64,000 nucleotides of DNA, taken from Balneola sp. GTDB taxonomy: Bacteria; Bacteroidota; Rhodothermia; Balneolales; Balneolaceae. The position numbers and the translations under genes are program-made. The first letter of the stretch is position 1. Each line of letters starts with the position of its first letter. Below the pieces are notes generated by a model, which had not been told where the DNA came from, searched no databases, and saw only the letters and a list, made by a program, of their open reading frames with translations. Where the stretch lies: contig NZMW01000004.1 in assembly GCA_002694685.1 (NCBI GenBank), positions 554,632 through 618,631 on the forward strand, written 5' to 3'. Below, piece after piece: positions 1 to 64,000 of this stretch.

Positions 1-2
1 CA

Positions 3-1238
3 GAAGAGATTGTACAGCTGGTTGTTGGAGAGGATATTCCAAAAGCTAAACTAATCCACTATTTTGACTTCGTTCAGGCTAAGCATATTCTCATAATCCC
101 ATTTATTAATAAGGGTGAGACCGTTGCGCTAACGGTTTTAGAAAGTGAGCAAGAAATTGATCAGGAAGAAATCCATGACCGGATTATGTCCTACAATAAT
201 GCCTTGGTAAGTGTTTTGGACACCTATCTTGAGGTTGTTGATTTACATGAACAGCAACAGGAATGGGATGATTACGAACAATCGCTTGCACAGATTGACT
301 ACCGGGCACATCGGGTTGAAATTCTTACCAAGATGATCAACGAAATGCAGAAGAATTTACCCAACGGTGGTGCAGTTTTACTGGCTCCGGGCATGGAATC
401 CTGGAATGTAGTCTTACGATCCCGAAGTACTAATACAGCCCCTAAACTGGGTCTTCAGCTGGAAGAAAAGAGCGTTGCATATGAGGCTCTGGAAAAAGGT
501 GAGCCCGTTTTTACGATGCACTTCAATAATAACCCGCGGCGCATCACCTCTCATGAAAAAAGAACGGAAGGTGCTACCTATGCTATCCCGGTTATGATTC
601 ATGATCGCCGGCAGGGTGTGGTAGTTTGTTATGATAATGATCCGCTTACTTTCAAAGAATCGACCAAGCATAAACTTTCAAATTTAGTTCGGATCGCAGC
701 GCTAAGTATTCAATCATCCGTAAAAAAATCCGGAATGATAGAGGAATTATTGACTCAGAACTTTGGGGCATTTATGCCTGAGCTCTGGGAAGTGGCTCTT
801 AATAATGAACTGTTTAAAGCCAAAAGTGGGAATCAGGAAAAGACCTGGTTAGTATTAATAGCCCCTGATGATGTATCCGGCCTGAGAACAAAATATCGTT
901 TGGAAGACCTTCAGAAAATTCAAACCGATTTTGTCACAGTCTTGAATCCCACCCGATATGGTGTTCCCGGTTACGTAGGTTACAATTCCGATTATGTATA
1001 TGCGGTTCTTATTCAAAGTGATGATGAAGAAGCCGTGGTTTTCTGGATGGAGAAAATGAAGTCAAAGCTAGAAGCTGGGATGAATCTTTCTATAGGCGGA
1101 ACCCTGCGGGCTCAATTTAAAGCCGGGTATACTCAGCTTAATGATGAAAACGGGAATGCTTATCAGGTGATTGAAAAGGCTAAAAAAGCATTGTCTAAAG
1201 TGATGAATGATAATGAGGCAGAGTTGGTGGAAGGTTAA
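3..1238 (+). CDS. GAF-domain protein with degenerate GGDEF-like C-terminus (5' partial)
   Basis: The reading frame is open from base 3, so the gene begins before the window and the ATG at 186 is internal. About 411 residues are visible. The first 60 look like the end of a GAF-type sensory domain. A charged linker follows, then a second GAF-like domain around residues 95-255. The last 120 residues resemble a GGDEF or cyclase fold by predicted pattern, but no GGDEF or GGEEF motif is present, so cyclase activity is not expected. No membrane segment is visible, and the protein is probably a cytoplasmic signalling or scaffold protein. The TAA stop shares one base with the deoB start, which suggests translational coupling. 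The GAF assignment is by pattern only; the ligand and partner are unknown. Confidence 0.6.
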   Translation, partial: EEIVQLVVGEDIPKAKLIHYFDFVQAKHILIIPFINKGETVALTVLESEQEIDQEEIHDRIMSYNNALVSVLDTYLEVVDLHEQQQEWDDYEQSLAQIDYRAHRVEILTKMINEMQKNLPNGGAVLLAPGMESWNVVLRSRSTNTAPKLGLQLEEKSVAYEALEKGEPVFTMHFNNNPRRITSHEKRTEGATYAIPVMIHDRRQGVVVCYDNDPLTFKESTKHKLSNLVRIAALSIQSSVKKSGMIEELLTQNFGAFMPELWEVALNNELFKAKSGNQEKTWLVLIAPDDVSGLRTKYRLEDLQKIQTDFVTVLNPTRYGVPGYVGYNSDYVYAVLIQSDDEEAVVFWMEKMKSKLEAGMNLSIGGTLRAQFKAGYTQLNDENGNAYQVIEKAKKALSKVMNDNEAELVEG

Positions 1239-2410
1239 TGGGTAACGCGTACATAATAGTTGTAGATGGATTAGGAGTAGGCGCTCAAGAAGACGCTGTT
1301 GAGTACGGCGACCAATCCATGAATACGTTAGGACATGTTTCTGAGCAAACCGGGGTTCAACTACCGAATCTTCAAAAAATGGGAATCGGGAATATCATTC
1401 CTTTACCATCTGTATCGGAAAATGAAAACCCGATAGCAGCATTTGGAAAACTAAGGGAAGTTTCTGCTGGGAAAGATTCAACCACCGGTCACTGGGAAAT
1501 AGCCGGTATCCAACTTGATAAGCCTTTTCCAACCTATCCCAATGGATTTCCCCAATCTGTTATTGAAGATTTTTGTGAAGGAATTGGTGTTGAAAAAGCT
1601 CTTTGCAATAAACCGTACTCGGGAACCGATGTTATTCGTGATTACGGAGAAGAGCACCTCAAAACTGGTAACCCAATCGTTTATACTTCTGCCGATAGCG
1701 TATTTCAAGTAGCTTGTCATAACGATGTAGTTTCGGTTGAAAAGTTATACGAGTGGTGTGAATTTGCTCGAAATGAAATTTGTATTGGTGAGCATGAGGT
1801 AGGGCGTGTGATTGCACGTCCATTTACAGGTGAGCCGGGAAATTTTGAACGCATCTCAGACAAACGGCATGACTATTCATCCATCCCCCCAGAGAATAAT
1901 CTGGTTCAAAAGTTGTATGATTCAGGCATCAAAACATACTCAATTGGTAAAGTTGCTGATTTGTTTGCCGGGAACGGATTTACTCAATATCGCCCAACCA
2001 AAAGTAATGCAGAGGGAATTTCGCAGCTTCTGAGTTTGATGTCAGCCCAAATGAATAACTGCTTTGTGTTTATGAACTTGATTGATACCGATCAATTATT
2101 TGGGCATCGCTTAGATCCCGAAGGCTATGCGGGAAGTCTGGAAGAATTTGACAGGGCTATTCCTGCCATCGTTTCAAAAATCAGGGAAGAGGATTTGCTG
2201 ATTATCACCGGAGACCACGGTAATGACCCTTGTTCTGAAAGCACCGATCACTCCAGAGAATTTGTGCCACTGCTGGTTTTTCCGAAAGGGAAGGCTGCGT
2301 CTGTGAATCTAGAGACAGGGGAAACGTTTTCAAATATAGCCAACAGTGTCGCTGATTTCTTTGGATTAGAAGATGCATTTCCGGGAAGATCCTTTTTAGC
2401 AGATGATTAA
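1238..2410 (+). CDS. deoB: Phosphopentomutase
   Basis: This enzyme interconverts ribose-1-phosphate or deoxyribose-1-phosphate with the 5-phosphates in cytoplasmic nucleoside salvage. At 390 residues it matches the usual bacterial DeoB length. The alkaline-phosphatase-superfamily metal site can be read directly: Asp10 in VVDGLG, the catalytic threonine in KDSTTGHWEIAG (residues 79-90), Asp285 and His290 in DTDQLFGH, Asp326 and His327 in TGDHG, and His338 in STDHSRE. The spacing agrees closely with characterised phosphopentomutases. The start ATG overlaps the previous stop by one base. Pairing with a GAF protein rather than with other deo genes is unusual, and I see no purine-nucleoside phosphorylase nearby. 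Confidence 0.95.
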   Translation: MGNAYIIVVDGLGVGAQEDAVEYGDQSMNTLGHVSEQTGVQLPNLQKMGIGNIIPLPSVSENENPIAAFGKLREVSAGKDSTTGHWEIAGIQLDKPFPTYPNGFPQSVIEDFCEGIGVEKALCNKPYSGTDVIRDYGEEHLKTGNPIVYTSADSVFQVACHNDVVSVEKLYEWCEFARNEICIGEHEVGRVIARPFTGEPGNFERISDKRHDYSSIPPENNLVQKLYDSGIKTYSIGKVADLFAGNGFTQYRPTKSNAEGISQLLSLMSAQMNNCFVFMNLIDTDQLFGHRLDPEGYAGSLEEFDRAIPAIVSKIREEDLLIITGDHGNDPCSESTDHSREFVPLLVFPKGKAASVNLETGETFSNIANSVADFFGLEDAFPGRSFLADD

Positions 2411-2502
2411 AGCTTCATAATACACTTATCGTGTTTAAAATTGATTGAAGAATTACGTATATTATTCAATTGTAAAATTCATTAAGACGCAGACGCAATA
2501 TT

Positions 2503-2533
2503 TAAGCTTTTCACGCGTGATTTAAAAAGCTTA
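2503..2533. promoter_or_regulatory. Nested inverted repeats upstream of rpoD
   Basis: A perfect 9-bp inverted repeat, TAAGCTTTT at 2503-2511 and AAAAGCTTA at 2525-2533, brackets the perfect 10-bp palindrome TCACGCGTGA at 2511-2520. It lies 57 bases before the rpoD start and could be an operator or an mRNA hairpin. No U-tract follows, so it is not an intrinsic terminator for deoB. The function is inferred from symmetry only. Confidence 0.35.
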
Positions 2534-2589
2534 TACACATATCATCTGCGCAACTAGCGTACGCAAACATTCATTAAACGGTATATAAA

Positions 2590-3444
2590 GTGGCAAAAAG
2601 TTCTGGAATCTCTACTCGTGAGTCAGAGTCATTAGATCGTTATCTGCACGAAATTGGAAAAGAGAAACTTATTACACCGGATGATGAAGTCCGGCTGGCC
2701 AAAGAAATTCAAAAGGGGAGCCAAAGAGCTCTCGAAGATTTAACCAAAGCTAACCTACGTTTCGTAGTTTCGGTAGCTAAGCAATATCAAAATCAGGGAC
2801 TTTCCCTCGGCGATTTGATTAACGAGGGTAACCTTGGATTGATCAAAGCTGCAAAACGTTTTGATGAGACTCGTGGTTTCAAATTCATCTCATACGCAGT
2901 ATGGTGGATTCGTCAGTCTATTTTACAGGCTCTTGCAGAACAGTCTCGTATAGTTCGCCTTCCGTTAAATCGTGTTGGTGCACTGAACAAAATTGGTAAA
3001 GAACTCTCAAAACTAGAGCAGGAGTATGAGCGTGTTCCTTCTGCCCATGAGCTTGCTGAAAGTTTAGAAATGACCGTTGGTGAAGTTGCTGATACCTTAA
3101 AGATTTCGGGACGACACCTTTCAATGGATGCGCCATTTGCGCAGGGTGAAGACAACCGACTCTTAGACGTTCTTGAAAACGAAGAGATTCCAAATCCTGA
3201 TTTCGACTTGATGGGCGAATCCCTCAAAGTAGAAATTGAAAGAGCGCTTTCGAAGTTGACAACCCGTGAAGCTGAGGTAATCAGATTGTACTTTGGGATT
3301 GGACGTGAGCACTCACTTACGCTCGAAGAAATTGGAGAACGGTTTGATCTAACCCGTGAGCGTGTTCGACAGATTAAAGAAAAAGCGCTCAGAAAACTGA
3401 GACATCATAACCGAAGTGCTGCTTTAAGAGCATATCTTGGTTAA
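2590..3444 (+). CDS. rpoD: Primary RNA polymerase sigma factor RpoD/SigA
   Basis: This housekeeping sigma-70 has 284 residues, the short form typical of Bacteroidota-like lineages, without a long region 1.1 or non-conserved insert. Region 1.2 lies near residues 12-47. Region 2 follows, with the core-binding and -10 recognition stretch containing [20 protein letters not shown] and AVWWIRQSI. Region 3 is near 130-205. Region 4 is near 218-280, with the helix-turn-helix [20 protein letters not shown]. The start must be the GTG at 2590, because an in-frame TAA sits at 2575-2577 and no ATG occurs until deep inside. No Shine-Dalgarno sequence is visible. Upstream lies a 179-base spacer with nested palindromes, and downstream a strong terminator, so the gene is probably transcribed alone. 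Confidence 0.96.
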
Positions 3445-3460
3445 TCTAATTATCGTGAGA

Positions 3461-3501
3461 AAAAAAGCCCCTCATGCTTTTCAGCAGGTGGGGCTTTTTT
3501 T
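3461..3501 (+). terminator. Intrinsic terminator of rpoD
   Basis: An A-tract leads into GCCCC (3467-3471). An 18-base loop follows, then GGGGC (3490-3494) running straight into seven Ts. The A/T tracts extend the pairing. Confidence 0.85.
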
Positions 3502-3544
3502 ATGTCAATGAATTTCAATCCTACTAATCTCCCTATCTTTCCGT

Positions 3545-3552
3545 TACATTTG
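3545..3552 (+). promoter_or_regulatory. Candidate -7 box (TAcaTTTG) before the propeller kinase
   Basis: TACATTTG matches the Bacteroidota -7 consensus TAnnTTTG and ends four bases before the ATG at 3557. The transcript would therefore begin at or very near the start codon, that is, leaderless or nearly so. No clear -33 TTG is visible at the expected spacing, so the call is tentative. Confidence 0.35.
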
Positions 3553-3556
3553 AGTT

Positions 3557-6433
3557 ATGAAAGCAGCAATTACCTTATTACTCACTTTTCTATGTTTGGC
3601 TCAAAGTGTTGATGCACAGCGCTATCCATTTAGGACCTTTTCTATTGAACAAGGATTAAGTGAGTCGGTAGTCAACGATTTAGCTCAGGATGATGAGGGT
3701 TACATATGGTTAGCTACCGGTTACGGACTTAATAGATTTGATGGGATCAGGTTTCAAAACTTCTTTGAAGAGCAAGGTTTGAATAGCAGCCGCATTCGTT
3801 CTTTACATAAGGATACCAAAGGCAAGATCTGGATTGGATCAGAAGCAGGAGTTAACTATTGGCAAGCTGACAGTATTGCCACTATTCCCGCGCTTTCTTC
3901 TTTGTTAAATATGACGGTGATCAGCATCCATGAAGATCGATTGGGGAACATGTGGTTTGGTACAGATGGCAATGGTGTCTGGCAATACGCAGAAGGGCAA
4001 TTGGTTACCCAGTATTCCACATCAAATGGCCTTATTGATAACCGAGTGCGTGCTATAGCTGAAAGGCAAAATGGAGAAATTTGGTTTGCCACTCGTGAAG
4101 GAATTACGGTTCTAAGAGATGGAAATTTCATTAATTATGATGAAGAAAACGGCCTTCCAAACCAAAGAATACGGGATATCCAGGTTGATGCTGAAAATAC
4201 GGTCTGGATTGGAAGCAGAGCGGGACTCATAAAATACACTGATGGTGAGTTTACTTTACTAGATGATGACGATGGTCTGGTAAACAATCTTGTTCAAACA
4301 ATCACTATCACAGAAGACAACAATATTTGGATTGGAACGGAAGAGGGTGCGAGTTTTTTTGATGGTTCAACATTTCAGAATTATGGAGTAGCCTCGGGTC
4401 TTTCTACAGAAATTATTTATTCTTCTATCCAAGATTTGGAAGGTAATATTTGGCTGGGGTCATATGGTGGTGGGGTGAATTTATTCATTGGGAGCTACTT
4501 TGCAAACTACAGCACAGAGCAAGGTTTGCCAAACAATCTGGTTACATCTTTTGCAGAGGATGCGAATGGAGATTTCTGGATTGCAACATATGGAGGGGGG
4601 ATTTCCTCACTAAAAAACGGTGAATTTAATGATCACGGGATGAATGCCAATCTCCCAGACAACCTAATGTATACCCTGTTTACTGATTCTAAAGAGCGCA
4701 TGTGGATCGGAATGGGTGAAGGCTTAGCTTATATCCAAAATGAACAGGTTAGAGTTTTTTCAGAAAGGGAATTCCCATATACCAAAGTCAGAAGTATAAT
4801 GGAGGCTTCGGACGGGACATTTTGGATAAGCACTTATGATGATGGAATTATTCGGTATGACGGAACAGAATTCGATCAGATCACAACCGAAAATGGCTTA
4901 GCTAATAACCGGGTGTTGGACTCGGTAGAAGGAAGAGATGGCTCAATCTGGATAGCTACTTATGGAGGAATTACCCGATATCGCCAAGGTGAATTCCAGA
5001 GTTTTGCCATTCAGGAAGGCCTTCCCAATAATGCAGTAATGAACTTACTAGAAGATGATGACGGCATAGTCTGGGCCTCAACTTTTGGAGGAATAGCTTG
5101 GTTTGATGGGTTAAGGTTTCAGAGCATAACCATAGATGATGGACTACCTGACAGGGTTTGTTACTTCATTTACCAGAATAAGAATGGGTTGTACTGGATC
5201 GGTACTACAGATGGAGTAGTTCGTTTTGATAAGGAAGAATATTTCAGTGCCGAATTGGAAGATAGAAATCAGGCATTTCAGGTATTAAATAAAGAACAGG
5301 GATTAATTTCAGATGAACTCAACCTTGGTGCAGTGTACGAAGACGAGGAGGGTCGTTTATGGTTTGGTACTGTTGAGGGATTAAGCCGCTTTTCTCCCAG
5401 CGAATATAAAGGCAATCAGGTACCTCCAAAAGTACATTTAGTCGGGGTGAATGTGTCTGGAAGGGAGTTACAACCTAATGAGCGGTTTATACTTTCTTAC
5501 AAAGAGAACAATATTGAATTTCAGTATGCTGGAATCAACTTTACGGCACCGAATCAAATTTTATATGAATATCGGTTGAATGGAATTGATCAGGGCTGGC
5601 AACAGACTAGCTCCCGATCTGTTAAATATCCTTCATTACCGCCGGGTGATTATACGTTTCAGGTGCATGCCAGAAATATTAATGGTGCTTGGAGCCCTGA
5701 TATTGAAAAAGTGAAATTTACGATTACAGCTCCATTCTGGATGCAATGGTGGTTCTGGATTCTGATGTTTGCGATCGTAGTAGGTATCATCTTCCTTTTC
5801 TATAATTATTACAGGGCTCGTAAAATGATTGATATAGAAAGAATGCGTGTACGCATTGCCAGTGATTTGCATGACGATGTAGGAGCAAGTTTAACTGAAA
5901 TTGCCCTGCAATCTGACTTTCTTCAGGCAGGAGATGCTGATTCTGAGTTCAAGAAATCGCTTGAACAAATTGGTAAACAATGCCGAAAAATTGTATCCAG
6001 CCTTGATGATATTGTCTGGTCGATTGATGCCCGAAATGATACCCTGGGAGACCTGACGGATCGAATGCAGGACTATATCCTCCACACGCTGGAGTCGAAA
6101 GACATGCAGGTCCGGTATAACTTCGACAATCTAAACATGGACAATCAGCTTCCTGTTTCAGTTAAGGAAAATGTATATTTGATCTTTAAAGAAGCGGTAA
6201 ACAACATTGCGAAGTACTCTGATGGTGACCGGGTAGAAATCAGTATGAAAAATCAGAATGGTTATTTCGAATTTTTAATTACTGATAACGGTACTACCGG
6301 AAGAGGAACTAAGAAAACCGGACACGGATTACGTAACATGGATATGCGAGCGAAAAGAATTGGAGCAGACATTACTATTGATACAGAAAACGGGTTTGCA
6401 ATAAAGGTTGAGGGGAAATTAAAAACTAACTAA
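3557..6433 (+). CDS. Two-component-propeller sensor histidine kinase (NarL-type)
   Basis: This is a 958-residue membrane sensor kinase. Residues 1-20 are a signal peptide ending VDAQ. Residues of about 25-620 form repeated propeller units (WIATYGG, IWIGSR, GGIxRY types), i.e. two-component-regulator propeller repeats in the periplasm. A Y_Y_Y-like Ig domain follows at about 635-720, with VKYPSLPPGDYTFQVHARN as its signature. One membrane helix lies at about 728-750. The HisKA_3 dimerisation helix carries SDLHDDVGASLTEIALQSD, with His772 as the expected phosphoacceptor. An HATPase domain completes the protein, with the N-box EAVNNIAKYS and G-box GHGLRNM. Such sensors usually detect oligosaccharides or other periplasmic ligands, but here the ligand is unknown. 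The kinase is followed 11 bases later by its response regulator and then by the duplicated envelope cassette, a plausible target. Confidence 0.9.
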   Translation: MKAAITLLLTFLCLAQSVDAQRYPFRTFSIEQGLSESVVNDLAQDDEGYIWLATGYGLNRFDGIRFQNFFEEQGLNSSRIRSLHKDTKGKIWIGSEAGVNYWQADSIATIPALSSLLNMTVISIHEDRLGNMWFGTDGNGVWQYAEGQLVTQYSTSNGLIDNRVRAIAERQNGEIWFATREGITVLRDGNFINYDEENGLPNQRIRDIQVDAENTVWIGSRAGLIKYTDGEFTLLDDDDGLVNNLVQTITITEDNNIWIGTEEGASFFDGSTFQNYGVASGLSTEIIYSSIQDLEGNIWLGSYGGGVNLFIGSYFANYSTEQGLPNNLVTSFAEDANGDFWIATYGGGISSLKNGEFNDHGMNANLPDNLMYTLFTDSKERMWIGMGEGLAYIQNEQVRVFSEREFPYTKVRSIMEASDGTFWISTYDDGIIRYDGTEFDQITTENGLANNRVLDSVEGRDGSIWIATYGGITRYRQGEFQSFAIQEGLPNNAVMNLLEDDDGIVWASTFGGIAWFDGLRFQSITIDDGLPDRVCYFIYQNKNGLYWIGTTDGVVRFDKEEYFSAELEDRNQAFQVLNKEQGLISDELNLGAVYEDEEGRLWFGTVEGLSRFSPSEYKGNQVPPKVHLVGVNVSGRELQPNERFILSYKENNIEFQYAGINFTAPNQILYEYRLNGIDQGWQQTSSRSVKYPSLPPGDYTFQVHARNINGAWSPDIEKVKFTITAPFWMQWWFWILMFAIVVGIIFLFYNYYRARKMIDIERMRVRIASDLHDDVGASLTEIALQSDFLQAGDADSEFKKSLEQIGKQCRKIVSSLDDIVWSIDARNDTLGDLTDRMQDYILHTLESKDMQVRYNFDNLNMDNQLPVSVKENVYLIFKEAVNNIAKYSDGDRVEISMKNQNGYFEFLITDNGTTGRGTKKTGHGLRNMDMRAKRIGADITIDTENGFAIKVEGKLKTN

Positions 6434-6444
6434 GGACTGTAATT

Positions 6445-7077
6445 ATGGCTGTCATAGGAATTGTTGAAGACAACAAAAAAATACGGGATTTAATACAACG
6501 TTATCTGGACATGCAGAAAGAAATGGATTGTCCGGTTGCGGTTGACTCCGTTGAGGAAATGCTGGATCACCTTGAGGAGCACCAAAAGCCTGATGTGATT
6601 CTTATGGACATTCAACTCCCTGGAATGTCTGGCATTAAGGGAATGGAGATTATAAAGTCGAAATATCCTGAAGTGGAAATCATTATGCTTACCGTTTATC
6701 ATGATTCACACAAGATTTTTGATTCGCTCAAAGCAGGCGCTTCCGGTTATTTATTGAAACATACTTCACTCCCTGAAATTAAGGAGTCGATAGAAAACCT
6801 CATGAAAGGCGGAGCACCAATGTCACCACAAATTGCCCGCAAGGTGATTTCTCATTTCAATGAAGAAGCTCCTAAGAAAAATGAGGACAGCATGCTAACC
6901 AATCGCGAGCAAGATATTGTAAATGGATTGGTTGATGGACTCAGCTATAAACTAATTGCGGACCGTTTTGATATTTCCATAGATACGGTTAGAGCACATA
7001 TTCGAAACATTTATAAGAAGCTTCATGTTAATTCTAAGGCAGAAGTAATTGCGAAGTCACTCCGTGGAGAGATTTAA
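6445..7077 (+). CDS. NarL/FixJ-family response regulator
   Basis: This 210-residue DNA-binding regulator pairs with the preceding kinase. The receiver domain covers residues 1-120, with acidic pocket Glu8/Asp9, phosphoacceptor Asp55 in LMDIQLPG and Lys105 in GYLLKHT. The LuxR-type helix-turn-helix lies near residues 148-205 and includes LTNREQDIVNGL and SIDTVRAHIRNIYKKL. The NarL-type output matches the HisKA_3 class of the kinase, which supports a cognate pair. Its regulon cannot be read from sequence. The envelope cassette begins 72 bases downstream on the same strand with no terminator between, so co-transcription or direct control is possible. Confidence 0.92.
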   Translation: MAVIGIVEDNKKIRDLIQRYLDMQKEMDCPVAVDSVEEMLDHLEEHQKPDVILMDIQLPGMSGIKGMEIIKSKYPEVEIIMLTVYHDSHKIFDSLKAGASGYLLKHTSLPEIKESIENLMKGGAPMSPQIARKVISHFNEEAPKKNEDSMLTNREQDIVNGLVDGLSYKLIADRFDISIDTVRAHIRNIYKKLHVNSKAEVIAKSLRGEI

Positions 7078-7149
7078 TTAGCATGATCATGTTAGTTTAA
7101 GTAATTAAATATTCAGTATTTTAGACTTGAACGAGTAATTTATATAGTC

Positions 7150-7986
7150 ATGAAGTCATTCAACATTGATATCTTATTAATTACAGTAGTATCAGTATTC
7201 ATATCTGGATGCTATACTCAGTTAAAGACATCAGCAAAGTATGAGCAGCAGTACGAGAATGAATATGTAGTTTTAAAAAAGGCGGGCATTTTCTACAAAG
7301 ACTATAACAAGGAGATGTGGTATAAAGAACGCTTTTTAAATAAAGTAAACTGGGAAGGGATAGATTCTACAGAAAGCTATTCTGCTAATTCTAAGACATT
7401 AAACAGTACTACTCGTAACCCTGAATACGTTTCGGCTTTCCCGGGATGGTATTCAAATCCCCATCGTTATCATCGGCACTATATTTGGGGGGAAGGTTTT
7501 GGAATGGCGTTCGGCCCTCTATATTGGGGTTATAGGTTAGATGCCGGGAGAGCTTATGCAAACAGCCATTCAGGACATTGGTACTATAATCCTGCAGGAT
7601 TTTGGAGTTATTATTATTACCCGTATTCAAGTAATTTTTATGGGCCGTATTACTATGACAGCTACTGGGGTACAACCGGTGGTTGGGGCATAAACACTAC
7701 AGCTGTAGCGGTGTATAATGATCATACAAGAGCTAAAAACTACGCTGAAAACTCTAAAAAATACCGTTTAGGTCCCAGAAACAGTGGTTTGATCTATGAT
7801 CAAAGCTCAAGAACACGATCTACTAGTTCTTCTGTAAGTAGAGCAAGAACTGTCACGAGGAGTAATTCAAGCGGCACAAGGGTGAGAAGCACGGGAAGAT
7901 CATCTGGAAGCACAACTCGTTCAACAGGCCGTTCACGATCATCAGGTGATGGTAACTCAAGCTCAAGGTCGAGAGGCGGAAACTAG
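7150..7986 (+). CDS. Lipoprotein with aromatic-rich core and Arg/Ser-rich tail (copy 1)
   Basis: I do not recognise a named family. The 278-residue product starts with a lipoprotein signal (lipobox ISGC, Cys21, then YTQ) and so is expected in the envelope. Residues 46-70 contain an IFYKDYNKEMWYK block. Residues 100-180 are extremely rich in Tyr, Trp, Gly and His. Residues 188-214 hold a motif shared with the second copy (VYND..RAK.Y......YR.GPR.SGL). Residues 219-278 are an Arg/Ser/Gly low-complexity tail ending in SRSRGGN. The tail is strongly basic and probably disordered. The gene is followed 47 bases later by a barrel-like outer-membrane protein, and the pair is repeated immediately downstream. 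The role is unknown; surface binding or a structural matrix role is inference. Confidence 0.75.
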   Translation: MKSFNIDILLITVVSVFISGCYTQLKTSAKYEQQYENEYVVLKKAGIFYKDYNKEMWYKERFLNKVNWEGIDSTESYSANSKTLNSTTRNPEYVSAFPGWYSNPHRYHRHYIWGEGFGMAFGPLYWGYRLDAGRAYANSHSGHWYYNPAGFWSYYYYPYSSNFYGPYYYDSYWGTTGGWGINTTAVAVYNDHTRAKNYAENSKKYRLGPRNSGLIYDQSSRTRSTSSSVSRARTVTRSNSSGTRVRSTGRSSGSTTRSTGRSRSSGDGNSSSRSRGGN

Positions 7987-8033
7987 CTTACCTGCTTTTT
8001 TTCTAAAGTCATCAAAATCGCTACACACCTTCT

Positions 8034-9545
8034 ATGAAGAGAAATGTCTATATCCTGATTTTGTGCCTGGTTCCGATTTTTGAAGGTTATGCACAACAGG
8101 AGCTGGAACCTGAAAGATTTTCCAATTTTTCCCTTCAACTTACCTCACCCAACGTTAATGCTGACCCTGGTTCCATGATGCCATCGGTAGCCAAGGCGTA
8201 TGGTTTTGGCAGCTATATAGATAATCCTGCTTCCATGGCAACGATTGAGAACAGTGAATTTATGTTTAGCTTTTTCAGGGATACTGATTCAGCAAATAGC
8301 AGTTATCTCGGCACCAAAAATAAGACTGATTGGCAAAATGATAAACTTGGAAGCATAGGGGTAGCCTATAGTGTACCGGCAATCACAGGGAGCTTAGTGA
8401 TTGGAGTCGGATATAACCGGGTAATTTCTAATGCAAACACATATCGTATTTCGGGGCGAAATAATAACAGCACCATCACCGATTCATTTCTTGATGCAGA
8501 CAATAAATACTTTGACTTAGCCTTTGATACCTATGCAATAGACTGGGGAGATGTAGAGCAAACTTATCTTGAATCTATTTTCCGTATTGGCTTTGAACCG
8601 GGCTCTTTTCCTGGAATTAATCAGGAAGCAGAAATACGATCTCAGACATATGCAGGAGAATACACCGCTTTTTTAGCTACTGAATTTAGAAAAGATTTGT
8701 TTGTTGGGTTCTCAATAAGCTTTCTTCAGGGGGAGTCTCAACACCGGGAAAATTTTTTGGAAACAGATAACCAGAACGATTATGATGGCGACTTTATAGA
8801 AGGAAGTGACATTGACAATATTCTGGTCAATGACAGAATCGATACAAAGATATTAGCATGGAAATTCAGAACCGGACTCGTTTATAAGATAAGGCCTGGA
8901 CTAAATGCAGGAATCAGTTATCAATTCCCATTTACAATTCATTTGTCAGAAAGAAAAAGGTATTTCATCCAAACATCTCTTGATGATAATTCAGAACCTT
9001 TTTTCTCTGAAATACAAAGCGATGGAAATATCAGATACCGTATTAACAAACCGGGTATTTTAAAAGCCGGATTGGCCTATGAAGTAAATCAATTTGCAGT
9101 ATCGCTTTCAGCTGAGTACACAAATTATCGGAACATGAAGTACAACTTATTAGCTGATAGAGATGACAGAGCCCCTTTCCTTGACATTTGGAGAGATAAA
9201 CAATCAGTTACCAACAACCTTTTGAAAGAAAATTATGATGATGTACTTGATATACATGCTGGCACAGAGGTACACATCACCAATAAAACAACCTTGAGGG
9301 CAGGGTATGCTTTTCTTCCGGAGAGGAATGTTCGGGAACCTGGAAATGTCAATCAGCTTTCTGCCGGTATCTCTCACATGATTTTGAGTAATTTGAGATT
9401 TGATATTAATGGACAATATTACCAAAAACAGAAAAAGAGAACTCTTTATGAATACACAGATTTTGAAAATGAAGCTCAAACTTCTGCCTTTAATTCAAGA
9501 GTTAAAAACGTTAGGGTAATTGCAGCTCTTAAACTTCTTTTTTGA
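8034..9545 (+). CDS. Outer-membrane beta-barrel-like protein (copy 1)
   Basis: The product is a 503-residue exported protein with a signal peptide ending near residue 21 (EGYAQ). Alternating hydrophobic/polar strands, many aromatic residues and a terminal phenylalanine (ALKLLF) are typical of outer-membrane barrels. The arrangement, with an early FGSYIDNPASMA segment, recalls OmpP1/FadL-type transport proteins, but I see no decisive family motif. It is clearly paralogous to the gene at 11047-12582: both carry GRNN.STITD, YAIDWGDV and TYLESIFRIGF in the same order. It follows the lipoprotein by 47 bases, which suggests a two-component outer-membrane unit. The substrate is unknown. Confidence 0.7.
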   Translation: MKRNVYILILCLVPIFEGYAQQELEPERFSNFSLQLTSPNVNADPGSMMPSVAKAYGFGSYIDNPASMATIENSEFMFSFFRDTDSANSSYLGTKNKTDWQNDKLGSIGVAYSVPAITGSLVIGVGYNRVISNANTYRISGRNNNSTITDSFLDADNKYFDLAFDTYAIDWGDVEQTYLESIFRIGFEPGSFPGINQEAEIRSQTYAGEYTAFLATEFRKDLFVGFSISFLQGESQHRENFLETDNQNDYDGDFIEGSDIDNILVNDRIDTKILAWKFRTGLVYKIRPGLNAGISYQFPFTIHLSERKRYFIQTSLDDNSEPFFSEIQSDGNIRYRINKPGILKAGLAYEVNQFAVSLSAEYTNYRNMKYNLLADRDDRAPFLDIWRDKQSVTNNLLKENYDDVLDIHAGTEVHITNKTTLRAGYAFLPERNVREPGNVNQLSAGISHMILSNLRFDINGQYYQKQKKRTLYEYTDFENEAQTSAFNSRVKNVRVIAALKLLF

Positions 9546-9650
9546 TTATCTTATGTCAAGCTCATTAACATTAACATGTGATATAATGTGAGAGAGTATA
9601 GAGTTATTATGGATGTGTTGACAAAATCCAAGCCTCAAAAAGGTGTTGCT

Positions 9651-11006
9651 ATGAAGTATCAAAATTCAGTTTCCACGTTAATACTGCTTTTTATCCCTTT
9701 CCTATTCACCGGATGCTATACGCAATTCCAAACCTATGATCGATATCCTTTAGAGAACGATCGCTATGCAGGATATTACGCTTGGGATAATTTTGATCAG
9801 ACTGAGGGTGAAGATAACTCAGCTTATTACAATCAAGGCGATGAGGAATACCTTGATGAGCAAATGGCTTTAGAGGAAGACGATATCTATTACAAGGACT
9901 ATGAAACTGAGACATGGTACAAAAAGAACTATGCGGATAAACTCTACTGGTATGGATATGAAGATGGTTTTGGAGATGGATACAGTAAAGGATACTCTGC
10001 TGCAATAGACGATCACTATTTTTATGGCTACAAGCCTTGGGCTTATAATAGCTGGTACCGTTCTCACTACACACCTTTCTACCAATATAATCGTGGTTAC
10101 CATAATTCTTTTTGGATAGGATTTGGAAGCTATGGACATGGTTACTACAGCTACCCATACTATGGTTGGGGCGGGTATTATGATTACGGTTATTGGGGAT
10201 GGCACCATCCATATTCAACATCAATATTTGTGTATAATGACTATCACAGAGCTAAGAAATATCGACGAAGCGCTGATTTATATAGGAAAGGACCAAGAGG
10301 TTCCGGTTTATATGGCAGTGCAGGAGATTACCGAACTCGATCTGGTAGTGGCATAGATTCACGGTCAAGAGGATCAGGTGTCACAAGATCGAGGGGGATT
10401 AATACCGGAACCCGTGTGCGAACAACAGACCGCTCATCCGGACGAGGAAGTTCCGTGGGTAAAAGTTCTGGAACTAGATCAAGAGGATCGTCTGTAGGTA
10501 AAAGTCGCTCAAGTTCAGGTAAAAGCCGAAGCAGAGGGGGTGGATCTTCTGTAGGGCGAAGCAATGGAAGCAGCAAAAGCAGCGGAAGTGGCAAAACCGG
10601 GAAGTCCAGATCCAGATCAGGAAATAATTACTCGGCACTTAGTACTACTTCTGTCCGAGATATAAACATTCCTGACGTTTCAACCCGAACATATACTATC
10701 CCGGCTCGACGTGGAAACAGTACTTTTAGCGGTTACAGTTCTACTTTTAGTTTAAGTGATTTTGTTAAAGGTTCTAGTCGCAGAGCAAGCTTAAATTCAA
10801 GCAAAAGCTTTTTTGATAGAGTAGGAGCATCAACTAAAAGGTCTTCTACTATAGGCAGAACGAATACTTCATCCAAAACTACAAGAAGCATTACACGAAG
10901 TACTTCTTCCTCAAGCCGATCTTCATCAGTAAGCAGAAGCAGAGGATCATCATCAAGTAAATCATCAGGCAGTTCAGGTAGTAAAAGAAGCCGCGGCGGA
11001 AATTAA
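9651..11006 (+). CDS. Lipoprotein with aromatic-rich core and long Arg/Ser-rich tail (copy 2)
   Basis: This is a paralogue of the lipoprotein at 7150. The ATG at 9651 is preferred over 9588 because it places a proper lipoprotein signal at the N-terminus (FTGC, Cys22, then YTQ); the product is then 451 residues. Residues 40-80 are acidic. Residues 78-105 repeat the IYYKDYETETWYKKNY block. Residues 120-190 are dominated by Tyr, Gly, Trp and His. Residues 194-220 hold the shared VYND..RAK...YRKGPRGSGL motif. Residues 226-325 and 400-451 are Arg/Ser/Gly/Lys repeats, with VGKS/VGRS units between 268 and 303, and the end is KRSRGGN. A less repetitive island at 326-395 interrupts the tail. It is longer than copy 1 mainly through tail expansion. 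The function is unknown. Confidence 0.72.
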   Translation: MKYQNSVSTLILLFIPFLFTGCYTQFQTYDRYPLENDRYAGYYAWDNFDQTEGEDNSAYYNQGDEEYLDEQMALEEDDIYYKDYETETWYKKNYADKLYWYGYEDGFGDGYSKGYSAAIDDHYFYGYKPWAYNSWYRSHYTPFYQYNRGYHNSFWIGFGSYGHGYYSYPYYGWGGYYDYGYWGWHHPYSTSIFVYNDYHRAKKYRRSADLYRKGPRGSGLYGSAGDYRTRSGSGIDSRSRGSGVTRSRGINTGTRVRTTDRSSGRGSSVGKSSGTRSRGSSVGKSRSSSGKSRSRGGGSSVGRSNGSSKSSGSGKTGKSRSRSGNNYSALSTTSVRDINIPDVSTRTYTIPARRGNSTFSGYSSTFSLSDFVKGSSRRASLNSSKSFFDRVGASTKRSSTIGRTNTSSKTTRSITRSTSSSSRSSSVSRSRGSSSSKSSGSSGSKRSRGGN

Positions 11007-11046
11007 GCTGCAGGCTTAAACCCAATCAAAAAATTATTATATCACT

Positions 11047-12582
11047 ATGAAGAGGATTCTTTTTTTTCTCTTGATGCCCATACTGTTTCAACCAATTGAC
11101 GCTTTTGCACAGGACGGCAGCAATGAGGTGTTGTACTCAAATTTGGCATTACAGTTCAGCTCACAGAACTTTAATGGGGATGCAGGTACCGGGTATTTCC
11201 CATCTGTAGCAGCCCCGAATGGATATGGCAGTTTCGCCGATAATCCGGCAAGTGTGGCACTTATAAAAGACGGCTATTTCAACTTCAGCCTATTTAATAA
11301 TCAGGTAGAATATGAAAACAGCTATTTGGGCAATACGATTGTTTCGGATGATAATTCAACCAAATTGGGCAACCTTGGGTTTGTCTATAAAATACCAACT
11401 GAGCAAGGGAGTTTTGTTTTAGGCGGAGGCTATAATCAGCTTAAAAATGAAGAAAGAATATATAGAGTAGGGGGGCGGAATAACCAAAGCACTATCACTG
11501 ATCAGTTTAAAGAACCAACCAGTGACTATTACGATATAGCCTTTAATGCCTATGCAATTGACTGGGGTGATGTGGATTCTACTTACCTGGAATCAATTTT
11601 TAGAATTGGATTTCAAAATTTCCCAGGTATTTCTCAAAATGCAGAAGTAACCAGTTCCACTAATATTGGGGAGTATTCCTTTTTCTTTGGGACTGAATTC
11701 CAGGAGAATCTGTTTCTTGGGATTTCAGCTGGGTTAACATCAGGTAGCTACAAATACCGAAGAAATTTTCTGGAAGAGGATGATGAGAATGATTACAACG
11801 GCACCTTTATTCCTTCCGATGTCAACGATGTGGGCACTGATATCTCAAGTATTTTAACACACGATGAAATTGATGCGAGTATCCTTGGATTTTCCTTGCG
11901 TGGCGGTATTATTTATGAAGTTTCACCAAAGTTTAATGTTGGGGTTAGCTACTTAATACCATCCACCTTGGTGATTCGGGAAAGCTATTATTCCTCAATT
12001 CTAACAGAACTTGATGACGATTCAACGCCTTTTGAGTCTGATTTTGCCAGTGATCAGGACTATGAATATCGAATTAAAAAGCCAGGGCAACTTAGTGCCG
12101 GTTTTGCTTTGAAAGATGTTGCGGGTTTTAGTCTGTCTATTTCCGGAGAGTATATCAATCACTCCAATCTCAGTCTTGATCTAGTGACAGGAAACAATCT
12201 TGGTTTTGATGCCGAAGTGGATTTAATAGATCAGCAAAGCGATTTGGATGCTTTCATGGGAGAAAACTATAATCAGGTAGTAAACCTAAAGAGTAGTCTT
12301 GGCTACCAGATTAATAACCAGTTCAACATGAAAGCAGGTTATGCTTTTCTGCCAGCCAAGAGTAAAGTTTTTGAATCAGACAGGAATATTATTTCTGGAG
12401 GCTTCAGTGCAAATATCTCAAAGAATATAGTTCTGGACATAAACGGGCAATATTCATTTTGGGAAGACCGTTCGGAACTGTATAACTATTATGACGACTC
12501 CGAAGATGTTGTTCGATCAGAAGTAGTTGATCAACAAGTAAGCACATTTAAAATATTAGCGGGTATTAAGTTTCTTTTTTAA
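11047..12582 (+). CDS. Outer-membrane beta-barrel-like protein (copy 2)
   Basis: This 511-residue exported protein has a signal peptide to about residue 22 (IDAFAQ) and a terminal aromatic residue (GIKFLF), consistent with insertion by the BAM machinery. It is a clear paralogue of 8034-9545, sharing GRNN.STITD, YAIDWGDV, TYLESIFRIGF, and a late AGYAFLP segment. It sits 40 bases after the second lipoprotein, so the two-gene order is preserved in both cassette copies. Divergence is considerable outside the shared blocks, so the duplication is not recent. A bidirectional terminator follows. FadL-like transport or anchoring of the neighbouring lipoprotein is a guess. Confidence 0.7.
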   Translation: MKRILFFLLMPILFQPIDAFAQDGSNEVLYSNLALQFSSQNFNGDAGTGYFPSVAAPNGYGSFADNPASVALIKDGYFNFSLFNNQVEYENSYLGNTIVSDDNSTKLGNLGFVYKIPTEQGSFVLGGGYNQLKNEERIYRVGGRNNQSTITDQFKEPTSDYYDIAFNAYAIDWGDVDSTYLESIFRIGFQNFPGISQNAEVTSSTNIGEYSFFFGTEFQENLFLGISAGLTSGSYKYRRNFLEEDDENDYNGTFIPSDVNDVGTDISSILTHDEIDASILGFSLRGGIIYEVSPKFNVGVSYLIPSTLVIRESYYSSILTELDDDSTPFESDFASDQDYEYRIKKPGQLSAGFALKDVAGFSLSISGEYINHSNLSLDLVTGNNLGFDAEVDLIDQQSDLDAFMGENYNQVVNLKSSLGYQINNQFNMKAGYAFLPAKSKVFESDRNIISGGFSANISKNIVLDINGQYSFWEDRSELYNYYDDSEDVVRSEVVDQQVSTFKILAGIKFLF

Positions 12583-12606
12583 TCCCCCAAAGATCCGTAG
12601 TTAGTT

Positions 12607-12640
12607 AAAAAGAGGCCTCGTGATTGAGGCTCTTTTTTTG
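12607..12640. terminator. Bidirectional terminator between the barrel gene and corA
   Basis: An A-tract, AGAGGCCTC, a short loop GTGATT, GAGGCTCT and a run of seven Ts form a hairpin with one bulged base. It lies between convergent genes and has A and T tracts on both sides, so it can serve both. Confidence 0.75.
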
Positions 12641-12649
12641 GGAATCATA

Positions 12650-13747
12650 TTATAGCCAGTCCTTTTTCCTGAAATAAAAAATCATACCAATGGTCGCCCC
12701 AATCATAATTCCCCAAACGGTTGGGTATGCCCATTGCCAGCTAAGTTCGGGCATGTACTCAAAGTTCATTCCATAAATTCCGGCAATAAAAGTAAGTGGA
12801 ATAAATATGGTCGCGATGATAGTCAAAACTTTCATCACCTCGTTCATCTTGTTGCTAACCTGAGACATGTACATATCCATCATTCCCATAGCCATGTCCC
12901 GGTAGTTTTCAATTCCGTCTATAATTTGAACCAAATGGTCATATACATCACGGTAGAAGATTTTATTTTCTTCATGAATCAGATGTGACTCTTCCCGCAA
13001 GAGCGAATTCAGGCTATCTCGTAGTGGCCAGACCGTTCTTCTAAAGTAAATTAACTTTCGGCGCAGGGCGTGAATTTTTTCTGGTATTGAGTCATGATGT
13101 TTTTCAAGAATCTCGTTTTCGAGTTCCTCAATCTCGTCTCCCAGCTTTTCCATCACTTTCAGATAATGGTCAACAATGGTATCTATGAGAGCATAGGCAA
13201 GGTAATCAGGTCCATTCTTCCGTAGGCGTGGAGCACCACTTCTGAGCCGATGAAGAACAGGCTCATAAATAGGATATTCATCTTCCTGAAAGGATAAAAC
13301 TGAATTATTTGATAAGACGATGCTAACCTGCTCAACTTTTAGCTCTCCCGTTCCTTCATCAATCGTCATCATACGCAGCACAAAAAACATATGATCAGTG
13401 TATTCTTCTACCTTTGGTCGCTGGTGGGTATTTAGAATATCTTCCTGAATCAGAGGGTGGAGTTCAAAGTAACCCCAAATTTCTTTTAGCTTCTCAATAT
13501 CATGAAGCCCACAAATGTTGATCCATGTTTTTGAAGGGGAATCGAGATACGGTTTGCTATCATCAATTTCCGAAAGATCATGCTCAGCCAGTTGTTCTGA
13601 ATCATAATCATAAAGATTCATTACAACGCTTTCTAACTTTTTTTCACCTGTAAAGTGAAGTGTTCCTGGTGCTTGCCCAGGTTTTTTCGAGCTTCTCCTA
13701 TTTGAGAGGAAAGAAGGCCTTGGGATCACGCGTTTAATATTCTTCAT
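12650..13747 (-). CDS. corA: CorA-family Mg2+/Co2+ transporter
   Basis: This is a 365-residue inner-membrane divalent-cation channel of the CorA/MIT superfamily. A long cytoplasmic N-terminal domain (about 1-300) ends in the long stalk helix, and two membrane helices lie at about 303-322 and 340-358. The signature YGMNF is at residues 325-329 in the periplasmic loop, and the basic C-terminus FRKKDWL fits the inside end. Length and layout match the longer CorA homologues known from Bacteroidota. A basic Pro/Ser/Arg-rich N-terminus precedes the conserved domain. It is transcribed alone, convergent with the envelope cassette. Ion selectivity cannot be told from sequence. Confidence 0.93.
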   Translation of the reverse strand: MKNIKRVIPRPSFLSNRRSSKKPGQAPGTLHFTGEKKLESVVMNLYDYDSEQLAEHDLSEIDDSKPYLDSPSKTWINICGLHDIEKLKEIWGYFELHPLIQEDILNTHQRPKVEEYTDHMFFVLRMMTIDEGTGELKVEQVSIVLSNNSVLSFQEDEYPIYEPVLHRLRSGAPRLRKNGPDYLAYALIDTIVDHYLKVMEKLGDEIEELENEILEKHHDSIPEKIHALRRKLIYFRRTVWPLRDSLNSLLREESHLIHEENKIFYRDVYDHLVQIIDGIENYRDMAMGMMDMYMSQVSNKMNEVMKVLTIIATIFIPLTFIAGIYGMNFEYMPELSWQWAYPTVWGIMIGATIGMIFYFRKKDWL

Positions 13748-13810
13748 CTGCTAAAGTCTGATTCATTTATTGCTTTGCAGGATCGTGATAGTTTTTGAGA
13801 AATAAAATAA

Positions 13811-13846
13811 AAAAGTCCTGTACCTACGAATAGTTACAGGACTCAC
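13811..13846 (-). terminator. Intrinsic terminator of the OmpA-like gene
   Basis: On the minus strand, AGTCCTGTA (13843-13835) pairs with TACAGGACT (13822-13814) around a 12-base loop. A run of T residues follows. Confidence 0.85.
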
Positions 13847-13869
13847 TGAGGTTTAAAAAGAATCAGATT

Positions 13870-14547
13870 CTATTCACCAATTTCACCTTCTTTTGCCGCT
13901 TGTTTAAGTTCATTATTTGCCCAGATGGCAATTTCGACACGGCGATTTTTCTGTCTTCCTTCAACAGTTTCATTGGTAGCAACTGGTTTCTCCTCTCCGT
14001 AACCTACAATAGTCATTCTTTCAGGGTCAACTTCAATAAAAGCCATAAACTCGGCTACCGAACGAGCACGCTGCTCTGAAAGATCTTGATTATAGCTTTC
14101 TGATCCCCTGCTATCGGTATGGCCACCGTACATGATGTTAGTGTCTTCATACTTCTTTAGGACTCTGGCAAGGTCTTCTAAATCCCGTTTCGAGGGGTCT
14201 TTCAGTGTATAGGAGTCAGTATCAAAAAGGATTCCGGAATCGAAAGTGATTTTAATGCCTTCACCAACCCGTTCGACTTCAGCATTTTGGAGTTCTTCTT
14301 CGAGCTCTTGAGCCTGTTTGTCCATGTAGTTACCTATGGCAGCTCCCGTAGCTCCACCTACGGCTGCTCCAATAATAGTTCCGGCTACGGTATTACCTGC
14401 TGCTTTACCGATTACAGCACCCGCCAATGCTCCAGCGCTGGCACCAATCGTAGTACCTTTTGCTGTTTTGCTCCAGTTCTTACAAGCAGTGAATGGGAGT
14501 AGCAAAAGGACAAGTACTGCGATGCTTTTAAAGCGTAATATCTTCAT
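13870..14547 (-). CDS. OmpA-family lipoprotein with glycine-zipper segment
   Basis: This is a 225-residue envelope lipoprotein (lipobox FTAC, Cys22). Residues 30-75 form a glycine-zipper-like hydrophobic stretch rich in Gly and Ala (GASAGALAGAVIG and GAAVGGATGAAIG). Residues of about 105-215 form an OmpA C-terminal peptidoglycan-binding domain, with ILFDTDSYTL, GGHTDSRGSE, LSEQRARSV, VGYGEEKPVA and KNRRVEI. This domain binds diaminopimelate peptidoglycan, so the protein probably tethers the outer membrane to the cell wall, like the YiaD/Pal group. It is monocistronic, with a terminator downstream. Confidence 0.9.
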   Translation of the reverse strand: MKILRFKSIAVLVLLLLPFTACKNWSKTAKGTTIGASAGALAGAVIGKAAGNTVAGTIIGAAVGGATGAAIGNYMDKQAQELEEELQNAEVERVGEGIKITFDSGILFDTDSYTLKDPSKRDLEDLARVLKKYEDTNIMYGGHTDSRGSESYNQDLSEQRARSVAEFMAFIEVDPERMTIVGYGEEKPVATNETVEGRQKNRRVEIAIWANNELKQAAKEGEIGE

Positions 14548-14621
14548 GATAGATGATTCAATTATCGTTCTATCACTTAAAAGGGCTTTAACTAGGGATG
14601 TTCCAAGATTATAATAATGTT

Positions 14622-17177
14622 TTAAGCAGCTTCTGCTCTCAATACTTCTAATGGGGGTTTATTATGAATGCCTCTGGTGTTGAATAGGCCAATCACCAAG
14701 ACTAAGGCGGTAAGTATGAGTATCTCAATACCAATGATGGCAAAATTCGGAACGAACTCTATATCAAAATAGAAGTAACCGATTAGTGTGCTTGCTCCAA
14801 GAGAGAGAAAGAGTCCGGTAATTGATGCCATCACTCCAAGAAGTACATATTCGATAACCTGAATTTTTATGACCTGCTTTTTGGAGGCACCTAAAGTTCG
14901 TAAGAGAACGGCTTCTCGAATGCGTTGGAATCGACTGGTAGCCGCAGAGCCGGCCAAAACAATCAGCCCTGTAATGATGCTAAACAACCCAATGAATTGT
15001 ATCACAAAGGTTACCTTATCGATGAAATTTCGGACGGTTTCTATAACAAGACCAACGTCTATAGCAGAGACATTAGGATAACCTTGCACAATATCTTGCT
15101 GAAGTGTCAGTGAAGCTTCGCGACTGGTTGTATTGATGGTAGTGGCAAAAAACTGGGGAGCAGATTCTAAAACTCCGGCCGGAAAAACCACAAAGAAATT
15201 CGGCTGGGGCTGATCCCATTTAACGGTTCTTGTGCTTGCGACATACGTTTGTATTGGGATTCCCTGAACATTCCAGGTAAGGGTGTCGCCAATATCTATG
15301 GCCAGGTTATCTCTTTGATCTTCTTCAATGGAAATAGGGAAGGGCTCATCCATACCATCTGCACTTCCAATCCATTCGCCTTTTACTAATTCTTCAGAAG
15401 CCAGCAAGGTATCACGATAGGTAGCCCGGTATTCCCTATTAAGGGCCCAGCCGCTAACTCTTCGAGTGGTGTCCTGATCGTAAGCTTCTGCAGTCATCCC
15501 ATTCACTCCCTGAATACGCATGGTTACAATAGGGACATTTTGCAGGACTTGATGTCCATTGGATTTGATGATCTCATTTACACCATCATTTTGGTCGTAC
15601 TGAATGTCATACAAGGCGAGATTTGGCAGATCCTGCTGACCTCCAAAATCAATCTGATCAAGCAGCATATCTTGAGTTAGATACAGCGAGCTAATCATGG
15701 TAACACCTAATCCAAAAGTAAGGAGAAGGGTAGTTGTTTGATTGTTGGGCCGATATAAATTTGCGAGGCCCTGACGAAGCTCATACTTGAATCCAGCACG
15801 AAGGAATTTCCGAGCTCCTTTCATAATAAGCTTAGCAAAACCGGTCAGTAATAACAGGCATGCCACTAGACCTAATGTGAAGAAAAGGGCGGGCAGGAAT
15901 TCACCAAGCATTAGCCAGGCATAGCCTGTCACAAATAGTGCGAGCGCTGTCCCCAAAATAATCTTAGTAGAGTTTTGTAGGAGACTGGACAAATTCACTT
16001 CGACAGAACGGATGGAAAACAGTGGTGAAATCTTTTTAACAGCCAAGAGCGGGAATAAGGCAAACAATACAGATATGATAACGCCTGTTGCCACTCCGGT
16101 AAAAATTGAAGTCCACGAAATATAGAGTTCTATGTCAACAGGGAGAAAGTCTTGAACCAAAACCGGCAGGTAAAGTTGTACTCCCGACCCAAGGATAGCC
16201 CCGAGTACGGAGCCAATAAGTCCCATTGCAGCCGCCTGAATCAAATAAATGGATAAGGCCTGATTCGAAGACACACCTACACAACGCAGTACAGCAACGG
16301 TATTTATTTTTTGACGGATATATACAAAGATTGAGCTGGCTACTCCAATTCCACCCAACAATAAAGCAATAAAGCCGATAAGGTTTAGAAAGTTTGATAA
16401 ATATAGGATGGCTTCACCAACTTCTTCTTCACGCTCGGCAACGGTATCATAACCAAAACGAAGATTCTGCTCATCACGAAGCTGATCAAGACGGTCATCG
16501 ACATATTGCATGTCGGTTCCTTCCGGGAATTTGTGATAGGAAACATATTCTAAACGGCTTCCGCGCTGTAGCAATCCTGTTTCTTCAACATTATTTTTTG
16601 GGATGAATATTCGAGGCCCAAAGAAGGTAGCTGCAACGGGCTGACCCGGAATTTCAATAATAGCGCCTTCAATTTTATAGGTAACCTGACCGATTTTCAC
16701 GGAGTCGCCGGGTTCCACACCAAAGAGACGCATAATGGGTTCGTCAACAAGGGCAGACTGATTTTGTTGGTACAAATCTGCGGCCTCTGCCGGTTCGGTG
16801 ACCAATTCACCGTAGTAGGGAAAATCTCCTTCAAAAGCTGTGATTTGTGACAAACGTGTAGTTCCGGTTCCCGGGAAGAAAGCCATCGAATTGAATTCCA
16901 ACCCGGTAGTGACTTCACCGCCAAGTGAGTCTAAAACCTCTTGTAATTCAGGCTGAAAGGGAGCGTTACGTTCAACTTCTAAATCAGCCCCAAGTAATTC
17001 TTTGGATTGATTTTCAATGCTGGTATTGAGGTTGTCCCGGAAGGAAGTAATAGCCGTTTGGGCAGCCACACCTACAATAATTGCTGCCATGAAAAGAAAC
17101 AACTTGGAGCGATTCGAACGGGAATCACGCCATGCCATTTTAAATGTCCACCAGATAGAATTTTGATTATTTGTCAT
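14622..17177 (-). CDS. FtsX-like ABC transporter permease (YbbP type)
   Basis: This 851-residue inner-membrane protein has the layout of large YbbP-type permeases. An N-terminal membrane helix at about 23-45 is followed by a periplasmic domain. Two FtsX/MacB-type permease units lie at about 260-385 and 730-845, with additional helices near 405-455. The start overlaps nothing, and only three bases separate it from the preceding ATPase gene, so the two form one operon. Together they resemble the YbbA-YbbP exporter, and as in enterobacteria a TesA-like esterase lies divergently beside them. The transported substrate in this family is not established. Mechanotransmission or lipid-related export is inferred from the family. 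Confidence 0.88.
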   Translation of the reverse strand: MTNNQNSIWWTFKMAWRDSRSNRSKLFLFMAAIIVGVAAQTAITSFRDNLNTSIENQSKELLGADLEVERNAPFQPELQEVLDSLGGEVTTGLEFNSMAFFPGTGTTRLSQITAFEGDFPYYGELVTEPAEAADLYQQNQSALVDEPIMRLFGVEPGDSVKIGQVTYKIEGAIIEIPGQPVAATFFGPRIFIPKNNVEETGLLQRGSRLEYVSYHKFPEGTDMQYVDDRLDQLRDEQNLRFGYDTVAEREEEVGEAILYLSNFLNLIGFIALLLGGIGVASSIFVYIRQKINTVAVLRCVGVSSNQALSIYLIQAAAMGLIGSVLGAILGSGVQLYLPVLVQDFLPVDIELYISWTSIFTGVATGVIISVLFALFPLLAVKKISPLFSIRSVEVNLSSLLQNSTKIILGTALALFVTGYAWLMLGEFLPALFFTLGLVACLLLLTGFAKLIMKGARKFLRAGFKYELRQGLANLYRPNNQTTTLLLTFGLGVTMISSLYLTQDMLLDQIDFGGQQDLPNLALYDIQYDQNDGVNEIIKSNGHQVLQNVPIVTMRIQGVNGMTAEAYDQDTTRRVSGWALNREYRATYRDTLLASEELVKGEWIGSADGMDEPFPISIEEDQRDNLAIDIGDTLTWNVQGIPIQTYVASTRTVKWDQPQPNFFVVFPAGVLESAPQFFATTINTTSREASLTLQQDIVQGYPNVSAIDVGLVIETVRNFIDKVTFVIQFIGLFSIITGLIVLAGSAATSRFQRIREAVLLRTLGASKKQVIKIQVIEYVLLGVMASITGLFLSLGASTLIGYFYFDIEFVPNFAIIGIEILILTALVLVIGLFNTRGIHNKPPLEVLRAEAA

Positions 17178-17180
17178 GGT

Positions 17181-17894
17181 CTATTTAGCAATAGTTTCAG
17201 GTTCCTGTTCAACAAAACTGTCTTCGTGAACCTGACCATTTTTGAGCTTGATAATGCGATTACATTTCTTAGCGAGCTCAAGATCATGAGTTACCAACAC
17301 CAAGGTTGTTCCCTGCTGTTCGTTTAGATCAAAAATAAGCTTTTCGATGTACTGCCCGGTTTCTGTATCCAGGTTTCCGGTCGGTTCATCAGCAAAAAGA
17401 ATCTTTGGCTGATTGATAAATGCGCGGGCTATAGCTACTCGCTGTTGCTCACCTCCGGAAAGTTGGGTAGGGTAGTGATGGGTACGGTCGCCAAGGCCAA
17501 CGCTGGTGAGTAATTCAATAGCTCTTTCCCGGACTTCCTTTGTTCCCTCGCCACGCAATTCAAGTGGAACCATTACGTTCTCTACAGCGGTTAAGGTAGG
17601 CACAAGTTGAAATGTCTGGAACACGAAACCAACATGTTTGTTTCTAACCTGAGCCCGTTCGTCTTCGTTTAAGGGATTAAGTGGAATTCCGTTGAGGGAT
17701 ACACTTCCGGAAGAAGGGCGATCAAGTCCGGCGCATAAACCTAATAAGGTTGTTTTGCCGGAACCGGACGGACCAACAATTGCGCAGGAAATACCTTCCT
17801 GAATTGAAAAATTAATATCGTCAACGACGGTTAATGTTTTTGTTCCGCTTTTAAATTTGCGGAATAACTGATGAACTTCGAGTATATTTGACAC
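17181..17894 (-). CDS. ABC transporter ATP-binding protein (YbbA/LolD type)
   Basis: This is the ATPase partner of the FtsX-like permease that follows after three bases. It shows Walker A GPSGSGKTTLL, a Q-loop region FVFQTFQLVPTLTAVENV, signature LSGGEQQRVAIARA, Walker B ILFADEPTGNLD and switch histidine VTHD. I place the start at the GTG at 17894 (V-SNILEVHQLFRKF), which gives 237 residues, normal for the family. An ATG at 17966 would add a 24-residue non-conserved extension and leave almost no promoter room before the divergent esterase. The expected location is the cytoplasmic face of the inner membrane. Confidence 0.9.
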   Translation of the reverse strand: MSNILEVHQLFRKFKSGTKTLTVVDDINFSIQEGISCAIVGPSGSGKTTLLGLCAGLDRPSSGSVSLNGIPLNPLNEDERAQVRNKHVGFVFQTFQLVPTLTAVENVMVPLELRGEGTKEVRERAIELLTSVGLGDRTHHYPTQLSGGEQQRVAIARAFINQPKILFADEPTGNLDTETGQYIEKLIFDLNEQQGTTLVLVTHDLELAKKCNRIIKLKNGQVHEDSFVEQEPETIAK

Positions 17895-17988
17895 GTTTCT
17901 TCTTTTTGGAGTTATACCGAAACAAACAAAGGAATTATCAAATAACATTCCTTTAAAGTTTGACAATTATTACGGCACAAAATTCACA

Positions 17989-18615
17989 ATGTTATTTATG
18001 ATTAGAGAATTAACAATCGCACTTATTTTATTGATGGCTGTTTCAGTACAAGCTCAGGAGACGGAAGCCCAAACCATCTTATTTTTTGGTGATAGCATCA
18101 CCGCTGGACTCGGAGTTCAGCAGGAGCAAGCTTTTCCTGCTCTTGTGCAGGATAGGATTGATTCATTAGGAATGAACTATGAAGTTATTAATGGCGGGCT
18201 AAGCGGTGAGACTTCAGCCGGTGGTTTACGGCGTATTGACTGGATTCTTCGCCGTGATATTGATCTCATGGTTTTGGAGTTGGGAGGCAATGACGGATTA
18301 AGAGGTATTGACTTAAGTTCGACCAAAGAAAACCTTCAGAAAATTATTGAAAAATTTCAGGCTAAAAATCCTAATGGACAAATAATACTGGCCGGTATGC
18401 AAGTCCCGCCAAATTTAGGGCAGGAGTATACTTCAGAATTTCAAACTATTTACCCTGAGTTGGCCGAAGAAAATGACCTTCCTTTAATTCCACTCATTAT
18501 GGATAAACTCGGAGGGAGTGAAGAATTGATTCAAGGGGACGGAATTCATCCAACGCCCAAAGGACATAAGGTGATCGCGGAAACCGTGTGGGATGTATTG
18601 AAGGAATATATCTAA
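17989..18615 (+). CDS. TesA-like SGNH arylesterase/lysophospholipase
   Basis: This 208-residue exported hydrolase is of the TesA (thioesterase I/arylesterase) group. The signal peptide ends near residue 23 (VQAQ). Block I FFGDSITAG carries nucleophile Ser36, block II has GGLSGET, block III has LGGNDGL, and block V has DGIHPTPKGH with the catalytic Asp and His. It is divergent from the YbbA/YbbP-like ABC genes, the same association seen in many proteobacteria. This suggests a shared role in lipid or acyl-chain handling in the periplasm. ATG codons at 17989 and 17998 are both possible starts. Confidence 0.9.
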   Translation: MLFMIRELTIALILLMAVSVQAQETEAQTILFFGDSITAGLGVQQEQAFPALVQDRIDSLGMNYEVINGGLSGETSAGGLRRIDWILRRDIDLMVLELGGNDGLRGIDLSSTKENLQKIIEKFQAKNPNGQIILAGMQVPPNLGQEYTSEFQTIYPELAEENDLPLIPLIMDKLGGSEELIQGDGIHPTPKGHKVIAETVWDVLKEYI

Positions 18616-18783
18616 AGATAGATTATAAATTATTGAGTGCATTCAAGATGAGTAGAAGTAAATTGCGGTGTATTGGTCACTGAAAAAAGTATGTGATATG
18701 CTCCCAGAAGATTATCTCCCAAATACTGATTGAAAGACCTTATTTTGAAGTGCTATAATTCAATACTTAATCCATTAATAAAG

Positions 18784-19695
18784 ATGAAAAAGCTACTTAC
18801 CACATTTTTCATATCCATCACATTGGTATGTACTCTAAATGCACAGGATGCATTACTTGATTACAAGCCAAAAGTACTTTTAGTCACAGCTCACCCTGAT
18901 GATGATGCTCTCTATTCAGCTACAATTTTTAAAACAACCCAATTGTTAAACGGAGTTGTGGATTTAGCTTTGCTTACCAATGGAGAGGGAGGCTACACCT
19001 ATTCAACCCTGGGAAGCTATATTTATGAAGGGAAGCTGGATGGAAAAGAGTTGGATACAGAAGAGGTGGGAAGAAAGTGGCTGCCGGGTATCCGTAAAAA
19101 GGAATTGATGGCCGGGGGAGATATTGTAGGAATCCGCAACTACTTCTTTTTAGATCAGCCCGATTTTGAGTATACCGAGGATGTGAGTATTCCTTTAGTA
19201 AAATGGAACACGGATTGGGCACGAACCAAACTTGCAAACATCATGCAAGAGGGAGAGTATGATTTTCTTTTCCTGATGCTGCCCTATGAGACTACTCATG
19301 GTCACCATAAGGCTTCAGCAGTGATAGCCCTGCAGGCTCTGCAGACCTTACCTAAAGAAAATCGCCCTATTGCCCTCCAGGGATTTATCCGAAGGGGTGA
19401 AGAAGATCCGGGTGTTGATTTCAGCCAGCTTGAGAACCATCCCGAAACAAGAGTGATGACTGATCAGATTTTCGAGTTTAACCGAAATCAGACTTTTGGG
19501 GCGAATGACCGAATGAATTACAACATTATCGGAAACTGGGTGATTGCTGAACATAAATCGCAAGGAACCATGCAGCTGCTTATGCAGAGTGACAAAGGTG
19601 TTATTGAGCAATATTGGTATGTTGCATTGAACGGTGAAGAGGGACTGGCTAAAACCGCCGAATTTTTTAAAGCAGTAAATGCCGTTGAGCCGTGA
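18784..19695 (+). CDS. PIG-L/LmbE-family deacetylase
   Basis: This is a zinc-dependent N-acetylglucosamine-type deacetylase of the PIG-L family. I choose the ATG at 18784 because MKKLLTTFFISITLVCTLNA forms a clean signal peptide; an upstream ATG at 18730 would bury it. The metal motif TAHPDDDALYSA appears just after the signal, and a second histidine pair lies in HGHHKAS. The product of 303 residues is exported, so the substrate is probably a periplasmic or extracellular acetylated sugar. Residues 60-110 include a TNGEGG motif common in this group. It appears to be monocistronic. The exact substrate is unknown. Confidence 0.88.
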   Translation: MKKLLTTFFISITLVCTLNAQDALLDYKPKVLLVTAHPDDDALYSATIFKTTQLLNGVVDLALLTNGEGGYTYSTLGSYIYEGKLDGKELDTEEVGRKWLPGIRKKELMAGGDIVGIRNYFFLDQPDFEYTEDVSIPLVKWNTDWARTKLANIMQEGEYDFLFLMLPYETTHGHHKASAVIALQALQTLPKENRPIALQGFIRRGEEDPGVDFSQLENHPETRVMTDQIFEFNRNQTFGANDRMNYNIIGNWVIAEHKSQGTMQLLMQSDKGVIEQYWYVALNGEEGLAKTAEFFKAVNAVEP

Positions 19696-19997
19696 TTTCG
19701 TTAATCGTTATTCGTGAAGCGTAAACCACGAATAACGATTAACCAATAACGAACCTACTCAATAGAAAAAGACCAGTGTCATCCGGGTTCCATTTCGATG
19801 GTAATTTAGAATTTTACCGGATGCTACTCCGTGCTCGTCCGACCACTTTGGCAAAAACCTGAACAGAGATACAATGTATCAGTGGTCTGACGAATTGTTC
19901 ACTCCAAAAACAGACGCAATTCTATCCCTAGCCTTTATTTATTCATCGGACGAACTTAAGTCGTCAGATGAAGGTCGATGATTAGCCAATCACAAAA
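19696..19997. repeat. Gene-free spacer with three inverted repeats
   Basis: No coding region is convincing here. Three hairpins are visible. The first is a perfect 17-bp arm pair (19700-19716 and 19727-19743) with a 10-base loop. The second pairs 19835-19847 with 19881-19893 (12 of 13). The third pairs 19942-19953 with 19961-19972 (11 of 12) around ACTTAAG. The last two share the octamer TC[GT]GACGA in both orientations. None has a good U-tract, so they look like repeat-element debris rather than terminators. Confidence 0.6.
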
Positions 19998-20705
19998 CTA
20001 TTTGATGGAAAAAGAAATGTTGATGTTGGCGGTAACGGAAACTGTTTGAGCAAAGTCCATCATTGAGGACTCACTTCTCACTGCATCCATAGCCATCATA
20101 CTTGATTTACGGGGTATCCCAATCTGATGATCGGAATAATTAATAGTTTGCACTGGTCCCAATGCAACTCCCGAAGTGTTTGCAATGAGTTCGGCTCGCT
20201 CTTTCGCCGCTTCTATAGCGCTGATTAAAGCTTTTTCTTTTCCTTCTGAAATTTCAGTAGAAGAAAACTGACCATTAAATGAGTCGAACCCATTTTCGAT
20301 GAGTGTAATTTGGATTTTCTCATACGTTCCAAAATTATTAAAAGACAGACTTACGGATTGATTTGTAACCGTTGTCTGGCTTTCATTCCGATACCTTTTA
20401 TTCATTCTGATGGGTTCAAAATCAATATCCTCTTCTTTGATGTCGAATTCTTTTAAAAGATCAGCAAGTAAAGATTCTCGTTCTTTATGAGCTTCAAAAG
20501 CTTCCTTTGGGGTATCAGCTTCAGCGTTGATGTTCACATTAAAGATAATGAGGTTAGCCGGAAGGAGTTCAGATGCACTCATGTTTATGGTGATTGTACG
20601 TTCAGAAATAGGCTGCTGCTGAGCCATGGATTTACAACTCACACCAAAAAAGAGAAGGCTTACAGTGAGTGTGATTTTCCCAAGTTTTCTACCAGTTGAT
20701 ACCAT
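19998..20705 (-). CDS. SIMPL-domain (DUF541) lipoprotein
   Basis: This envelope protein has a SIMPL/DUF541 domain, the family of E. coli YggE and of periplasmic proteins linked to stress tolerance. The ATG at 20705 gives a tidy lipoprotein signal (GVSC); one at 20735 adds ten residues and a larger overlap with the upstream gene. The domain runs over about residues 35-235, with ITINMSASELLPANLIIFNV near its start and the characteristic EGKEKALISAIEAAKERAEL helix before GVALGPVQTI. It is the last gene of a three-gene minus-strand operon in which neighbouring genes overlap. The biochemical activity of the family is not established. Confidence 0.85.
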   Translation of the reverse strand: MVSTGRKLGKITLTVSLLFFGVSCKSMAQQQPISERTITINMSASELLPANLIIFNVNINAEADTPKEAFEAHKERESLLADLLKEFDIKEEDIDFEPIRMNKRYRNESQTTVTNQSVSLSFNNFGTYEKIQITLIENGFDSFNGQFSSTEISEGKEKALISAIEAAKERAELIANTSGVALGPVQTINYSDHQIGIPRKSSMMAMDAVRSESSMMDFAQTVSVTANINISFSIK

Positions 20706-21309
20706 ACTCTTTCTTGATTTCTTGAACGTCTGCATAATTTTTTCCTCTGTCTAATTTAAAAATCCGGCTTCCCGAAACGTCGTATTCTTCTAATGAATAT
20801 CCACGCCTGTACCAACTTTCCAGAACCTCTAAATATTGTTCTTTACTTTTTTTACTTCCCAATTTAATGGTGAAAGTTTCCGGCTCTTCTCCGTTAGAAA
20901 TAGATACCTGGAGTATTAGTTTTGGGCTAAACCAGTTTAGCTTCTGAATAACGTATACTTTGATTTCAGAATCAGTGTTTACTTCTATGGGAGAATCGGG
21001 AAACTGTTCCTCTTTTTTAGTTGGGAACAGCTGTATTTCATTTTCTGTTAGCTCTGCTTTACCGGCGCTTTTTCTGAACAACACTCCCATAAATGCAAAG
21101 CCATAGCCAATAACCATGGTAGCAGCTAACAGCATTACCTGCCAGTCAGCCAATTCAATATCCAGCAGAGTAAACAAGTGAAAGCTTAAATAGCTAAGTA
21201 TCGCAACGGTGGTCCAAAGTTTGAATTCAATAGATTCAGTAAAAGTTACACGATCCGTTAATGGATCTTTAGAAGCAACAAGATGGGTAAGGTTAAATTC
21301 ATACTTCAT
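20689..21309 (-). CDS. Two-helix membrane protein of unknown function
   Basis: I do not recognise a family. The start at 21309 (MKYEFNLT) overlaps the preceding stop as ATGA, the usual coupled junction; an upstream ATG at 21354 lies inside the preceding gene. The product of 206 residues has two membrane helices at about 32-52 and 57-78 and then a cytoplasmic or periplasmic beta-rich domain (about 85-190) that ends with an SLEEYDVSG segment. The domain pattern resembles the small PH-like domains of bacterial membrane proteins, but this is weak. It sits between an SGNH hydrolase and a SIMPL protein in one operon. Confidence 0.7.
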   Translation of the reverse strand: MKYEFNLTHLVASKDPLTDRVTFTESIEFKLWTTVAILSYLSFHLFTLLDIELADWQVMLLAATMVIGYGFAFMGVLFRKSAGKAELTENEIQLFPTKKEEQFPDSPIEVNTDSEIKVYVIQKLNWFSPKLILQVSISNGEEPETFTIKLGSKKSKEQYLEVLESWYRRGYSLEEYDVSGSRIFKLDRGKNYADVQEIKKEYGINW

Positions 21310-22016
21310 TGTTCTATGATTTTTGTGACTGTTGGCAGCATTTCTCCAATCCACATGCTATACATTTTAGCCGAAGGGTGAAGTTCATCAGAAGCTAATA
21401 GTGATAAATCATAGTTAGCTAATTCTGAAATCGGTGTAATATTGATGAAAGGAATATCATATTCACTGCTGATATCTCTGGCTATGCGGTCATATTCGAT
21501 TAATTCGGCCCCAATTTTCTTCGGGTTTCGGGATTCTGCAAAAGGAGTAACTCCATAATTTGGGATGGATATGACAAATACGTTCCCCGCATTTCCTCCG
21601 GCAAAACCAATAGCTTGCTCTAATAACTCTCTGAATTCGGTTTTATAGAGCTCAATTTCTTTTCCCTGGTATTGATTATTCACTCCAATTAAAAGAGATA
21701 CCAAGTCAAAGTCGGAGCTTGGAGCTGTTTCCTGAATTCCACCTTTTAAATCGGTGGTTGTCCAGCCGTTGGTAGCAATTATTTGTGTGGTGTCAACTGA
21801 AATACCCATCATTCTAAGCGTATCAGCCAACTGGTAAGGGTAACTATTTTGGGGATTAATGGCTGTTCCAATAGTGTATGAGTCTCCCAGGGCTAAATAC
21901 CGAACAGATTCTTTTTCAAGCTTTTGGTACTCTTCGTCAGGCTGACAATTCGCAGAAACAAGGAAAAGCGTCAAAAAAAGTGGTAACAGTAAAAATGGTT
22001 TTAAGAAAGTGTTCAT
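21306..22016 (-). CDS. Exported SGNH/GDSL hydrolase
   Basis: This 236-residue SGNH-family esterase is first in a three-gene operon. An N-terminal hydrophobic signal ends near SANC at residue 24, which may be a lipobox. Catalytic blocks are ALGDSYTIG (nucleophile Ser), ATNGWTTTD, LIGVNNQYQG (block III Asn) and DELHPSAKMY (Asp and His). It is unlike the TesA-type gene at 17989 in its block II and III sequences, so the two are not recent duplicates. The substrate is probably an acyl or acetyl ester of an envelope glycan or lipid. Neighbouring genes give no further clue. Confidence 0.87.
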   Translation of the reverse strand: MNTFLKPFLLLPLFLTLFLVSANCQPDEEYQKLEKESVRYLALGDSYTIGTAINPQNSYPYQLADTLRMMGISVDTTQIIATNGWTTTDLKGGIQETAPSSDFDLVSLLIGVNNQYQGKEIELYKTEFRELLEQAIGFAGGNAGNVFVISIPNYGVTPFAESRNPKKIGAELIEYDRIARDISSEYDIPFINITPISELANYDLSLLASDELHPSAKMYSMWIGEMLPTVTKIIEQ

Positions 22017-22242
22017 GACTATAAAGCTAAAGAGCGTTGTTGAGTATTGCTAAGGATAAGATTTGCAAAGGATTCATGCACAAATAAAAAGTAATGGAAG
22101 CGCTTGCATTTATGCCCAAAACAGACTTTTATTTGGTTACCTAAAATTATCGGCAATAAAAGCAGTTCGCCTGTCTGAGAGAAAATTAACAGACGGAATA
22201 AAATAGTTGGCCTGCCAAACAATAATCAAAAGGATCAAACCA

Positions 22243-25107
22243 ATGAGCAACATGATTCAGCGAGTATTTGCACTATGCATGATACTAACCTTTTGTATAT
22301 GCAGTACGCTTGCATATGCATCAAATAAAATAATAGAGGATGAAACCGTAATATCAGGCTTAGTTACTGATGTTGAAGGTGAACCATTAGCCGGGGTTAA
22401 TATCCGGGTTGACGGTAAAGTAATCGGGACGGCAACAAGGCCTGATGGTACTTTCAGTTTAACGGTTCAACAAGACCCTCCATTAACACTCATTGTTTCT
22501 ATTGTTGGTTTTAGAAGCCAGCGAATAGAAATTACCAATTCAATGGTAGATGACCTTGAGATTGCATTAGAGGAAGAAACTATTTCCGGAGGCGATTTAG
22601 TTGTTTCGGCTTCAAGGGTGGAAGAAAGTATCCTAAAATCACCCGTATCCATTGAGAAAATGGACGTTTTAGATATTCAAACTGCAGCATCTCCTTCTTT
22701 TTATGATGCGATTGCAAACTTGCAGGGAGTTGATTTCAGTTCTCAAAGTTTGACATTTAAGTCTATCAACACCCGTGGGTTTGGCGCAAACGGTAACACA
22801 CGTTTTGTACAATTAATTGACGGTATTGATAACCAGGCTCCGGGCCTCAACTTTTCGGTAGGTAACATTGTAGGTATTTCTGAGATTGACTTAGAAAGCG
22901 CAGAATTGATTCCAGGTTCTGCTTCTGCACTTTACGGCCCAAATGCCTTGAATGGTATTTTACTTATGAACAGTAAAAGTCCTTTTGAGTACCAAGGGGT
23001 CTCATTCAACATTAAGCAAGGTGTTAATCAGATAGACAGCGAAATTGAAGACCCTTCGTTATATCAAAGCTACGATTTTCGGTATGCCAACGCCGTGAAT
23101 AACAAATTCGCTTATAAAGTGACGGGCTCATATTTGAGGGCTCAGGATTTCGTAGGGCAGGATTATCGTGACCAAAGCGGAATTGTAGAGCGAGGCGATT
23201 ACGAAAGAGGTGACCGACGAGTATTTAACGGAGTTAATATTTATGGGGATGATATCCTCAACCTTGGTTCTATAGCTGATGGCTTAATTGCCGGTGGCGG
23301 AGCACAGGGTGCACAAACTGCAGCTATCCGAAGTCTTATCCCCGATGGACCAAGAGGAAATTTTTCTGCACCGGGATTTCGTGAAAGTGAATTCGTGGAT
23401 AACACCACAGAAAGTTTAAAACTTGGTACTGCACTTCATTATCGTATAAATGATGAATACGAGATTTTAGGTCAGTACAATATTGGTTATGGTAGTACAG
23501 TATATACTGCAAATGACCGTTTTGTTCTTGATGATTTCAATATTTGGACCGCAAAACTTGAGCTTAGAAATGAGAATTTCTTCTTAAGAGCATATACCAC
23601 TCAGGAAGATGCGGGCGATTCTTACGCAGCTAATACGGTGGCAACGAGGGTAAATCAAATTTCCTATATAACACCGTATTTCCAGACCTTTGCAGGAGCA
23701 AGAACACAGGGCGCCACAATTGAAGAAGCTCATGCTGCCGCTGATAATGCAGCTACCGCAAGTCAACAGCAATATCTTCCTGGAACCCCTGCTTTTGATC
23801 GAGCCGTTGATTCTCTGAGATCCCTTTCTATTGCAGATGGCGGTGCACGGTTTGTCGAGAAGTCAGATCTCTACCACGTAGAAGGGATGTATAACTTTTC
23901 AGAAATCATTGATCCTGAAACAGTTGAACTTGTAGCCGGTGGTAATTACCGTATATATGATTTGAACTCAGAAGGAACTCTTTTTGCCTATGAAGATGTA
24001 AACAACGAAGAGGAATTCGATATCAATGAGTGGGGTGCTTATGTACAAGCCTCCAAGAGCTTTTTAGATGATCAGTTAAATTTACAAGGTTCTGTTCGCT
24101 ACGATAAGAACGAATACTTCGACGGACAATTTTCTCCTCGTGTTTCTGCATTATTTACTATAGCTGATCAGCACAATATTCGTGCTTCTTATCAGACCGG
24201 TTTCCGAATCCCAACTACACAAGATCAGTTTATTAACCTTGATGTAGTAAGCCGACTTCTGATTGGTAGTAATCAAACTCTTGTAGACCGTTACCGCTTT
24301 GAAACCAATACTGTCTATACCGCTCAAAGTGTAGATGACGCTCAGCAAATTGCCAATAGTGGAGGTAGCGCTGCAGACGCAAGGGCAGCATTAGAGGCTG
24401 TTGAATTCGAAGAGTTTGAGACGGAAAAAGTTCAAACTTATGAATTAGGTTATAAGTCGATGCTGTTCGATAGGCTCATGGTAGATGCCTACTACTACTA
24501 CAGCTCATACACAGATTTTATTGCTGAAATCCAGTTCGTTCAAGGTGTCCCGAATGGTTTAGCAGAAGATCCGGGTGCTTTCGATTCAGACAGTGATGCT
24601 GGTAAAGATGCCATTATTAATGGCGGTGTTGTCACTCAGGAGTATGGATTTGATGTGAACGCTGATGGTACCGTGAACTCTCATGGATGGGGCGTGAATT
24701 TAGACTTATCGTTGCCTAAAGGCTTTGTTGTAGGCGGTAATGTTTCATACAACAAGTTGTTGGATCAGGATGATCTAATCGATCAGGGTTTCCGAGCCAG
24801 CTACAACACTCCGGAATGGAGATATAATGTTCGGTTTGAAAACCGTGAAGTTGTTGACAATCTTGGTTTCGGCTTAACCTACCGCTGGCAAGATGCTTTC
24901 TTCTGGGAATCATCATTTGGAGCTGCTGTAGTTCCTGCTTACGGCACGCTAGATGGTCAGATAAGCTACAAGTTGAATGACTACAACACGATTCTGAAGC
25001 TGGGTGGAAGTAATCTTCTAAATGAAAGATATACGACCTCTTTTGGTAACCCGAAGATGGGAGCTATCTATTACTTCTCCGTCACATTCGATCAATTCCT
25101 GAACTAA
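22243..25107 (+). CDS. TonB-dependent outer-membrane receptor
   Basis: This is a large barrel receptor. The ATG at 22243 (MSNMIQRVFAL) gives a signal peptide ending at TLAYA; an ATG at 22207 would add 12 residues. A carboxypeptidase-regulatory-like beta-sandwich follows at about residues 33-110 (SGLVTDVEGEPLAGVNIRV). The plug domain begins near residue 115 (VVSASRVEESILKSPVSIE), and the 22-strand-type barrel continues to the terminal segment YYFSVTFDQFLN. It lacks the SusC-type features and has no SusD partner. The next gene, 18 bases downstream, encodes an SGNH lipoprotein, suggesting uptake or processing of an ester-containing ligand. Confidence 0.93.
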   Translation: MSNMIQRVFALCMILTFCICSTLAYASNKIIEDETVISGLVTDVEGEPLAGVNIRVDGKVIGTATRPDGTFSLTVQQDPPLTLIVSIVGFRSQRIEITNSMVDDLEIALEEETISGGDLVVSASRVEESILKSPVSIEKMDVLDIQTAASPSFYDAIANLQGVDFSSQSLTFKSINTRGFGANGNTRFVQLIDGIDNQAPGLNFSVGNIVGISEIDLESAELIPGSASALYGPNALNGILLMNSKSPFEYQGVSFNIKQGVNQIDSEIEDPSLYQSYDFRYANAVNNKFAYKVTGSYLRAQDFVGQDYRDQSGIVERGDYERGDRRVFNGVNIYGDDILNLGSIADGLIAGGGAQGAQTAAIRSLIPDGPRGNFSAPGFRESEFVDNTTESLKLGTALHYRINDEYEILGQYNIGYGSTVYTANDRFVLDDFNIWTAKLELRNENFFLRAYTTQEDAGDSYAANTVATRVNQISYITPYFQTFAGARTQGATIEEAHAAADNAATASQQQYLPGTPAFDRAVDSLRSLSIADGGARFVEKSDLYHVEGMYNFSEIIDPETVELVAGGNYRIYDLNSEGTLFAYEDVNNEEEFDINEWGAYVQASKSFLDDQLNLQGSVRYDKNEYFDGQFSPRVSALFTIADQHNIRASYQTGFRIPTTQDQFINLDVVSRLLIGSNQTLVDRYRFETNTVYTAQSVDDAQQIANSGGSAADARAALEAVEFEEFETEKVQTYELGYKSMLFDRLMVDAYYYYSSYTDFIAEIQFVQGVPNGLAEDPGAFDSDSDAGKDAIINGGVVTQEYGFDVNADGTVNSHGWGVNLDLSLPKGFVVGGNVSYNKLLDQDDLIDQGFRASYNTPEWRYNVRFENREVVDNLGFGLTYRWQDAFFWESSFGAAVVPAYGTLDGQISYKLNDYNTILKLGGSNLLNERYTTSFGNPKMGAIYYFSVTFDQFLN

Positions 25108-25125
25108 TTAAAAAGAGATTTTATT

Positions 25126-26778
25126 ATGAAACGCTTTAAACAACTTTCAAAATTACTTTTAGTAGCAGCTCTCGTTTTTACAGGCTGCGAAGGTCAGGAA
25201 CAAGACCTTATAGATGACAGAATAAATGATAATCCATTACCCGGTGAACCTAATGTAAATTATACCGCAGGTGATGCTAATTTCAGTAATTATGTAGCCA
25301 TCGGTAATTCGCTTACTGCTGGTTATATGGATGCTGCTTTGTACAACGCAGGTCAGGGAAACTCAGTTGCAGCAATGATGAATGCACAATTCGAAGTTGT
25401 AGGCGGAACTGAGAACTTCAATCAGCCTGACATAAATTCTGTTAATGGGTTTAATACAGCTGTGGCAAACCCGAATTCACAAGTTGGTATCTTAGGAAGA
25501 TTTAAGCTTGATACCAGTATTCCGGGGCCATCACCTGTAGTGGGTGGTGACGCCATTACTCCTTATACCGGGGCAACAAATGAGCTAAACAACTTTGGGG
25601 TTCCGGGAATACAGGTAGGTCAGCTTCTGACTGCTGCAACCGGTGGGCCAAATTCTGATATGAATCCTGCTTACAGTCCATTTTATGCTCGCTTTGCAAG
25701 TAACCCAAGTCAGGATGGATCAAACGGTTCAACCATACTAGGGGATGCTATTAGCGCGGGGCCAACATTCTTTTCACTTTGGATTGGGAACAATGATGTA
25801 CTTGGATTTGCAGTAAGCGGAGCTACAAACGATGCGATTTTCACATCTACTGCTGATTACCAGACTCGTTTTGGTGCGGTGGTCAACACACTGATGTCGG
25901 TACCTGATCTTAAAGGGGTTGTAATTGATATTCCGCCAATTCTTGCTATTCCTTATTTCCGTGCGGTTACCTATGATAACGTCACACTTGATGAGGCTAC
26001 AGCAGGAGCACTTAATCAAGCTTTTGCCGGATTTAATGCTGCCCTTGATGGGATTGTAGCAAACCTTGGCCACGATGCACAAGACGCTGCGATGAGAAAA
26101 GTAGAATACTCAGCTGGTGCCAACCCAATTCTTATTGTTGATGATAACCTGGAAGATCTTGGTCCTAAGTTCGATCAGCTTGAAGGAGCAGGTGCTATCA
26201 GTGCTGCACAACGCGCTGCATTAGTACCGTACGAGCAGGCAAGACCTATGATGGGAGATATTCCTCAGTTAGGCGACGAGTTGGTTCTGCTTCCAGCAGG
26301 TTCAATTCTGGGTACCTTAGCTGATCCAAACAATCCTCAGTCACAAATTGGTGTCGTTGTTCCTTTAGCTGACCAATATACGCTGACAAGTGATGAGATT
26401 GTAGAGATTGAGACTGCTCGCCAGACTTTCAATGGTACTATGCAACAGGTAGTACAAGGAGCAAACGCAAATTCAACCCGGATTGCTTTCCATAGTACAA
26501 ATGCAGCTAATGGCACTTTTGCAGATTTATTTGGATTAAGCGATGGTCAGCTTGGAATTAGAGTTTCCGGAACAAATCTAGCGCCAGACTTTAGTCCAAA
26601 TGGTGTCTTCTCTACGGATGGGATTCATCCTAATCAAAGAGGAAATGCGTTGCTTGTAAATGATGTACTTGAAACCGTGGAAAGTACTTTTGGAGCAACT
26701 TTGCCTGAAGTAAGCGTGCTAAATCTACCAAGTGTACAAACTTGTGCCGGTGATTGCGTAAGCCAGATCGGCTCATAG
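25126..26778 (+). CDS. SGNH-hydrolase-like lipoprotein partner of the TonB receptor
   Basis: This 550-residue lipoprotein (lipobox FTGC, Cys21) has SGNH/GDSL blocks spread over a longer protein than usual: AIGNSLTAGY (block I, with Asn rather than Asp before Ser), NNFGVPGIQ (block II), LWIGNNDVLG (block III) and TDGIHPNQRGNAL (block V Asp/His). A large insertion lies between blocks III and V. It sits 18 bases after the TonB receptor and is followed by a strong terminator, so the pair forms an operon. By analogy with receptor-lipoprotein pairs, it may bind or cleave the ligand at the cell surface; this is inference. Confidence 0.85.
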   Translation: MKRFKQLSKLLLVAALVFTGCEGQEQDLIDDRINDNPLPGEPNVNYTAGDANFSNYVAIGNSLTAGYMDAALYNAGQGNSVAAMMNAQFEVVGGTENFNQPDINSVNGFNTAVANPNSQVGILGRFKLDTSIPGPSPVVGGDAITPYTGATNELNNFGVPGIQVGQLLTAATGGPNSDMNPAYSPFYARFASNPSQDGSNGSTILGDAISAGPTFFSLWIGNNDVLGFAVSGATNDAIFTSTADYQTRFGAVVNTLMSVPDLKGVVIDIPPILAIPYFRAVTYDNVTLDEATAGALNQAFAGFNAALDGIVANLGHDAQDAAMRKVEYSAGANPILIVDDNLEDLGPKFDQLEGAGAISAAQRAALVPYEQARPMMGDIPQLGDELVLLPAGSILGTLADPNNPQSQIGVVVPLADQYTLTSDEIVEIETARQTFNGTMQQVVQGANANSTRIAFHSTNAANGTFADLFGLSDGQLGIRVSGTNLAPDFSPNGVFSTDGIHPNQRGNALLVNDVLETVESTFGATLPEVSVLNLPSVQTCAGDCVSQIGS

Positions 26779-26797
26779 CCCGATAAGAGATTCAAAG

Positions 26798-26834
26798 AAA
26801 ACCCACATACATTAAGTTGTATGTGGGTTTTTTT
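26798..26834 (+). terminator. Intrinsic terminator of the TonB receptor operon
   Basis: AAAACCCACATAC and GTATGTGGGTTTT form a perfect 13-bp arm pair around an 8-base loop, with further Ts following. Confidence 0.92.
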
Positions 26835-26971
26835 GTGTCATTAATCCGGCGTGATGACAGAATGAAGTAACTTTGTCACTCCGGTTATTGATATCAATTG
26901 ATGGCATGCTATTTGCTCTAATCAGAACAAATCAAAGAAAATTTTTAAGAATTAACGCTGAGAATAGGTAG

Positions 26972-27541
26972 ATGAGCAAAGAAAAGATTTCAGAAGAAGA
27001 AATTTCAACCCAAGAAGAGGTTGCTGAAGAAGTTCAGGATACAAATACTGAAGAAGCAGCTTCAGAAGAAGAAAAGGATGAACGGGATAGCAGAATTGAA
27101 GAGCTGGAGCAAGAGCTGGCTAATACAAAGGATGGCTTACTCCGGAAAGCAGCTGAGTTAGATAATGTGAGAAAGCGCGTACAGCGAGAACGCGTTCAGC
27201 TATTTGAGGAAGCTAAGGCCGGAGCACTAGAAGATTTCATGCCTATTAGTGATGACTTGCTAAGAACTCTGAAAGCTGCAGAAGAATCGGAGATAGAAAA
27301 TAGCTTTCTGGAAGGGGTTCAGATGGTATCCGACAAATTTCAGAATGTACTTCAGAAACATGGAGTAGAGCGAATTGATGATACTGGCGTTCCCTTTGAT
27401 GTTAATCTTCATGATGCAATGATGAAACAGCCGGCTCCGGATGAAAAGACAGGAAGTGATGTAGTGCTCCAGGTAATAGAGAATGGCTACAAGATTGGAA
27501 ATAGAACAGTAAGACACGCTAAAGTAATTGTAAGCGAGTAA
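26972..27541 (+). CDS. grpE: Nucleotide exchange factor GrpE
   Basis: This 189-residue co-chaperone exchanges ADP on DnaK in the cytoplasm. Residues 1-45 are an acidic disordered tail of Glu/Asp/Ser. A long coiled-coil helix covers about 35-95 (ELEQELANTKDGLLRKAAEL), with the RKAAELDNVRKRVQRER signature in its second half. The C-terminal beta-domain ends GYKIGNRTVRHAKVIV. dnaJ starts three bases after the stop, so the two are co-transcribed. No hrcA gene precedes it, and no CIRCE inverted repeat is visible in the 190-base upstream spacer, so heat-shock control is by another route. dnaK is not in the window. Confidence 0.96.
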   Translation: MSKEKISEEEISTQEEVAEEVQDTNTEEAASEEEKDERDSRIEELEQELANTKDGLLRKAAELDNVRKRVQRERVQLFEEAKAGALEDFMPISDDLLRTLKAAEESEIENSFLEGVQMVSDKFQNVLQKHGVERIDDTGVPFDVNLHDAMMKQPAPDEKTGSDVVLQVIENGYKIGNRTVRHAKVIVSE

Positions 27542-27544
27542 AAC

Positions 27545-28726
27545 ATGTCCACTAAAAGAGATTATTACGAGATATTAGGTGTAGATAAAGGTGCTTCGGA
27601 AGCTGAGATTAAAAAAGCTTACCGCAAAAAGGCCATGAAATTTCACCCCGATAGAAATAAGGGGGATGATGATGCCGAAAAGAAATTTAAAGAAGCATCA
27701 GAAGCATATGAAGTGCTGAAAGATCCCGATAAAAAAGCTCGTTATGACCAGTTTGGTCATCAAGGTGTTAATGGTCAGGGAGGTTTCGGTGGCGGAGCCG
27801 ACTTCGACAATATGGGCTTTGAAGATATCTTCAGTCGATTTGGTGATATTTTCGGAAGTGGATTCTTTGGTGAAGAAGCTTTTGGAGGCGGGGGTGGCCG
27901 AGGCCGTTCACGTAGTCGCCGCGAGCCAGGACAGCCTGGTTCAGATATGAAGATCCGAATGCCGTTAACTCTGGAAGAAATTGCATTTGGAGCAGAGAAA
28001 AAGCTCAAGATCAAAAAACAGATTAAATGCGACGAATGTAGCGGAACCGGCGCTGAAACCGATTCAGATTTCGAAACTTGTTCTACATGTAACGGAATGG
28101 GTGAAGTTCGGCAAGTGACCCGAACCATGCTTGGCCAAATGGTGAATGTACAGGCTTGCCCAACGTGTGCGGGTGAAGGTCGCATCATCAAGAATAAGTG
28201 TAAGAAATGTAGTGGCGAAGGACGTGTGAAAGGAGAGGAAACCATTAAGGTGAATATCCCTTCAGGCGTCTCTAACGGGAATTATATAACCCTAAGAGGG
28301 CAAGGTAATGCCGGAAGACGTGGTGGCTCTGCAGGATCGCTGATTGTCCTTATTGAAGAGAAAGAGCACGAGCACTTTGACCGTGATGGTAATAATATTT
28401 ATTACAACCTCACCTTGAGCATCCCAGATGCAGTTCTTGGAACTGAAGTTCAGGTTCCAACTCTGAAAGGAAAAGCCAAACTAAAAATTGATGCAGGTAC
28501 ACAACCTGGTAAAATGTTGCGAATGAGAGGGCGCGGAATCAAAGGACTCAATAATTCCGGAGACGGCGATCAGTATGTACGCCTAAATGTTTATATGCCC
28601 GAAAACCTTTCTGACAAGCAGAAGGAAGCGATGAAGTCTTTTAAAGATGAAGATAATTTCGACCCAAAAAACTTGGATGGAAGTGAGAAGAACTTCTTTT
28701 CTAAGATGAAAGATATGTTTGGGTAG
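27545..28726 (+). CDS. dnaJ: Chaperone DnaJ
   Basis: This is a 393-residue type I J-protein. The J-domain covers residues 1-70 with the HPD motif in KFHPDRNKG, which stimulates DnaK ATPase. The Gly/Phe-rich linker runs to about residue 130. The zinc-binding domain has four CxxCxGxG modules ([32 protein letters not shown]) near 160-235. C-terminal substrate-binding domains follow. An extra Arg/Ser-rich stretch ([11 protein letters not shown]) before the zinc region is a local feature. It forms an operon with grpE. Confidence 0.97.
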
Positions 28727-28732
28727 TTGAAT

Positions 28733-28760
28733 GAAAGGGCATGCTTAATCATGCCCTTTC
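28733..28760. terminator. Hairpin between dnaJ and the YbjQ-like gene
   Basis: GAAAGGGCATG and CATGCCCTTTC form a perfect 11-bp stem with a 6-base loop. The trailing T-run is short, so termination may be moderate. The position between convergent genes fits a shared terminator. Confidence 0.65.
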
Positions 28761-28775
28761 AATCTTTAAATTTAT

Positions 28776-29096
28776 TTATTCAGCAGAAACGGCTGTGCCG
28801 GTCACGGTAACCATAAGCATGCTGCCATTTGCCCCAATCGTTTCGTAATCAATATCAATTCCCAGAATAGCATTAGCGCCAACACTGTTAGCTTTCATTT
28901 CCATTTCTTCGAATGCAATTCTGCGAGCTTCTTTAAGCTCTTTCTCGTACGCACCTGATCTCCCACCTACTATATCTCTGATACCAGCAAAGAAATCTTT
29001 AAATATGTTCGCCCCTAAAATGGCTTCCCCGGTTACGATACCGAGATAGCGCTTTACTTCTTTACCTTCCAGGTTATTTGTGGTTGTCATAATCAT
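28776..29096 (-). CDS. YbjQ-family (UPF0145) protein
   Basis: This 106-residue protein belongs to the YbjQ/UPF0145 family of small homo-oligomeric proteins sometimes labelled heavy-metal-binding. The family features are present in order: an N-terminal [11 protein letters not shown], then [19 protein letters not shown], an amphipathic helix [19 protein letters not shown], and [16 protein letters not shown]. No signal peptide or membrane helix is seen. Family members often start MIxTTT, which supports the ATG at 29096 over 29090. The biological role of the family is not established. Confidence 0.88.
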
Positions 29097-29198
29097 AATG
29101 AAAGCTCCTATAGTTTTTAAATTTAATAATACTCTTCTATGTACTAACAGGGAGTGTAAAAGTTACCCTCTTTTTTGGTCAAATTAATAAAACAGAAA

Positions 29199-29227
29199 AG
29201 CCCTGCACACGGTTGTTATGCAGGGCT
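29199..29227 (-). terminator. Intrinsic terminator of the RRM-protein gene
   Basis: On the minus strand AGCCCTGCA (29227-29219) pairs with TGCAGGGCT (29207-29199). Several T residues follow (TTTCTGTTTT). Confidence 0.82.
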
Positions 29228-29250
29228 TGAAAATCAAAAAAACGGAAAAC

Positions 29251-29496
29251 TTAGTTTCGAGGTTTAGCCTCGTTAACTTTTACAGAACGGCCGTCAATTT
29301 CGGCGCCATCAAGTTGTTCAATAGCAGCTTCTGCTGCAGCTTTATTGTCCATTTCAACAAAACCAAAGCCTTTAGAACGACCTGAGTTTCTGTCAGTAAT
29401 AACTTTGGCTGAACTAACTTCACCATAAGCTTCAAAAACTTCTCTAAGTTGGTCACTTGTTACGTCGTAGCTCAAGTTTCCTATATAAATATTCAT
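29251..29496 (-). CDS. Small RRM RNA-binding protein
   Basis: This 81-residue protein consists of a single RNA-recognition motif, like the small cold-inducible RNA-binding proteins of cyanobacteria and Bacteroidota. RNP2 is IYIGNL at residues 3-8 and RNP1 is KGFGFVEM near residues 42-49; the aromatic residues that stack on RNA bases are present. There is no glycine-rich tail; the protein ends in a short basic peptide KPRN. The gene is monocistronic with its own terminator and an upstream AT-rich leader of about 150 bases. It may act as an RNA chaperone along with the two cold-shock proteins in this window. Confidence 0.92.
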   Translation of the reverse strand: MNIYIGNLSYDVTSDQLREVFEAYGEVSSAKVITDRNSGRSKGFGFVEMDNKAAAEAAIEQLDGAEIDGRSVKVNEAKPRN

Positions 29497-29652
29497 AGTA
29501 TCAAATTGTGGTTATAAATTATCGGATTGTAAGAGAAATAAGAGCTATATCAGAAAAATTTGTAGTCTAACTGTCGTCAAAAATCCATCCTAAAAGTACG
29601 TTATTTTAGGCCTTTCACAAAGGATAGCGTGTAATTAATTTTAAAGGGCAAG

Positions 29653-30906
29653 TTATTCGCACCGGCGTTCATAATCTTCGTCTGTTAAGTAAGTTTCGCG
29701 GAAATACATAAGAACTAATTCCCCCTGTGCAGTGAAAATAGGATTCTCTAAACGATACCTGGAATCACCATTAACAGGATTAAATTCAGGTAAATCATCT
29801 ATAGTAATGGTATGTACTATAGCTTCGGTATCTACGTCAAAAATGAAAATCTTATCTTTATCAGCGAAAGTTTGAACAGCAACCAGATTTTGGTAAGGAA
29901 TGGAGTAAGCAATACTGCTAAAGTATGCAGAGAGATCAAACACATGATCATCTTCAAGCCGGTAGTATTTATTCCCATCGTCAAAAGTCAGTGATTGCTC
30001 ATCCACGGCCACGTTACGAGGAATGGTACCTTCATATAATAATCCCATTTCTCCTGATGTCATGTTATACTCATAGGTGTATTGATTTGCACTCATCAAT
30101 ATCATGTTTTGAGTAACGTAAAGGTTAGTAAGGGGGAATTTAGCATCGGACTCTGGAACAGATAAAAGAGTATCTACCGAATTATCGCTATTGATTTCAA
30201 TTAAGAACATATTATGGTTGCTTTCAACACCATGGTAGTAATTGTAGTCTTCTATGTATTCTATTTGATACTCTATTTCATTAAGGATAACCAGAAGGGT
30301 TCCACCTAGGGTATATCGCAGATCAACTATTCTGATATTGGAAAAGGTAGACGAATCGATAAAAACCGGTTCATGTGTAAATATGACGGATGTGTCTGAA
30401 TTCGTGTGATTATACCTGATCAAAGATGATGAAAAAGTACTTACACTATCTCCTGAAAAAGGATTCTCAGGCTTTATGCTGGACCACAGGTCAAATACCG
30501 TCTCATTATTTTCGAGGAGGTAGTCATAATCACTTCGGTTTGGGCTTGAGTTATCTGGCAGGTAAGGAATGATTGTTACCGAGAACCCTTGATCAAATAC
30601 TTGCTTATCAAACCCATAGTTAACAAATCCATGGTCAGCATTATCAAAAAGTGCAATTCTCCTATGGAATGAATAATGAAATCGAGAGAGCTCATGCTCG
30701 TACGAAAAGTGTGTTCCTTCACCAGGGAAAATAGATTCTCTAAGAATTTCTGATTGGGAGAAATCAGGACTAAAGATTATCTCCATCAGTGCCATTTGGT
30801 TATTGTTCTCCGGTAATTCAAATAAGCAGTCCATATTTCGAAAACAACCGCCTATCATTAGCGAAAAGCAGAAAAGTAGAACGTAAAACCCCTTTATATC
30901 TCTCAT
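29653..30906 (-). CDS. Lipoprotein of unknown function
   Basis: I do not recognise a family. The 417-residue product starts with a lipoprotein signal (lipobox IGGC, Cys21). The rest is beta-strand-rich with many Tyr, Asn, Ser and Asp residues. Segments such as KIFIFDVDTEAIVHTITIDD and DGNKYYRLEDDHVF recur at intervals like blades of a beta-propeller. No catalytic motif stands out. It is flanked by the RRM gene and purE with spacers on each side, so it appears monocistronic and lineage-specific. Propeller architecture is a guess from pattern. Confidence 0.7.
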   Translation of the reverse strand: MRDIKGFYVLLFCFSLMIGGCFRNMDCLFELPENNNQMALMEIIFSPDFSQSEILRESIFPGEGTHFSYEHELSRFHYSFHRRIALFDNADHGFVNYGFDKQVFDQGFSVTIIPYLPDNSSPNRSDYDYLLENNETVFDLWSSIKPENPFSGDSVSTFSSSLIRYNHTNSDTSVIFTHEPVFIDSSTFSNIRIVDLRYTLGGTLLVILNEIEYQIEYIEDYNYYHGVESNHNMFLIEINSDNSVDTLLSVPESDAKFPLTNLYVTQNMILMSANQYTYEYNMTSGEMGLLYEGTIPRNVAVDEQSLTFDDGNKYYRLEDDHVFDLSAYFSSIAYSIPYQNLVAVQTFADKDKIFIFDVDTEAIVHTITIDDLPEFNPVNGDSRYRLENPIFTAQGELVLMYFRETYLTDEDYERRCE

Positions 30907-31046
30907 AACTCAATATTTGACCCTTTTTACCAGAGTAAATAAATCAAATATTTAAATCAATCAGAAATTAAGGAGTTTTTCCTTCCCGGTTTATTTAAGC
31001 AGGAACCCTTAGCCGCTGTGACAGATTTCCAGGCTAGATTAGAATC

Positions 31047-31532
31047 CTATTTCAGGTTTTCTGTCTTTTTCATCGACTCTTCAGCCATTTCTTTGTGATA
31101 AGTTTCCAGCTTCTGGGTGAGACTATCATCATTCATACCTAACATTCGAAGAGCAAGTAAACCGGCATTCTTAGCCTTACCAATAGCAACTGTAGCTACA
31201 GGAATACCATTGGGCATTTGGACGATAGAGTAAAGACTGTCAACGCCGCCAAGAGCCGTTGTTTTAACCGGTACGCCGATAACAGGCAGGGTTGTATGGC
31301 TAGCTAGCATCCCCGGAAGGTGGGCAGCTCCTCCGGCTCCGGCAATAATAATCCTGATTCCCCGATTTCGGGCTTCTTTTCCATAATCCGCCATAACATC
31401 GGGGGTGCGGTGAGCTGAAACCACTCGTTTCTCGTAAGGCACGCCAAAATGATCCAGAATTTCAGTGGCTTCTTTCATGGTGGGCCAGTCACTGTCGCTG
31501 CCCATTACTACTCCGACGATTGGATTACTCAT
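31047..31532 (-). CDS. purE: N5-carboxyaminoimidazole ribonucleotide mutase
   Basis: This 161-residue class I PurE converts N5-CAIR to CAIR in purine synthesis in the cytoplasm. Motifs are [14 protein letters not shown] at the phosphate site, [10 protein letters not shown] with the catalytic histidine, [14 protein letters not shown], and PVIGVPVKT. Length and motifs match octameric PurE. It lies downstream of purK on the same strand but is separated by 127 bases rather than the usual few, with a GC-rich repeat-like block in the gap. Confidence 0.96.
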
Positions 31533-31566
31533 TGTTGAATCATTATTTGAGTTTAATCTTTGAAAA

Positions 31567-31651
31567 GGAATATAGAATTCAGAATTTAGAAATCAGAATC
31601 CCAATTTTGTGGGATATAGATACCTCGCTCCGCACGCTCTGCGTCGGTGCG
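31567..31651. repeat. Repeat-like block between purK and purE
   Basis: This spacer block combines three features. The first is an AT-rich, internally repetitive stretch of TAGAATTCAGAATTTAGA type (about 31573-31598). The second is a small hairpin, TCCCA-ATTTTG-TGGGA. The third is a strikingly GC-rich 29-base stretch (31623-31651; 22 of 29 are G or C) bounded by CGCAC and GTGCG. It looks like an inserted dispersed element, but only one copy is visible here. Confidence 0.4.
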
Positions 31652-31659
31652 AACCAATG

Positions 31660-32820
31660 TTAAATCTCGATCTTTCGAGTCACATGCAGAGCACTCTTAT
31701 AAGTCTCTTCCAGATTTTCACCCAACAAAGTATAATGAGCCATTTTACGACCTACCTTGCTGTCTACTTTTCCATATACATGAAGGTGTCCGTTTTCTTC
31801 ATTCAGTGCTTCCGAAATATGGTCAGTCTCAGCAGCACGTTTATGAGTGCCCAACAGGTTTATCATGGCAACAGCAGGTTTGTTTAGTCGGGTTGATCCA
31901 AGTGGAAGTCCCAATACGGCTCTCACATGATTTTCGAACTGGGATGCTACGGTTCCCTCAATGGTGTAGTGACCGGAGTTGTGAGGGCGGGGCGCAGATT
32001 CATTTAGAATAAGGTGACCATCTTTTGTTAAGAAAAACTCAAAGGCGAAAATACCTTTTCCATCAATAGCCTCAGTTGCTTTTACAGCAAGTTCCTGAGC
32101 CATTTCCTGCACGATTTTTTCTACAGGAGCGGGGGATAAAACCGCCACACAAATATGGTTTTTCTGTACGGTTTCACAACAAGGGTAAACTACGGTGCCC
32201 GTTTCATTACGTGCTACTTGTACTGCGAGTTCTTTGGTGAAATCAACGAAGGCCTCAGCTAATATATCCTGCCCTTTATCTCCGCCAAGGTTCGAGAATG
32301 CCTGTTTTGCGGATTCTAAATCCCTGACCGTCTCGTTTCCATACCCATCATAACCGCCTTTGGAAGATTTAAGCATGAACGGCCAGCCATGTTGATCTCC
32401 AAATTCTGACAAATCAGATTCACTTTTAACCAGTTTATAGGGTGTGACAGGAATACCTGCTGCTTCAAATGTTTGCTTCTCAATTAGTTTGTTCTCGATG
32501 AGTGCAAAGCTATCAGGAGATGGAAAGATCGGAGTCCCGCTTTTTTCCTGAACTTCCTTTAGTATGTCAGAACTTATAAATTCATTTTCCAGAGTGATTA
32601 CATCACAGCCTTTCGCAAATTCCACCATATCATCTACTGAATCAAAAGATCCTGAAGTAGAATAAGGCGTCATAAACTGAACGGGTTCATTCTCAGTTCG
32701 ATCGGAAAAAACGGAAACTTGAATACCAAATCGAAAGGCTTCAAGTGCACTCATTCGGGCAAGCTGACCGGCACCAAGAAATCCAAGTTTGAGGTTCGCA
32801 GGAATAGAAGTACGAGACAT
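31660..32820 (-). CDS. purK: N5-carboxyaminoimidazole ribonucleotide synthase
   Basis: This 386-residue ATP-grasp enzyme makes N5-CAIR from AIR, bicarbonate and ATP, feeding PurE. The N-terminal pre-ATP-grasp fold starts LGFLGAGQLARMSALEA. The ATP-grasp core has WPFMLKSSKGGYDGYG and later the metal site FAFEFFLTKDGHLILNESAP, followed by RPHNSGHYTIEG. Then comes the PurK-type C-terminal domain, with AVAMINLLG. It is divergent from prfA with 133 bases between the starts. With purE it forms the two-enzyme bacterial route; no other pur genes lie nearby. Confidence 0.95.
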   Translation of the reverse strand: MSRTSIPANLKLGFLGAGQLARMSALEAFRFGIQVSVFSDRTENEPVQFMTPYSTSGSFDSVDDMVEFAKGCDVITLENEFISSDILKEVQEKSGTPIFPSPDSFALIENKLIEKQTFEAAGIPVTPYKLVKSESDLSEFGDQHGWPFMLKSSKGGYDGYGNETVRDLESAKQAFSNLGGDKGQDILAEAFVDFTKELAVQVARNETGTVVYPCCETVQKNHICVAVLSPAPVEKIVQEMAQELAVKATEAIDGKGIFAFEFFLTKDGHLILNESAPRPHNSGHYTIEGTVASQFENHVRAVLGLPLGSTRLNKPAVAMINLLGTHKRAAETDHISEALNEENGHLHVYGKVDSKVGRKMAHYTLLGENLEETYKSALHVTRKIEI

Positions 32821-32920
32821 AAAGAGTTTTTCTTTTAAGGTAAGGATGATTAGGGAGTGAATCTATCTTCCGGTTTAAAAGCTTTTTGTGAAATAGGTAT
32901 TAATACTGATTCTTAATCCT

Positions 32921-32928
32921 TAATTTTG
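32921..32928 (+). promoter_or_regulatory. Candidate -7 box (TAatTTTG) before prfA
   Basis: TAATTTTG matches TAnnTTTG and lies 25 bases before the prfA ATG. A -33 TTG at normal spacing is not evident. Confidence 0.3.
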
Positions 32929-32953
32929 AGGCTCAAACAATATCAGCTCTACA

Positions 32954-34033
32954 ATGGATATAGAAGAAAAGCTAAAGCAAATTAAATCAAGGTTTCAAGA
33001 AGTGAACGCGGCTATGAGTGACCCTGCCGTATTTGATGACCCTGATAAGTATACTGAACTTACTAAAGAACGCAGTGATCTCGAAGAACTGGTTCAGGAT
33101 TATGATACATGGAAAGATCTCACTGATCGTCAGAAAGGCAACAATGAACTCATTGAAATGAATGAGGATGCTGAAATTACTGAGATGGCCCGAGATGAAA
33201 ATACCGAGATAAAAAAGCAGCTGGCTGAGCTTGAGGAAGAGATTAAGATGAAGCTGATTCCTAAAGATCCGGAAGACTCTAATAACGCGATTGTGGAAGT
33301 CAGGGCTGGAACTGGTGGAGATGAAGCGGCTATTTTTGCAGGCGATTTGTTTGAGATGTACCGTCGCTATGCGGATAAGCAGGGCTGGAAGATGAGTATC
33401 ATGAGCATCAATCATTCCGAAAAAGGCGGTTATAAGGAAATTGTATTTCAGCTGGAAGGAAATGAAGTATTTGGGAAGATGAAGTACGAGAGTGGCGTTC
33501 ATCGTGTACAACGAGTTCCTGAGACCGAAAGTCAGGGACGCGTTCATACTTCAGCTGCAACAGTGGCAGTTTTACCGGAAGTTGAGGAAGTCGATATAGA
33601 TATAAATATGGGAGACGTTCGGGTGGATACTTTCCGTGCCAGTGGAGCAGGAGGGCAGCACGTTAACAAAACGGACTCAGCCATTCGCCTGACCCATGAA
33701 CCGACAGGAATTGTGGTTGAATGTCAGGAAGAGCGTTCTCAGCATCAAAACAAGGAAAAAGCACTCACCATGCTTCGCGCCAAGATGTACGACATTGAGT
33801 TGGAGCAGAAACAGAAGGAAAGAGCTGCGGAGCGTAAAAGTCAGATTTCCACGGGTGACCGATCAGCAAAAATCCGCACCTATAATTTCCCGCAGGGCCG
33901 ATTTACAGATCACCGTATTAACCTTACGCTATATGATCTGGATAACATCATGAAAGGTGGAATAGACGAGGCTATTGAAGCACTCAGAGTTCAGGATAAC
34001 CTTGAAAAACTGAATGCTCTCGCTGAAGACTAA
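32954..34033 (+). CDS. prfA: Peptide chain release factor 1
   Basis: RF1 recognises UAA and UAG on the ribosome and releases the nascent chain. At 359 residues it matches the family. The stop-codon reading segment RVPETESQGRVHTSAATVAV has PET where E. coli RF1 has PAT, which distinguishes it from the SPF of RF2. The catalytic GGQ is at residues 233-235 in GAGGQHVNKTDSAIRLTH, the same numbering as in E. coli. The typical C-terminal ends with LYDLDNIMKGGIDEAIEAL. No prmC methyltransferase gene follows; instead the stop overlaps by four bases the end of a convergent glycosidase-like gene. Confidence 0.96.
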   Translation: MDIEEKLKQIKSRFQEVNAAMSDPAVFDDPDKYTELTKERSDLEELVQDYDTWKDLTDRQKGNNELIEMNEDAEITEMARDENTEIKKQLAELEEEIKMKLIPKDPEDSNNAIVEVRAGTGGDEAAIFAGDLFEMYRRYADKQGWKMSIMSINHSEKGGYKEIVFQLEGNEVFGKMKYESGVHRVQRVPETESQGRVHTSAATVAVLPEVEEVDIDINMGDVRVDTFRASGAGGQHVNKTDSAIRLTHEPTGIVVECQEERSQHQNKEKALTMLRAKMYDIELEQKQKERAAERKSQISTGDRSAKIRTYNFPQGRFTDHRINLTLYDLDNIMKGGIDEAIEALRVQDNLEKLNALAED

Positions 34034-35097
34034 TTATTAGTCTCTTTCAGTACTTCCCAATGTTCATCGCTAAGGGCATTCACATCGAAAACTGAAATCC
34101 CCTTAGAACCACCTTCTTTTGCTTTTTGAATAGCTGTTCTCAGTTCATCAGGGGTTAAGCTTGGGATATAGAGTCCGGCAACGATATTGAATCTCCCATG
34201 GGCTTCACGGACTCCTTGTTCTGCAGAAAACTTAATCCACTCCAGGTTCTGTCGATAGAAATTTTGATAGAGCATAGGTAGTGCGATATCCAAGTTCCAG
34301 CTAGCCCAATCCTGGCGGACCATTTGACGGCTCATTTCAGGAAAAGGAAAGACAGCAGCAGTCAGTAATTTATCTTGATCGTGTACAATTTCTGAAATCT
34401 CATTCACCAAGCTGGTGACCGCATTAAGCCGGTATTGTAACCATTCCATACTCAATTCCGGATGCTCCATTTCAATGGGATCAACCCCAAAAAGTTCTTC
34501 AAAACCTTCTCTGGCGATAGGGTGATAACCGTAGTCATATTCTGGAAACTGGCGGTCTTGAACCAAATCGTATTTAGGCTGAAGATCGGCTCCAAGTATC
34601 ACATCAACATAACGAACATAGTCTAAGTGGACAGAAGTTAAACCGGGTATCTCGGCATATTCTTGCATCGTGGACTTAATGTATTCCCGAGCTCCGGGTG
34701 AGAAAGGAGATAGCCACTGATAGTAGTCAACATAAGCCCGGTAGTCATAAGAGTTATCTCCATTACGGTTCACAGCATACCAATCCGGATTCTGTGCCGC
34801 GGTAGAATCGCCAGGTCTGTTTAAAGTCCAAACCCATGCATGGATGTTGATCTTGTATTCTGAAGCGTACTCCACAACTCTTTCCGTTTCTTCAGGGCTT
34901 GCAGACAGAAATAAGTCAGACAGACCATTTGCAGAAAAATCTTCAAGCTTGTCACGCCATTCATCTTCAGTTTCGGCAATATCTGCACCGGTCCAAGCTG
35001 CGACCATAAAAGTATTTACTTGTTCAGTTTTTTGAGTACAGCTTTGTGAAATAAGAGCAAAAGTGAGTACGAATAAGAGGGTGAATCTATGGTTCAT
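34030..35097 (-). CDS. Family 10-like glycosidase lipoprotein (GHL10/DUF187 type)
   Basis: This 355-residue lipoprotein (signal ending QSC, Cys20) has a TIM-barrel pattern like the glycosyl-hydrolase-like 10 group (YngK/DigH relatives, DUF187). Typical segments are INIHAWVWTLNRPG, DWYAVNRNG, LSPFSPGAREYI, LTSVHLDYVRY, and DIALPMLYQNFY. Members of this group act on peptidoglycan-like or polysaccharide substrates, and the E. coli homologue removes denuded peptidoglycan. Asp in HLDYVRY is a candidate catalytic residue. The start overlaps the preceding CBM9-like gene as ATGA, so the two are translated together and probably work on the same glycan. The exact substrate is not evident. Confidence 0.82.
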   Translation of the reverse strand: MNHRFTLLFVLTFALISQSCTQKTEQVNTFMVAAWTGADIAETEDEWRDKLEDFSANGLSDLFLSASPEETERVVEYASEYKINIHAWVWTLNRPGDSTAAQNPDWYAVNRNGDNSYDYRAYVDYYQWLSPFSPGAREYIKSTMQEYAEIPGLTSVHLDYVRYVDVILGADLQPKYDLVQDRQFPEYDYGYHPIAREGFEELFGVDPIEMEHPELSMEWLQYRLNAVTSLVNEISEIVHDQDKLLTAAVFPFPEMSRQMVRQDWASWNLDIALPMLYQNFYRQNLEWIKFSAEQGVREAHGRFNIVAGLYIPSLTPDELRTAIQKAKEGGSKGISVFDVNALSDEHWEVLKETNN

Positions 35098-36170
35098 GGT
35101 GTTTTTATGATATAGCCGTCTTGATTTATGGTAAGAGAAGTCTGTTCAGAATTTGTAACGGTAAGTTCAAAACCCAGCTTTGTTAAGGTGGTGCTAGCGG
35201 TAAGTTTAGTTTCGTTAATATTGAAATTACTCCCCCCGAGATTTTTAATATCTGCAGAAAAGGTACCGTTATCTCTCTGCCAATTAAGCTGATTTCTATA
35301 CAGGTGAAATAGAAGCTGATATTCGTTTTCTAAGCCATCCTTATCTATTTCTGAGTCCTGATTTTCAGCGAAATATAAGTATCCCCAATGCTCCGGCCGG
35401 TGCATGTCAATGGCGGATTGTTGAGTCCAAACCCAGTTGTTCTCAGGTAATCTGTTACCCTGATCATCGGTTTTCTTCTCATACACACCATCGGTTATTT
35501 GATGCTGCCACTGAACTCTGGAGAAATTTATTCTCCACATGCTTCCAACCCCGAAGTCATTGCCACGGTCTATATTAGCTAATGGTTTGATGGGAATGGC
35601 TAGTTCAACGCTCCAGCTTTCATCTATGTCTGAAGGGTCATTTAAAGTTCCTTGAACATCTACTCCGACTTTGGTGCCATTTAAGTCCCAATGGTCTAAT
35701 ACCGGACCATTTCTGCGATATGGCCGGGCTAAAAATAATTCCCAGAGAGTGCCGAGAGCATTTACTTCAAATTCACCATAATAAGGTTGATACTGATTGG
35801 GCTTAATAAAAATCTCAAAGTCATTGTTATAAAAAATAACGGCATCTCTTTGTGTGATATCTCCCCAAACATGTTCCTCTTCCATCTCCGCGTAAAAGTA
35901 GATGTACTCTTCATCCCAGAGCATTTTTACACGAGTGTCATAGTAGGGTTTTGGCATTATTTCTCCCAGAATATCTATGAAAGGATCGGTCCATTCAGCT
36001 TTATCCCAAACACTTTCTTCATTTTTCCCATCTATGGTGAGTGGGGAAGAGGTTTTATAAATGGTATAAGAGTTGGGGATTATAAGGTCTAAATCAGGAC
36101 TTTCAGGATTACTGAAATCACATCCGGTTAGCAGTAAGGTGAGGCAAATTAGGGCTTTCGAAAATTTCAT
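35094..36170 (-). CDS. CBM9-like carbohydrate-binding lipoprotein
   Basis: The ATG at 36170 gives a lipoprotein signal (MKFSKALICLTLLLTGC). The other ATG at 36197 falls inside the terminator of pckA and is unlikely. The domain from about residue 35 to 255 resembles the family 9 carbohydrate-binding-like domain, with ltIDGKNEESVWDKAEW, VKMLWDEEYIYFYAEMEE, NNDFEIFIKP, EFEVNALGTLWELFL and MWRINFSRVQW. A C-terminal beta-rich portion of about 90 residues follows. The product is 358 residues. It overlaps the downstream glycosidase gene by four bases, so substrate binding and cleavage are probably linked. Confidence 0.85.
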   Translation of the reverse strand: MKFSKALICLTLLLTGCDFSNPESPDLDLIIPNSYTIYKTSSPLTIDGKNEESVWDKAEWTDPFIDILGEIMPKPYYDTRVKMLWDEEYIYFYAEMEEEHVWGDITQRDAVIFYNNDFEIFIKPNQYQPYYGEFEVNALGTLWELFLARPYRRNGPVLDHWDLNGTKVGVDVQGTLNDPSDIDESWSVELAIPIKPLANIDRGNDFGVGSMWRINFSRVQWQHQITDGVYEKKTDDQGNRLPENNWVWTQQSAIDMHRPEHWGYLYFAENQDSEIDKDGLENEYQLLFHLYRNQLNWQRDNGTFSADIKNLGGSNFNINETKLTASTTLTKLGFELTVTNSEQTSLTINQDGYIIKTP

Positions 36171-36189
36171 GGTAAATGATACAAAATAA

Positions 36190-36218
36190 AAACCCACTCT
36201 GAAATTCAGAGTGGGTTT
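36190..36218 (-). terminator. Intrinsic terminator of pckA
   Basis: On the minus strand AAACCCACTCTG pairs with CAGAGTGGGTTT around a short AATTT loop. T-rich sequence then continues (TTATTTTG). Confidence 0.88.
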
Positions 36219-36250
36219 GGAAAGTAAATTATAATTGTATGTGCTAAAGC

Positions 36251-37858
36251 TTACTTAGCTTTTGGAGCTGCGTTCATTAACTCATCACTGGCTTCATCCT
36301 GAAACTGCTCAAAATTAGTGATAAACATTTGAGCTAATGTCCTGGCTTTAGCATCATAAGAGTCTTTGTCACTCCAGGTATTTCTTGGGAAAAGAACGTC
36401 AGATGGAACGCCATCAACGGAAGTCGGAATTTCGAATCCAAATACCGGGTCTGTTTCATAGCTGACGTTGTCGAGGTTTCCAGCAAGGGCTTCACTCAAC
36501 ATTTTACGGGTGTGAGGAAGTTTCATGCGGTGTCCATCACCATATTCTCCTCCGGTCCAGCCTGTATTAACCAACCATACATTGGCATCGTGTTCGCGGA
36601 TCTTTTCTGCCAACAATTCTGCATACACAGTAGGATGTAAAGGCATAAATGGTGCGCCAAAACAAGCAGAAAAAGTTGCTTCCGGTTCCGTTACTCCACG
36701 TTCTGTACCAGCTACTTTTGCAGTATATCCACTTATGAAGTGGTACATCGCTTGGTCAGGGGTCAGCTTAGAAATGGGAGGGAGGACACCAAAAGCATCA
36801 CAGGTTAGAAAGATAATATTTTCCGGATGCCCGCCTTTTCCAGTTTCACTGGCATTTGGAATAAAATGAAGTGGGTATGAGCAGCGTGTGTTTTGCGTAA
36901 GACTTACATCATCAAAGTCCGGCTCTCTGTTCTCGTCAAGCACTACATTCTCCAGAATTGTTCCGGGCATTTTAGTAGTAGCGTGAATCAGAGGCTCATT
37001 TTCTTGAGAAAGATTGATAGTCTTAGCATAGCAACCACCTTCAAAATTGAAAGTGCCTTCATTGCTCCAGCCGTGCTCATCATCACCAATCAAAGTTTTA
37101 TCCGGATCAGCGGAAAGAGTAGTTTTTCCAGTTCCAGATAATCCAAAGAACACTGCTGTTTTTCCATTCTCATCATGGTTGGCAGAGCAGTGCATAGCCA
37201 TGACTCCTTTTTTTGGAAGGAGGTAATTCATAACAGAGAAGATACCTTTCTTAACTTCACCTGAATAGAGAGTGCCACCGATAAGAATGATTTTCTTATC
37301 AAAATTACAAAGGATAAAAGTACTGGTTCGAGTACCGTCTTTTTCAGGGTCTGCTTTCAAGTGAGGAGCCGCAAGAACCGTAAATTCCGGCTCATGGTTT
37401 TCGAGCTCTTCGGCTGTTGGACGAATAAACATATTATGAGCAAACAAACCATGATACGCGGCTTCACTAACCACACGAACATTAAGGCGATTGTTCTCAT
37501 CAGCTCCGCAAAAGAGGTCTTTCACGAAGAGATCTTTAGTATTCAGATAATTGACAACTTTCTCGTAGAGGTTATCAAATACTTCTTCAGAAATAGGTTG
37601 ATTTACATCTCCCCAGTCAATGTCGTCGTGTATAGAAGGTTGATCTACAATGAACTTATCCTGAGGAGAACGGCCAGTGAATTTTCCGGTCAATACACGC
37701 AGGGCATAATCCTTGGTGAGAACAGCCTCATTTCTTAAAATAGCTTGTTCATACAGTTCAGCAGGTGAGAGATTCCAAAAGACATTTTCGTTTTCGCCCA
37801 GTCCGATATAGTCGAGGCTGTGGGTGCTTTTTGGAGGAGTCATAGTATCTTCACTCAT
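36251..37858 (-). CDS. pckA: Phosphoenolpyruvate carboxykinase (ATP)
   Basis: The enzyme converts oxaloacetate and ATP to phosphoenolpyruvate, the first step of gluconeogenesis. The 535 residues match ATP-type PckA. Landmarks include FTGRSPQDKFIV near the N-terminus, CSANHDENGKTAVFFGLSGTG leading into the P-loop GLSGTGKTTLSADP near residue 240, the metal-binding GDDEHGW, and WLVNTGWTGGEYGDGHRM. It is monocistronic, with a candidate -7 box upstream and a terminator after it. It shares no terminator with the CBM9-like gene downstream. Confidence 0.96.
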   Translation of the reverse strand: MSEDTMTPPKSTHSLDYIGLGENENVFWNLSPAELYEQAILRNEAVLTKDYALRVLTGKFTGRSPQDKFIVDQPSIHDDIDWGDVNQPISEEVFDNLYEKVVNYLNTKDLFVKDLFCGADENNRLNVRVVSEAAYHGLFAHNMFIRPTAEELENHEPEFTVLAAPHLKADPEKDGTRTSTFILCNFDKKIILIGGTLYSGEVKKGIFSVMNYLLPKKGVMAMHCSANHDENGKTAVFFGLSGTGKTTLSADPDKTLIGDDEHGWSNEGTFNFEGGCYAKTINLSQENEPLIHATTKMPGTILENVVLDENREPDFDDVSLTQNTRCSYPLHFIPNASETGKGGHPENIIFLTCDAFGVLPPISKLTPDQAMYHFISGYTAKVAGTERGVTEPEATFSACFGAPFMPLHPTVYAELLAEKIREHDANVWLVNTGWTGGEYGDGHRMKLPHTRKMLSEALAGNLDNVSYETDPVFGFEIPTSVDGVPSDVLFPRNTWSDKDSYDAKARTLAQMFITNFEQFQDEASDELMNAAPKAK

Positions 37859-38155
37859 ATATAATTTTTTGATTTTTTGAGAGTCTCAAAGGTAAGGATA
37901 TAAGTACTGAATATTAACCCTGAAGCGTATATTTAGGGACTTTTAAGAGGATTTTAGGATATTCATGGAAGCGCTTTTCTTAAATTATGTCCTCGTGTTA
38001 ATTTTACTTAAATAACAATGATTAGGTACTTTGTTGCTTGAATTAATAAAGTAAAAAGAGAAGTGTGTTCAGAAGTTTTTTTAATTTTTCTTATTTGCCT
38101 GCGAATATTAAATCAAATTTGCCTGTGAAGTTTAGCAACAAGGAGTTTTATTAGG
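37859..38155. other. AT-rich gene-free spacer upstream of pckA
   Basis: This 297-base spacer between pckA (start) and the TPR kinase (end) contains no convincing gene. A TACCTTTG box on the minus strand at 37894-37887 fits a Bacteroidota -7 element for pckA, about 28 bases before its ATG. Poly-T and poly-A stretches near 38070-38095 lack any clear hairpin. Confidence 0.45.
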
Positions 38156-40663
38156 TCATGGTGCTGTGACATATTGCCCGAGTGAATCGGCTTTTCCCAT
38201 TTCATCTAAATCATGATAAACGCTTTGTAACAGCTTTGTCCCTTTCTGAACTTCAGGGTGTGTATTCTCGTAATTCGAATTTAACATCGAGAGAGATTCT
38301 TCCAGTAAAAGTCGAGCTTTTGGTAAATTTTCTTCTTTCATGGCTATATCAGCTCGATTTCGAATGGTTAGTGCAATGGTAGGGTGATTGGGTTTTAAAT
38401 TATTTTTGAAGACTTTTAAAGCTTCCAAATGCATGGAATCAGCTTTTGAGAATTTATTCTGTTCAAAATAGAATTCCCCATAAGCGTTGATAAAATGCCC
38501 ATAAAGCGGATTATCTGTGCCTGAAGTCTTCCGGGTTATATCCAGTGAACGCTCTATATAAATTTTAGCTGAATCGAATTTTCCTTCCCGAACGTAAATA
38601 CTTGATATACTAGAAGAAAGATTGGCAACTTCCCGATGTTCATAACCAAAAAGCGTTTCGGCCATCTCCATTGCCTGCAGGAAATTTGTTTTTGAAGCCA
38701 AAGTATCACCCAAAATTTGATGAAGGACAGCAATGTTTGAAAGATTGGCTACAATACCCGGATGTGGGCCTTCTGTGATTGCCTTAATCATTTGCAGTGA
38801 TTCTTGCTGGTATTCCAGGGCAACTTCGTATTTGCCCAGATATCTGTTTATGGATGCAAGAATATAAATGCTTTCTGCAACGTTGACATCCGGAGCTTCA
38901 TAAATTTGATATTCAATCTCTAATGCCTCCTCAATCAGTTTGGAGGCTTCCTCATACGCTGATTGTACCCTTAAGACATAAGCTAAATTCTTTAGTGCTT
39001 TTGGGTATTCAGGTAATCTTCTTTTATCAAGTTCCTGAAACATCTTTACTGCATTTCGCAGCTGAATTTCTGCCGAATCGAGTTTACCCAAATCACGATA
39101 TATGATACCGGCAACGTTATAAGTATGAGCTAACTCAGTATTTGAGACGTTTAGAGAATCTAAAATAAAAATCGATCGGGCTAATAAAGGGCGTGCTTTT
39201 TTAGGCTCCCCAACAGAATTATAAGCATGCCCAATAACCTGCAGAAGCTTAGCTTGAATTTCAGAAGATTTATCAAGCATAGGAATCTCTGTGGTACTTT
39301 TGTCAAGTATCTGCCGAACGGTGACGGTATCTCCCTGAGAATTCTGAGGATAATTTTCTTCCAGAAGGTTAATCACAAATGAGGTAATCTCTTCTGATTT
39401 CTGAGCTTCCAGCTGAGCCAGGTTTTTTTCTTGTGTTATTCGCCAGGTATAAAATCCCACTAAGACGGCTATTAAAAAAACAATGCCGGCAGCGATGCCA
39501 ATACCCTGTCGATGTCGTCGAATAAACTTTTTTGATCGATACTGAAATGAGCCATCACGAGCCGAGACAGGGAGTCCGTTAAAATAGTGGTCCAAGTCGC
39601 TTAAGAATTCACTGGCCGCTCTGTAACGTGACTCGGGCTCTTTACGGATAGACTTCATCACTATGGCATCGAGATCACCTTTGAGTTTTTTCCTCAAGCC
39701 GGTGTCTGCAACAGAACTTGGTAGTTCAGGATCATTTTCGACGATTACTTTTTCAACCTGATAGCGGGTCAGGTCATCTAGATCAAACGGTTCCTTATCC
39801 GTAAGTAATTTGTATAGTATGATACCAAGCGAATAGAAATCTGAAGCGGTAGTGATATTTCCGCCCTTAATCTGCTCAGGAGAAGCATAACGAAGTGTTA
39901 AAACCTGAGCATCTGTACGGGTAAGCCCAAAGTCTTCTTCATCCAACAGTTTTGATATTCCAAAATCCAGGATCTTAACATTTCCGTTTTGGTCAACAAG
40001 AATGTTTTCTGGTTTAAGATCTCTATGGATAGTCAGGTTCTCATGGGCATACTGCACAGCTTCCAATACTTTCGAGAAAAGCTCAATTTTTTGAGTGGTT
40101 GAGCAGTTCATTTTCTTGCAATACTCAGTGATAGGCATTCCATGTACATACTCCATGATGATAAATGGAAATCCTCCATCTGTAACCCCACCATCATAGA
40201 ATTGTGCTATTCCCGGGTGATTAAGACTTGCCAGGATTTGCTGTTCTTTTCTGAAACGCTGAATATTTTCTTCGGTAGCTCGGTGCTTTTGGATGATCTT
40301 AAGAGCAACGACATGGGTAAAGTCTTCATCGGCTCTTTCTGCCCGAAACACAGAGCCCATTCCACCTTCACCAATTTTCTCTTTAATGATATAGGAACCA
40401 ATTTTGTTGCCAATCAGATTGTGGCTCTTTGGTAGTGAAGATAAATCATCAGAAACCCCCTCAAATAACCCTTCTTTATAATCTTGAGGGTTTTCGAGCC
40501 AGCCTTCTGAATCAGTAATTGAGTTTAATAATTGCCGTACTTCTTTGGCCAGTTTTTTATTACCCGCACATTTATTTTCGATGAATTCTTCGCGTTCATC
40601 TTCCGGTAATTCTAAAACTTCGTCAATTATTTTTTCAACTTCGGTCCAGCTGTAGTCGGCCAT
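38156..40663 (-). CDS. Membrane serine/threonine protein kinase with TPR domain
   Basis: This is an 835-residue Hanks-type kinase. A helical N-terminal section of about 85 residues precedes the kinase domain at about 90-370. The glycine loop is IGEGGMGSVFRAE, the ATP-binding lysine is Lys122 (VALKII), the catalytic loop is IHRDLKPEN with Asp215, and DFG is at 233-235. A single membrane helix at 387-406 follows. The C-terminal 420 residues are a string of tetratricopeptide repeats on the periplasmic side. The gene follows an ECF sigma factor after 62 bases and probably forms one operon with it. This is an arrangement known in several phyla where the kinase controls the sigma factor. The TPR ligand is unknown. 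Confidence 0.92.
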   Translation of the reverse strand: MADYSWTEVEKIIDEVLELPEDEREEFIENKCAGNKKLAKEVRQLLNSITDSEGWLENPQDYKEGLFEGVSDDLSSLPKSHNLIGNKIGSYIIKEKIGEGGMGSVFRAERADEDFTHVVALKIIQKHRATEENIQRFRKEQQILASLNHPGIAQFYDGGVTDGGFPFIIMEYVHGMPITEYCKKMNCSTTQKIELFSKVLEAVQYAHENLTIHRDLKPENILVDQNGNVKILDFGISKLLDEEDFGLTRTDAQVLTLRYASPEQIKGGNITTASDFYSLGIILYKLLTDKEPFDLDDLTRYQVEKVIVENDPELPSSVADTGLRKKLKGDLDAIVMKSIRKEPESRYRAASEFLSDLDHYFNGLPVSARDGSFQYRSKKFIRRHRQGIGIAAGIVFLIAVLVGFYTWRITQEKNLAQLEAQKSEEITSFVINLLEENYPQNSQGDTVTVRQILDKSTTEIPMLDKSSEIQAKLLQVIGHAYNSVGEPKKARPLLARSIFILDSLNVSNTELAHTYNVAGIIYRDLGKLDSAEIQLRNAVKMFQELDKRRLPEYPKALKNLAYVLRVQSAYEEASKLIEEALEIEYQIYEAPDVNVAESIYILASINRYLGKYEVALEYQQESLQMIKAITEGPHPGIVANLSNIAVLHQILGDTLASKTNFLQAMEMAETLFGYEHREVANLSSSISSIYVREGKFDSAKIYIERSLDITRKTSGTDNPLYGHFINAYGEFYFEQNKFSKADSMHLEALKVFKNNLKPNHPTIALTIRNRADIAMKEENLPKARLLLEESLSMLNSNYENTHPEVQKGTKLLQSVYHDLDEMGKADSLGQYVTAP

Positions 40664-40725
40664 TTCGAATCAGTTATTTAGTAAGGATTAAAACCAGTTT
40701 TTATTTAGCTAATATTGCAGAAGGA

Positions 40726-41304
40726 TTAGTCTGGAGAGCCAAATTTCCCCTTTAGTTCTTTGTGTAGCCATCCTCGAGCTTTTGCCCAATCTCTTTTAAC
40801 TGTGCTTTTTGAAATATCCAGTGCTTCGGCAGTGTTTTCGATTGTCATCTCACCGAAGAACCTCATTTCTACTATTTTAACCAGTCGCTCATTCAACTTT
40901 TCTAGTTCATTAAGTGCACGGTCAATAACGATCAGTTCCTCTGCTTTTTTGTTTTGGCGACTGAAAATTTCGTCTATGTAAGTAAGGTCTTTCTTTTTCC
41001 CACCCCGTTTGTCAGCACTTTTTTTGCGTGCATAATCAATAAGAATTTGGCGCATGCACCTGGAAGAAATGGCGAGGAAATGATTTTTATCAGAGACATT
41101 CATTTCAGATTGATCTGTCATCTTAAGATATGCTTCATGAACCAACTCTGTTTTGGAGAGAGTATGATCATGCCTTTGCTTATTCATATGTTGATGAGCC
41201 AACTGGCGAAGCTCTTCATAAATGAGGGGATAAAGCTCATCATAAACTTCATTATCACCGGATTTTAACCGCGCAAGCAGCTGCGTTACTTCAGTTTTTT
41301 TCAT
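40726..41304 (-). CDS. ECF sigma factor linked to a serine/threonine kinase
   Basis: This 192-residue ECF-type sigma factor has region 2 near residues 15-90 (DELYPLIYEELRQLAHQHM and TELVHEAYLKM) and region 4 near 125-185, with ERLVKIVEMRFFGEMTIENTAE and a helix-turn-helix ending SKSTVKRDWAKARGWL. The region 2 core resembles the TIGR02999-type group common in Planctomycetota and Rhodothermia. No anti-sigma factor gene is adjacent; the next gene encodes a membrane kinase with TPR repeats. Regulation by phosphorylation is therefore likely but is inferred from family context. Confidence 0.9.
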   Translation of the reverse strand: MKKTEVTQLLARLKSGDNEVYDELYPLIYEELRQLAHQHMNKQRHDHTLSKTELVHEAYLKMTDQSEMNVSDKNHFLAISSRCMRQILIDYARKKSADKRGGKKKDLTYIDEIFSRQNKKAEELIVIDRALNELEKLNERLVKIVEMRFFGEMTIENTAEALDISKSTVKRDWAKARGWLHKELKGKFGSPD

Positions 41305-41489
41305 CGATAAGACAGAGCACTATTACTTATTGTTCTCTAATAATGGAGTATATAAACAAAGTTGGAAGTTATTTCAACTAAAGTATTGTCTATAAATGAT
41401 TTGTGAGATTTTGTGAACCATAATAATTGAAAATTATTTTTAATTACTGAGATAAATGAACCATATGAACGTTTTATTACGCATATATA

Positions 41490-41570
41490 AGTGAGCAGAC
41501 ACTCTTGCTCAATTCATCGGTTTTTCGGGGTACAAACTAATCGGGAAGTTTTAAGGCTTCCCGATTTTTT
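41490..41570 (+). ncRNA. Candidate small RNA or leader ending in an orphan terminator
   Basis: AT-rich sequence with a TATATA stretch near 41485 is followed by a 6-bp hairpin (41492-41511) and then a strong plus-strand terminator. No plus-strand gene precedes it for more than 7 kb, so a short untranslated transcript is the simplest explanation. A transcription-attenuating leader for aguBA is the alternative. No known RNA family was recognised. Confidence 0.3.
41539..41570 (+). terminator. Orphan intrinsic terminator
   Basis: AATCGGGAAG and CTTCCCGATT pair perfectly over 10 bp around an 8-base loop, followed by T residues. It lies upstream of aguB on the same strand. Confidence 0.82.
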
Positions 41571-41627
41571 ATGCATTCTTTTGGCACTCAGTTTCCATAA
41601 TTTAGGGACTCAACTAAGTGATCTGCT

Positions 41628-42503
41628 ATGAAAGAAGAAAAAGTCAGCATTGGTCTGATTCAAACATCCTGTACATCGAACCCGAAGGACAATCTGTACA
41701 CTCAAATGGGTTTAATACGAGAGGCTGCAGAACAAGGCGCTCAAATTATTTGTCTGCAAGAACTCTTTAATACGCTGTATTTTTGTGTGGATTATAACGA
41801 CGATTATTTTGACTGGGCAGAACCCATTGATGGAGAGTTGGTAATAAGTTTATCGGATTTAGCCAAAGAATTGGAGGTCGTGATTGTTGCTCCATTTTTT
41901 GAGAAACGAGCCAAAGGCATCTATCATAATTCATTGGTTGTAATTGATGTAGACGGACAGGTTTTAGGCAATTACCGCAAAACGCATATTCCTGATGATC
42001 CGGGATTCTATGAAAAATATTACTTCACTCCCGGAGATGAAGAGACTGGATTTAAGGTGTTCGATACCAAATTTGGAAAAATAGGTACACTTATTTGTTG
42101 GGATCAGTGGTATCCCGAGGCAGCAAGAATAACCGCTTTGAAAGGCGCTGATATCCTATTCTATCCGACTGCTATTGGAACGCTTCCTACAGAAGGGAAA
42201 AAGGAGAAAAAGGAATATCAGGATGCATGGGAGACGATTCAGCGTAGCCATGCCATTGCGAATGGCTGTTTTGTGGCTTCCGTAAATCGTGTTGGAAAAG
42301 AATCCGGATCTAAATTTTGGGGTGGTTCTTTTGTAGCCGGACCTTTTGGGCAAGTGCTCAATAAAGCCGGAAGTAAGGAAGAGATCCTTGTGACCGAAAT
42401 CGATTTATCTGAAATTGAGCAACAGCGCAAAACCTGGCCGTTTTTTAGAGACCGGCGGATTGAATTATATAAGCCCATCCTCAAAAGAATGGATGACCAG
42501 TGA
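41628..42503 (+). CDS. aguB: N-carbamoylputrescine amidase
   Basis: This nitrilase-superfamily amidase hydrolyses N-carbamoylputrescine to putrescine, CO2 and ammonia in the cytoplasm. The catalytic triad reads Glu45 (LQELFNTLYF), Lys118 (YRKTHIPDDPGFYEKYYF) and Cys157 (LICWDQWYPEA). The ELFNTLYF and DDPGFYEK motifs are typical of the AguB subgroup. At 291 residues its length is normal. aguA begins at a GTG overlapping the aguB stop (GTGA), so the two enzymes are translationally coupled. An orphan terminator in the leader may control expression. Confidence 0.95.
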   Translation: MKEEKVSIGLIQTSCTSNPKDNLYTQMGLIREAAEQGAQIICLQELFNTLYFCVDYNDDYFDWAEPIDGELVISLSDLAKELEVVIVAPFFEKRAKGIYHNSLVVIDVDGQVLGNYRKTHIPDDPGFYEKYYFTPGDEETGFKVFDTKFGKIGTLICWDQWYPEAARITALKGADILFYPTAIGTLPTEGKKEKKEYQDAWETIQRSHAIANGCFVASVNRVGKESGSKFWGGSFVAGPFGQVLNKAGSKEEILVTEIDLSEIEQQRKTWPFFRDRRIELYKPILKRMDDQ

Positions 42504-43546
42504 GCCATAAGCAATTTAAAATGCCACCGGAATGGTCACGCCATGCCGCTACACAACTTCACTGGCCTTCAAATAGAGAAACCTGGCCGGGAGAACGGCT
42601 AGAAAGGGTGGAAGAAGTCTATTGCCGGATTATTGAAGAGCTGCATTTTTTTGAACCCATTCATTTGTTTGTTGAAAGCCTTGAGATCCGAAACAGGGTG
42701 ATGCAAAAGTTATCACTTAAGGCTGTTGATTTAGATCGCATTATCATCCATCAACGAAAAATTAATGATGTGTGGGCTAGGGATTGCGGTCCTATTTTTG
42801 TTAAAACTGAAGAAGGATTTGCAATCACCGATTGGGGATACAACGCCTGGGGAGAGAAATATCCACCTTGGGAAGATGACAACAGTTTACCTCAATACAT
42901 TGCCAATAAATTCAGCATAGATCGTATAGTCCCTGAGATGATTTTAGAGGGTGGCTCAATTGATGTGAATGGAGATGGAGCTTTATTGACAACGGAATCG
43001 GTACTGTTGAATGAAAACCGGAATCCGAATTTATCAAAAGAAGAGATTGAGAAAAGACTTCAGCGTTATCTCGGGGTAGAGCAAATAATTTGGCTGAAGA
43101 GGGGATTAGCTGGAGACGATACCGATGGACATATTGATGATATCACACGCTTCCTTAATAAGGATACGGTTATGACCATGGTTTGCGATGATGAAAATGA
43201 TGTCAATTTCGATTCACTTCAGGAGAATCTGGAAATCTTGCGGTCGGTAACTCTTAAGAATGGAAAGCCACTTAACATTGAGACGCTACCGTTACCACAA
43301 ACAAAAATTGAAGGAACCACGGTAGACGGTTCAGAATATGTACCCGCAAGTTATGCTAATTTCTATATAGCTAATGGAGTTGTGTTGGTACCTACTTATG
43401 ACAAGCGGTATGATGGACAGGCGCTTGAGCTGTTGAGGAAATACTTCCCGACGCGAAAAGTAATTGGAATAGACTGTGCTGATTTAGTTTGGGGGCAAGG
43501 TTCTATCCACTGTATTACCCAACAGTGGTATGGTATTAATCATTAG
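42500..43546 (+). CDS. aguA: Agmatine deiminase
   Basis: This is a guanidino-group-modifying enzyme of the peptidyl-arginine-deiminase-like (PPAD) family that converts agmatine to N-carbamoylputrescine. Landmarks are MPPEWSRHAATQLHWPSN near the N-terminus, INDVWARDCGPIF, ILEGGSIDVNGDGALLTTE, GDDTDGHIDDITRF with catalytic Asp/His, and the nucleophile Cys338 in WGQGSIHCITQQ. The start is GTG at 42500, overlapping the aguB stop. With aguB it completes the agmatine-to-putrescine route. An arginine decarboxylase gene is not in the window. The 3' end overlaps by 11 bases the end of a convergent peptidase gene. Confidence 0.95.
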   Translation: MSHKQFKMPPEWSRHAATQLHWPSNRETWPGERLERVEEVYCRIIEELHFFEPIHLFVESLEIRNRVMQKLSLKAVDLDRIIIHQRKINDVWARDCGPIFVKTEEGFAITDWGYNAWGEKYPPWEDDNSLPQYIANKFSIDRIVPEMILEGGSIDVNGDGALLTTESVLLNENRNPNLSKEEIEKRLQRYLGVEQIIWLKRGLAGDDTDGHIDDITRFLNKDTVMTMVCDDENDVNFDSLQENLEILRSVTLKNGKPLNIETLPLPQTKIEGTTVDGSEYVPASYANFYIANGVVLVPTYDKRYDGQALELLRKYFPTRKVIGIDCADLVWGQGSIHCITQQWYGINH

Positions 43547-44846
43547 AAGTGAGATTCTCGTCTTCATTTTTAATGCGAGTAGGAGTCTCTTCACCTGAGA
43601 TGATGACCCATGCAGCTTTTGCAATGGCAGTGATTGTATTGGTAGTGTGAGGGATATTTAGTGTTTTAAACTCATCAGTAATACGATGGTAATCCTGATC
43701 AACATCAATTGGAGTTGTGCTTATACTATGAGCCGGAACCCCTAACTCAGCAAGGGGGGCGTTGTCTGATCTATAAAAGAGATTCTGACTCGGGTAAGGA
43801 TCGGGATAAAAAGTAAAGCTCGAATCAGAAACGCTGTTTTGCAAAATTTCGCCAAAGGTTGATTTCTCGAAGCCGGTGATCCAGGCGGTGTTTGGTCCCT
43901 CGACAGCAGGTTTTCCAATCATTTCAATATTAAACATAGCGGTGATTTCATCCGGATTTACCTGACTCGAAAAATATTTCGAGCCATATCCACCAACTTC
44001 TTCTGCTGTAAAAGTGACAAAGTAAATGGTGCGCTCGGGTTTTGGCATTTCCTTGAAATAGCGGGCAAGTTCTATGACAGCAGAAACCCCGGAGGCATTA
44101 TCATTGGCGCCATTGGCAACAGAGTCTTCATCAACGGGTGAAACAACGCCAATATGATCGTAGTGAGCGGAGATGAGAACAATCTCATCGTCTCTTTCGC
44201 CTTCAATTTTACCGGCTACATTATAGAGGTCTATTGGTGTAACATTGTTTTTAATCTGTATATCAAATGAATTTACGTTCTCATTTGACAGGATAAATAC
44301 GTCGTTTGGCTTTGAGCCGAGCTCCATAGTCCTAATAGAGCGGCTGAAATATGAGCGGTATCGATGGAAGAGCATTTTATGTGCTTCATCAACAACAATG
44401 AGAGAAGATTTTTCGTCAGAAGAGTACTTTCTGAATTGGTTTCGATAGTCATCGCTCTGATCAATTCTGTGAATCTCTGCATCATTTTTCCAACTTATCT
44501 CCTCTTCATAAACTAAGCCAAAGTAATGCTGATCATCCAGAGCTTTGTTGTTTACAGAAACGGAAACATCGGCGGGTTTGATAGAGTAAAGAGTAAAGTT
44601 CTGGCGGAAATTATCTTGTCCAGAAACGGTAGTTAGTCCAATGTCAGAAAACTCATTTGAAATATAATCAGCAGCTATAGAGATCTCATCTCCAAAAGCG
44701 TGACGCCCTTTCATCGAGTTTGCGCTTAAATCTTTTATAATACGCTCAACATTATGTTCAGACACTTCCGGCTTTACCTCGCAGGAGGTGAAGGATAGGC
44801 CTAAAATTGTTACAAATAATAATGTCGATAGGTAACGGTTCAACAT
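43536..44846 (-). CDS. M28-family metallopeptidase lipoprotein
   Basis: I use the ATG at 44846, which gives a lipoprotein signal (MLNRYLSTLLFVTILGLSFTSC); an ATG at 44897 would add a 17-residue extension. Residues of about 40-150 form an insert typical of these peptidases. The M28 zinc site can be read as SAHYDHIG (His, Asp), GANDNASGVSAVIEL (Asp), FTAEEVGGYGS (Glu pair), FNIEMIGKP (Asp replaced by Glu in the third ligand position), and HSISTTPIDVDQDYHR (His). It is probably an aminopeptidase at the periplasmic side of the envelope. The substitution of Asp by Glu in IEMIG is also seen in some active M28 enzymes. Confidence 0.88.
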   Translation of the reverse strand: MLNRYLSTLLFVTILGLSFTSCEVKPEVSEHNVERIIKDLSANSMKGRHAFGDEISIAADYISNEFSDIGLTTVSGQDNFRQNFTLYSIKPADVSVSVNNKALDDQHYFGLVYEEEISWKNDAEIHRIDQSDDYRNQFRKYSSDEKSSLIVVDEAHKMLFHRYRSYFSRSIRTMELGSKPNDVFILSNENVNSFDIQIKNNVTPIDLYNVAGKIEGERDDEIVLISAHYDHIGVVSPVDEDSVANGANDNASGVSAVIELARYFKEMPKPERTIYFVTFTAEEVGGYGSKYFSSQVNPDEITAMFNIEMIGKPAVEGPNTAWITGFEKSTFGEILQNSVSDSSFTFYPDPYPSQNLFYRSDNAPLAELGVPAHSISTTPIDVDQDYHRITDEFKTLNIPHTTNTITAIAKAAWVIISGEETPTRIKNEDENLTSND

Positions 44847-44947
44847 ATTTTTTTTGCTGATAAATGCATTATTAATGGAACCAATCTTAAGCATCATTTA
44901 GATACTTATTTGAAAAAAAATGATATCCTGAGTAAAGCTCTGTAAAA

Positions 44948-47320
44948 TTATTTAATCCAGTGATTCAGCATGGCTTTAACTTTATCTACAGACACAGGTT
45001 TTGAGATAAAGTCATTCATTCCTGCCTCAAGGCATCGCTCTCTGTCTTCCAGGAAAGCATTGGCGGTCATAGCGATAATGATGGGCTGTTTTTCTTGGGC
45101 TAAGTTTTTTCGAATCAGTCGAGTTGCTTCAATGCCATCCATAATGGGCATTTCCATATCCATGAAAATGAGGTTGTAATCAGTGAGTTCTAACATCTCC
45201 AGGGCCTCTTTTCCATTATTAGCAATGTCGACTTTGAGGTCACTTTTCTCAAGAATTTTTTCAATAACTTTTTGATTAAGGATGTTGTCTTCAACCACAA
45301 GTACCTTAACATGCTTATTTTCGTGAACCGATTTATCGGAGTGAATTTCGGTGCTTTCTACAGCTGTTTCCGTAGCTTTTGTCTCTTTGGCTTCTATAGT
45401 GAAATAGAATTGAGAACCTTTATCAACCTCGCTTTCAAACCAAATTTCACCTCCTAAAGATTCAACCAACTTCTTACTGATAACGAGTCCTAAACCGGTA
45501 CCGCCATGTTTTCGGGTTCTGCTGGAATCTAGCTGGGTAAAGCTCTTGAATAAACGGTTCATGTCTTTCTTAGAAATCCCATCACCCGAATCCTTGATAG
45601 AGAATTTTAGATTTCCTTTTCTATTTGAATGGGTATTTGAAATTTTATCAACCGATACGACAACACTTCCTTCATGAGTAAACTTAACGGCATTTCCAAT
45701 TAAGTTGATTAGGATCTGTTTGAGGTGAGTTTCATCCGTCATAACCAAATCAGGAATGTCGTGACTGACCTTGGTTTCAATACTTAACCTTTTATTAGTT
45801 GAAAGAGGAGTTAGCATATTCACGATTTCGTGAACCACTTTACTAACATTGACAGGCTTCAATTCCTTATCTATACCGGTAGACTCAAATTTTGAATAAT
45901 CCAGAATGTTATTCAAAATCTCCAGCAGGTTTTCCCCGCTCTTCTTGATGTGAATAGCAAAGTCCTGTTTTTCATCTTCGGAATCAGTATCCAGCAACAG
46001 CTCGGAAAGCCCAATAACTGCATTTAACGGGGTCCGAATTTCATGACTCATCGTAGAGAGAAACTGACTTTTAGCTTTTGCAGCTTCTTCAGCTTTTATG
46101 CGTGCTTTGCTCAAAGAATTTGTAAAACGGTAAGAAAGTATCAAAGACTGCAAAAAGAAAAATGAAAAGAACCCAATGAAGTTCAGCAGCAGGTTCTCGT
46201 CAAGAAGGGTGAAATACTCCAGTAGGTTATGACTGAATACAACGAATACCATGACCGTACTCGCTAGAGCAAAACCTGAACCCTCTCTTTTATTGATGGT
46301 TGCCTTAATGTATACCCATGTTATATAAGCAATGAGTAAGGGAAGGACTCCAAAAAACAAGTTAATCAGGCTGGTAAAGTAGAAGGCAGGAAAGAAAAGA
46401 GTAATCGCCGAGAGCGTGCCAAAAACTCCACTAAAAGCGTAGAGTATATACTTATTTACTTCGACTGGGTATAATTTCTTTACAAAAGCGCAAAACAGAA
46501 AGGCGGTAAAATAAAGTGAGAAATACTCGGCTTTGATGGTCAATATCCAAGGGATCTCTGGAAATAAATAATGAAGAGGGTAGAGTTCAGTGCCAAAAAC
46601 ACGGTAGCTGAAAAAGAAACAAACAGCTGCAAAATATATCATGGGCTCTTCGTGGCGCCCAAATAGATATAGTCCCAGAAAGAAGAGACCGATCATAAAG
46701 AGGCATCCGGTTAAAAGAAGGGTATAGCCAATTTCAATAGTTCGCTCTCGTTCAAGGTGTTTTGCACTCCCTAAAATAATGGGGAGCCGGATACCGCCTT
46801 TACTGTGCTTAAAGTTAGAAACCTGAAGCACAAGGTTAAGTGTATCAGAATCGAATTGATTTATTGAGACGGTTTTAGGCAGCCAGAAGGGAGTATAATC
46901 TTCGGGATTTGTGGCAACTTCGCCATTTCTGGAAACCTCAGTGCCATTGATAAACAAAGTGTAAGCGGTGTAGAGGTCAGGAATAGTTAAAGCCAGGGGA
47001 GGGTGACTTTGAGGCTTTATGATCTGTAGCGTGTATGTTGCATATCCAAAAGAGGGGAGATCGGAGTCCCTCCATAGATGTGGAAACTCTACATAGGTCT
47101 TTTTTTCAGAAGTCTGAGTTGCAGAAGGGGCCAGTAATTCATTCCAGTAGAACCCCCATTCACCATTAAGCTCTAAAGAGTTTTGAGATTCAATTTGAAA
47201 TGAGGAGAGGTCAATAACCCCTTCAGAAGCTATGGGTTGGGCACGTACCTCTTCTAATGGTAATGACAAAAGAATCAGTATACCGATACAGTTCCATAGG
47301 TAATAAATTACTCGAAGCAT
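44948..47320 (-). CDS. Hybrid sensor histidine kinase with 7TM-DISM sensor
   Basis: This 790-residue hybrid kinase begins with a signal segment, then an extracellular jelly-roll domain of the 7TMR-DISMED2 kind (about 30-185, SLELNGEWGFYWNELL), and seven membrane helices of the 7TM-DISM type (about 195-395). A coiled linker leads to HisKA with SHEIRTPLNAVIGLSELL, where His426 is the phosphoacceptor. HATPase_c carries N-box LIGNAVKFT, DSGDGIS and GTGLGLVISKKL. A C-terminal receiver domain follows, with Asp721 in IFMDMEMPIMDG and the conserved Lys in FISKPVS. No HPt protein or separate output regulator is adjacent, so its target is not evident. DISM sensors often respond to carbohydrates or other extracellular ligands. 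Confidence 0.92.
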   Translation of the reverse strand: MLRVIYYLWNCIGILILLSLPLEEVRAQPIASEGVIDLSSFQIESQNSLELNGEWGFYWNELLAPSATQTSEKKTYVEFPHLWRDSDLPSFGYATYTLQIIKPQSHPPLALTIPDLYTAYTLFINGTEVSRNGEVATNPEDYTPFWLPKTVSINQFDSDTLNLVLQVSNFKHSKGGIRLPIILGSAKHLERERTIEIGYTLLLTGCLFMIGLFFLGLYLFGRHEEPMIYFAAVCFFFSYRVFGTELYPLHYLFPEIPWILTIKAEYFSLYFTAFLFCAFVKKLYPVEVNKYILYAFSGVFGTLSAITLFFPAFYFTSLINLFFGVLPLLIAYITWVYIKATINKREGSGFALASTVMVFVVFSHNLLEYFTLLDENLLLNFIGFFSFFFLQSLILSYRFTNSLSKARIKAEEAAKAKSQFLSTMSHEIRTPLNAVIGLSELLLDTDSEDEKQDFAIHIKKSGENLLEILNNILDYSKFESTGIDKELKPVNVSKVVHEIVNMLTPLSTNKRLSIETKVSHDIPDLVMTDETHLKQILINLIGNAVKFTHEGSVVVSVDKISNTHSNRKGNLKFSIKDSGDGISKKDMNRLFKSFTQLDSSRTRKHGGTGLGLVISKKLVESLGGEIWFESEVDKGSQFYFTIEAKETKATETAVESTEIHSDKSVHENKHVKVLVVEDNILNQKVIEKILEKSDLKVDIANNGKEALEMLELTDYNLIFMDMEMPIMDGIEATRLIRKNLAQEKQPIIIAMTANAFLEDRERCLEAGMNDFISKPVSVDKVKAMLNHWIK

Positions 47321-47393
47321 TTCTCCTGGCTTTTTTAACTAAGCAGGAATGTAGGAAAAGCTATTATAAAATAGGGCTTTGTAATATTAGAAC

Positions 47394-48503
47394 TTAAGCC
47401 TGTTTAGCGCCTTCCCAGGTAAAGTTAGGATCCCCGAAGTTTTTTAGGGTTCGGTAGTGAGAAGCAACAGCTTCCCTAAAGGTTTCATGGTGATTGTAGG
47501 GGATTCCGAATTCTTTTGCTGTTTTTTCGACAATCAGGCTGATTTCCGGATAGTGAATACTGCAGACTTTTGGGAAAAGGTGATGTTCGATTTGATAATT
47601 CAGTCCACCGATAAACCATGAGAGGGGTTTGTTAGCCCTTGCAAAGTTATTAGTGGTAATCATCTCGTGGATAGCCCAGTGATTTTCAATAACGTTGTCT
47701 TCATTGGGTTCGGGATGCATAGTCTCTTCAACCACGTGAGCAAGTTGGAAAATTACCCCAAGAATAAACCCTGCAGTCAGGTGAAGGCTCATAAAACCTA
47801 TTAGCCAGTGATACCAAGTTATATCCAAAAGAATTATTGGTAATACAATGGTGTAACCATAATACAATACTTTAGTTACAATCAGCGTAACCCATTCTTT
47901 GAGCGGGTGGTTTTTATTTTCGTAAGGCCCTAATGGACTTTTAAAGAAATACCAGTAGTCTTTCACGAAAACCCAGAAAAAAGTAGCAAAGCTGTAGGCA
48001 AAGAATGCTAAAATATGCTGAAGGCGGTGAACGGCTTTATACTCAGAATGAGGGGAAAGGCGTATAAAGGCAGCCACTTCGAGATCTTCATCGTGGCCAT
48101 GAATATTCGTGTAAGTGTGGTGAATGATGTTGTGAGTGATCTTCCAGATGTAACCGTTAGCGCCCATCAAATCAAAAGTAAGGCCTAATACATAATTGAC
48201 CTTATTATTAGAAGAATAAGAACCGTGTAGGGCATCATGGGCTACAGAAAAGCCAATACCAGCCATTCCAACTCCCATAGCCACGCACAATAGCCACATT
48301 ATTCCAAGCGAAAACTGTCCGGATATGAGGAGTGCATAGGCTCCAAAATAAAGAGTAAGAAGAATTATGGTTTTGAAAACCATAGAAGCATTAGCGTGTT
48401 CGGAAAGATTATTTTCTTTGAAATACTCCTTCACCCTTGTTTTAACGGTCTTGCTAAATTCCTTGTCAATCTTGTTGTTAAATGTAACTTTCTCGACACT
48501 CAC
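47394..48503 (-). CDS. Membrane fatty-acid desaturase (acyl-CoA/acyl-lipid type)
   Basis: This 369-residue membrane di-iron desaturase resembles the front-end type group annotated as linoleoyl-CoA desaturase in Bacteroidota. Three histidine boxes are visible: HDALHG (His89, His93), HNIIHH (His124, His128, His129) and QIEHH at residues 304-308. Hydrophobic helices at about 44-86 and 206-255 flank them. No cytochrome b5 domain is fused. It lies alone between a saccharopine-dehydrogenase-like gene and a hybrid kinase. Adjustment of membrane fluidity is plausible; the regiospecificity cannot be told. Confidence 0.9.
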   Translation of the reverse strand: MSVEKVTFNNKIDKEFSKTVKTRVKEYFKENNLSEHANASMVFKTIILLTLYFGAYALLISGQFSLGIMWLLCVAMGVGMAGIGFSVAHDALHGSYSSNNKVNYVLGLTFDLMGANGYIWKITHNIIHHTYTNIHGHDEDLEVAAFIRLSPHSEYKAVHRLQHILAFFAYSFATFFWVFVKDYWYFFKSPLGPYENKNHPLKEWVTLIVTKVLYYGYTIVLPIILLDITWYHWLIGFMSLHLTAGFILGVIFQLAHVVEETMHPEPNEDNVIENHWAIHEMITTNNFARANKPLSWFIGGLNYQIEHHLFPKVCSIHYPEISLIVEKTAKEFGIPYNHHETFREAVASHYRTLKNFGDPNFTWEGAKQA

Positions 48504-48568
48504 AAAAAGCCCCTGCCATTTAGATTTTTATTGCCACTTTAAAGTAAGTAAAAATGACGGGAAATAAT

Positions 48569-49744
48569 TCATTCTAACACTTTAATATTCAAGCCCCGTG
48601 AAGTAAGCCGATCAGCTAGTTGAGTGCCGAATGCGGTTGCAGGAGTTTTAAATCCAGCTAACTTTATTGTATCCAAAGATTCAAACAAACATAAAGCGGA
48701 TTCACACAAGAAAAACACAGTAGCTTTGTTTCCGGGATCACCAGGATATGACATTTTAAGTGATACCGTTTTATCAGTCTCATCTTTTGCAATCGCTAAT
48801 AATTTGAAATAACCGTTTTCAATTTGTTCTTCAGAAGGACCTTCACCAGGGGCAGGCATGATTTTTTTCAATAAGCTTCTGAACCATTCTTTTGGTCCGA
48901 AAATGGCTATCGCTAATACAATAAATGAAACCACGAAAAATGGAATAGGGTTGTACCATTTTCCTAATGAGGAGTGCTCGCTGTAAGCAATACTTTCTGC
49001 ATAACTATTATCTTCGGAACTTTTATAGACCACTTTGGAATTGATGGCTCCCATGATAAAAGGGGCAGACCATCTCTTGATAGCAGCATCAAACCCGAAA
49101 AATTGTGCGCGATCAGGTTTATGAATTTTTTGAGAACCATTGCTTATCAATAATCTGGGATCGCTCATTTCTTTGTACTCACCAGTTTCAAACTTATTGA
49201 GCATAGTGGCAATGGTACCACCATTAAATCCACCGCTTATAGAGTAGTAGGATTTAATGCTGAGTTTTTTTGGCTCACTGAACTTCTCTGAAATAAGTAA
49301 GGCAGCCAGATCGGCCGGTACAGAATCAAAACCAGAAAAGGGGATAAGCAGAGCACCGCTTTTTATTGCGTCTTCTTCATATAGGTCCTTCATTTTTCTT
49401 ATGAAGCCTACTTCACCAGTTATATCCAGATAGTGAGTTCCGAACTTAGCACAGGCGGCAATAATTTCTTCACCGTACAAGGAGAATGGCCCAACTGTAG
49501 TAATTACAATCTTGGCCTGCTGTACTACCGTTTCAACTTGTTCTTTTATAGTGGTATCTACGATAAACTGACGATCTTTGGGTAGGGCTATCGTTTCAGC
49601 AATCCGAGAAACTTTGCTCGGGTTTCTGGCTGCGATGCCCCATTTAAGTGAATCTGGGGCATTATCGTTTAAATACTTGGCGGCTCTTTGACCCGTAAAG
49701 CCAGTTGCGCCAAAAAGAATGAGGTCGAAGGATTTATCGGACAT
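48569..49744 (-). CDS. Saccharopine-dehydrogenase-like/trans-acting enoyl reductase family protein
   Basis: This 391-residue NAD(P)-binding protein starts with a Rossmann motif, LILFGATGFTGQRAAKYL, then WGIAARNPSKV and VVITTVGPFSLYGEEIIAAC. A DITGEVGFIRKM segment fits the saccharopine dehydrogenase-like family that includes trans-acting enoyl reductases and the eukaryotic SCCPDH. A hydrophobic stretch near residues 265-285 suggests membrane association. The substrate is unknown; a role in lipid metabolism is suggested by the neighbouring desaturase but not proven. Confidence 0.85.
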   Translation of the reverse strand: MSDKSFDLILFGATGFTGQRAAKYLNDNAPDSLKWGIAARNPSKVSRIAETIALPKDRQFIVDTTIKEQVETVVQQAKIVITTVGPFSLYGEEIIAACAKFGTHYLDITGEVGFIRKMKDLYEEDAIKSGALLIPFSGFDSVPADLAALLISEKFSEPKKLSIKSYYSISGGFNGGTIATMLNKFETGEYKEMSDPRLLISNGSQKIHKPDRAQFFGFDAAIKRWSAPFIMGAINSKVVYKSSEDNSYAESIAYSEHSSLGKWYNPIPFFVVSFIVLAIAIFGPKEWFRSLLKKIMPAPGEGPSEEQIENGYFKLLAIAKDETDKTVSLKMSYPGDPGNKATVFFLCESALCLFESLDTIKLAGFKTPATAFGTQLADRLTSRGLNIKVLE

Positions 49745-49773
49745 GATAATAAGATGAAATTCATAGGTACAAA

Positions 49774-49804
49774 AAAACCCGGCCTGTAAACAGAACCGGG
49801 TTTT
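49774..49804 (-). terminator. Intrinsic terminator of the first cold-shock gene
   Basis: On the minus strand AAAACCCGG (49804-49796) pairs with CCGGGTTTT (49782-49774), followed by more Ts. Confidence 0.87.
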
Positions 49805-49822
49805 AAATTTGATTAGCTAAAA

Positions 49823-50032
49823 TTAGCTAACTCGAGAAACTTCTACAGCACTAAGGCCTTTAGGTGTTTCTTCTACGTCATATTCTACTTCCTCACCATC
49901 AGCAAGCCCCTCTTCAAATCCAAGGTTTTGAATGTTGTTGCGGTGTACAAAGATATCCTTTCCACCATTCTCTGGTTCGATGAATCCGAAACCTTTCTGA
50001 GCATCAAACCATTTAATTTTACCGTATTCCAT
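49823..50032 (-). CDS. Cold-shock domain protein (copy 1)
   Basis: This 69-residue single cold-shock domain protein binds single-stranded RNA/DNA as a chaperone. RNP1 is KGFGFIEPE near residues 13-21 and RNP2 is DIFVHRNNI near residues 26-34. It is very close to the gene at 59260-59469, with most differences in the last third. It is monocistronic with its own terminator. An untranslated leader of about 80 bases separates it from a block conserved upstream of both copies. Confidence 0.95.
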   Translation of the reverse strand: MEYGKIKWFDAQKGFGFIEPENGGKDIFVHRNNIQNLGFEEGLADGEEVEYDVEETPKGLSAVEVSRVS

Positions 50033-50391
50033 AATCGTGTTGTGTTGTATTGATTGCAGCTGAAGAGTGTTGGTTAATTTTATTAATCAAAACTGAGAAC
50101 AGCTGCTTGTTTATTGTTAGTTGTACAAACTATAGAGGGGAAACAAATACTAAACTAATGTTACTAATACTGATTCTTACCATACATTTGCATCGCCATT
50201 AATATCTTCTTTATTATAATTAACTCCAAATAAAGCATACTTAATTTAATACAGCCGTAAATGACTTCATTCATGCTAAAATTTGGACCGTGGTCTTCAT
50301 GAAAAACAATAAAGATTTACTGAATTTGACAAGAAATTCAGCTCCAGAATCACTAACTACTGTCCTTCCAGTAAACGAAATAAATTACATT
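50033..50391. other. Divergent regulatory region between the cold-shock and S10 peptidase genes
   Basis: This gap of 359 bases holds the leader and promoter of the first cold-shock gene, including the conserved block at 50114-50143, and the upstream region of the S10 peptidase. ATG codons at 50290 and 50302 are in frame with the peptidase but would create an unlikely polar extension before its signal peptide. The AT-rich stretch 50150-50290 shows no other gene. Confidence 0.5.
50114..50143 (-). promoter_or_regulatory. Conserved block upstream of cold-shock copy 1
   Basis: This 30-base block matches 59564-59593 at 28 of 30 positions. On the minus strand it contains CTATAGTTTG, close to the Bacteroidota -7 element, and ends about 80 bases before the ATG. 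It probably holds the core promoter and transcription start. Confidence 0.55.
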
Positions 50392-51894
50392 ATGCGAAAC
50401 ACCTATACTATCACGATTAGCGCACTATTATTATTGATTTCTTTGATGCCGGGTTTAGTTATGGCTCAGGAATCTAATGAACGAACTTCAAAAGTTGATT
50501 GGCAAAAAACCACAGAACATCAGGTAACCGTTAAAGGAAAAAAAGTTCCTTATACCACTACAATAGGTAATCAACCTGTTTGGGATGACTCCGGCAAACC
50601 AATCGCTTCTTTATTTTACACCTATTATGAGCGTTCTGATGTGAAAGATAAATCCCGACGGCCCTTAGTTATTTCATTTAATGGAGGACCGGGATCGGCT
50701 TCAGTTTGGATGCATATTGGTTATACAGGACCTAAAAAACTGAACATTGACAGTGAAGGGTTTCCGACTCAACCCTACGGAGTCACTGATAATCCTGAAT
50801 CTATTATAGATGTAGCCGACATAATTTTTGTGAATCCTGTTAACGTAGCTTTTTCAAGGATTTTAGATCCGGAAGTTGACAGAAGTACCTTTTTTGGTGT
50901 GAATGCAGATGTTAGTTATCTGGCCGATTGGATTAATACTTTTGTATCTCGACAGAATCGATGGCCTTCACCCAAGTATCTAATTGGAGAAAGCTATGGT
51001 ACAACGAGAGTATCAGGATTGGCAAACAGATTACAGTCTTCGCACTGGATGTTTCTTAATGGGGTGATTTTAGTTTCCCCGACCGGAATGGGAGTTGAGC
51101 GTGACGGACCTGTCGGAGATGCTACTCCATTGCCTTACTATGCAGCAACCGCTTGGTATCACGACGCATTAGGGAGCGAATTGCAGAACAAGGATTTGGA
51201 TGATATTCTACCTGAAGTTGAAGAATTCACAATCAATGAATACATACCGGCCCTTGCGAAAGGTGGTTTTATCAGTGAAGCTGAGAAGGATATGATTGCC
51301 AGCAAAGTGGCAGAGTATTCAGGCATTGATAAAGATGTTATTCTTGATCATAACCTTCGGATTTCATCATCATTTTTCTGGAAAGAGCTACTTCGTGACC
51401 AAGAATTAACCGTAGGTCGACTTGATTCTCGTTATCGAGGGATTGATCGTGAAAATGCTGGAGACCGTTATGATTATGATCCTGCGCTGAGTTCATGGAA
51501 CCATGCTTTCACACCCGCTATTAATCACTATCTGCGATCTGAACTGGGTTATGATACCGATTTACAATATTGGACTTTTGGTCCCGTGCGCCCTTGGGAT
51601 CGAAGTGGAGATAACACCGGTGAAGACTTAAGGACGGCAATGGCTGAAAACCCATTTTTACACGTTATGATCCAAGCGGGTTATTATGATGGAGGCACCA
51701 ACTATTTCGACGCCAAGTACACTATGTGGAATATGGACCCAAGCGGTAAACTTAGAGATCGTATGTCATTTAAAGGATATCGTAGTGGACATATGATGTA
51801 TCTCCGTGCTGATGACTTGGTGACTTCAAATGAAGATATTCGCGAATTCATTCTTGAATCAATTCCTGCAGAAGGAATGCCTGCTAAGTACTAA
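50392..51894 (+). CDS. Exported S10-family serine carboxypeptidase
   Basis: This peptidase S10-like protein removes C-terminal amino acids from peptides. The ATG at 50392 is chosen because it opens a clean signal peptide ending VMAQ. The product is 500 residues. The family motif ISFNGGPGSASVWMH forms the oxyanion region. The nucleophile is Ser201 in IGESYGTTRVSG. The catalytic His is in YRSGHMMYLR near the end, and the Asp probably lies in the QAGYYDGGTNYFDAKYT region. The gene is monocistronic with a strong terminator, and shares the 359-base upstream region with the first cold-shock gene. Confidence 0.92.
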   Translation: MRNTYTITISALLLLISLMPGLVMAQESNERTSKVDWQKTTEHQVTVKGKKVPYTTTIGNQPVWDDSGKPIASLFYTYYERSDVKDKSRRPLVISFNGGPGSASVWMHIGYTGPKKLNIDSEGFPTQPYGVTDNPESIIDVADIIFVNPVNVAFSRILDPEVDRSTFFGVNADVSYLADWINTFVSRQNRWPSPKYLIGESYGTTRVSGLANRLQSSHWMFLNGVILVSPTGMGVERDGPVGDATPLPYYAATAWYHDALGSELQNKDLDDILPEVEEFTINEYIPALAKGGFISEAEKDMIASKVAEYSGIDKDVILDHNLRISSSFFWKELLRDQELTVGRLDSRYRGIDRENAGDRYDYDPALSSWNHAFTPAINHYLRSELGYDTDLQYWTFGPVRPWDRSGDNTGEDLRTAMAENPFLHVMIQAGYYDGGTNYFDAKYTMWNMDPSGKLRDRMSFKGYRSGHMMYLRADDLVTSNEDIREFILESIPAEGMPAKY

Positions 51895-51918
51895 AACAGG
51901 TTAGATTAATTTGAAAAT

Positions 51919-51947
51919 TAAAGGCGCCCATTGGGCGCCTTTTTTTA
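51919..51947 (+). terminator. Intrinsic terminator of the S10 peptidase gene
   Basis: AAAGGCGCCC and GGGCGCCTTT pair around a very short ATT loop, followed by a T-run. Confidence 0.9.
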
Positions 51948-52041
51948 ATTGCCCTAAGAGGCCATTTTAGGGAGAACAAAACTCGCAAGTTTGCTACTTC
52001 CGGGTAGCAATAGCCTGATTCTCATAAACGGGACAGGCTTT

Positions 52042-52938
52042 TTAATTCACTCTTCTATATTCGCTCGGAGAAGATCCTACCTGTTCTTTAAACATCCGGC
52101 TGAAATGCTGGGGATAGTTAAAACCCAGTTCATAAGCAATCTGACTTATTGATTTGTCAGGATCAAATAACCGCTCTTTGGCAATATTGATCACTTTCAG
52201 CTGGATGTACTCTTGTGCCGATTTGCCGGTTTCCTTTTTGATCAGATCTCCAAAATAGTTGGCAGACAAATGACAGTTTTCAGCAAAATAGGCAACAGAT
52301 GGTAAGCCGATACTTTGGGGTTTCTCAGAAACAAAGTAGTCATTTAACAAGTCTTCAAACTTTTCTAAAATTCCCTGGTTGGCATTTTCTCTTGTAATGA
52401 ACTGGCGATCATAAAACCGTTCGCAGTAATTCAGAAAGAGTTCGATGTTGGAAGCTATGAGTCTCTTGCTATGCTTGTCTATGGATTGCTGCAACTCGAA
52501 ATTAATCTTGGAAAAGCAGTCTAATATGGTCTTTCTTTCATTTTCAGACAGGTGTAAGGCTTCACTTGTGTTATAGCTGAAAAAGCTATATTCACTTAGA
52601 TTCTTTCCAAGAGAAGTACCATGTATCAGATCTGGATGAAAAACTAATCCGTGGCCCATAGGCTGGTATGGCTCGGTCTTATTTTGCACATCAATGACCT
52701 GCCCCGGTGATATAAAAACCAGCGTTCCCTTTTGATAGTCGTACGTGTTTCGGCCATACGTAAGATTTCCACACTCCACATCTTTCAGCACGATGCAATA
52801 AAGCCCAAAGTACATTTTTTTACCGGTTCGTACTTCCGCTTTAGAGAAATCGATCACATTCACTAAAGGATGAGGAGTATCATGATTGTTAAAATCATTG
52901 TAGTCGCTGACGGTATTAAACCTGTATAACTGTGACAT
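52042..52938 (-). CDS. AraC-family transcriptional regulator
   Basis: This 298-residue regulator has an N-terminal cupin-like ligand domain (about 20-150; YQKGTLVFISPGQVIDVQN) and a C-terminal pair of helix-turn-helix units (about 195-295). The second carries SISQIAYELGFNYPQHFSRMFKEQVG and ends PSEYRRVN. It is transcribed divergently from the exported oxidation cluster at 53130, with 191 bases between the starts, so it is the likely local regulator of that cluster. The inducer is unknown. A small hairpin at 51991-52010 lies beyond its stop but lacks a T-run. Confidence 0.92.
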   Translation of the reverse strand: MSQLYRFNTVSDYNDFNNHDTPHPLVNVIDFSKAEVRTGKKMYFGLYCIVLKDVECGNLTYGRNTYDYQKGTLVFISPGQVIDVQNKTEPYQPMGHGLVFHPDLIHGTSLGKNLSEYSFFSYNTSEALHLSENERKTILDCFSKINFELQQSIDKHSKRLIASNIELFLNYCERFYDRQFITRENANQGILEKFEDLLNDYFVSEKPQSIGLPSVAYFAENCHLSANYFGDLIKKETGKSAQEYIQLKVINIAKERLFDPDKSISQIAYELGFNYPQHFSRMFKEQVGSSPSEYRRVN

Positions 52939-53129
52939 ATCTTATATTGTTTTGTTGATGCAAATGTAGCCATTCTCATCCCTTATTAATAGCTCTGGGG
53001 ATTCAATCAGTAATAATGGTTGGTAATTCCGTAATCGGTATAACGAGCAGCCTAAAGAATTATACTACATTGATTTGTTCTAAAAACAGGAAAATTAAGA
53101 ATGAAGATTACTATTAAATCTATGTCAAT

Positions 53130-53858
53130 ATGAGAAAAGCTACAATTCATGCAATGATCCTTTTGGCCATCTCACTGTGGACAATATCGAGTGAAACAAA
53201 AGCTCAAAATATTGCAGATGAAACTCAAAACTTAAATGAGGAGCAACAAGCTATTGTACTCATATCCGCTTATACAGCTACCGGAAATCTCGAAAATTTG
53301 AATGATGCTTTGAAGGAAGGTTTAGAAGCGGATCTTACTGTAAATGAGATCAATGAAGTCATTGTTCATCTATATGCGTATGTAGGATTTCCTCGAAGCA
53401 TCCGCGGCTTGAACACCTTTATGGATGTATTGGATGAACGGGAAGCTAAAGGAATAGAAGATGAAATGGGTCCGGAAGCCACCCCCATAAACGATGAAAG
53501 AAGTAAATACGAGCGTGGCGTAGAAACTCTGTATGAACTGACCGGCAGAGAATGGGGGCATCCCGAATCAGGCTATGGCGCTTTTGCTCCTGTCATTGAC
53601 CGGTTCCTGAAAGAGCATCTTTTTACCGACTTGTTTGAACGAGATGTATTAACGTATTTGGAGAGGGAACTGGTGACAATCTCTGCACTCAGCAGTATTC
53701 GAGGGGTAGAACCAATGCTAGGAAGTCACATGAGAATAGGTATGAATCTTGGTCTGTCAGAATCTCAGCTTGAACAATTATTCTCCATCATTGAAGAAAA
53801 TATTGGTGAGGCTGAGGCAGAAACCGGAAGAGAAATTTTGATTCAGATGAATAACTAA
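53130..53858 (+). CDS. Exported carboxymuconolactone-decarboxylase-like protein
   Basis: This 242-residue protein with a signal peptide (to about residue 25, ETKAQ) carries two CMD-like repeats. The first is near residues 40-100, with EINEVIVHLYAYVGFPRSIRG; the second is near 165-235, with LERELVTISALSSIRGVEPML. The redox CxxC of AhpD is absent, so it belongs to the gamma-carboxymuconolactone decarboxylase side of the family rather than the peroxidase side. Export of such proteins occurs in several Bacteroidota clusters linked to AraC regulators. It is first in the apparent operon. Its reaction is not known. Confidence 0.85.
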   Translation: MRKATIHAMILLAISLWTISSETKAQNIADETQNLNEEQQAIVLISAYTATGNLENLNDALKEGLEADLTVNEINEVIVHLYAYVGFPRSIRGLNTFMDVLDEREAKGIEDEMGPEATPINDERSKYERGVETLYELTGREWGHPESGYGAFAPVIDRFLKEHLFTDLFERDVLTYLERELVTISALSSIRGVEPMLGSHMRIGMNLGLSESQLEQLFSIIEENIGEAEAETGREILIQMNN

Positions 53859-53889
53859 AACAAACAATGAACTCATTAATAAAATAGCT

Positions 53890-54927
53890 ATGAAAGAAAG
53901 GAAACCGCGAATGTTTAATCTGAAATACAATATGATTGCCTTTGCACTCATATTGGTCATTGGAATATCTGTTCAAACAGCAAAAGCACAGCAAACAGAT
54001 TCATATCCCGTTGGGAGTCCACTGGGTCTGAATTCAAACGGTGAGTTTCAGCCCATTTCTTCAAATGTGAAAGTCTATGGGGCTATTTATTCTGCTGAAA
54101 GCTGCACCTATGACGCTGATCGAGGACTTATTGTGGTTCCAAATCGTGGTCAATCTCAAAATGTACAGCCCAATGACGGCTGGATTTCACTTATCAATCA
54201 TGACGGATCGGTTCATACCACAAAATGGATAGGTGTACAGAATTCCAACAGGCGCAGTAGCCTATCTCCACCTCTTGTAATCAACGACCCACTGGGTAGT
54301 ACGATCGCCGATGGTATTCTGTATTTGGCCGATCGTGATGGAGGTGCAGACCAGGATGATCCTACGGTTGCTGTAATTCGCCGATTTGATTTAGAAACAG
54401 GAGCGCCGTTAGAAGAAATAAGAATCGAAGATTCTCCTTGGATCAATGACATTGCAGTAGCTGAGGATGGAACTATTTACACCACTCAATCTGGTGATTT
54501 GGGCCAGAACCCAGATCCACAAACATGGAAAGTCTGGAAAATTTCTACTGATGGTGATATTTCAGAATTTGTGGTAGGTAATCCAATAAACGTTCCTAAT
54601 GGTATAGCAATAGATCAAGAAGGGAATATAGTGGTAGTCAATTTTGGCAATCCAAATGTACTGACTTTTTCTCCAGACGGGGAACTATTAAAAACTGAAC
54701 AAGCTGTGCAAAGCAGAGGAGACGGAATAGAAATCATGGAGGATGGGACTAAGTATATAAGCAGTGTATTTGAAGGAGGCGTTTCCCGAATTGATGCAGA
54801 TGGTTCAGTAGAGCTCATCGCTGAGAATATCCCAAGTGCTGCTTCCATGTGCTATGATTCAGACGCGAATCAACTGGTCATTCCTATGACTTCTCAAAAT
54901 ACGCTTGCTTTCATTCCTCTTGACTGA
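53890..54927 (+). CDS. SMP-30/gluconolactonase-like exported beta-propeller
   Basis: This 345-residue exported propeller has a signal peptide ending AKAQ. The second ATG at 53911 may be the real start, since it gives a shorter n-region. Blade motifs such as IADGILYLADRDGG, INDIAVAEDGTIYTTQSG, VPNGIAIDQEGNIVVVNFG and RGDGIEIMEDGTKYISS fit the SMP-30/strictosidine-synthase/lactonase group. The propeller lacks the full set of metal ligands I would look for in a classical gluconolactonase, so activity is not certain. It sits 31 bases after the CMD gene and 35 before the sugar-dehydrogenase-like gene, where a lactonase would logically act on an oxidised sugar. Confidence 0.82.
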   Translation: MKERKPRMFNLKYNMIAFALILVIGISVQTAKAQQTDSYPVGSPLGLNSNGEFQPISSNVKVYGAIYSAESCTYDADRGLIVVPNRGQSQNVQPNDGWISLINHDGSVHTTKWIGVQNSNRRSSLSPPLVINDPLGSTIADGILYLADRDGGADQDDPTVAVIRRFDLETGAPLEEIRIEDSPWINDIAVAEDGTIYTTQSGDLGQNPDPQTWKVWKISTDGDISEFVVGNPINVPNGIAIDQEGNIVVVNFGNPNVLTFSPDGELLKTEQAVQSRGDGIEIMEDGTKYISSVFEGGVSRIDADGSVELIAENIPSAASMCYDSDANQLVIPMTSQNTLAFIPLD

Positions 54928-54962
54928 TCAAAAGATAAATCAACTTCAAAACCAATAACATT

Positions 54963-56681
54963 ATGGATACCAATAAAAGATTACCCAACTTTGAGAAGGT
55001 AACACAAGTTATGTCTGTGTTATCTCTTTTCATGGTTCTGCTAATTTCCGGATGTGCTGAATCAAGCCAAGACAATGAGCCGACTGCAAAGATCGTGTGT
55101 GATTCTGACAACGGTGGCATCACGCTTCCGGATGGATTCTGTGCAAGTGTTGTAGTGGATAGTATAGGTCCTGCACGCCATATGGCAGTGGCTGATAATG
55201 GTGATATCTATGTGAAAACACGCAGTGAAAAAGGTGGTGTGATCACCTTGCGGGATACCACTGGAGATTTTCAGGCCGACATCATTGAGTATTTCAGTGA
55301 TATGACGGAAATGAGTCAGGGAATAGTTTGGGAAACAGGAATGGCTATCCACAATGGTTATATCTGGGCTTCGAATAAGCAGGAGGTCTATCGTTGGGAA
55401 ATGCCCCAAAATGGTGCCCTCGTTCCTGAAGGAGAGCCTGAAATTATTGTAAGTGGCTTCCCTGACCAATGGGCACACGCTTCAAAATCTATTGAATTTG
55501 ATGGCAAAGGGAACCTGTATGTAAACGTAGGTTCTCCTTCGAATAATTGCCAGCAAGATCCACGCACACCCGGCTCTTCTGGAATTGATCCGTGCCCACA
55601 ATTGGAACAACATGCCGGTATTTGGCGATTTTCAGCCAAAGAAACAGGTCAAACATTTAGTCCGGAGGCCAGATATGCTACCGGACTCAGAAATGTCGTC
55701 GGACTTGACTGGAACTCAGAAGTAGAGGCACTCTATGTGATGCAACATGGTCGTGACCAGCTTAATACGCTTTGGCCTGATCTCTATACTGAGGAGGAGA
55801 ATGCCGAGCTGCCCGCTGAGGAAATGTATCGTTTGTCTGAGGGTGCCGATGCCGGATGGCCCTATTGCTATTATGACTGGCAACAGGAAAAGAAAGTTCT
55901 CGCACCTGAGTACGGTGGTGATGGACAGATGGTTGGGCGTTGTTCTGAGTTCCTTGATCCCGTAGCCGCTTTTCCCGGACATTGGGCTCCAAACGGACTT
56001 CTGTTTTATGCCGGAGAGCATTTTCCAGAACGTTATCAGGGAGGCGCTTTTGTTGCTTTTCATGGCTCATGGAATCGTGCGCCATTACCACAACAAGGGT
56101 ATAAAGTCACGTTCACTCCCTTTGAAGAAGGCACTCCGACCGGAGATTATGAGACCTTTGCAGATGGATTTGCTGGTACTGAGCCCATTCCTGACCGGGG
56201 AGCAGCAGAATATCGCCCTATGGGTTTAGCGATAGGACCAGATGGCGCATTATTCATTTCTGATTCTAAAAAAGGGAAAATATGGAGAGTGGTCTATACC
56301 GGAAAAGAAACAGCGGAAGCCGAAACGTCTGATTCGGTCCAGGAAGACACAAGTCAGGCCGTCGCAGAAAATACAAATGCGAACTCATCACTCAGCGGTG
56401 AAGAACTTTTTCAACAGTTGACATGCCATACTTGTCATGCAGTGAACCCCGATGACGGAACCTCTTCTACGGCACCTGCTTTGTATGACTATTACGGAAG
56501 TGAAGTGACTCTTCAAGGTGGTAGTACAGTAACAGCAGATGACGAATATATACGAGAGTCGATCCTGAATGCAAATGCTAAAGTTGTGGAAGGATATATG
56601 CCGGTAATGCCTAACTACGAAAGTCAACTTACAGAGGAAGAGGTAGATCTTCTGTTATCCTACATAAAATCACTTTCGTAA
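54963..56681 (+). CDS. Sorbosone-dehydrogenase-like lipoprotein fused to cytochrome c
   Basis: This 572-residue lipoprotein has a lipobox ISGC at Cys31. A beta-propeller of the PQQ-type glucose/sorbosone dehydrogenase family covers about 45-445, with ITLPDGFCASVVVDSIGPAR near its start, ATGLRNVVGLDWN, VMQHGRDQL and FVAFHGSWNRAPLPQQGYKV. A Glu/Thr/Ser-rich linker (about 447-475) leads to a C-terminal cytochrome c domain with haem motif CHTCH at 488-492 and a methionine ligand likely in GYMPVMPNY. The fusion suggests electrons from substrate oxidation pass straight to a haem in the periplasm. The substrate is not evident; PQQ binding is inferred from family only. Confidence 0.88.
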   Translation: MDTNKRLPNFEKVTQVMSVLSLFMVLLISGCAESSQDNEPTAKIVCDSDNGGITLPDGFCASVVVDSIGPARHMAVADNGDIYVKTRSEKGGVITLRDTTGDFQADIIEYFSDMTEMSQGIVWETGMAIHNGYIWASNKQEVYRWEMPQNGALVPEGEPEIIVSGFPDQWAHASKSIEFDGKGNLYVNVGSPSNNCQQDPRTPGSSGIDPCPQLEQHAGIWRFSAKETGQTFSPEARYATGLRNVVGLDWNSEVEALYVMQHGRDQLNTLWPDLYTEEENAELPAEEMYRLSEGADAGWPYCYYDWQQEKKVLAPEYGGDGQMVGRCSEFLDPVAAFPGHWAPNGLLFYAGEHFPERYQGGAFVAFHGSWNRAPLPQQGYKVTFTPFEEGTPTGDYETFADGFAGTEPIPDRGAAEYRPMGLAIGPDGALFISDSKKGKIWRVVYTGKETAEAETSDSVQEDTSQAVAENTNANSSLSGEELFQQLTCHTCHAVNPDDGTSSTAPALYDYYGSEVTLQGGSTVTADDEYIRESILNANAKVVEGYMPVMPNYESQLTEEEVDLLLSYIKSLS

Positions 56682-56721
56682 TTACAGGCACGAATTTATA
56701 ACCCATTAAACAACAGGTATT

Positions 56722-57204
56722 ATGATCAAACCAAAAGCTATAAATAAGACATTTCAAGCATCCTCTTTGATATTGTTTTTAATCATGTCGGCTACTCAAT
56801 TGGTATACGCACAAAGTGCAACTACCGTACAGGAGATTGCCGATCTCTCAGAACAAAAATGGACTTGGATGGCAGATAAAAACGTGAACAAGCTTGATTC
56901 TTTATTTCACGAGAAATCGAAATTCGTACATATGAGTGGAACCTGGAATAAAGACAGGGAACTCGAAATCATTGAAACCGGGAGTATTTGGTACAAAAAT
57001 GCAGAAGTTCATGATGTGGTAGTTGAGGTCTTTGACGAGACAGCCATCCTTTGGAACCGCATTACACTACTTGCTGTAGTTCGGGGACATGAGGTCTCCA
57101 ATGAATTCACGGTTACTGAGATTTACAAGAAATATGAGAGTGACTGGAAGTTGCTTGATCTTACATTTAGCAGCGTGCGCGACATTCATAGTATTGAAAA
57201 ATGA
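56722..57204 (+). CDS. NTF2-like (DUF4440-type) exported protein, copy 1
   Basis: This 160-residue exported protein has a signal peptide ending near VYAQ. The NTF2-like fold covers about 37-150: EIADLSEQKWTWMADKNVNK, then SLFHEKSKFVHMSG, VEVFDETAILWNRITL and NEFTVTEIYKKYESDWKLLDL. Fold members include small ketosteroid-isomerase-like enzymes and binding proteins; no catalytic Asp-Tyr pair is certain here. The next gene is a close paralogue, and the tail (FSSVRDIHSIEK) is charged. It lies within the exported oxidation operon. Confidence 0.85.
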   Translation: MIKPKAINKTFQASSLILFLIMSATQLVYAQSATTVQEIADLSEQKWTWMADKNVNKLDSLFHEKSKFVHMSGTWNKDRELEIIETGSIWYKNAEVHDVVVEVFDETAILWNRITLLAVVRGHEVSNEFTVTEIYKKYESDWKLLDLTFSSVRDIHSIEK

Positions 57205-57239
57205 CCACCCTGAACCAAAAACTAAAAAAAGTTAACAAT

Positions 57240-57686
57240 ATGAAGACAATCATACTCAGCCTACTTTTAATAATCGTAAACGTTCAGCTTACAACAGCTC
57301 AGGAAACATCTTTAAATCAGGAGATTATCGAACTCTCTGGTGATAAATGGACGTGGATGGCAGATAAAGATGTAGAAAAGCTTGATGACCTATTCCACGA
57401 CAAGTCTGTATTTATACACATGGGGGGATCATGGGGAAAAGAAAGAGAACTCAATATTATAGAGGGCGGAGGGATCTGGTATAAAAAAGCAGATATTCAT
57501 GAGGTTTCCGTAAATATCATTGATGATACCGCAATTCTTTTGAATAGAATTACTCTTTTGGCTGAAGTCGGCGGAAATGAAGTTACAAATCCTTTTGAAG
57601 TAACCGAAGTCTATGTCAAGCAAAATGAAGACTGGAAATTAGCCTCCTTGTCCTTTACGCGTTTGTTTTCAGGCGGAGATGATTAG
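57240..57686 (+). CDS. NTF2-like (DUF4440-type) exported protein, copy 2
   Basis: This is a paralogue of the preceding gene. The ATG at 57240 opens a signal peptide (MKTIILSLLLIIVNVQLTTAQ). An ATG at 57201 overlaps the upstream stop as ATGA, but would put 13 polar residues before the signal. The shared blocks are GDKWTWMADKDVEKLDDLFH, FIHMGGSWGKERELNIIE, DTAILLNRITLLAEV and the VTEVYVKQNEDWKLASL end. The pair may form a heterodimer, as the NTF2 fold usually dimerises. Function unknown. Confidence 0.84.
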   Translation: MKTIILSLLLIIVNVQLTTAQETSLNQEIIELSGDKWTWMADKDVEKLDDLFHDKSVFIHMGGSWGKERELNIIEGGGIWYKKADIHEVSVNIIDDTAILLNRITLLAEVGGNEVTNPFEVTEVYVKQNEDWKLASLSFTRLFSGGDD

Positions 57687-57730
57687 TCTCGAATTAAGTA
57701 ATCTAAATTAGGTAAAACTATTAAATAACC

Positions 57731-58225
57731 ATGACTACCTTCAAAACTTACGCTTCCATACTTTCGATATGTTTCTCTCTTCTGCTTACTTCTCAGGTTG
57801 TAGCACAAACTGAAAATAAAACATTGAAATCGGAAACTATCTTTCCAAAAGGTGAGAAATTAGAAAGTGACAATTTTACCGGTACGGCATGGGTGAGTTT
57901 CTTGATTCCGCCTGACAGCCTTAATCAAACATACGTTGGCAATGTTACATTTGAACCGGGAGCAAGAACAAATTGGCATTCCCATCCAGCTGGTCAGATT
58001 ATTTTAGTTACGGATGGTGTAGGGTATTATCAGGAAAAAGGAAGCCCAAAGAAGATTCTTAGAAAAGGAGATTCTGTTAAGTGTCCACCTAATTTACCAC
58101 ATTGGCACGGGGCTAGTCCTGATAATGAGTTCGTACAGCTTGCTATTTCAAGTAGTGAACATGGTTCTACAAAATGGTTAGAGCCGGTGACGGATGAGGA
58201 GTATAACTCTACGGCTGAGGACTGA
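57731..58225 (+). CDS. Exported cupin-domain protein
   Basis: This 164-residue exported cupin has a signal peptide ending at VVAQ. The cupin barrel has motif 1 GARTNWHSHPAGQIILVTDG and motif 2 KGDSVKCPPNLPHWHGASPD, so the metal ligands are the two histidines of HSHP, the Gln in AGQ (in place of Glu) and the His of PHWHG. Such cupins often accompany exported CMD proteins in Bacteroidota and can be isomerases or dioxygenases. It follows the NTF2-like pair after 44 bases and is the last intact gene of the operon. Confidence 0.88.
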   Translation: MTTFKTYASILSICFSLLLTSQVVAQTENKTLKSETIFPKGEKLESDNFTGTAWVSFLIPPDSLNQTYVGNVTFEPGARTNWHSHPAGQIILVTDGVGYYQEKGSPKKILRKGDSVKCPPNLPHWHGASPDNEFVQLAISSSEHGSTKWLEPVTDEEYNSTAED

Positions 58226-58284
58226 TTGTAGCATATTGAGCAAATACTACTAACTCAAAACCTTAGACACCCAAGCCCGACTAA

Positions 58285-58677
58285 CTCCAAATTTTCGGTC
58301 AACAGCAACAATTGGTCAAATTAGCAGTGAGTATCGAAAATGAATGCCATTACTGTTCAGCTATTCATTTTACTATTTTGAAAAACCAATTAAAAACAGA
58401 TGAATCTATTGTAAATGCTGTTCGAAATGGTAAAACATTGCCAGATGCTAAACTGAATGCATTGGTTACCTATGCTCGCACTGTAGTAGAAAAACAAGGG
58501 CATGTTTCTTATGATGATATTCAGTCATTTATTGATGCAGGTTATATCAAACAAAATATGTTGGAAATTAACCTCATCACCACTCTGAAAACCATCAGCA
58601 ATTACACCAATCATATTGTGGATACTCCGCTAGATGAAGCTTTTCAACCGGAGAAAATTGTGTTTCAATCTGCTTAA
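58285..58677 (+). pseudogene. AhpD-like carboxymuconolactone decarboxylase, 5'-truncated
   Basis: The C-terminal two-thirds of an AhpD-like protein is present, with the redox motif ENECHYCSAIHF (Glu, two Cys, His). The family normally has about 60 more residues at the N-terminus. No ATG lies upstream in this frame; the frame stays open only to 58285, where a TAA precedes it. A TTG at 58312 would give 121 residues. Family-like residues also appear in the neighbouring frame just upstream (TNSKFS type), which points to a frameshift near 58296. It is probably a decaying gene at the end of the operon. Confidence 0.6.
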
Positions 58678-58733
58678 TTTTTTTTGATTGAATAGTAGAC
58701 CACGGCTTCTGTAAAGAGGTTCGGGGTTTTTAT

Positions 58734-59132
58734 TTACGGAGCTTCTTGAGTATCAGGTATGGCAGAAGACTTCCCAAAAATGCGCACGCCCCAATACACA
58801 AATCGAGCTCTTAGTTTGCTCATGCTATCTTCAATACACATGGTCCGGAGAAGCTCATCAGCATATTCTCTGTATTTCAAATCCAGGTACTTTTCTCTCA
58901 TCAGTTGATAGAGAGCATCATGCACCAGTGAACCCTGCATAAAGTTTTTAGTGTCAATGGTAGGTCCGCTTGGCCCATCCCAGGAATAACCTTTAGAGAT
59001 AAACAGGATTCCATTTTCATCCAGATAAAGAAAATCATTACCTAGTTTTTGATCAGGTTCGATTTCAATCTTCCGTGAAAAGGAATCGACCAGGGTATAT
59101 TTGTAGTGGCGACGTTTTTTGTAAAGAATCAT
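58734..59132 (-). CDS. DUF1353 protein
   Basis: This 132-residue protein of the DUF1353 family includes GYSWDGPSGPTIDTKNFM and GSLVHDALYQLMREKYL. Relatives are found in phages, prophages and bacterial chromosomes, and their function is unknown. No signal peptide or membrane helix is seen. It stands alone between the broken AhpD-like gene and the second cold-shock gene and has its own upstream spacer. No other phage gene lies nearby, so it is not evidence of a prophage here. Confidence 0.85.
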   Translation of the reverse strand: MILYKKRRHYKYTLVDSFSRKIEIEPDQKLGNDFLYLDENGILFISKGYSWDGPSGPTIDTKNFMQGSLVHDALYQLMREKYLDLKYREYADELLRTMCIEDSMSKLRARFVYWGVRIFGKSSAIPDTQEAP

Positions 59133-59210
59133 AGAAGTCTCCCTTATTGGTGTTTAGAAAAGTGTAGCAGATTCAAAGGGAGGAGTCAAGAAAAACAGAA
59201 AGGCATAAAA

Positions 59211-59241
59211 AAAGTCCCGTACTTAAAAAGCACGGGACTTT
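59211..59241 (-). terminator. Intrinsic terminator of the second cold-shock gene
   Basis: On the minus strand AAAGTCCCGT pairs with ACGGGACTTT, with a long run of Ts after the hairpin. Confidence 0.88.
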
Positions 59242-59259
59242 AAAAATCAAAAAAGTTGA

Positions 59260-59469
59260 TTATTCGAGAATATAAACTTCAGTAGCGCTTAGGCCTTTGT
59301 CAGTTTCCTCGATAGAAAATTCAACTTCTTCTCCGTCATTGATACCTTCGTTAAATCCGAGGTTCTCAATGTTGTTTCGGTGTACAAAAACGTCTTTTTC
59401 GCCATTGTCAGGCTGAATAAAGCCGAATCCTTTTTGTGCATCGAACCATTTTACTTTACCGTATTCCAT
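59260..59469 (-). CDS. Cold-shock domain protein (copy 2)
   Basis: This 69-residue cold-shock domain protein is nearly identical over the first 35 residues to the product of 49823-50032. RNP1 is KGFGFIQPD and RNP2 is DVFVHRNNI. The 3' third and the last residues (ATEVYILE) differ. It is monocistronic with a terminator and a leader of about 95 bases preceding the conserved block. Two copies within 10 kb suggest duplication with retained promoter. Confidence 0.95.
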   Translation of the reverse strand: MEYGKVKWFDAQKGFGFIQPDNGEKDVFVHRNNIENLGFNEGINDGEEVEFSIEETDKGLSATEVYILE

Positions 59470-59563
59470 AATAATAAATATATAAGTGTTGTTTCACAGG
59501 CACAGTGTCTTGTATACTTAAAAACAAGCATACTTCATTTCTTAAATCGGCTGTGATAATTGA

Positions 59564-59593
59564 TTGTTAGTTATACAAACTATAGAAGGGAAA
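59564..59593 (-). promoter_or_regulatory. Conserved block upstream of cold-shock copy 2
   Basis: This 30-base block matches 50114-50143 at 28 of 30 positions, whereas the sequences on either side differ. Like the first copy it includes CTATAGTTTG on the minus strand, the likely -7 element. Confidence 0.55.
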
Positions 59594-59692
59594 ATTATAC
59601 TGTACTAAATTTATAAATACCGATGTTCCTTTAATTTGTGTTTCAAAGATCTCCCGAATTCTGACCAATACCAAACTTTATCTCAGCTTTTA

Positions 59693-59720
59693 CACTCTAT
59701 ATTAAAATTAAGATAGAGTG
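59693..59720. repeat. Hairpin downstream of the S1/P1 nuclease gene
   Basis: CACTCTAT and ATAGAGTG form a perfect 8-bp stem with a 12-base loop. No T-run follows on the minus strand, so it is at best a weak terminator. Confidence 0.4.
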
Positions 59721-59759
59721 GTCTTGTGAAAATAAATTGGTGTTTGGCAAACAAGTTGA

Positions 59760-60539
59760 TCATTTATAAATCTCATTAATCAAACCAGCCATTCGTACAC
59801 CTGCTTTAACCAAGCGTTGCTCAACGGTATCCCAGTTTTTGAAAGAATACTCATAGCTAAGCTCTTTGTCTTCGGGAATATCATATACCTGAGGAAGAAT
59901 GTCTTGAGATTCATAAGCCCAGTCTCGTACTGAGGTACTTTGCCATTCTGTTATTTGCTGATCGGTTGGGTGATTAACGTAGTCAGCTAATTCCGTATAA
60001 CTTAACTGTTTGTCATCAATCATCTCGCTATCCCAAACCCGGTGTAGGTTAGAGTTGCTCCAAAACCACTGCAGCCGAACGTCGTTACCGCCTCGGTCAT
60101 CACCATTTCCAACATGAAGAGGCTGGTGAAGGTCACCAACTAAGTGAACCAATACTTTAAGATTTTCTTCTTCCTGCTGAGCTGAAAGTCCGCCTTCTTT
60201 CAATTCACGAACTACTTTTTCAAGAGCCCAAATAATATCTCCACCTTCAGCTTTTTCTACTGACTCGTAAGTTTCACCCGGAGGGATGGTTACATAATGC
60301 CATGGCGACATGAAATCATAGTTATCATCAGAGCGAACTTCATCCATCCATGTACTTACTTCAGCAAGCGACTCATTTCCTAAAACGCGTTCCACTTCAG
60401 TAGCTGCCTTTTCTGTGAGATACTGTTCAGCAACATGACCTGTAGTGCGGTGACCAATTTGCCCCCAGCGCAGCGCTTCATTTGCGGTTGATGTAAAACC
60501 TAAAGCAAAAATGGATAAGAGAGTAAAGAGCTTCTTCAT
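59760..60539 (-). CDS. S1/P1 nuclease
   Basis: This 259-residue exported S1/P1-family zinc nuclease cleaves single-stranded nucleic acids and may remove 3'-phosphates. The signal peptide ends around ANEALR, so the mature N-terminus would be near RWGQIGHRTTGHVAE, with Trp and His metal ligands. Further zinc ligands lie in STWMDEVRSD, SPWHYVTIPPG and HLVGDLHQPLHVGNGDDRGGND and near HRVWDSEMI. The gene is preceded by an inverted repeat (GCCCT-AGGGC) near 60570 and ends near a hairpin. It probably supplies phosphate or nucleotides by periplasmic or secreted digestion. Confidence 0.92.
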   Translation of the reverse strand: MKKLFTLLSIFALGFTSTANEALRWGQIGHRTTGHVAEQYLTEKAATEVERVLGNESLAEVSTWMDEVRSDDNYDFMSPWHYVTIPPGETYESVEKAEGGDIIWALEKVVRELKEGGLSAQQEEENLKVLVHLVGDLHQPLHVGNGDDRGGNDVRLQWFWSNSNLHRVWDSEMIDDKQLSYTELADYVNHPTDQQITEWQSTSVRDWAYESQDILPQVYDIPEDKELSYEYSFKNWDTVEQRLVKAGVRMAGLINEIYK

Positions 60540-60630
60540 GAGTTAGTATGATTGTTGAATTGATTTTGCCCTAAGATAAGGGCGCTAAGATTACGATTCA
60601 GTAAAACTTTTATTGGATTGAAATTACTTT

Positions 60631-61122
60631 CTAAGTCAGTTCATTTAACAGATCCTTCAAATCTAAAGGGCGGGTAAACATTTTAATGCTTCCATCTTCT
60701 TTTGTGGGCCATTGGTCTTTGGGGCGATCATAATATAGTTCAACTCCATTCTCATCCGGATCATCAAGATAAAGTGCCTCAGAAACGCCATGATCTGAAG
60801 CTCCTGAAAGTGGATAGTCGGCATCAATTAGCCGCTGCAATATTTCAGCTAAGTCTTTCCGGGTAGGATATAAAATAGCTGTATGGAACAATCCGGTGCT
60901 GCTTTTTGGTGCAGGTGGGGCATCTTTACTTTGCCAGGTATTTAGGCCAATGTGATGGTGGTACCCTCCGGCAGAAATAAATGCAGCCTGATCGCCGTAA
61001 GTGGTTATAAGCTCGAAACCCAATAAACCGCAGTAGAACTCAAGTGAACGATCCAGATCAGAGACTTTTAGGTGTATATGGCCGATTCTAGTTTTAGATG
61101 GTATTTTGTAATCCTCTGACAT
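60631..61122 (-). CDS. VOC-family (glyoxalase/dioxygenase-like) protein
   Basis: This 163-residue VOC-fold protein resembles the CatE type (catechol 2,3-dioxygenase-like) of Firmicutes and Bacteroidota. Candidate metal ligands are His in IGHIHLKVSDLD, His in GGYHHHIGLNTW, and Glu in NGVELYYDRP. A RSLEFYCGLLGFEL helix follows the first. The two-domain CatE enzymes are longer, so this is a single-unit relative. It is alone, with no aromatic-degradation genes beside it, so a substrate cannot be named. Confidence 0.86.
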   Translation of the reverse strand: MSEDYKIPSKTRIGHIHLKVSDLDRSLEFYCGLLGFELITTYGDQAAFISAGGYHHHIGLNTWQSKDAPPAPKSSTGLFHTAILYPTRKDLAEILQRLIDADYPLSGASDHGVSEALYLDDPDENGVELYYDRPKDQWPTKEDGSIKMFTRPLDLKDLLNELT

Positions 61123-61256
61123 ATATGCACTTATAATATTTTTAGTTGATCCGATAATACATTTCGGAATATTTAATATCTCTAAGAGAATACGTAATTA
61201 GAGGAAAAAATATTTATAATATGAAAGGATTTGTAGTACTTAGGTAAAAGAATTAA

Positions 61257-63596
61257 ATGATAGATAAAGGGAAAAAACTTACCGGTAATGATGCCGAACA
61301 GCTCTTTAATAGCGGCTCCATTATTGTTTTTAAGTGTGAACCTACGAACAGTTATCCAATTACTTTTGTCAGCCCAAATGTCAAAGATATTCTCGGGTTC
61401 TCTGTAGAGTACTTTTTAGAAAGTGATTTCCCCTGGGCTGAGCGTATTCACGAAGATGACAAAGAAAAAGTGGCCAGTAGATTCCATCAAATAATGAAAG
61501 ATGGTGGGTCGGCAATAAATGAATACAGATTCAAGCGGCAAGATGGGCAAGAAATCTGGCTTCGTGACGAAATTACGATACAGTACGATGAGTCAGGAAA
61601 TCCGTCCGCAATTTTAGGTACTTCTTTTGAAATTACTGATCGGAAAATCTCCGAACTGGAGTCTCAACGCGAGACGGAAAATGAATTAAGAAACAGACTT
61701 TCATATCAACACGCACTGGCAGAATGCTCAAATCTGTTGGTAGATGCCACGGATATCTCTGTTTTTGATAAAGTGCTGCACATTCTACAGGGGGCAACAA
61801 AAACTGATCGTATCTACTTCTTTACAAACAAGATTAACAAAGAAGGAGAATTATTAATTAGTCAACAGTTCGAAGCATGTGCCGAAGGGGTAGACCCCCA
61901 AATTGATAATCCGGACTTACAGAATATTCCTTATAAAGAATTTCCCTTTTTTCATCAGAGACTCTCATCAGGCCTTATAGTTAATTCCCCTACTGCTGAG
62001 CTGCCTTCTCCTGAGAAGGAACTTATGGAGGCTCAAGGTATATCATCGGCGTTATTACTTCCCATTTTTCAGGGAGAAGATTGGTTTGGGCTTATCGGTT
62101 TTGACTCTACGAATGAAGTGCGTTCATGGGAAAATTATGAGCTGCTTACACTGAAAACTACTGTTGAAATAATAGGAAATTTTCTAAAAAGGCTGTCGAT
62201 GAAGGAGTCGCTCATTGAGCAACGAAATTTCACTCAGCAAATACTTGACAACCTCCCCAGTATTGTGACGGTGGTTGATAAAAGAATGAATCTGCTGTTA
62301 TGGAATAAAACCGGTGAAAAACTGACGGGCTATTCCTCCGAAGAGCTGATAAAAATGTCAGCTTTTGATTTTATACCCAAAGAAAGCTACAAGTCCCTCA
62401 CTGATGCTATAAAGAAGATTCTGGCAAATAAGCCTGCGGGTGAAGAAATTAGTCTTCAGCATAAGAGAGGGAAGATTTCCCCTTATTTTTGGAGGGGTAG
62501 TACTATTGAAATGAATGGGGATGAGGTATTTCTTTTAATTGGGATGAACATCAGCAAGCAAAAAGAAATGGAGAAGGCTCTTATAGAAGAGAAAAGGTTT
62601 GCAGATGCGATTATTGATGGTTTGCCGGGCACATTTTTTATGCTAGATGAAGAGTTGAATTTGGTAAGAGCGAATAAAAACTTTGCTCATGATCTTGGGT
62701 TTTCGATCGATGATTTGTTGAACAATTCTATAACAAATTTGTACTCCGAGGAGAGTAAAGAGCTTATACTCAATAAAAGGAGGGAGCTTTTTAAAAAAGG
62801 TAAAGTGAGTCTGGAGTCAAACCCAATTACTAAGAACGGCGAAGTTTTATCAAGAAATGTGAACGCTGCTCTTTTCGAGCGTGATCGCCAAACTTTTATC
62901 ATAGGCACTGGGCAGGATATAAGTGATTTAAAACAAAGGGAAACGGAACTGCGGGCTACATTAAATGAAAAGGAAGTACTGCTGCAGGAAATTCATCACC
63001 GGGTGAAAAATAATCTTGCTGTTATTTCAGGTTTGCTGGAGTTGCAAGCATATGAGTATGAAGATGCAAATCTCAAACGGATGATTATGGAAAGCCAAAT
63101 GCGTATTCAAACTATGGCGATGATTCATGAAAAGTTATACCAGTCTCAGAACCTGAGCCAAATTCCCGTACTTGAATATATTGATGACCTAATCAACCAA
63201 ATAGAAAGCAGTATTACTTATGGCAGTTCAAAAGTTGAAATTGAAACCCATATTGAACCTATCGAACTGAATATCAATCAGGCCATCCCTTTTGCTCTTT
63301 CCCTCAATGAAATACTATCAAATGCTCTTGAGCATGCTTTTGTAGGTGTTAAGAATGGGAAGTTGAGAGTAGAGCTTAAAGAAAAAGGAAACGTAATTCA
63401 CAGTACAATTTCTGATAATGGAATTGGGTTTTCTGAAAATGATAAAGCTGAAAAGCCTTCTTCACTTGGTATGACGTTAATCCATGCCTTACTAAGTCAG
63501 ATTGATGCGGATTGGACTATGGATGGGACAAATGGAGTTACGTATAAAATTGCCTTTAGAAAAGATAAAGTAAAAGGATCAAGCAGCGCATTATAG
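61257..63596 (+). CDS. PAS/GAF soluble sensor histidine kinase (HisKA_2)
   Basis: This 779-residue cytoplasmic sensor kinase has no membrane helix. A PAS domain with PAC covers about 15-135 (FRFKRQDGQEIWLRDEIT-like core). A GAF domain follows at about 145-310. Two more PAS domains lie at about 325-440 and 450-565. The HisKA_2 helix has QEIHHRVKNNLAVISGLLEL at about 578-596, with His580/His581 as the phosphoacceptor candidates. HATPase ends the protein, with NEILSNALEHAF and DNGIGFS. HisKA_2 kinases often work with separate response regulators or in general stress signalling; none is adjacent here. The start ATG at 61257 is preceded by AT-rich sequence. Confidence 0.92.
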   Translation: MIDKGKKLTGNDAEQLFNSGSIIVFKCEPTNSYPITFVSPNVKDILGFSVEYFLESDFPWAERIHEDDKEKVASRFHQIMKDGGSAINEYRFKRQDGQEIWLRDEITIQYDESGNPSAILGTSFEITDRKISELESQRETENELRNRLSYQHALAECSNLLVDATDISVFDKVLHILQGATKTDRIYFFTNKINKEGELLISQQFEACAEGVDPQIDNPDLQNIPYKEFPFFHQRLSSGLIVNSPTAELPSPEKELMEAQGISSALLLPIFQGEDWFGLIGFDSTNEVRSWENYELLTLKTTVEIIGNFLKRLSMKESLIEQRNFTQQILDNLPSIVTVVDKRMNLLLWNKTGEKLTGYSSEELIKMSAFDFIPKESYKSLTDAIKKILANKPAGEEISLQHKRGKISPYFWRGSTIEMNGDEVFLLIGMNISKQKEMEKALIEEKRFADAIIDGLPGTFFMLDEELNLVRANKNFAHDLGFSIDDLLNNSITNLYSEESKELILNKRRELFKKGKVSLESNPITKNGEVLSRNVNAALFERDRQTFIIGTGQDISDLKQRETELRATLNEKEVLLQEIHHRVKNNLAVISGLLELQAYEYEDANLKRMIMESQMRIQTMAMIHEKLYQSQNLSQIPVLEYIDDLINQIESSITYGSSKVEIETHIEPIELNINQAIPFALSLNEILSNALEHAFVGVKNGKLRVELKEKGNVIHSTISDNGIGFSENDKAEKPSSLGMTLIHALLSQIDADWTMDGTNGVTYKIAFRKDKVKGSSSAL

Positions 63597-63695
63597 CTCC
63601 CATATTTGATTCTTTTGATAAAATGAACATTTGAATATGTTCAGCTGTTTGCTTCTTTAGGTCTTATTAAATCGCTTACTCAAAACACTTTAGTT

Positions 63696-64000
63696 ATGTC
63701 GAATCGATATTCAAGGAAAGATTTTTTTAAAAAGACAGGTTCGCTTATTGCCGGTGCTTCTCTGGTTGCCGGCTTTCCAAATATTATTATTCCACGAAAA
63801 AAGGACAAGCTAGGCGTGGCTTTAGTTGGTTTAGGGAGTTATGCTTCCGGATTATTAGCACCGGGCTTGCAGATGACACAGCACTGCGAGCTTAAAGGAA
63901 TTGTTACTGGATCCCCGCATAAAATTCCACGCTGGCAAGAGCGCTACGGTATAGCAGATGGCAATGTTTATAACTATCAAAACATGCATGAAGTGGCAAA
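63696..64000 (+). CDS. Gfo/Idh/MocA-family oxidoreductase with Tat-like signal (3' partial)
   Basis: The first 101 residues are visible; the gene runs past the window. The N-terminus SNRYSRKDFFKKTG with a following hydrophobic stretch (SLIAGASLVAG) is a twin-arginine-like export signal with Arg-Lys in place of Arg-Arg. The NAD-binding Rossmann start then reads LGVALVGLGSYASGLLAPGL. Many Bacteroidota Gfo/Idh proteins carry such a Tat signal and act on sugars. The substrate cannot be told from this part. Confidence 0.85.
   Translation, partial: MSNRYSRKDFFKKTGSLIAGASLVAGFPNIIIPRKKDKLGVALVGLGSYASGLLAPGLQMTQHCELKGIVTGSPHKIPRWQERYGIADGNVYNYQNMHEVA

Follow-up and report, generated by a model that had tools for sequence, protein, structure and literature searches.

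FadL-type barrels have long been taken as fatty-acid channels, and BamG and PorV show that in the phylum Bacteroidota the fold also serves protein partners. BamG and the lipoprotein BamH are described in two reports as components of the Bacteroidota BAM complex (PMC12611786, PMC12578637). According to the latter, the N-terminal tail of BamG is highly conserved and its loops at BamH are unconserved, B. thetaiotaomicron has a BamG2-BamH2 operon, and the surface-export signal of lipoproteins consists of at least two acidic residues among the six that follow the lipidated cysteine (PMC12578637). In F. johnsoniae, depletion of TamL raised the lipoprotein Fjoh_4940 2.6-fold and the adjoining FadL homolog Fjoh_4941 5.6-fold, and the authors suggested a functional link between the two (PMC12045153). 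The locus presented here combines a FadL-family barrel with a lipoprotein of another kind.

A tandem lipoprotein and barrel unit

In the window, that is, the whole stretch of 64,000 nucleotides of Balneola sp. DNA that was analyzed, four plus-strand open reading frames follow one another between positions 7150 and 12582 and form two lipoprotein-barrel units (Table 1). An earlier note, made from the sequence alone, had described a tandem two-gene unit on one strand, and our results confirm this description, the two barrels being 41% identical over 516 columns (E 7e-130). The lipoproteins are 27% identical (E 4e-12, in part from low-complexity tails), and the regions that precede the tails can be aligned as well, scoring 62 or 46 bits according to which one serves as query. 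All the shared lipoprotein and barrel motifs that the note had quoted were found in the translations. A terminator scan of the sequence gave 4 sites against a mean of 4.5 in shuffled sequence, that is, no excess, and a promoter scan was no richer than shuffles. Of the 47 named Balneolales loci in which upstream DNA extends beyond 6 kb, 37 have upstream homologs of the histidine kinase, and judging by their position the kinase and the LuxR-type regulator may be regulators of the unit.

Table 1. Features of the locus, in window coordinates
Feature	Position	Strand	Description
Hybrid-type sensor histidine kinase	3557..6433	+	Reg_prop propeller, Y_Y_Y, HisKA_3 and HATPase_c domains
LuxR-type response regulator	6445..7077	+	Domain matches
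Lipoprotein 1	7150..7986	+	278 aa; GCYTQ lipobox, Tyr/Trp-rich middle, Arg/Ser tail with RSRGGN end
Barrel 1, FadL-family outer-membrane	8034..9545	+	503 aa; Pfam PF03349 45.1 bits, cut-off 29.7
Lipoprotein 2	9651..11006	+	451 aa from ATG 9651 (likely start); ORF opens at GTG 9588
Barrel 2, FadL-family outer-membrane	11047..12582	+	511 aa; PF03349 29.4 bits versus cut-off 29.7
Terminator-like hairpin	12614..12631	+	3' of barrel 2; scan-wide yield no better than shuffles

By the profile match of barrel 1 and the predicted fold of barrel 2, the window barrels are FadL-family proteins; barrel 2 itself falls just short of the PF03349 cut-off. The model of barrel 2 (pLDDT 90.5, pTM 0.84) displays the FadL/TodX/BamG fold with BamG as its closest Foldseek match, and it aligns with FadL (3pgs_A) at a VIA Z of 33.5 (rmsd 4.2, 375 aligned). 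PorV structures were matched at Z 24, and among the families that VIA-align lists, FadL and BamG come ahead of PorV, CymA, OmpG and further ones. Profile matches of the barrel in the PDB were TbuX, TodX, CymD and FadL, and the NPA hatch motif is retained, with N66 and A68 invariant and P67 kept in at least 90%. Since residue 3 of FadL falls on model residue 39, whereas residue 33 of B. thetaiotaomicron BamG falls on residue 32 (and residue 39 of P. gingivalis BamG on residue 24), the N-terminal tail appears longer than that of FadL, as in BamG; here the mature protein is estimated to begin near residue 22. Conservation of the tail (residues 22-38) is average, with a JS of 0.49 versus 0.48 overall. 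The loop at 146-194, extracellular if loop sides are read from strand order, reaches 0.56 versus 0.27-0.44 in the other five.

Lipoprotein 2 is predicted to be disordered (mean pLDDT 45.2), and a structure search with its model was set aside because the model was too poor. Its tail has a net charge of +40 over 238 residues. Searches of Pfam, NCBIfam and the PDB with a lipoprotein profile returned nothing convincing, and none of 46 lipoproteins matched DUF4270 or BamH. For the counts of tails and export signals, 67 lipoproteins of the order were selected by a CYTQ-like motif; that 65 of them start with CYTQ is thus partly by construction. At least two Arg or Lys residues occur among the last eight in 61 of the 67. 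The acidic surface-export signal was found in none of these 67 and in none of 16 lipoproteins from other families, whereas within the same order it is present in 10 of 12 BamH-like lipoproteins. These counts apply a rule that was derived from other Bacteroidota. The earlier suggestion of a surface matrix or adhesion system is disfavored by the predicted disorder and the missing signal of the lipoprotein and by the assignment of the barrel to the FadL family.

Spread of the pair and duplication of the unit

The earlier note had seen a genuine lipoprotein-barrel pair, whose distribution is much broader than the note knew. In the order, 74 of 77 genomes have the barrel, and relatives occur in 270 of 394 genomes of a phylum sample. 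When an automatic filter was applied to three sets of loci, a lipoprotein with an Arg/Ser/Gly-rich tail lay directly upstream of the barrel in 66/69, 39/51 and 20/26 loci, as against 0/189, 2/222 and 0/73 control genes (2/484 overall). In the named set, which shares loci with the order set and does not count as an independent one, 58/63 loci and 0/237 controls passed; 11, 1, 0 and 3 hits with a short flank or a fragment had been left out before counting. All three failures in the order set (L068, L094, L122) have a CYTQ lipoprotein visible by eye. The failures in the other two sets (12/51 and 6/26) were inspected in part only: a CYT-type lipoprotein was seen by eye in L207, L208, L214, L220, L231 and others, no upstream lipoprotein partner was seen on inspection in L198, L235 and L271, and the upstream protein of L272 and L280 is without an evident lipobox cysteine.

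Phylum-wide, the order of lipoprotein and barrel is retained while other neighbors vary; in the clusters viewed, which are annotated in part, we saw no fatty-acid gene in the conserved neighborhood. Mean column identity is 19% for the lipoproteins (alignment A2) versus 41% for the barrels, and the lipoproteins of distant loci are alike in layout and putative homologs. The neighbor test favors the functional pair with preserved order for which the earlier note had argued. The co-occurrence of both families that it had raised was checked across order and phylum, and the lipoprotein stands directly upstream in most loci. Separately, lipoproteins with a CxxCH motif were counted by script in 5 of 147 loci, and two more, in L236 and L239, were missed by the script and seen by eye.

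Single units are the rule and tandem duplication is the exception. Among the 77 genomes of the order, two full-length barrels were found only in the Balneola sp. genome itself and in G007, and in G022 one barrel is full-length and the other is split in two. Another four double units were identified among 61 named loci. The whole unit has been duplicated in tandem at least twice, separately, and the copy-1 lipoproteins of the window and of G007 are each other's nearest.

Possible function of the pair

We read the pairing as a complex because the lipoprotein lies directly upstream in most loci and the two genes were duplicated as a unit. Our tentative explanation is that the two proteins would form an outer-membrane complex of their own, built on the BamG-BamH plan, probably facing the periplasm and serving envelope homeostasis. 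The FadL-type barrel, with its long N-terminal tail, would hold the lipidated CYTQ N-terminus of the partner lipoprotein, which is predicted to be mostly unstructured, unlike BamH, and would probably face the periplasm. The long Arg/Ser tail could then attach to a polyanion; peptidoglycan is the likeliest candidate, with lipopolysaccharide as another if the tail is exposed. Judged by its composition alone, the tail may act as a periplasmic tether. Rather than take up fatty acids, such a complex would stabilize or monitor the outer membrane, and its control in Balneolales may lie with the adjacent upstream two-component genes. The match of the barrel model to BamG and FadL structures, its longer N-terminal tail, the gene order shared with the BamH-like/BamG pair of the genome, the more conserved loop, and the disorder, charge and missing export signal of the lipoprotein favor this explanation as well, and so would the response of Fjoh_4940 and Fjoh_4941 to TamL depletion if they belong to this family. 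The average conservation of the barrel tail, which in BamG is reported as high, and the loci in which no partner or no lipobox cysteine was seen speak against it. A more specific version, possible but rather doubtful, is an unnamed complex spread through a large part of the phylum in which a non-importing FadL-type barrel holds an inner-leaflet lipoprotein, with the long disordered cationic tail as a flexible periplasmic tether or stress sensor.

The same barrel might instead belong to a surface module resembling BamG-BamH, in which the lipoprotein reaches the surface despite the missing signal and its tail helps to build a layer outside the cell above the barrel, the whole perhaps being an accessory to BAM. 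The Foldseek match to BamG, the conserved loop 146-194 if it is extracellular, the gene order shared with the BamH-BamG pair of the Balneola sp. genome, and the BamG2-BamH2 operon mentioned above all point in this direction. We nevertheless consider it unlikely, given that none of the 67 and 16 lipoproteins has the acidic pair that 10 of 12 BamH-like lipoproteins carry, that none of the 46 lipoproteins searched matches BamH or DUF4270, and that the genome already has a separate BamG and BamH-like pair. Uptake of hydrophobic compounds through the barrel, with the lipoprotein gating it or handing on cargo, would agree with the PF03349 score of barrel 1, the PDB profile matches, the retained hatch motif and the structural alignment with FadL. 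This too seems improbable, since BamG and PorV have the same fold without transport as a known role, the conserved neighbors, annotated in part, showed no fatty-acid genes, and FadL channels are not known to have a disordered cationic partner.

We give little credence to a PorV-like role as an accessory to type IX secretion. SprA occurs in 57/57 genomes of the order, the phylum sample contains 263 genomes with both SprA and the barrel, 85 with neither, 39 with SprA only and 7 with the barrel only, and there are weak PorV-family matches in some relatives besides the PorV structures matched by the model. However, this co-occurrence is confounded by phylogeny, three genomes without a SprA match (G078, G404, G318) keep the pair, and the ten other PorV-family proteins of the genome exclude the window barrels. 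It is just as hard to believe that two envelope genes merely share an operon for expression and form no complex. The fast divergence of the lipoproteins relative to the barrels would be expected on that account, but the order is kept phylum-wide while other neighbors change, and the unit was duplicated as a whole.

If the reading of a non-importing barrel with a tether is true, it would show the FadL fold in yet another role, besides those of BamG and PorV. The pair offers two defined genes to target in tractable strains, and it is a candidate for how these bacteria maintain outer membrane order.

Comparison with described systems

In the open-license literature we found no named system made up of such a lipoprotein and a FadL-type barrel, in line with what the earlier note had claimed. 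RcsF with outer-membrane proteins in Escherichia coli offers an analogy only, in that a lipoprotein with a positively charged segment works with a barrel in envelope sensing; it differs in having its N-terminus on the surface and threading through the barrel, and no relation is claimed (PMC4942254). Fjoh_4940 and Fjoh_4941 resemble the pair by description, as adjoining genes for a lipoprotein and a FadL homolog with a joint rise on TamL depletion (PMC12045153).

Compared with the FadL/TodX channels (PF03349), the window barrels share the fold and the hatch motif, but they have a longer N-terminal tail and an obligate-looking lipoprotein neighbor. PorV has a FadL-like fold as well, and its profile weakly matches some relatives. 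The window barrels themselves are not PorV, falling outside the ten PorV-family matches of their own genome (NF033709, cut-off 90 bits), and the retention of the pair in three genomes without a SprA match weakens the case for an obligate part of the type IX secretion system.

BamG was likewise ruled out as the identity of the barrel, since another site in the genome holds a far stronger BamG match, next to a BamH-like lipoprotein. A BamG protein would also be expected to bind the rear of BamA and to be essential. That best match to the BamG profile (NCBIfam NF053685) scores 231 bits, itself below the 250-bit cut-off; the profile gives no match to the window barrels at E up to 0.1, and weak matches in 9 of 47 relatives (best 7e-10). 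In contrast to BamH, a DUF4270-like surface lipoprotein, the partner lipoprotein is predicted to be disordered, lacks the export signal and any BamH or DUF4270 match, and has a different N-terminal signature, one that was defined after the sequences were seen. The pair nonetheless resembles BamG-BamH in its FadL-fold barrel with a longer N-terminal tail, in a gene order of lipoprotein then barrel like that of the BamH-like/BamG pair of the same genome, and in the duplicate copies known for both.

Layout and conservation of the lipoprotein–barrel unit

The window holds two consecutive units, each consisting of a lipoprotein gene followed by a FadL-family barrel gene, and the four genes are separated by spacers of 47, about 105 and 40 bases. 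The barrels share 41% identity and the lipoproteins 27%. The first lipoprotein gene opens 72 bases past a response-regulator gene, itself preceded by a histidine-kinase gene. Among the 47 named Balneolales loci whose flank is long enough, 37 carry homologues of these two genes upstream in the same orientation, and by their position the kinase and regulator may control the unit. Barrel 2 is followed by a hairpin with a T run, a type of site whose scan total was not above that of shuffled sequence.

Coordinates of the units and of related features
Feature	Location	Score	Remark
Reg_prop histidine kinase and LuxR-type regulator	3557-7077		directly upstream of units
Two lipoprotein–barrel units	7150-12582 (+)		four genes
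Lipoprotein 1	7150-7986		copy 1
Barrel 1	8034-9545		copy 1
Lipoprotein 2	9651-11006		copy 2
Barrel 2	11047-12582		copy 2
Own-genome BamG	G000:C10:190859-192064	231 bits (NCBIfam BamG)	
Own-genome BamH-like lipoprotein and BamG genes	L186:6851-9368		locus on contig 10
Example of the ~257-residue YjbH-like protein	L220:6869-7654 (-)		range of loci L206-L239

The barrel is present in 74 of 77 Balneolales genomes, and relatives were found in 270 of 394 phylum-sample genomes (E up to 1e-10), the weak ones of which may include other FadL proteins. As a single-sequence query, lipoprotein 1 had matches in only 17/77 genomes because the lipoprotein diverges fast, and pairing was therefore sought upstream of the barrels with a filter that asked for a lipobox and for a tail enriched in residues such as Arg/Lys, Ser and Gly. 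A filter-positive lipoprotein lies directly upstream of the barrel in 66/69 loci of the order, in 39/51 from the same class or phylum and in 20/26 of a further set taken for Bacteroidia, against 0/189, 2/222 and 0/73 positives among control genes of those loci. The pair, which the earlier note took to be functional from its preserved gene order, is real and conserved. Close inspection of seven genomes revealed a barrel in six, each with an upstream partner of this layout as judged by eye; the seventh, G165, gave no barrel match. No name for the pair was found in the literature searched.

Of the 67 listed order lipoproteins, 65 have CYTQ after the lipobox, though the list was itself selected by a motif related to CYTQ; 61/67 carry at least two Arg/Lys among the last eight residues. 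The further-set lipoproteins have another start (e.g. CSTSKLA), and the likeness established to the CYTQ type is one of layout. In seven loci (L223, L225, L226, L229, L233, L236, L239) the upstream lipoprotein, of about 200-300 residues, has a single heme-c-like CxxCH motif close to the N-terminus. In 26/53 loci outside the first set, the lipoprotein is preceded on its own strand by a protein of ~257 residues whose YjbH match (PF06082, E 2e-4) is sub-threshold.

In a tree of 42 barrels, one genus contains two supported clades, one with window copy 1 and one with copy 2. Of its genomes, G007 has both types, G002 and G009 the copy-1 type alone, and the other members in the tree the copy-2 type alone. 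The extra units of four loci (L312, L313, L321, L322) cluster together, also with support, in a different part of that tree. In the part before the tail, the window's copy-1 lipoprotein and that of G007 are each other's closest match, as duplication of the whole unit would predict; the G002/G009 lipoprotein resembles copy 1 more than the lipoproteins of other members do, yet it still scores higher with copy 2. In two records whose contigs share a length of 29,685 (L205, L325) the barrel alone is duplicated, and the motif finds no second lipoprotein between the copies.

Relation of the barrel to FadL, BamG and PorV

The window barrels are neither BamG nor PorV, as neither model matches either barrel. 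Barrel 1 exceeds the Pfam FadL/Toluene_X cut-off and barrel 2 misses it by 0.3 bits, while a 47-barrel profile matches TbuX (5e-10), TodX, CymD and FadL among PDB sequences, with BamG absent from these matches. By fold, the confident AlphaFold2 model of barrel 2 (pLDDT 90.5, pTM 0.84) assigns it to the FadL family but does not decide between FadL and BamG. The top Foldseek match is B. thetaiotaomicron BamG (E 3e-17), with TodX, FadL and F. johnsoniae BamG next; VIA-align gives Z 33.5 for FadL (rmsd 4.2, 375 aligned), 31.9 for P. gingivalis BamG (4.1, 360), 31.1 for B. thetaiotaomicron BamG (4.1, 362), 30.9 for F. johnsoniae BamG (3.8, 351) and 24.3 for PorV (5.7, 296).

The two families are related, since some window-family barrels match BamG: weakly in 9/47 order barrels (and in several rows of the BamG search of the order genomes), and at 1e-16 and 2e-14 in two from outside the order. 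A DALRYS-type signature at the mature N-terminus, composed post hoc with the sequences already in view, occurs in 31/76, 42/52 and 20/26 barrels of three sets and in 0/17 BamG-type proteins; the window barrels do not match it and carry a variant. The NCBIfam BamG model has matches in 57/57 order genomes, over the curated cut-off in 7/57. Directly upstream of the own-genome BamG lies a lipoprotein whose DUF4270 match exceeds the cut-off and whose BamH match is weak (E 5e-4), the same gene order as in the window unit. The own genome also has ten matches to the PorV/PorQ family, of which nine exceed the curated cut-off.

SprA of the type IX secretion system is present in 57/57 order genomes, and in the phylum sample 263 genomes have SprA and barrel, 7 barrel only, 39 SprA only and 85 neither. 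This correlation is confounded by phylogeny. The pair is kept in three genomes without an SprA match, and the secretion system is therefore not an obligate partner.

A working model and its comparison with known systems

The window lipoproteins are rich in aromatic residues before the tail (16-22% Tyr, 9 Trp), and their tails carry a positive charge, +12 in 71 residues and +40 in 238; the copy 2 model is disordered (pLDDT 45.2). The earlier note suggested a surface matrix, which our results do not support. No lipoprotein among the 67 of the order or the 16 of the further set has two acidic residues within six positions after the Cys, whereas 10 of the 12 BamH-like lipoproteins encoded upstream of BamG in the same order have two and the remaining 2 have one. 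By a rule set up in other Bacteroidota, this deficit speaks against surface exposure of the lipoprotein. The cationic tail would act on a polyanion, for which, in a periplasmic lipoprotein, peptidoglycan is our guess.

According to passages of PMC12578637 and PMC12611786, BamH contacts BamG through its lipidated N-terminus, which is packed onto the N-tail and wall of the barrel. On this working model the lipoprotein would touch the barrel; the start is the best conserved part of the window-family lipoprotein, the barrel N-tail is longer than that of FadL, and loop 146-194 stands out by its conservation (JS column score 0.56, against 0.27-0.44 in other loops on that side). However, N-tail conservation is average (0.49, against 0.48 overall), a pattern opposite to that in the literature on BamG, which counts against the barrel as a simple copy of BamG. 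Putative members only of the family are Fjoh_4940 and Fjoh_4941 of F. johnsoniae; passages of PMC12045153 describe that upon TamL depletion these neighbouring proteins rise in the outer membrane, and that Fjoh_4941 falls in vesicles.
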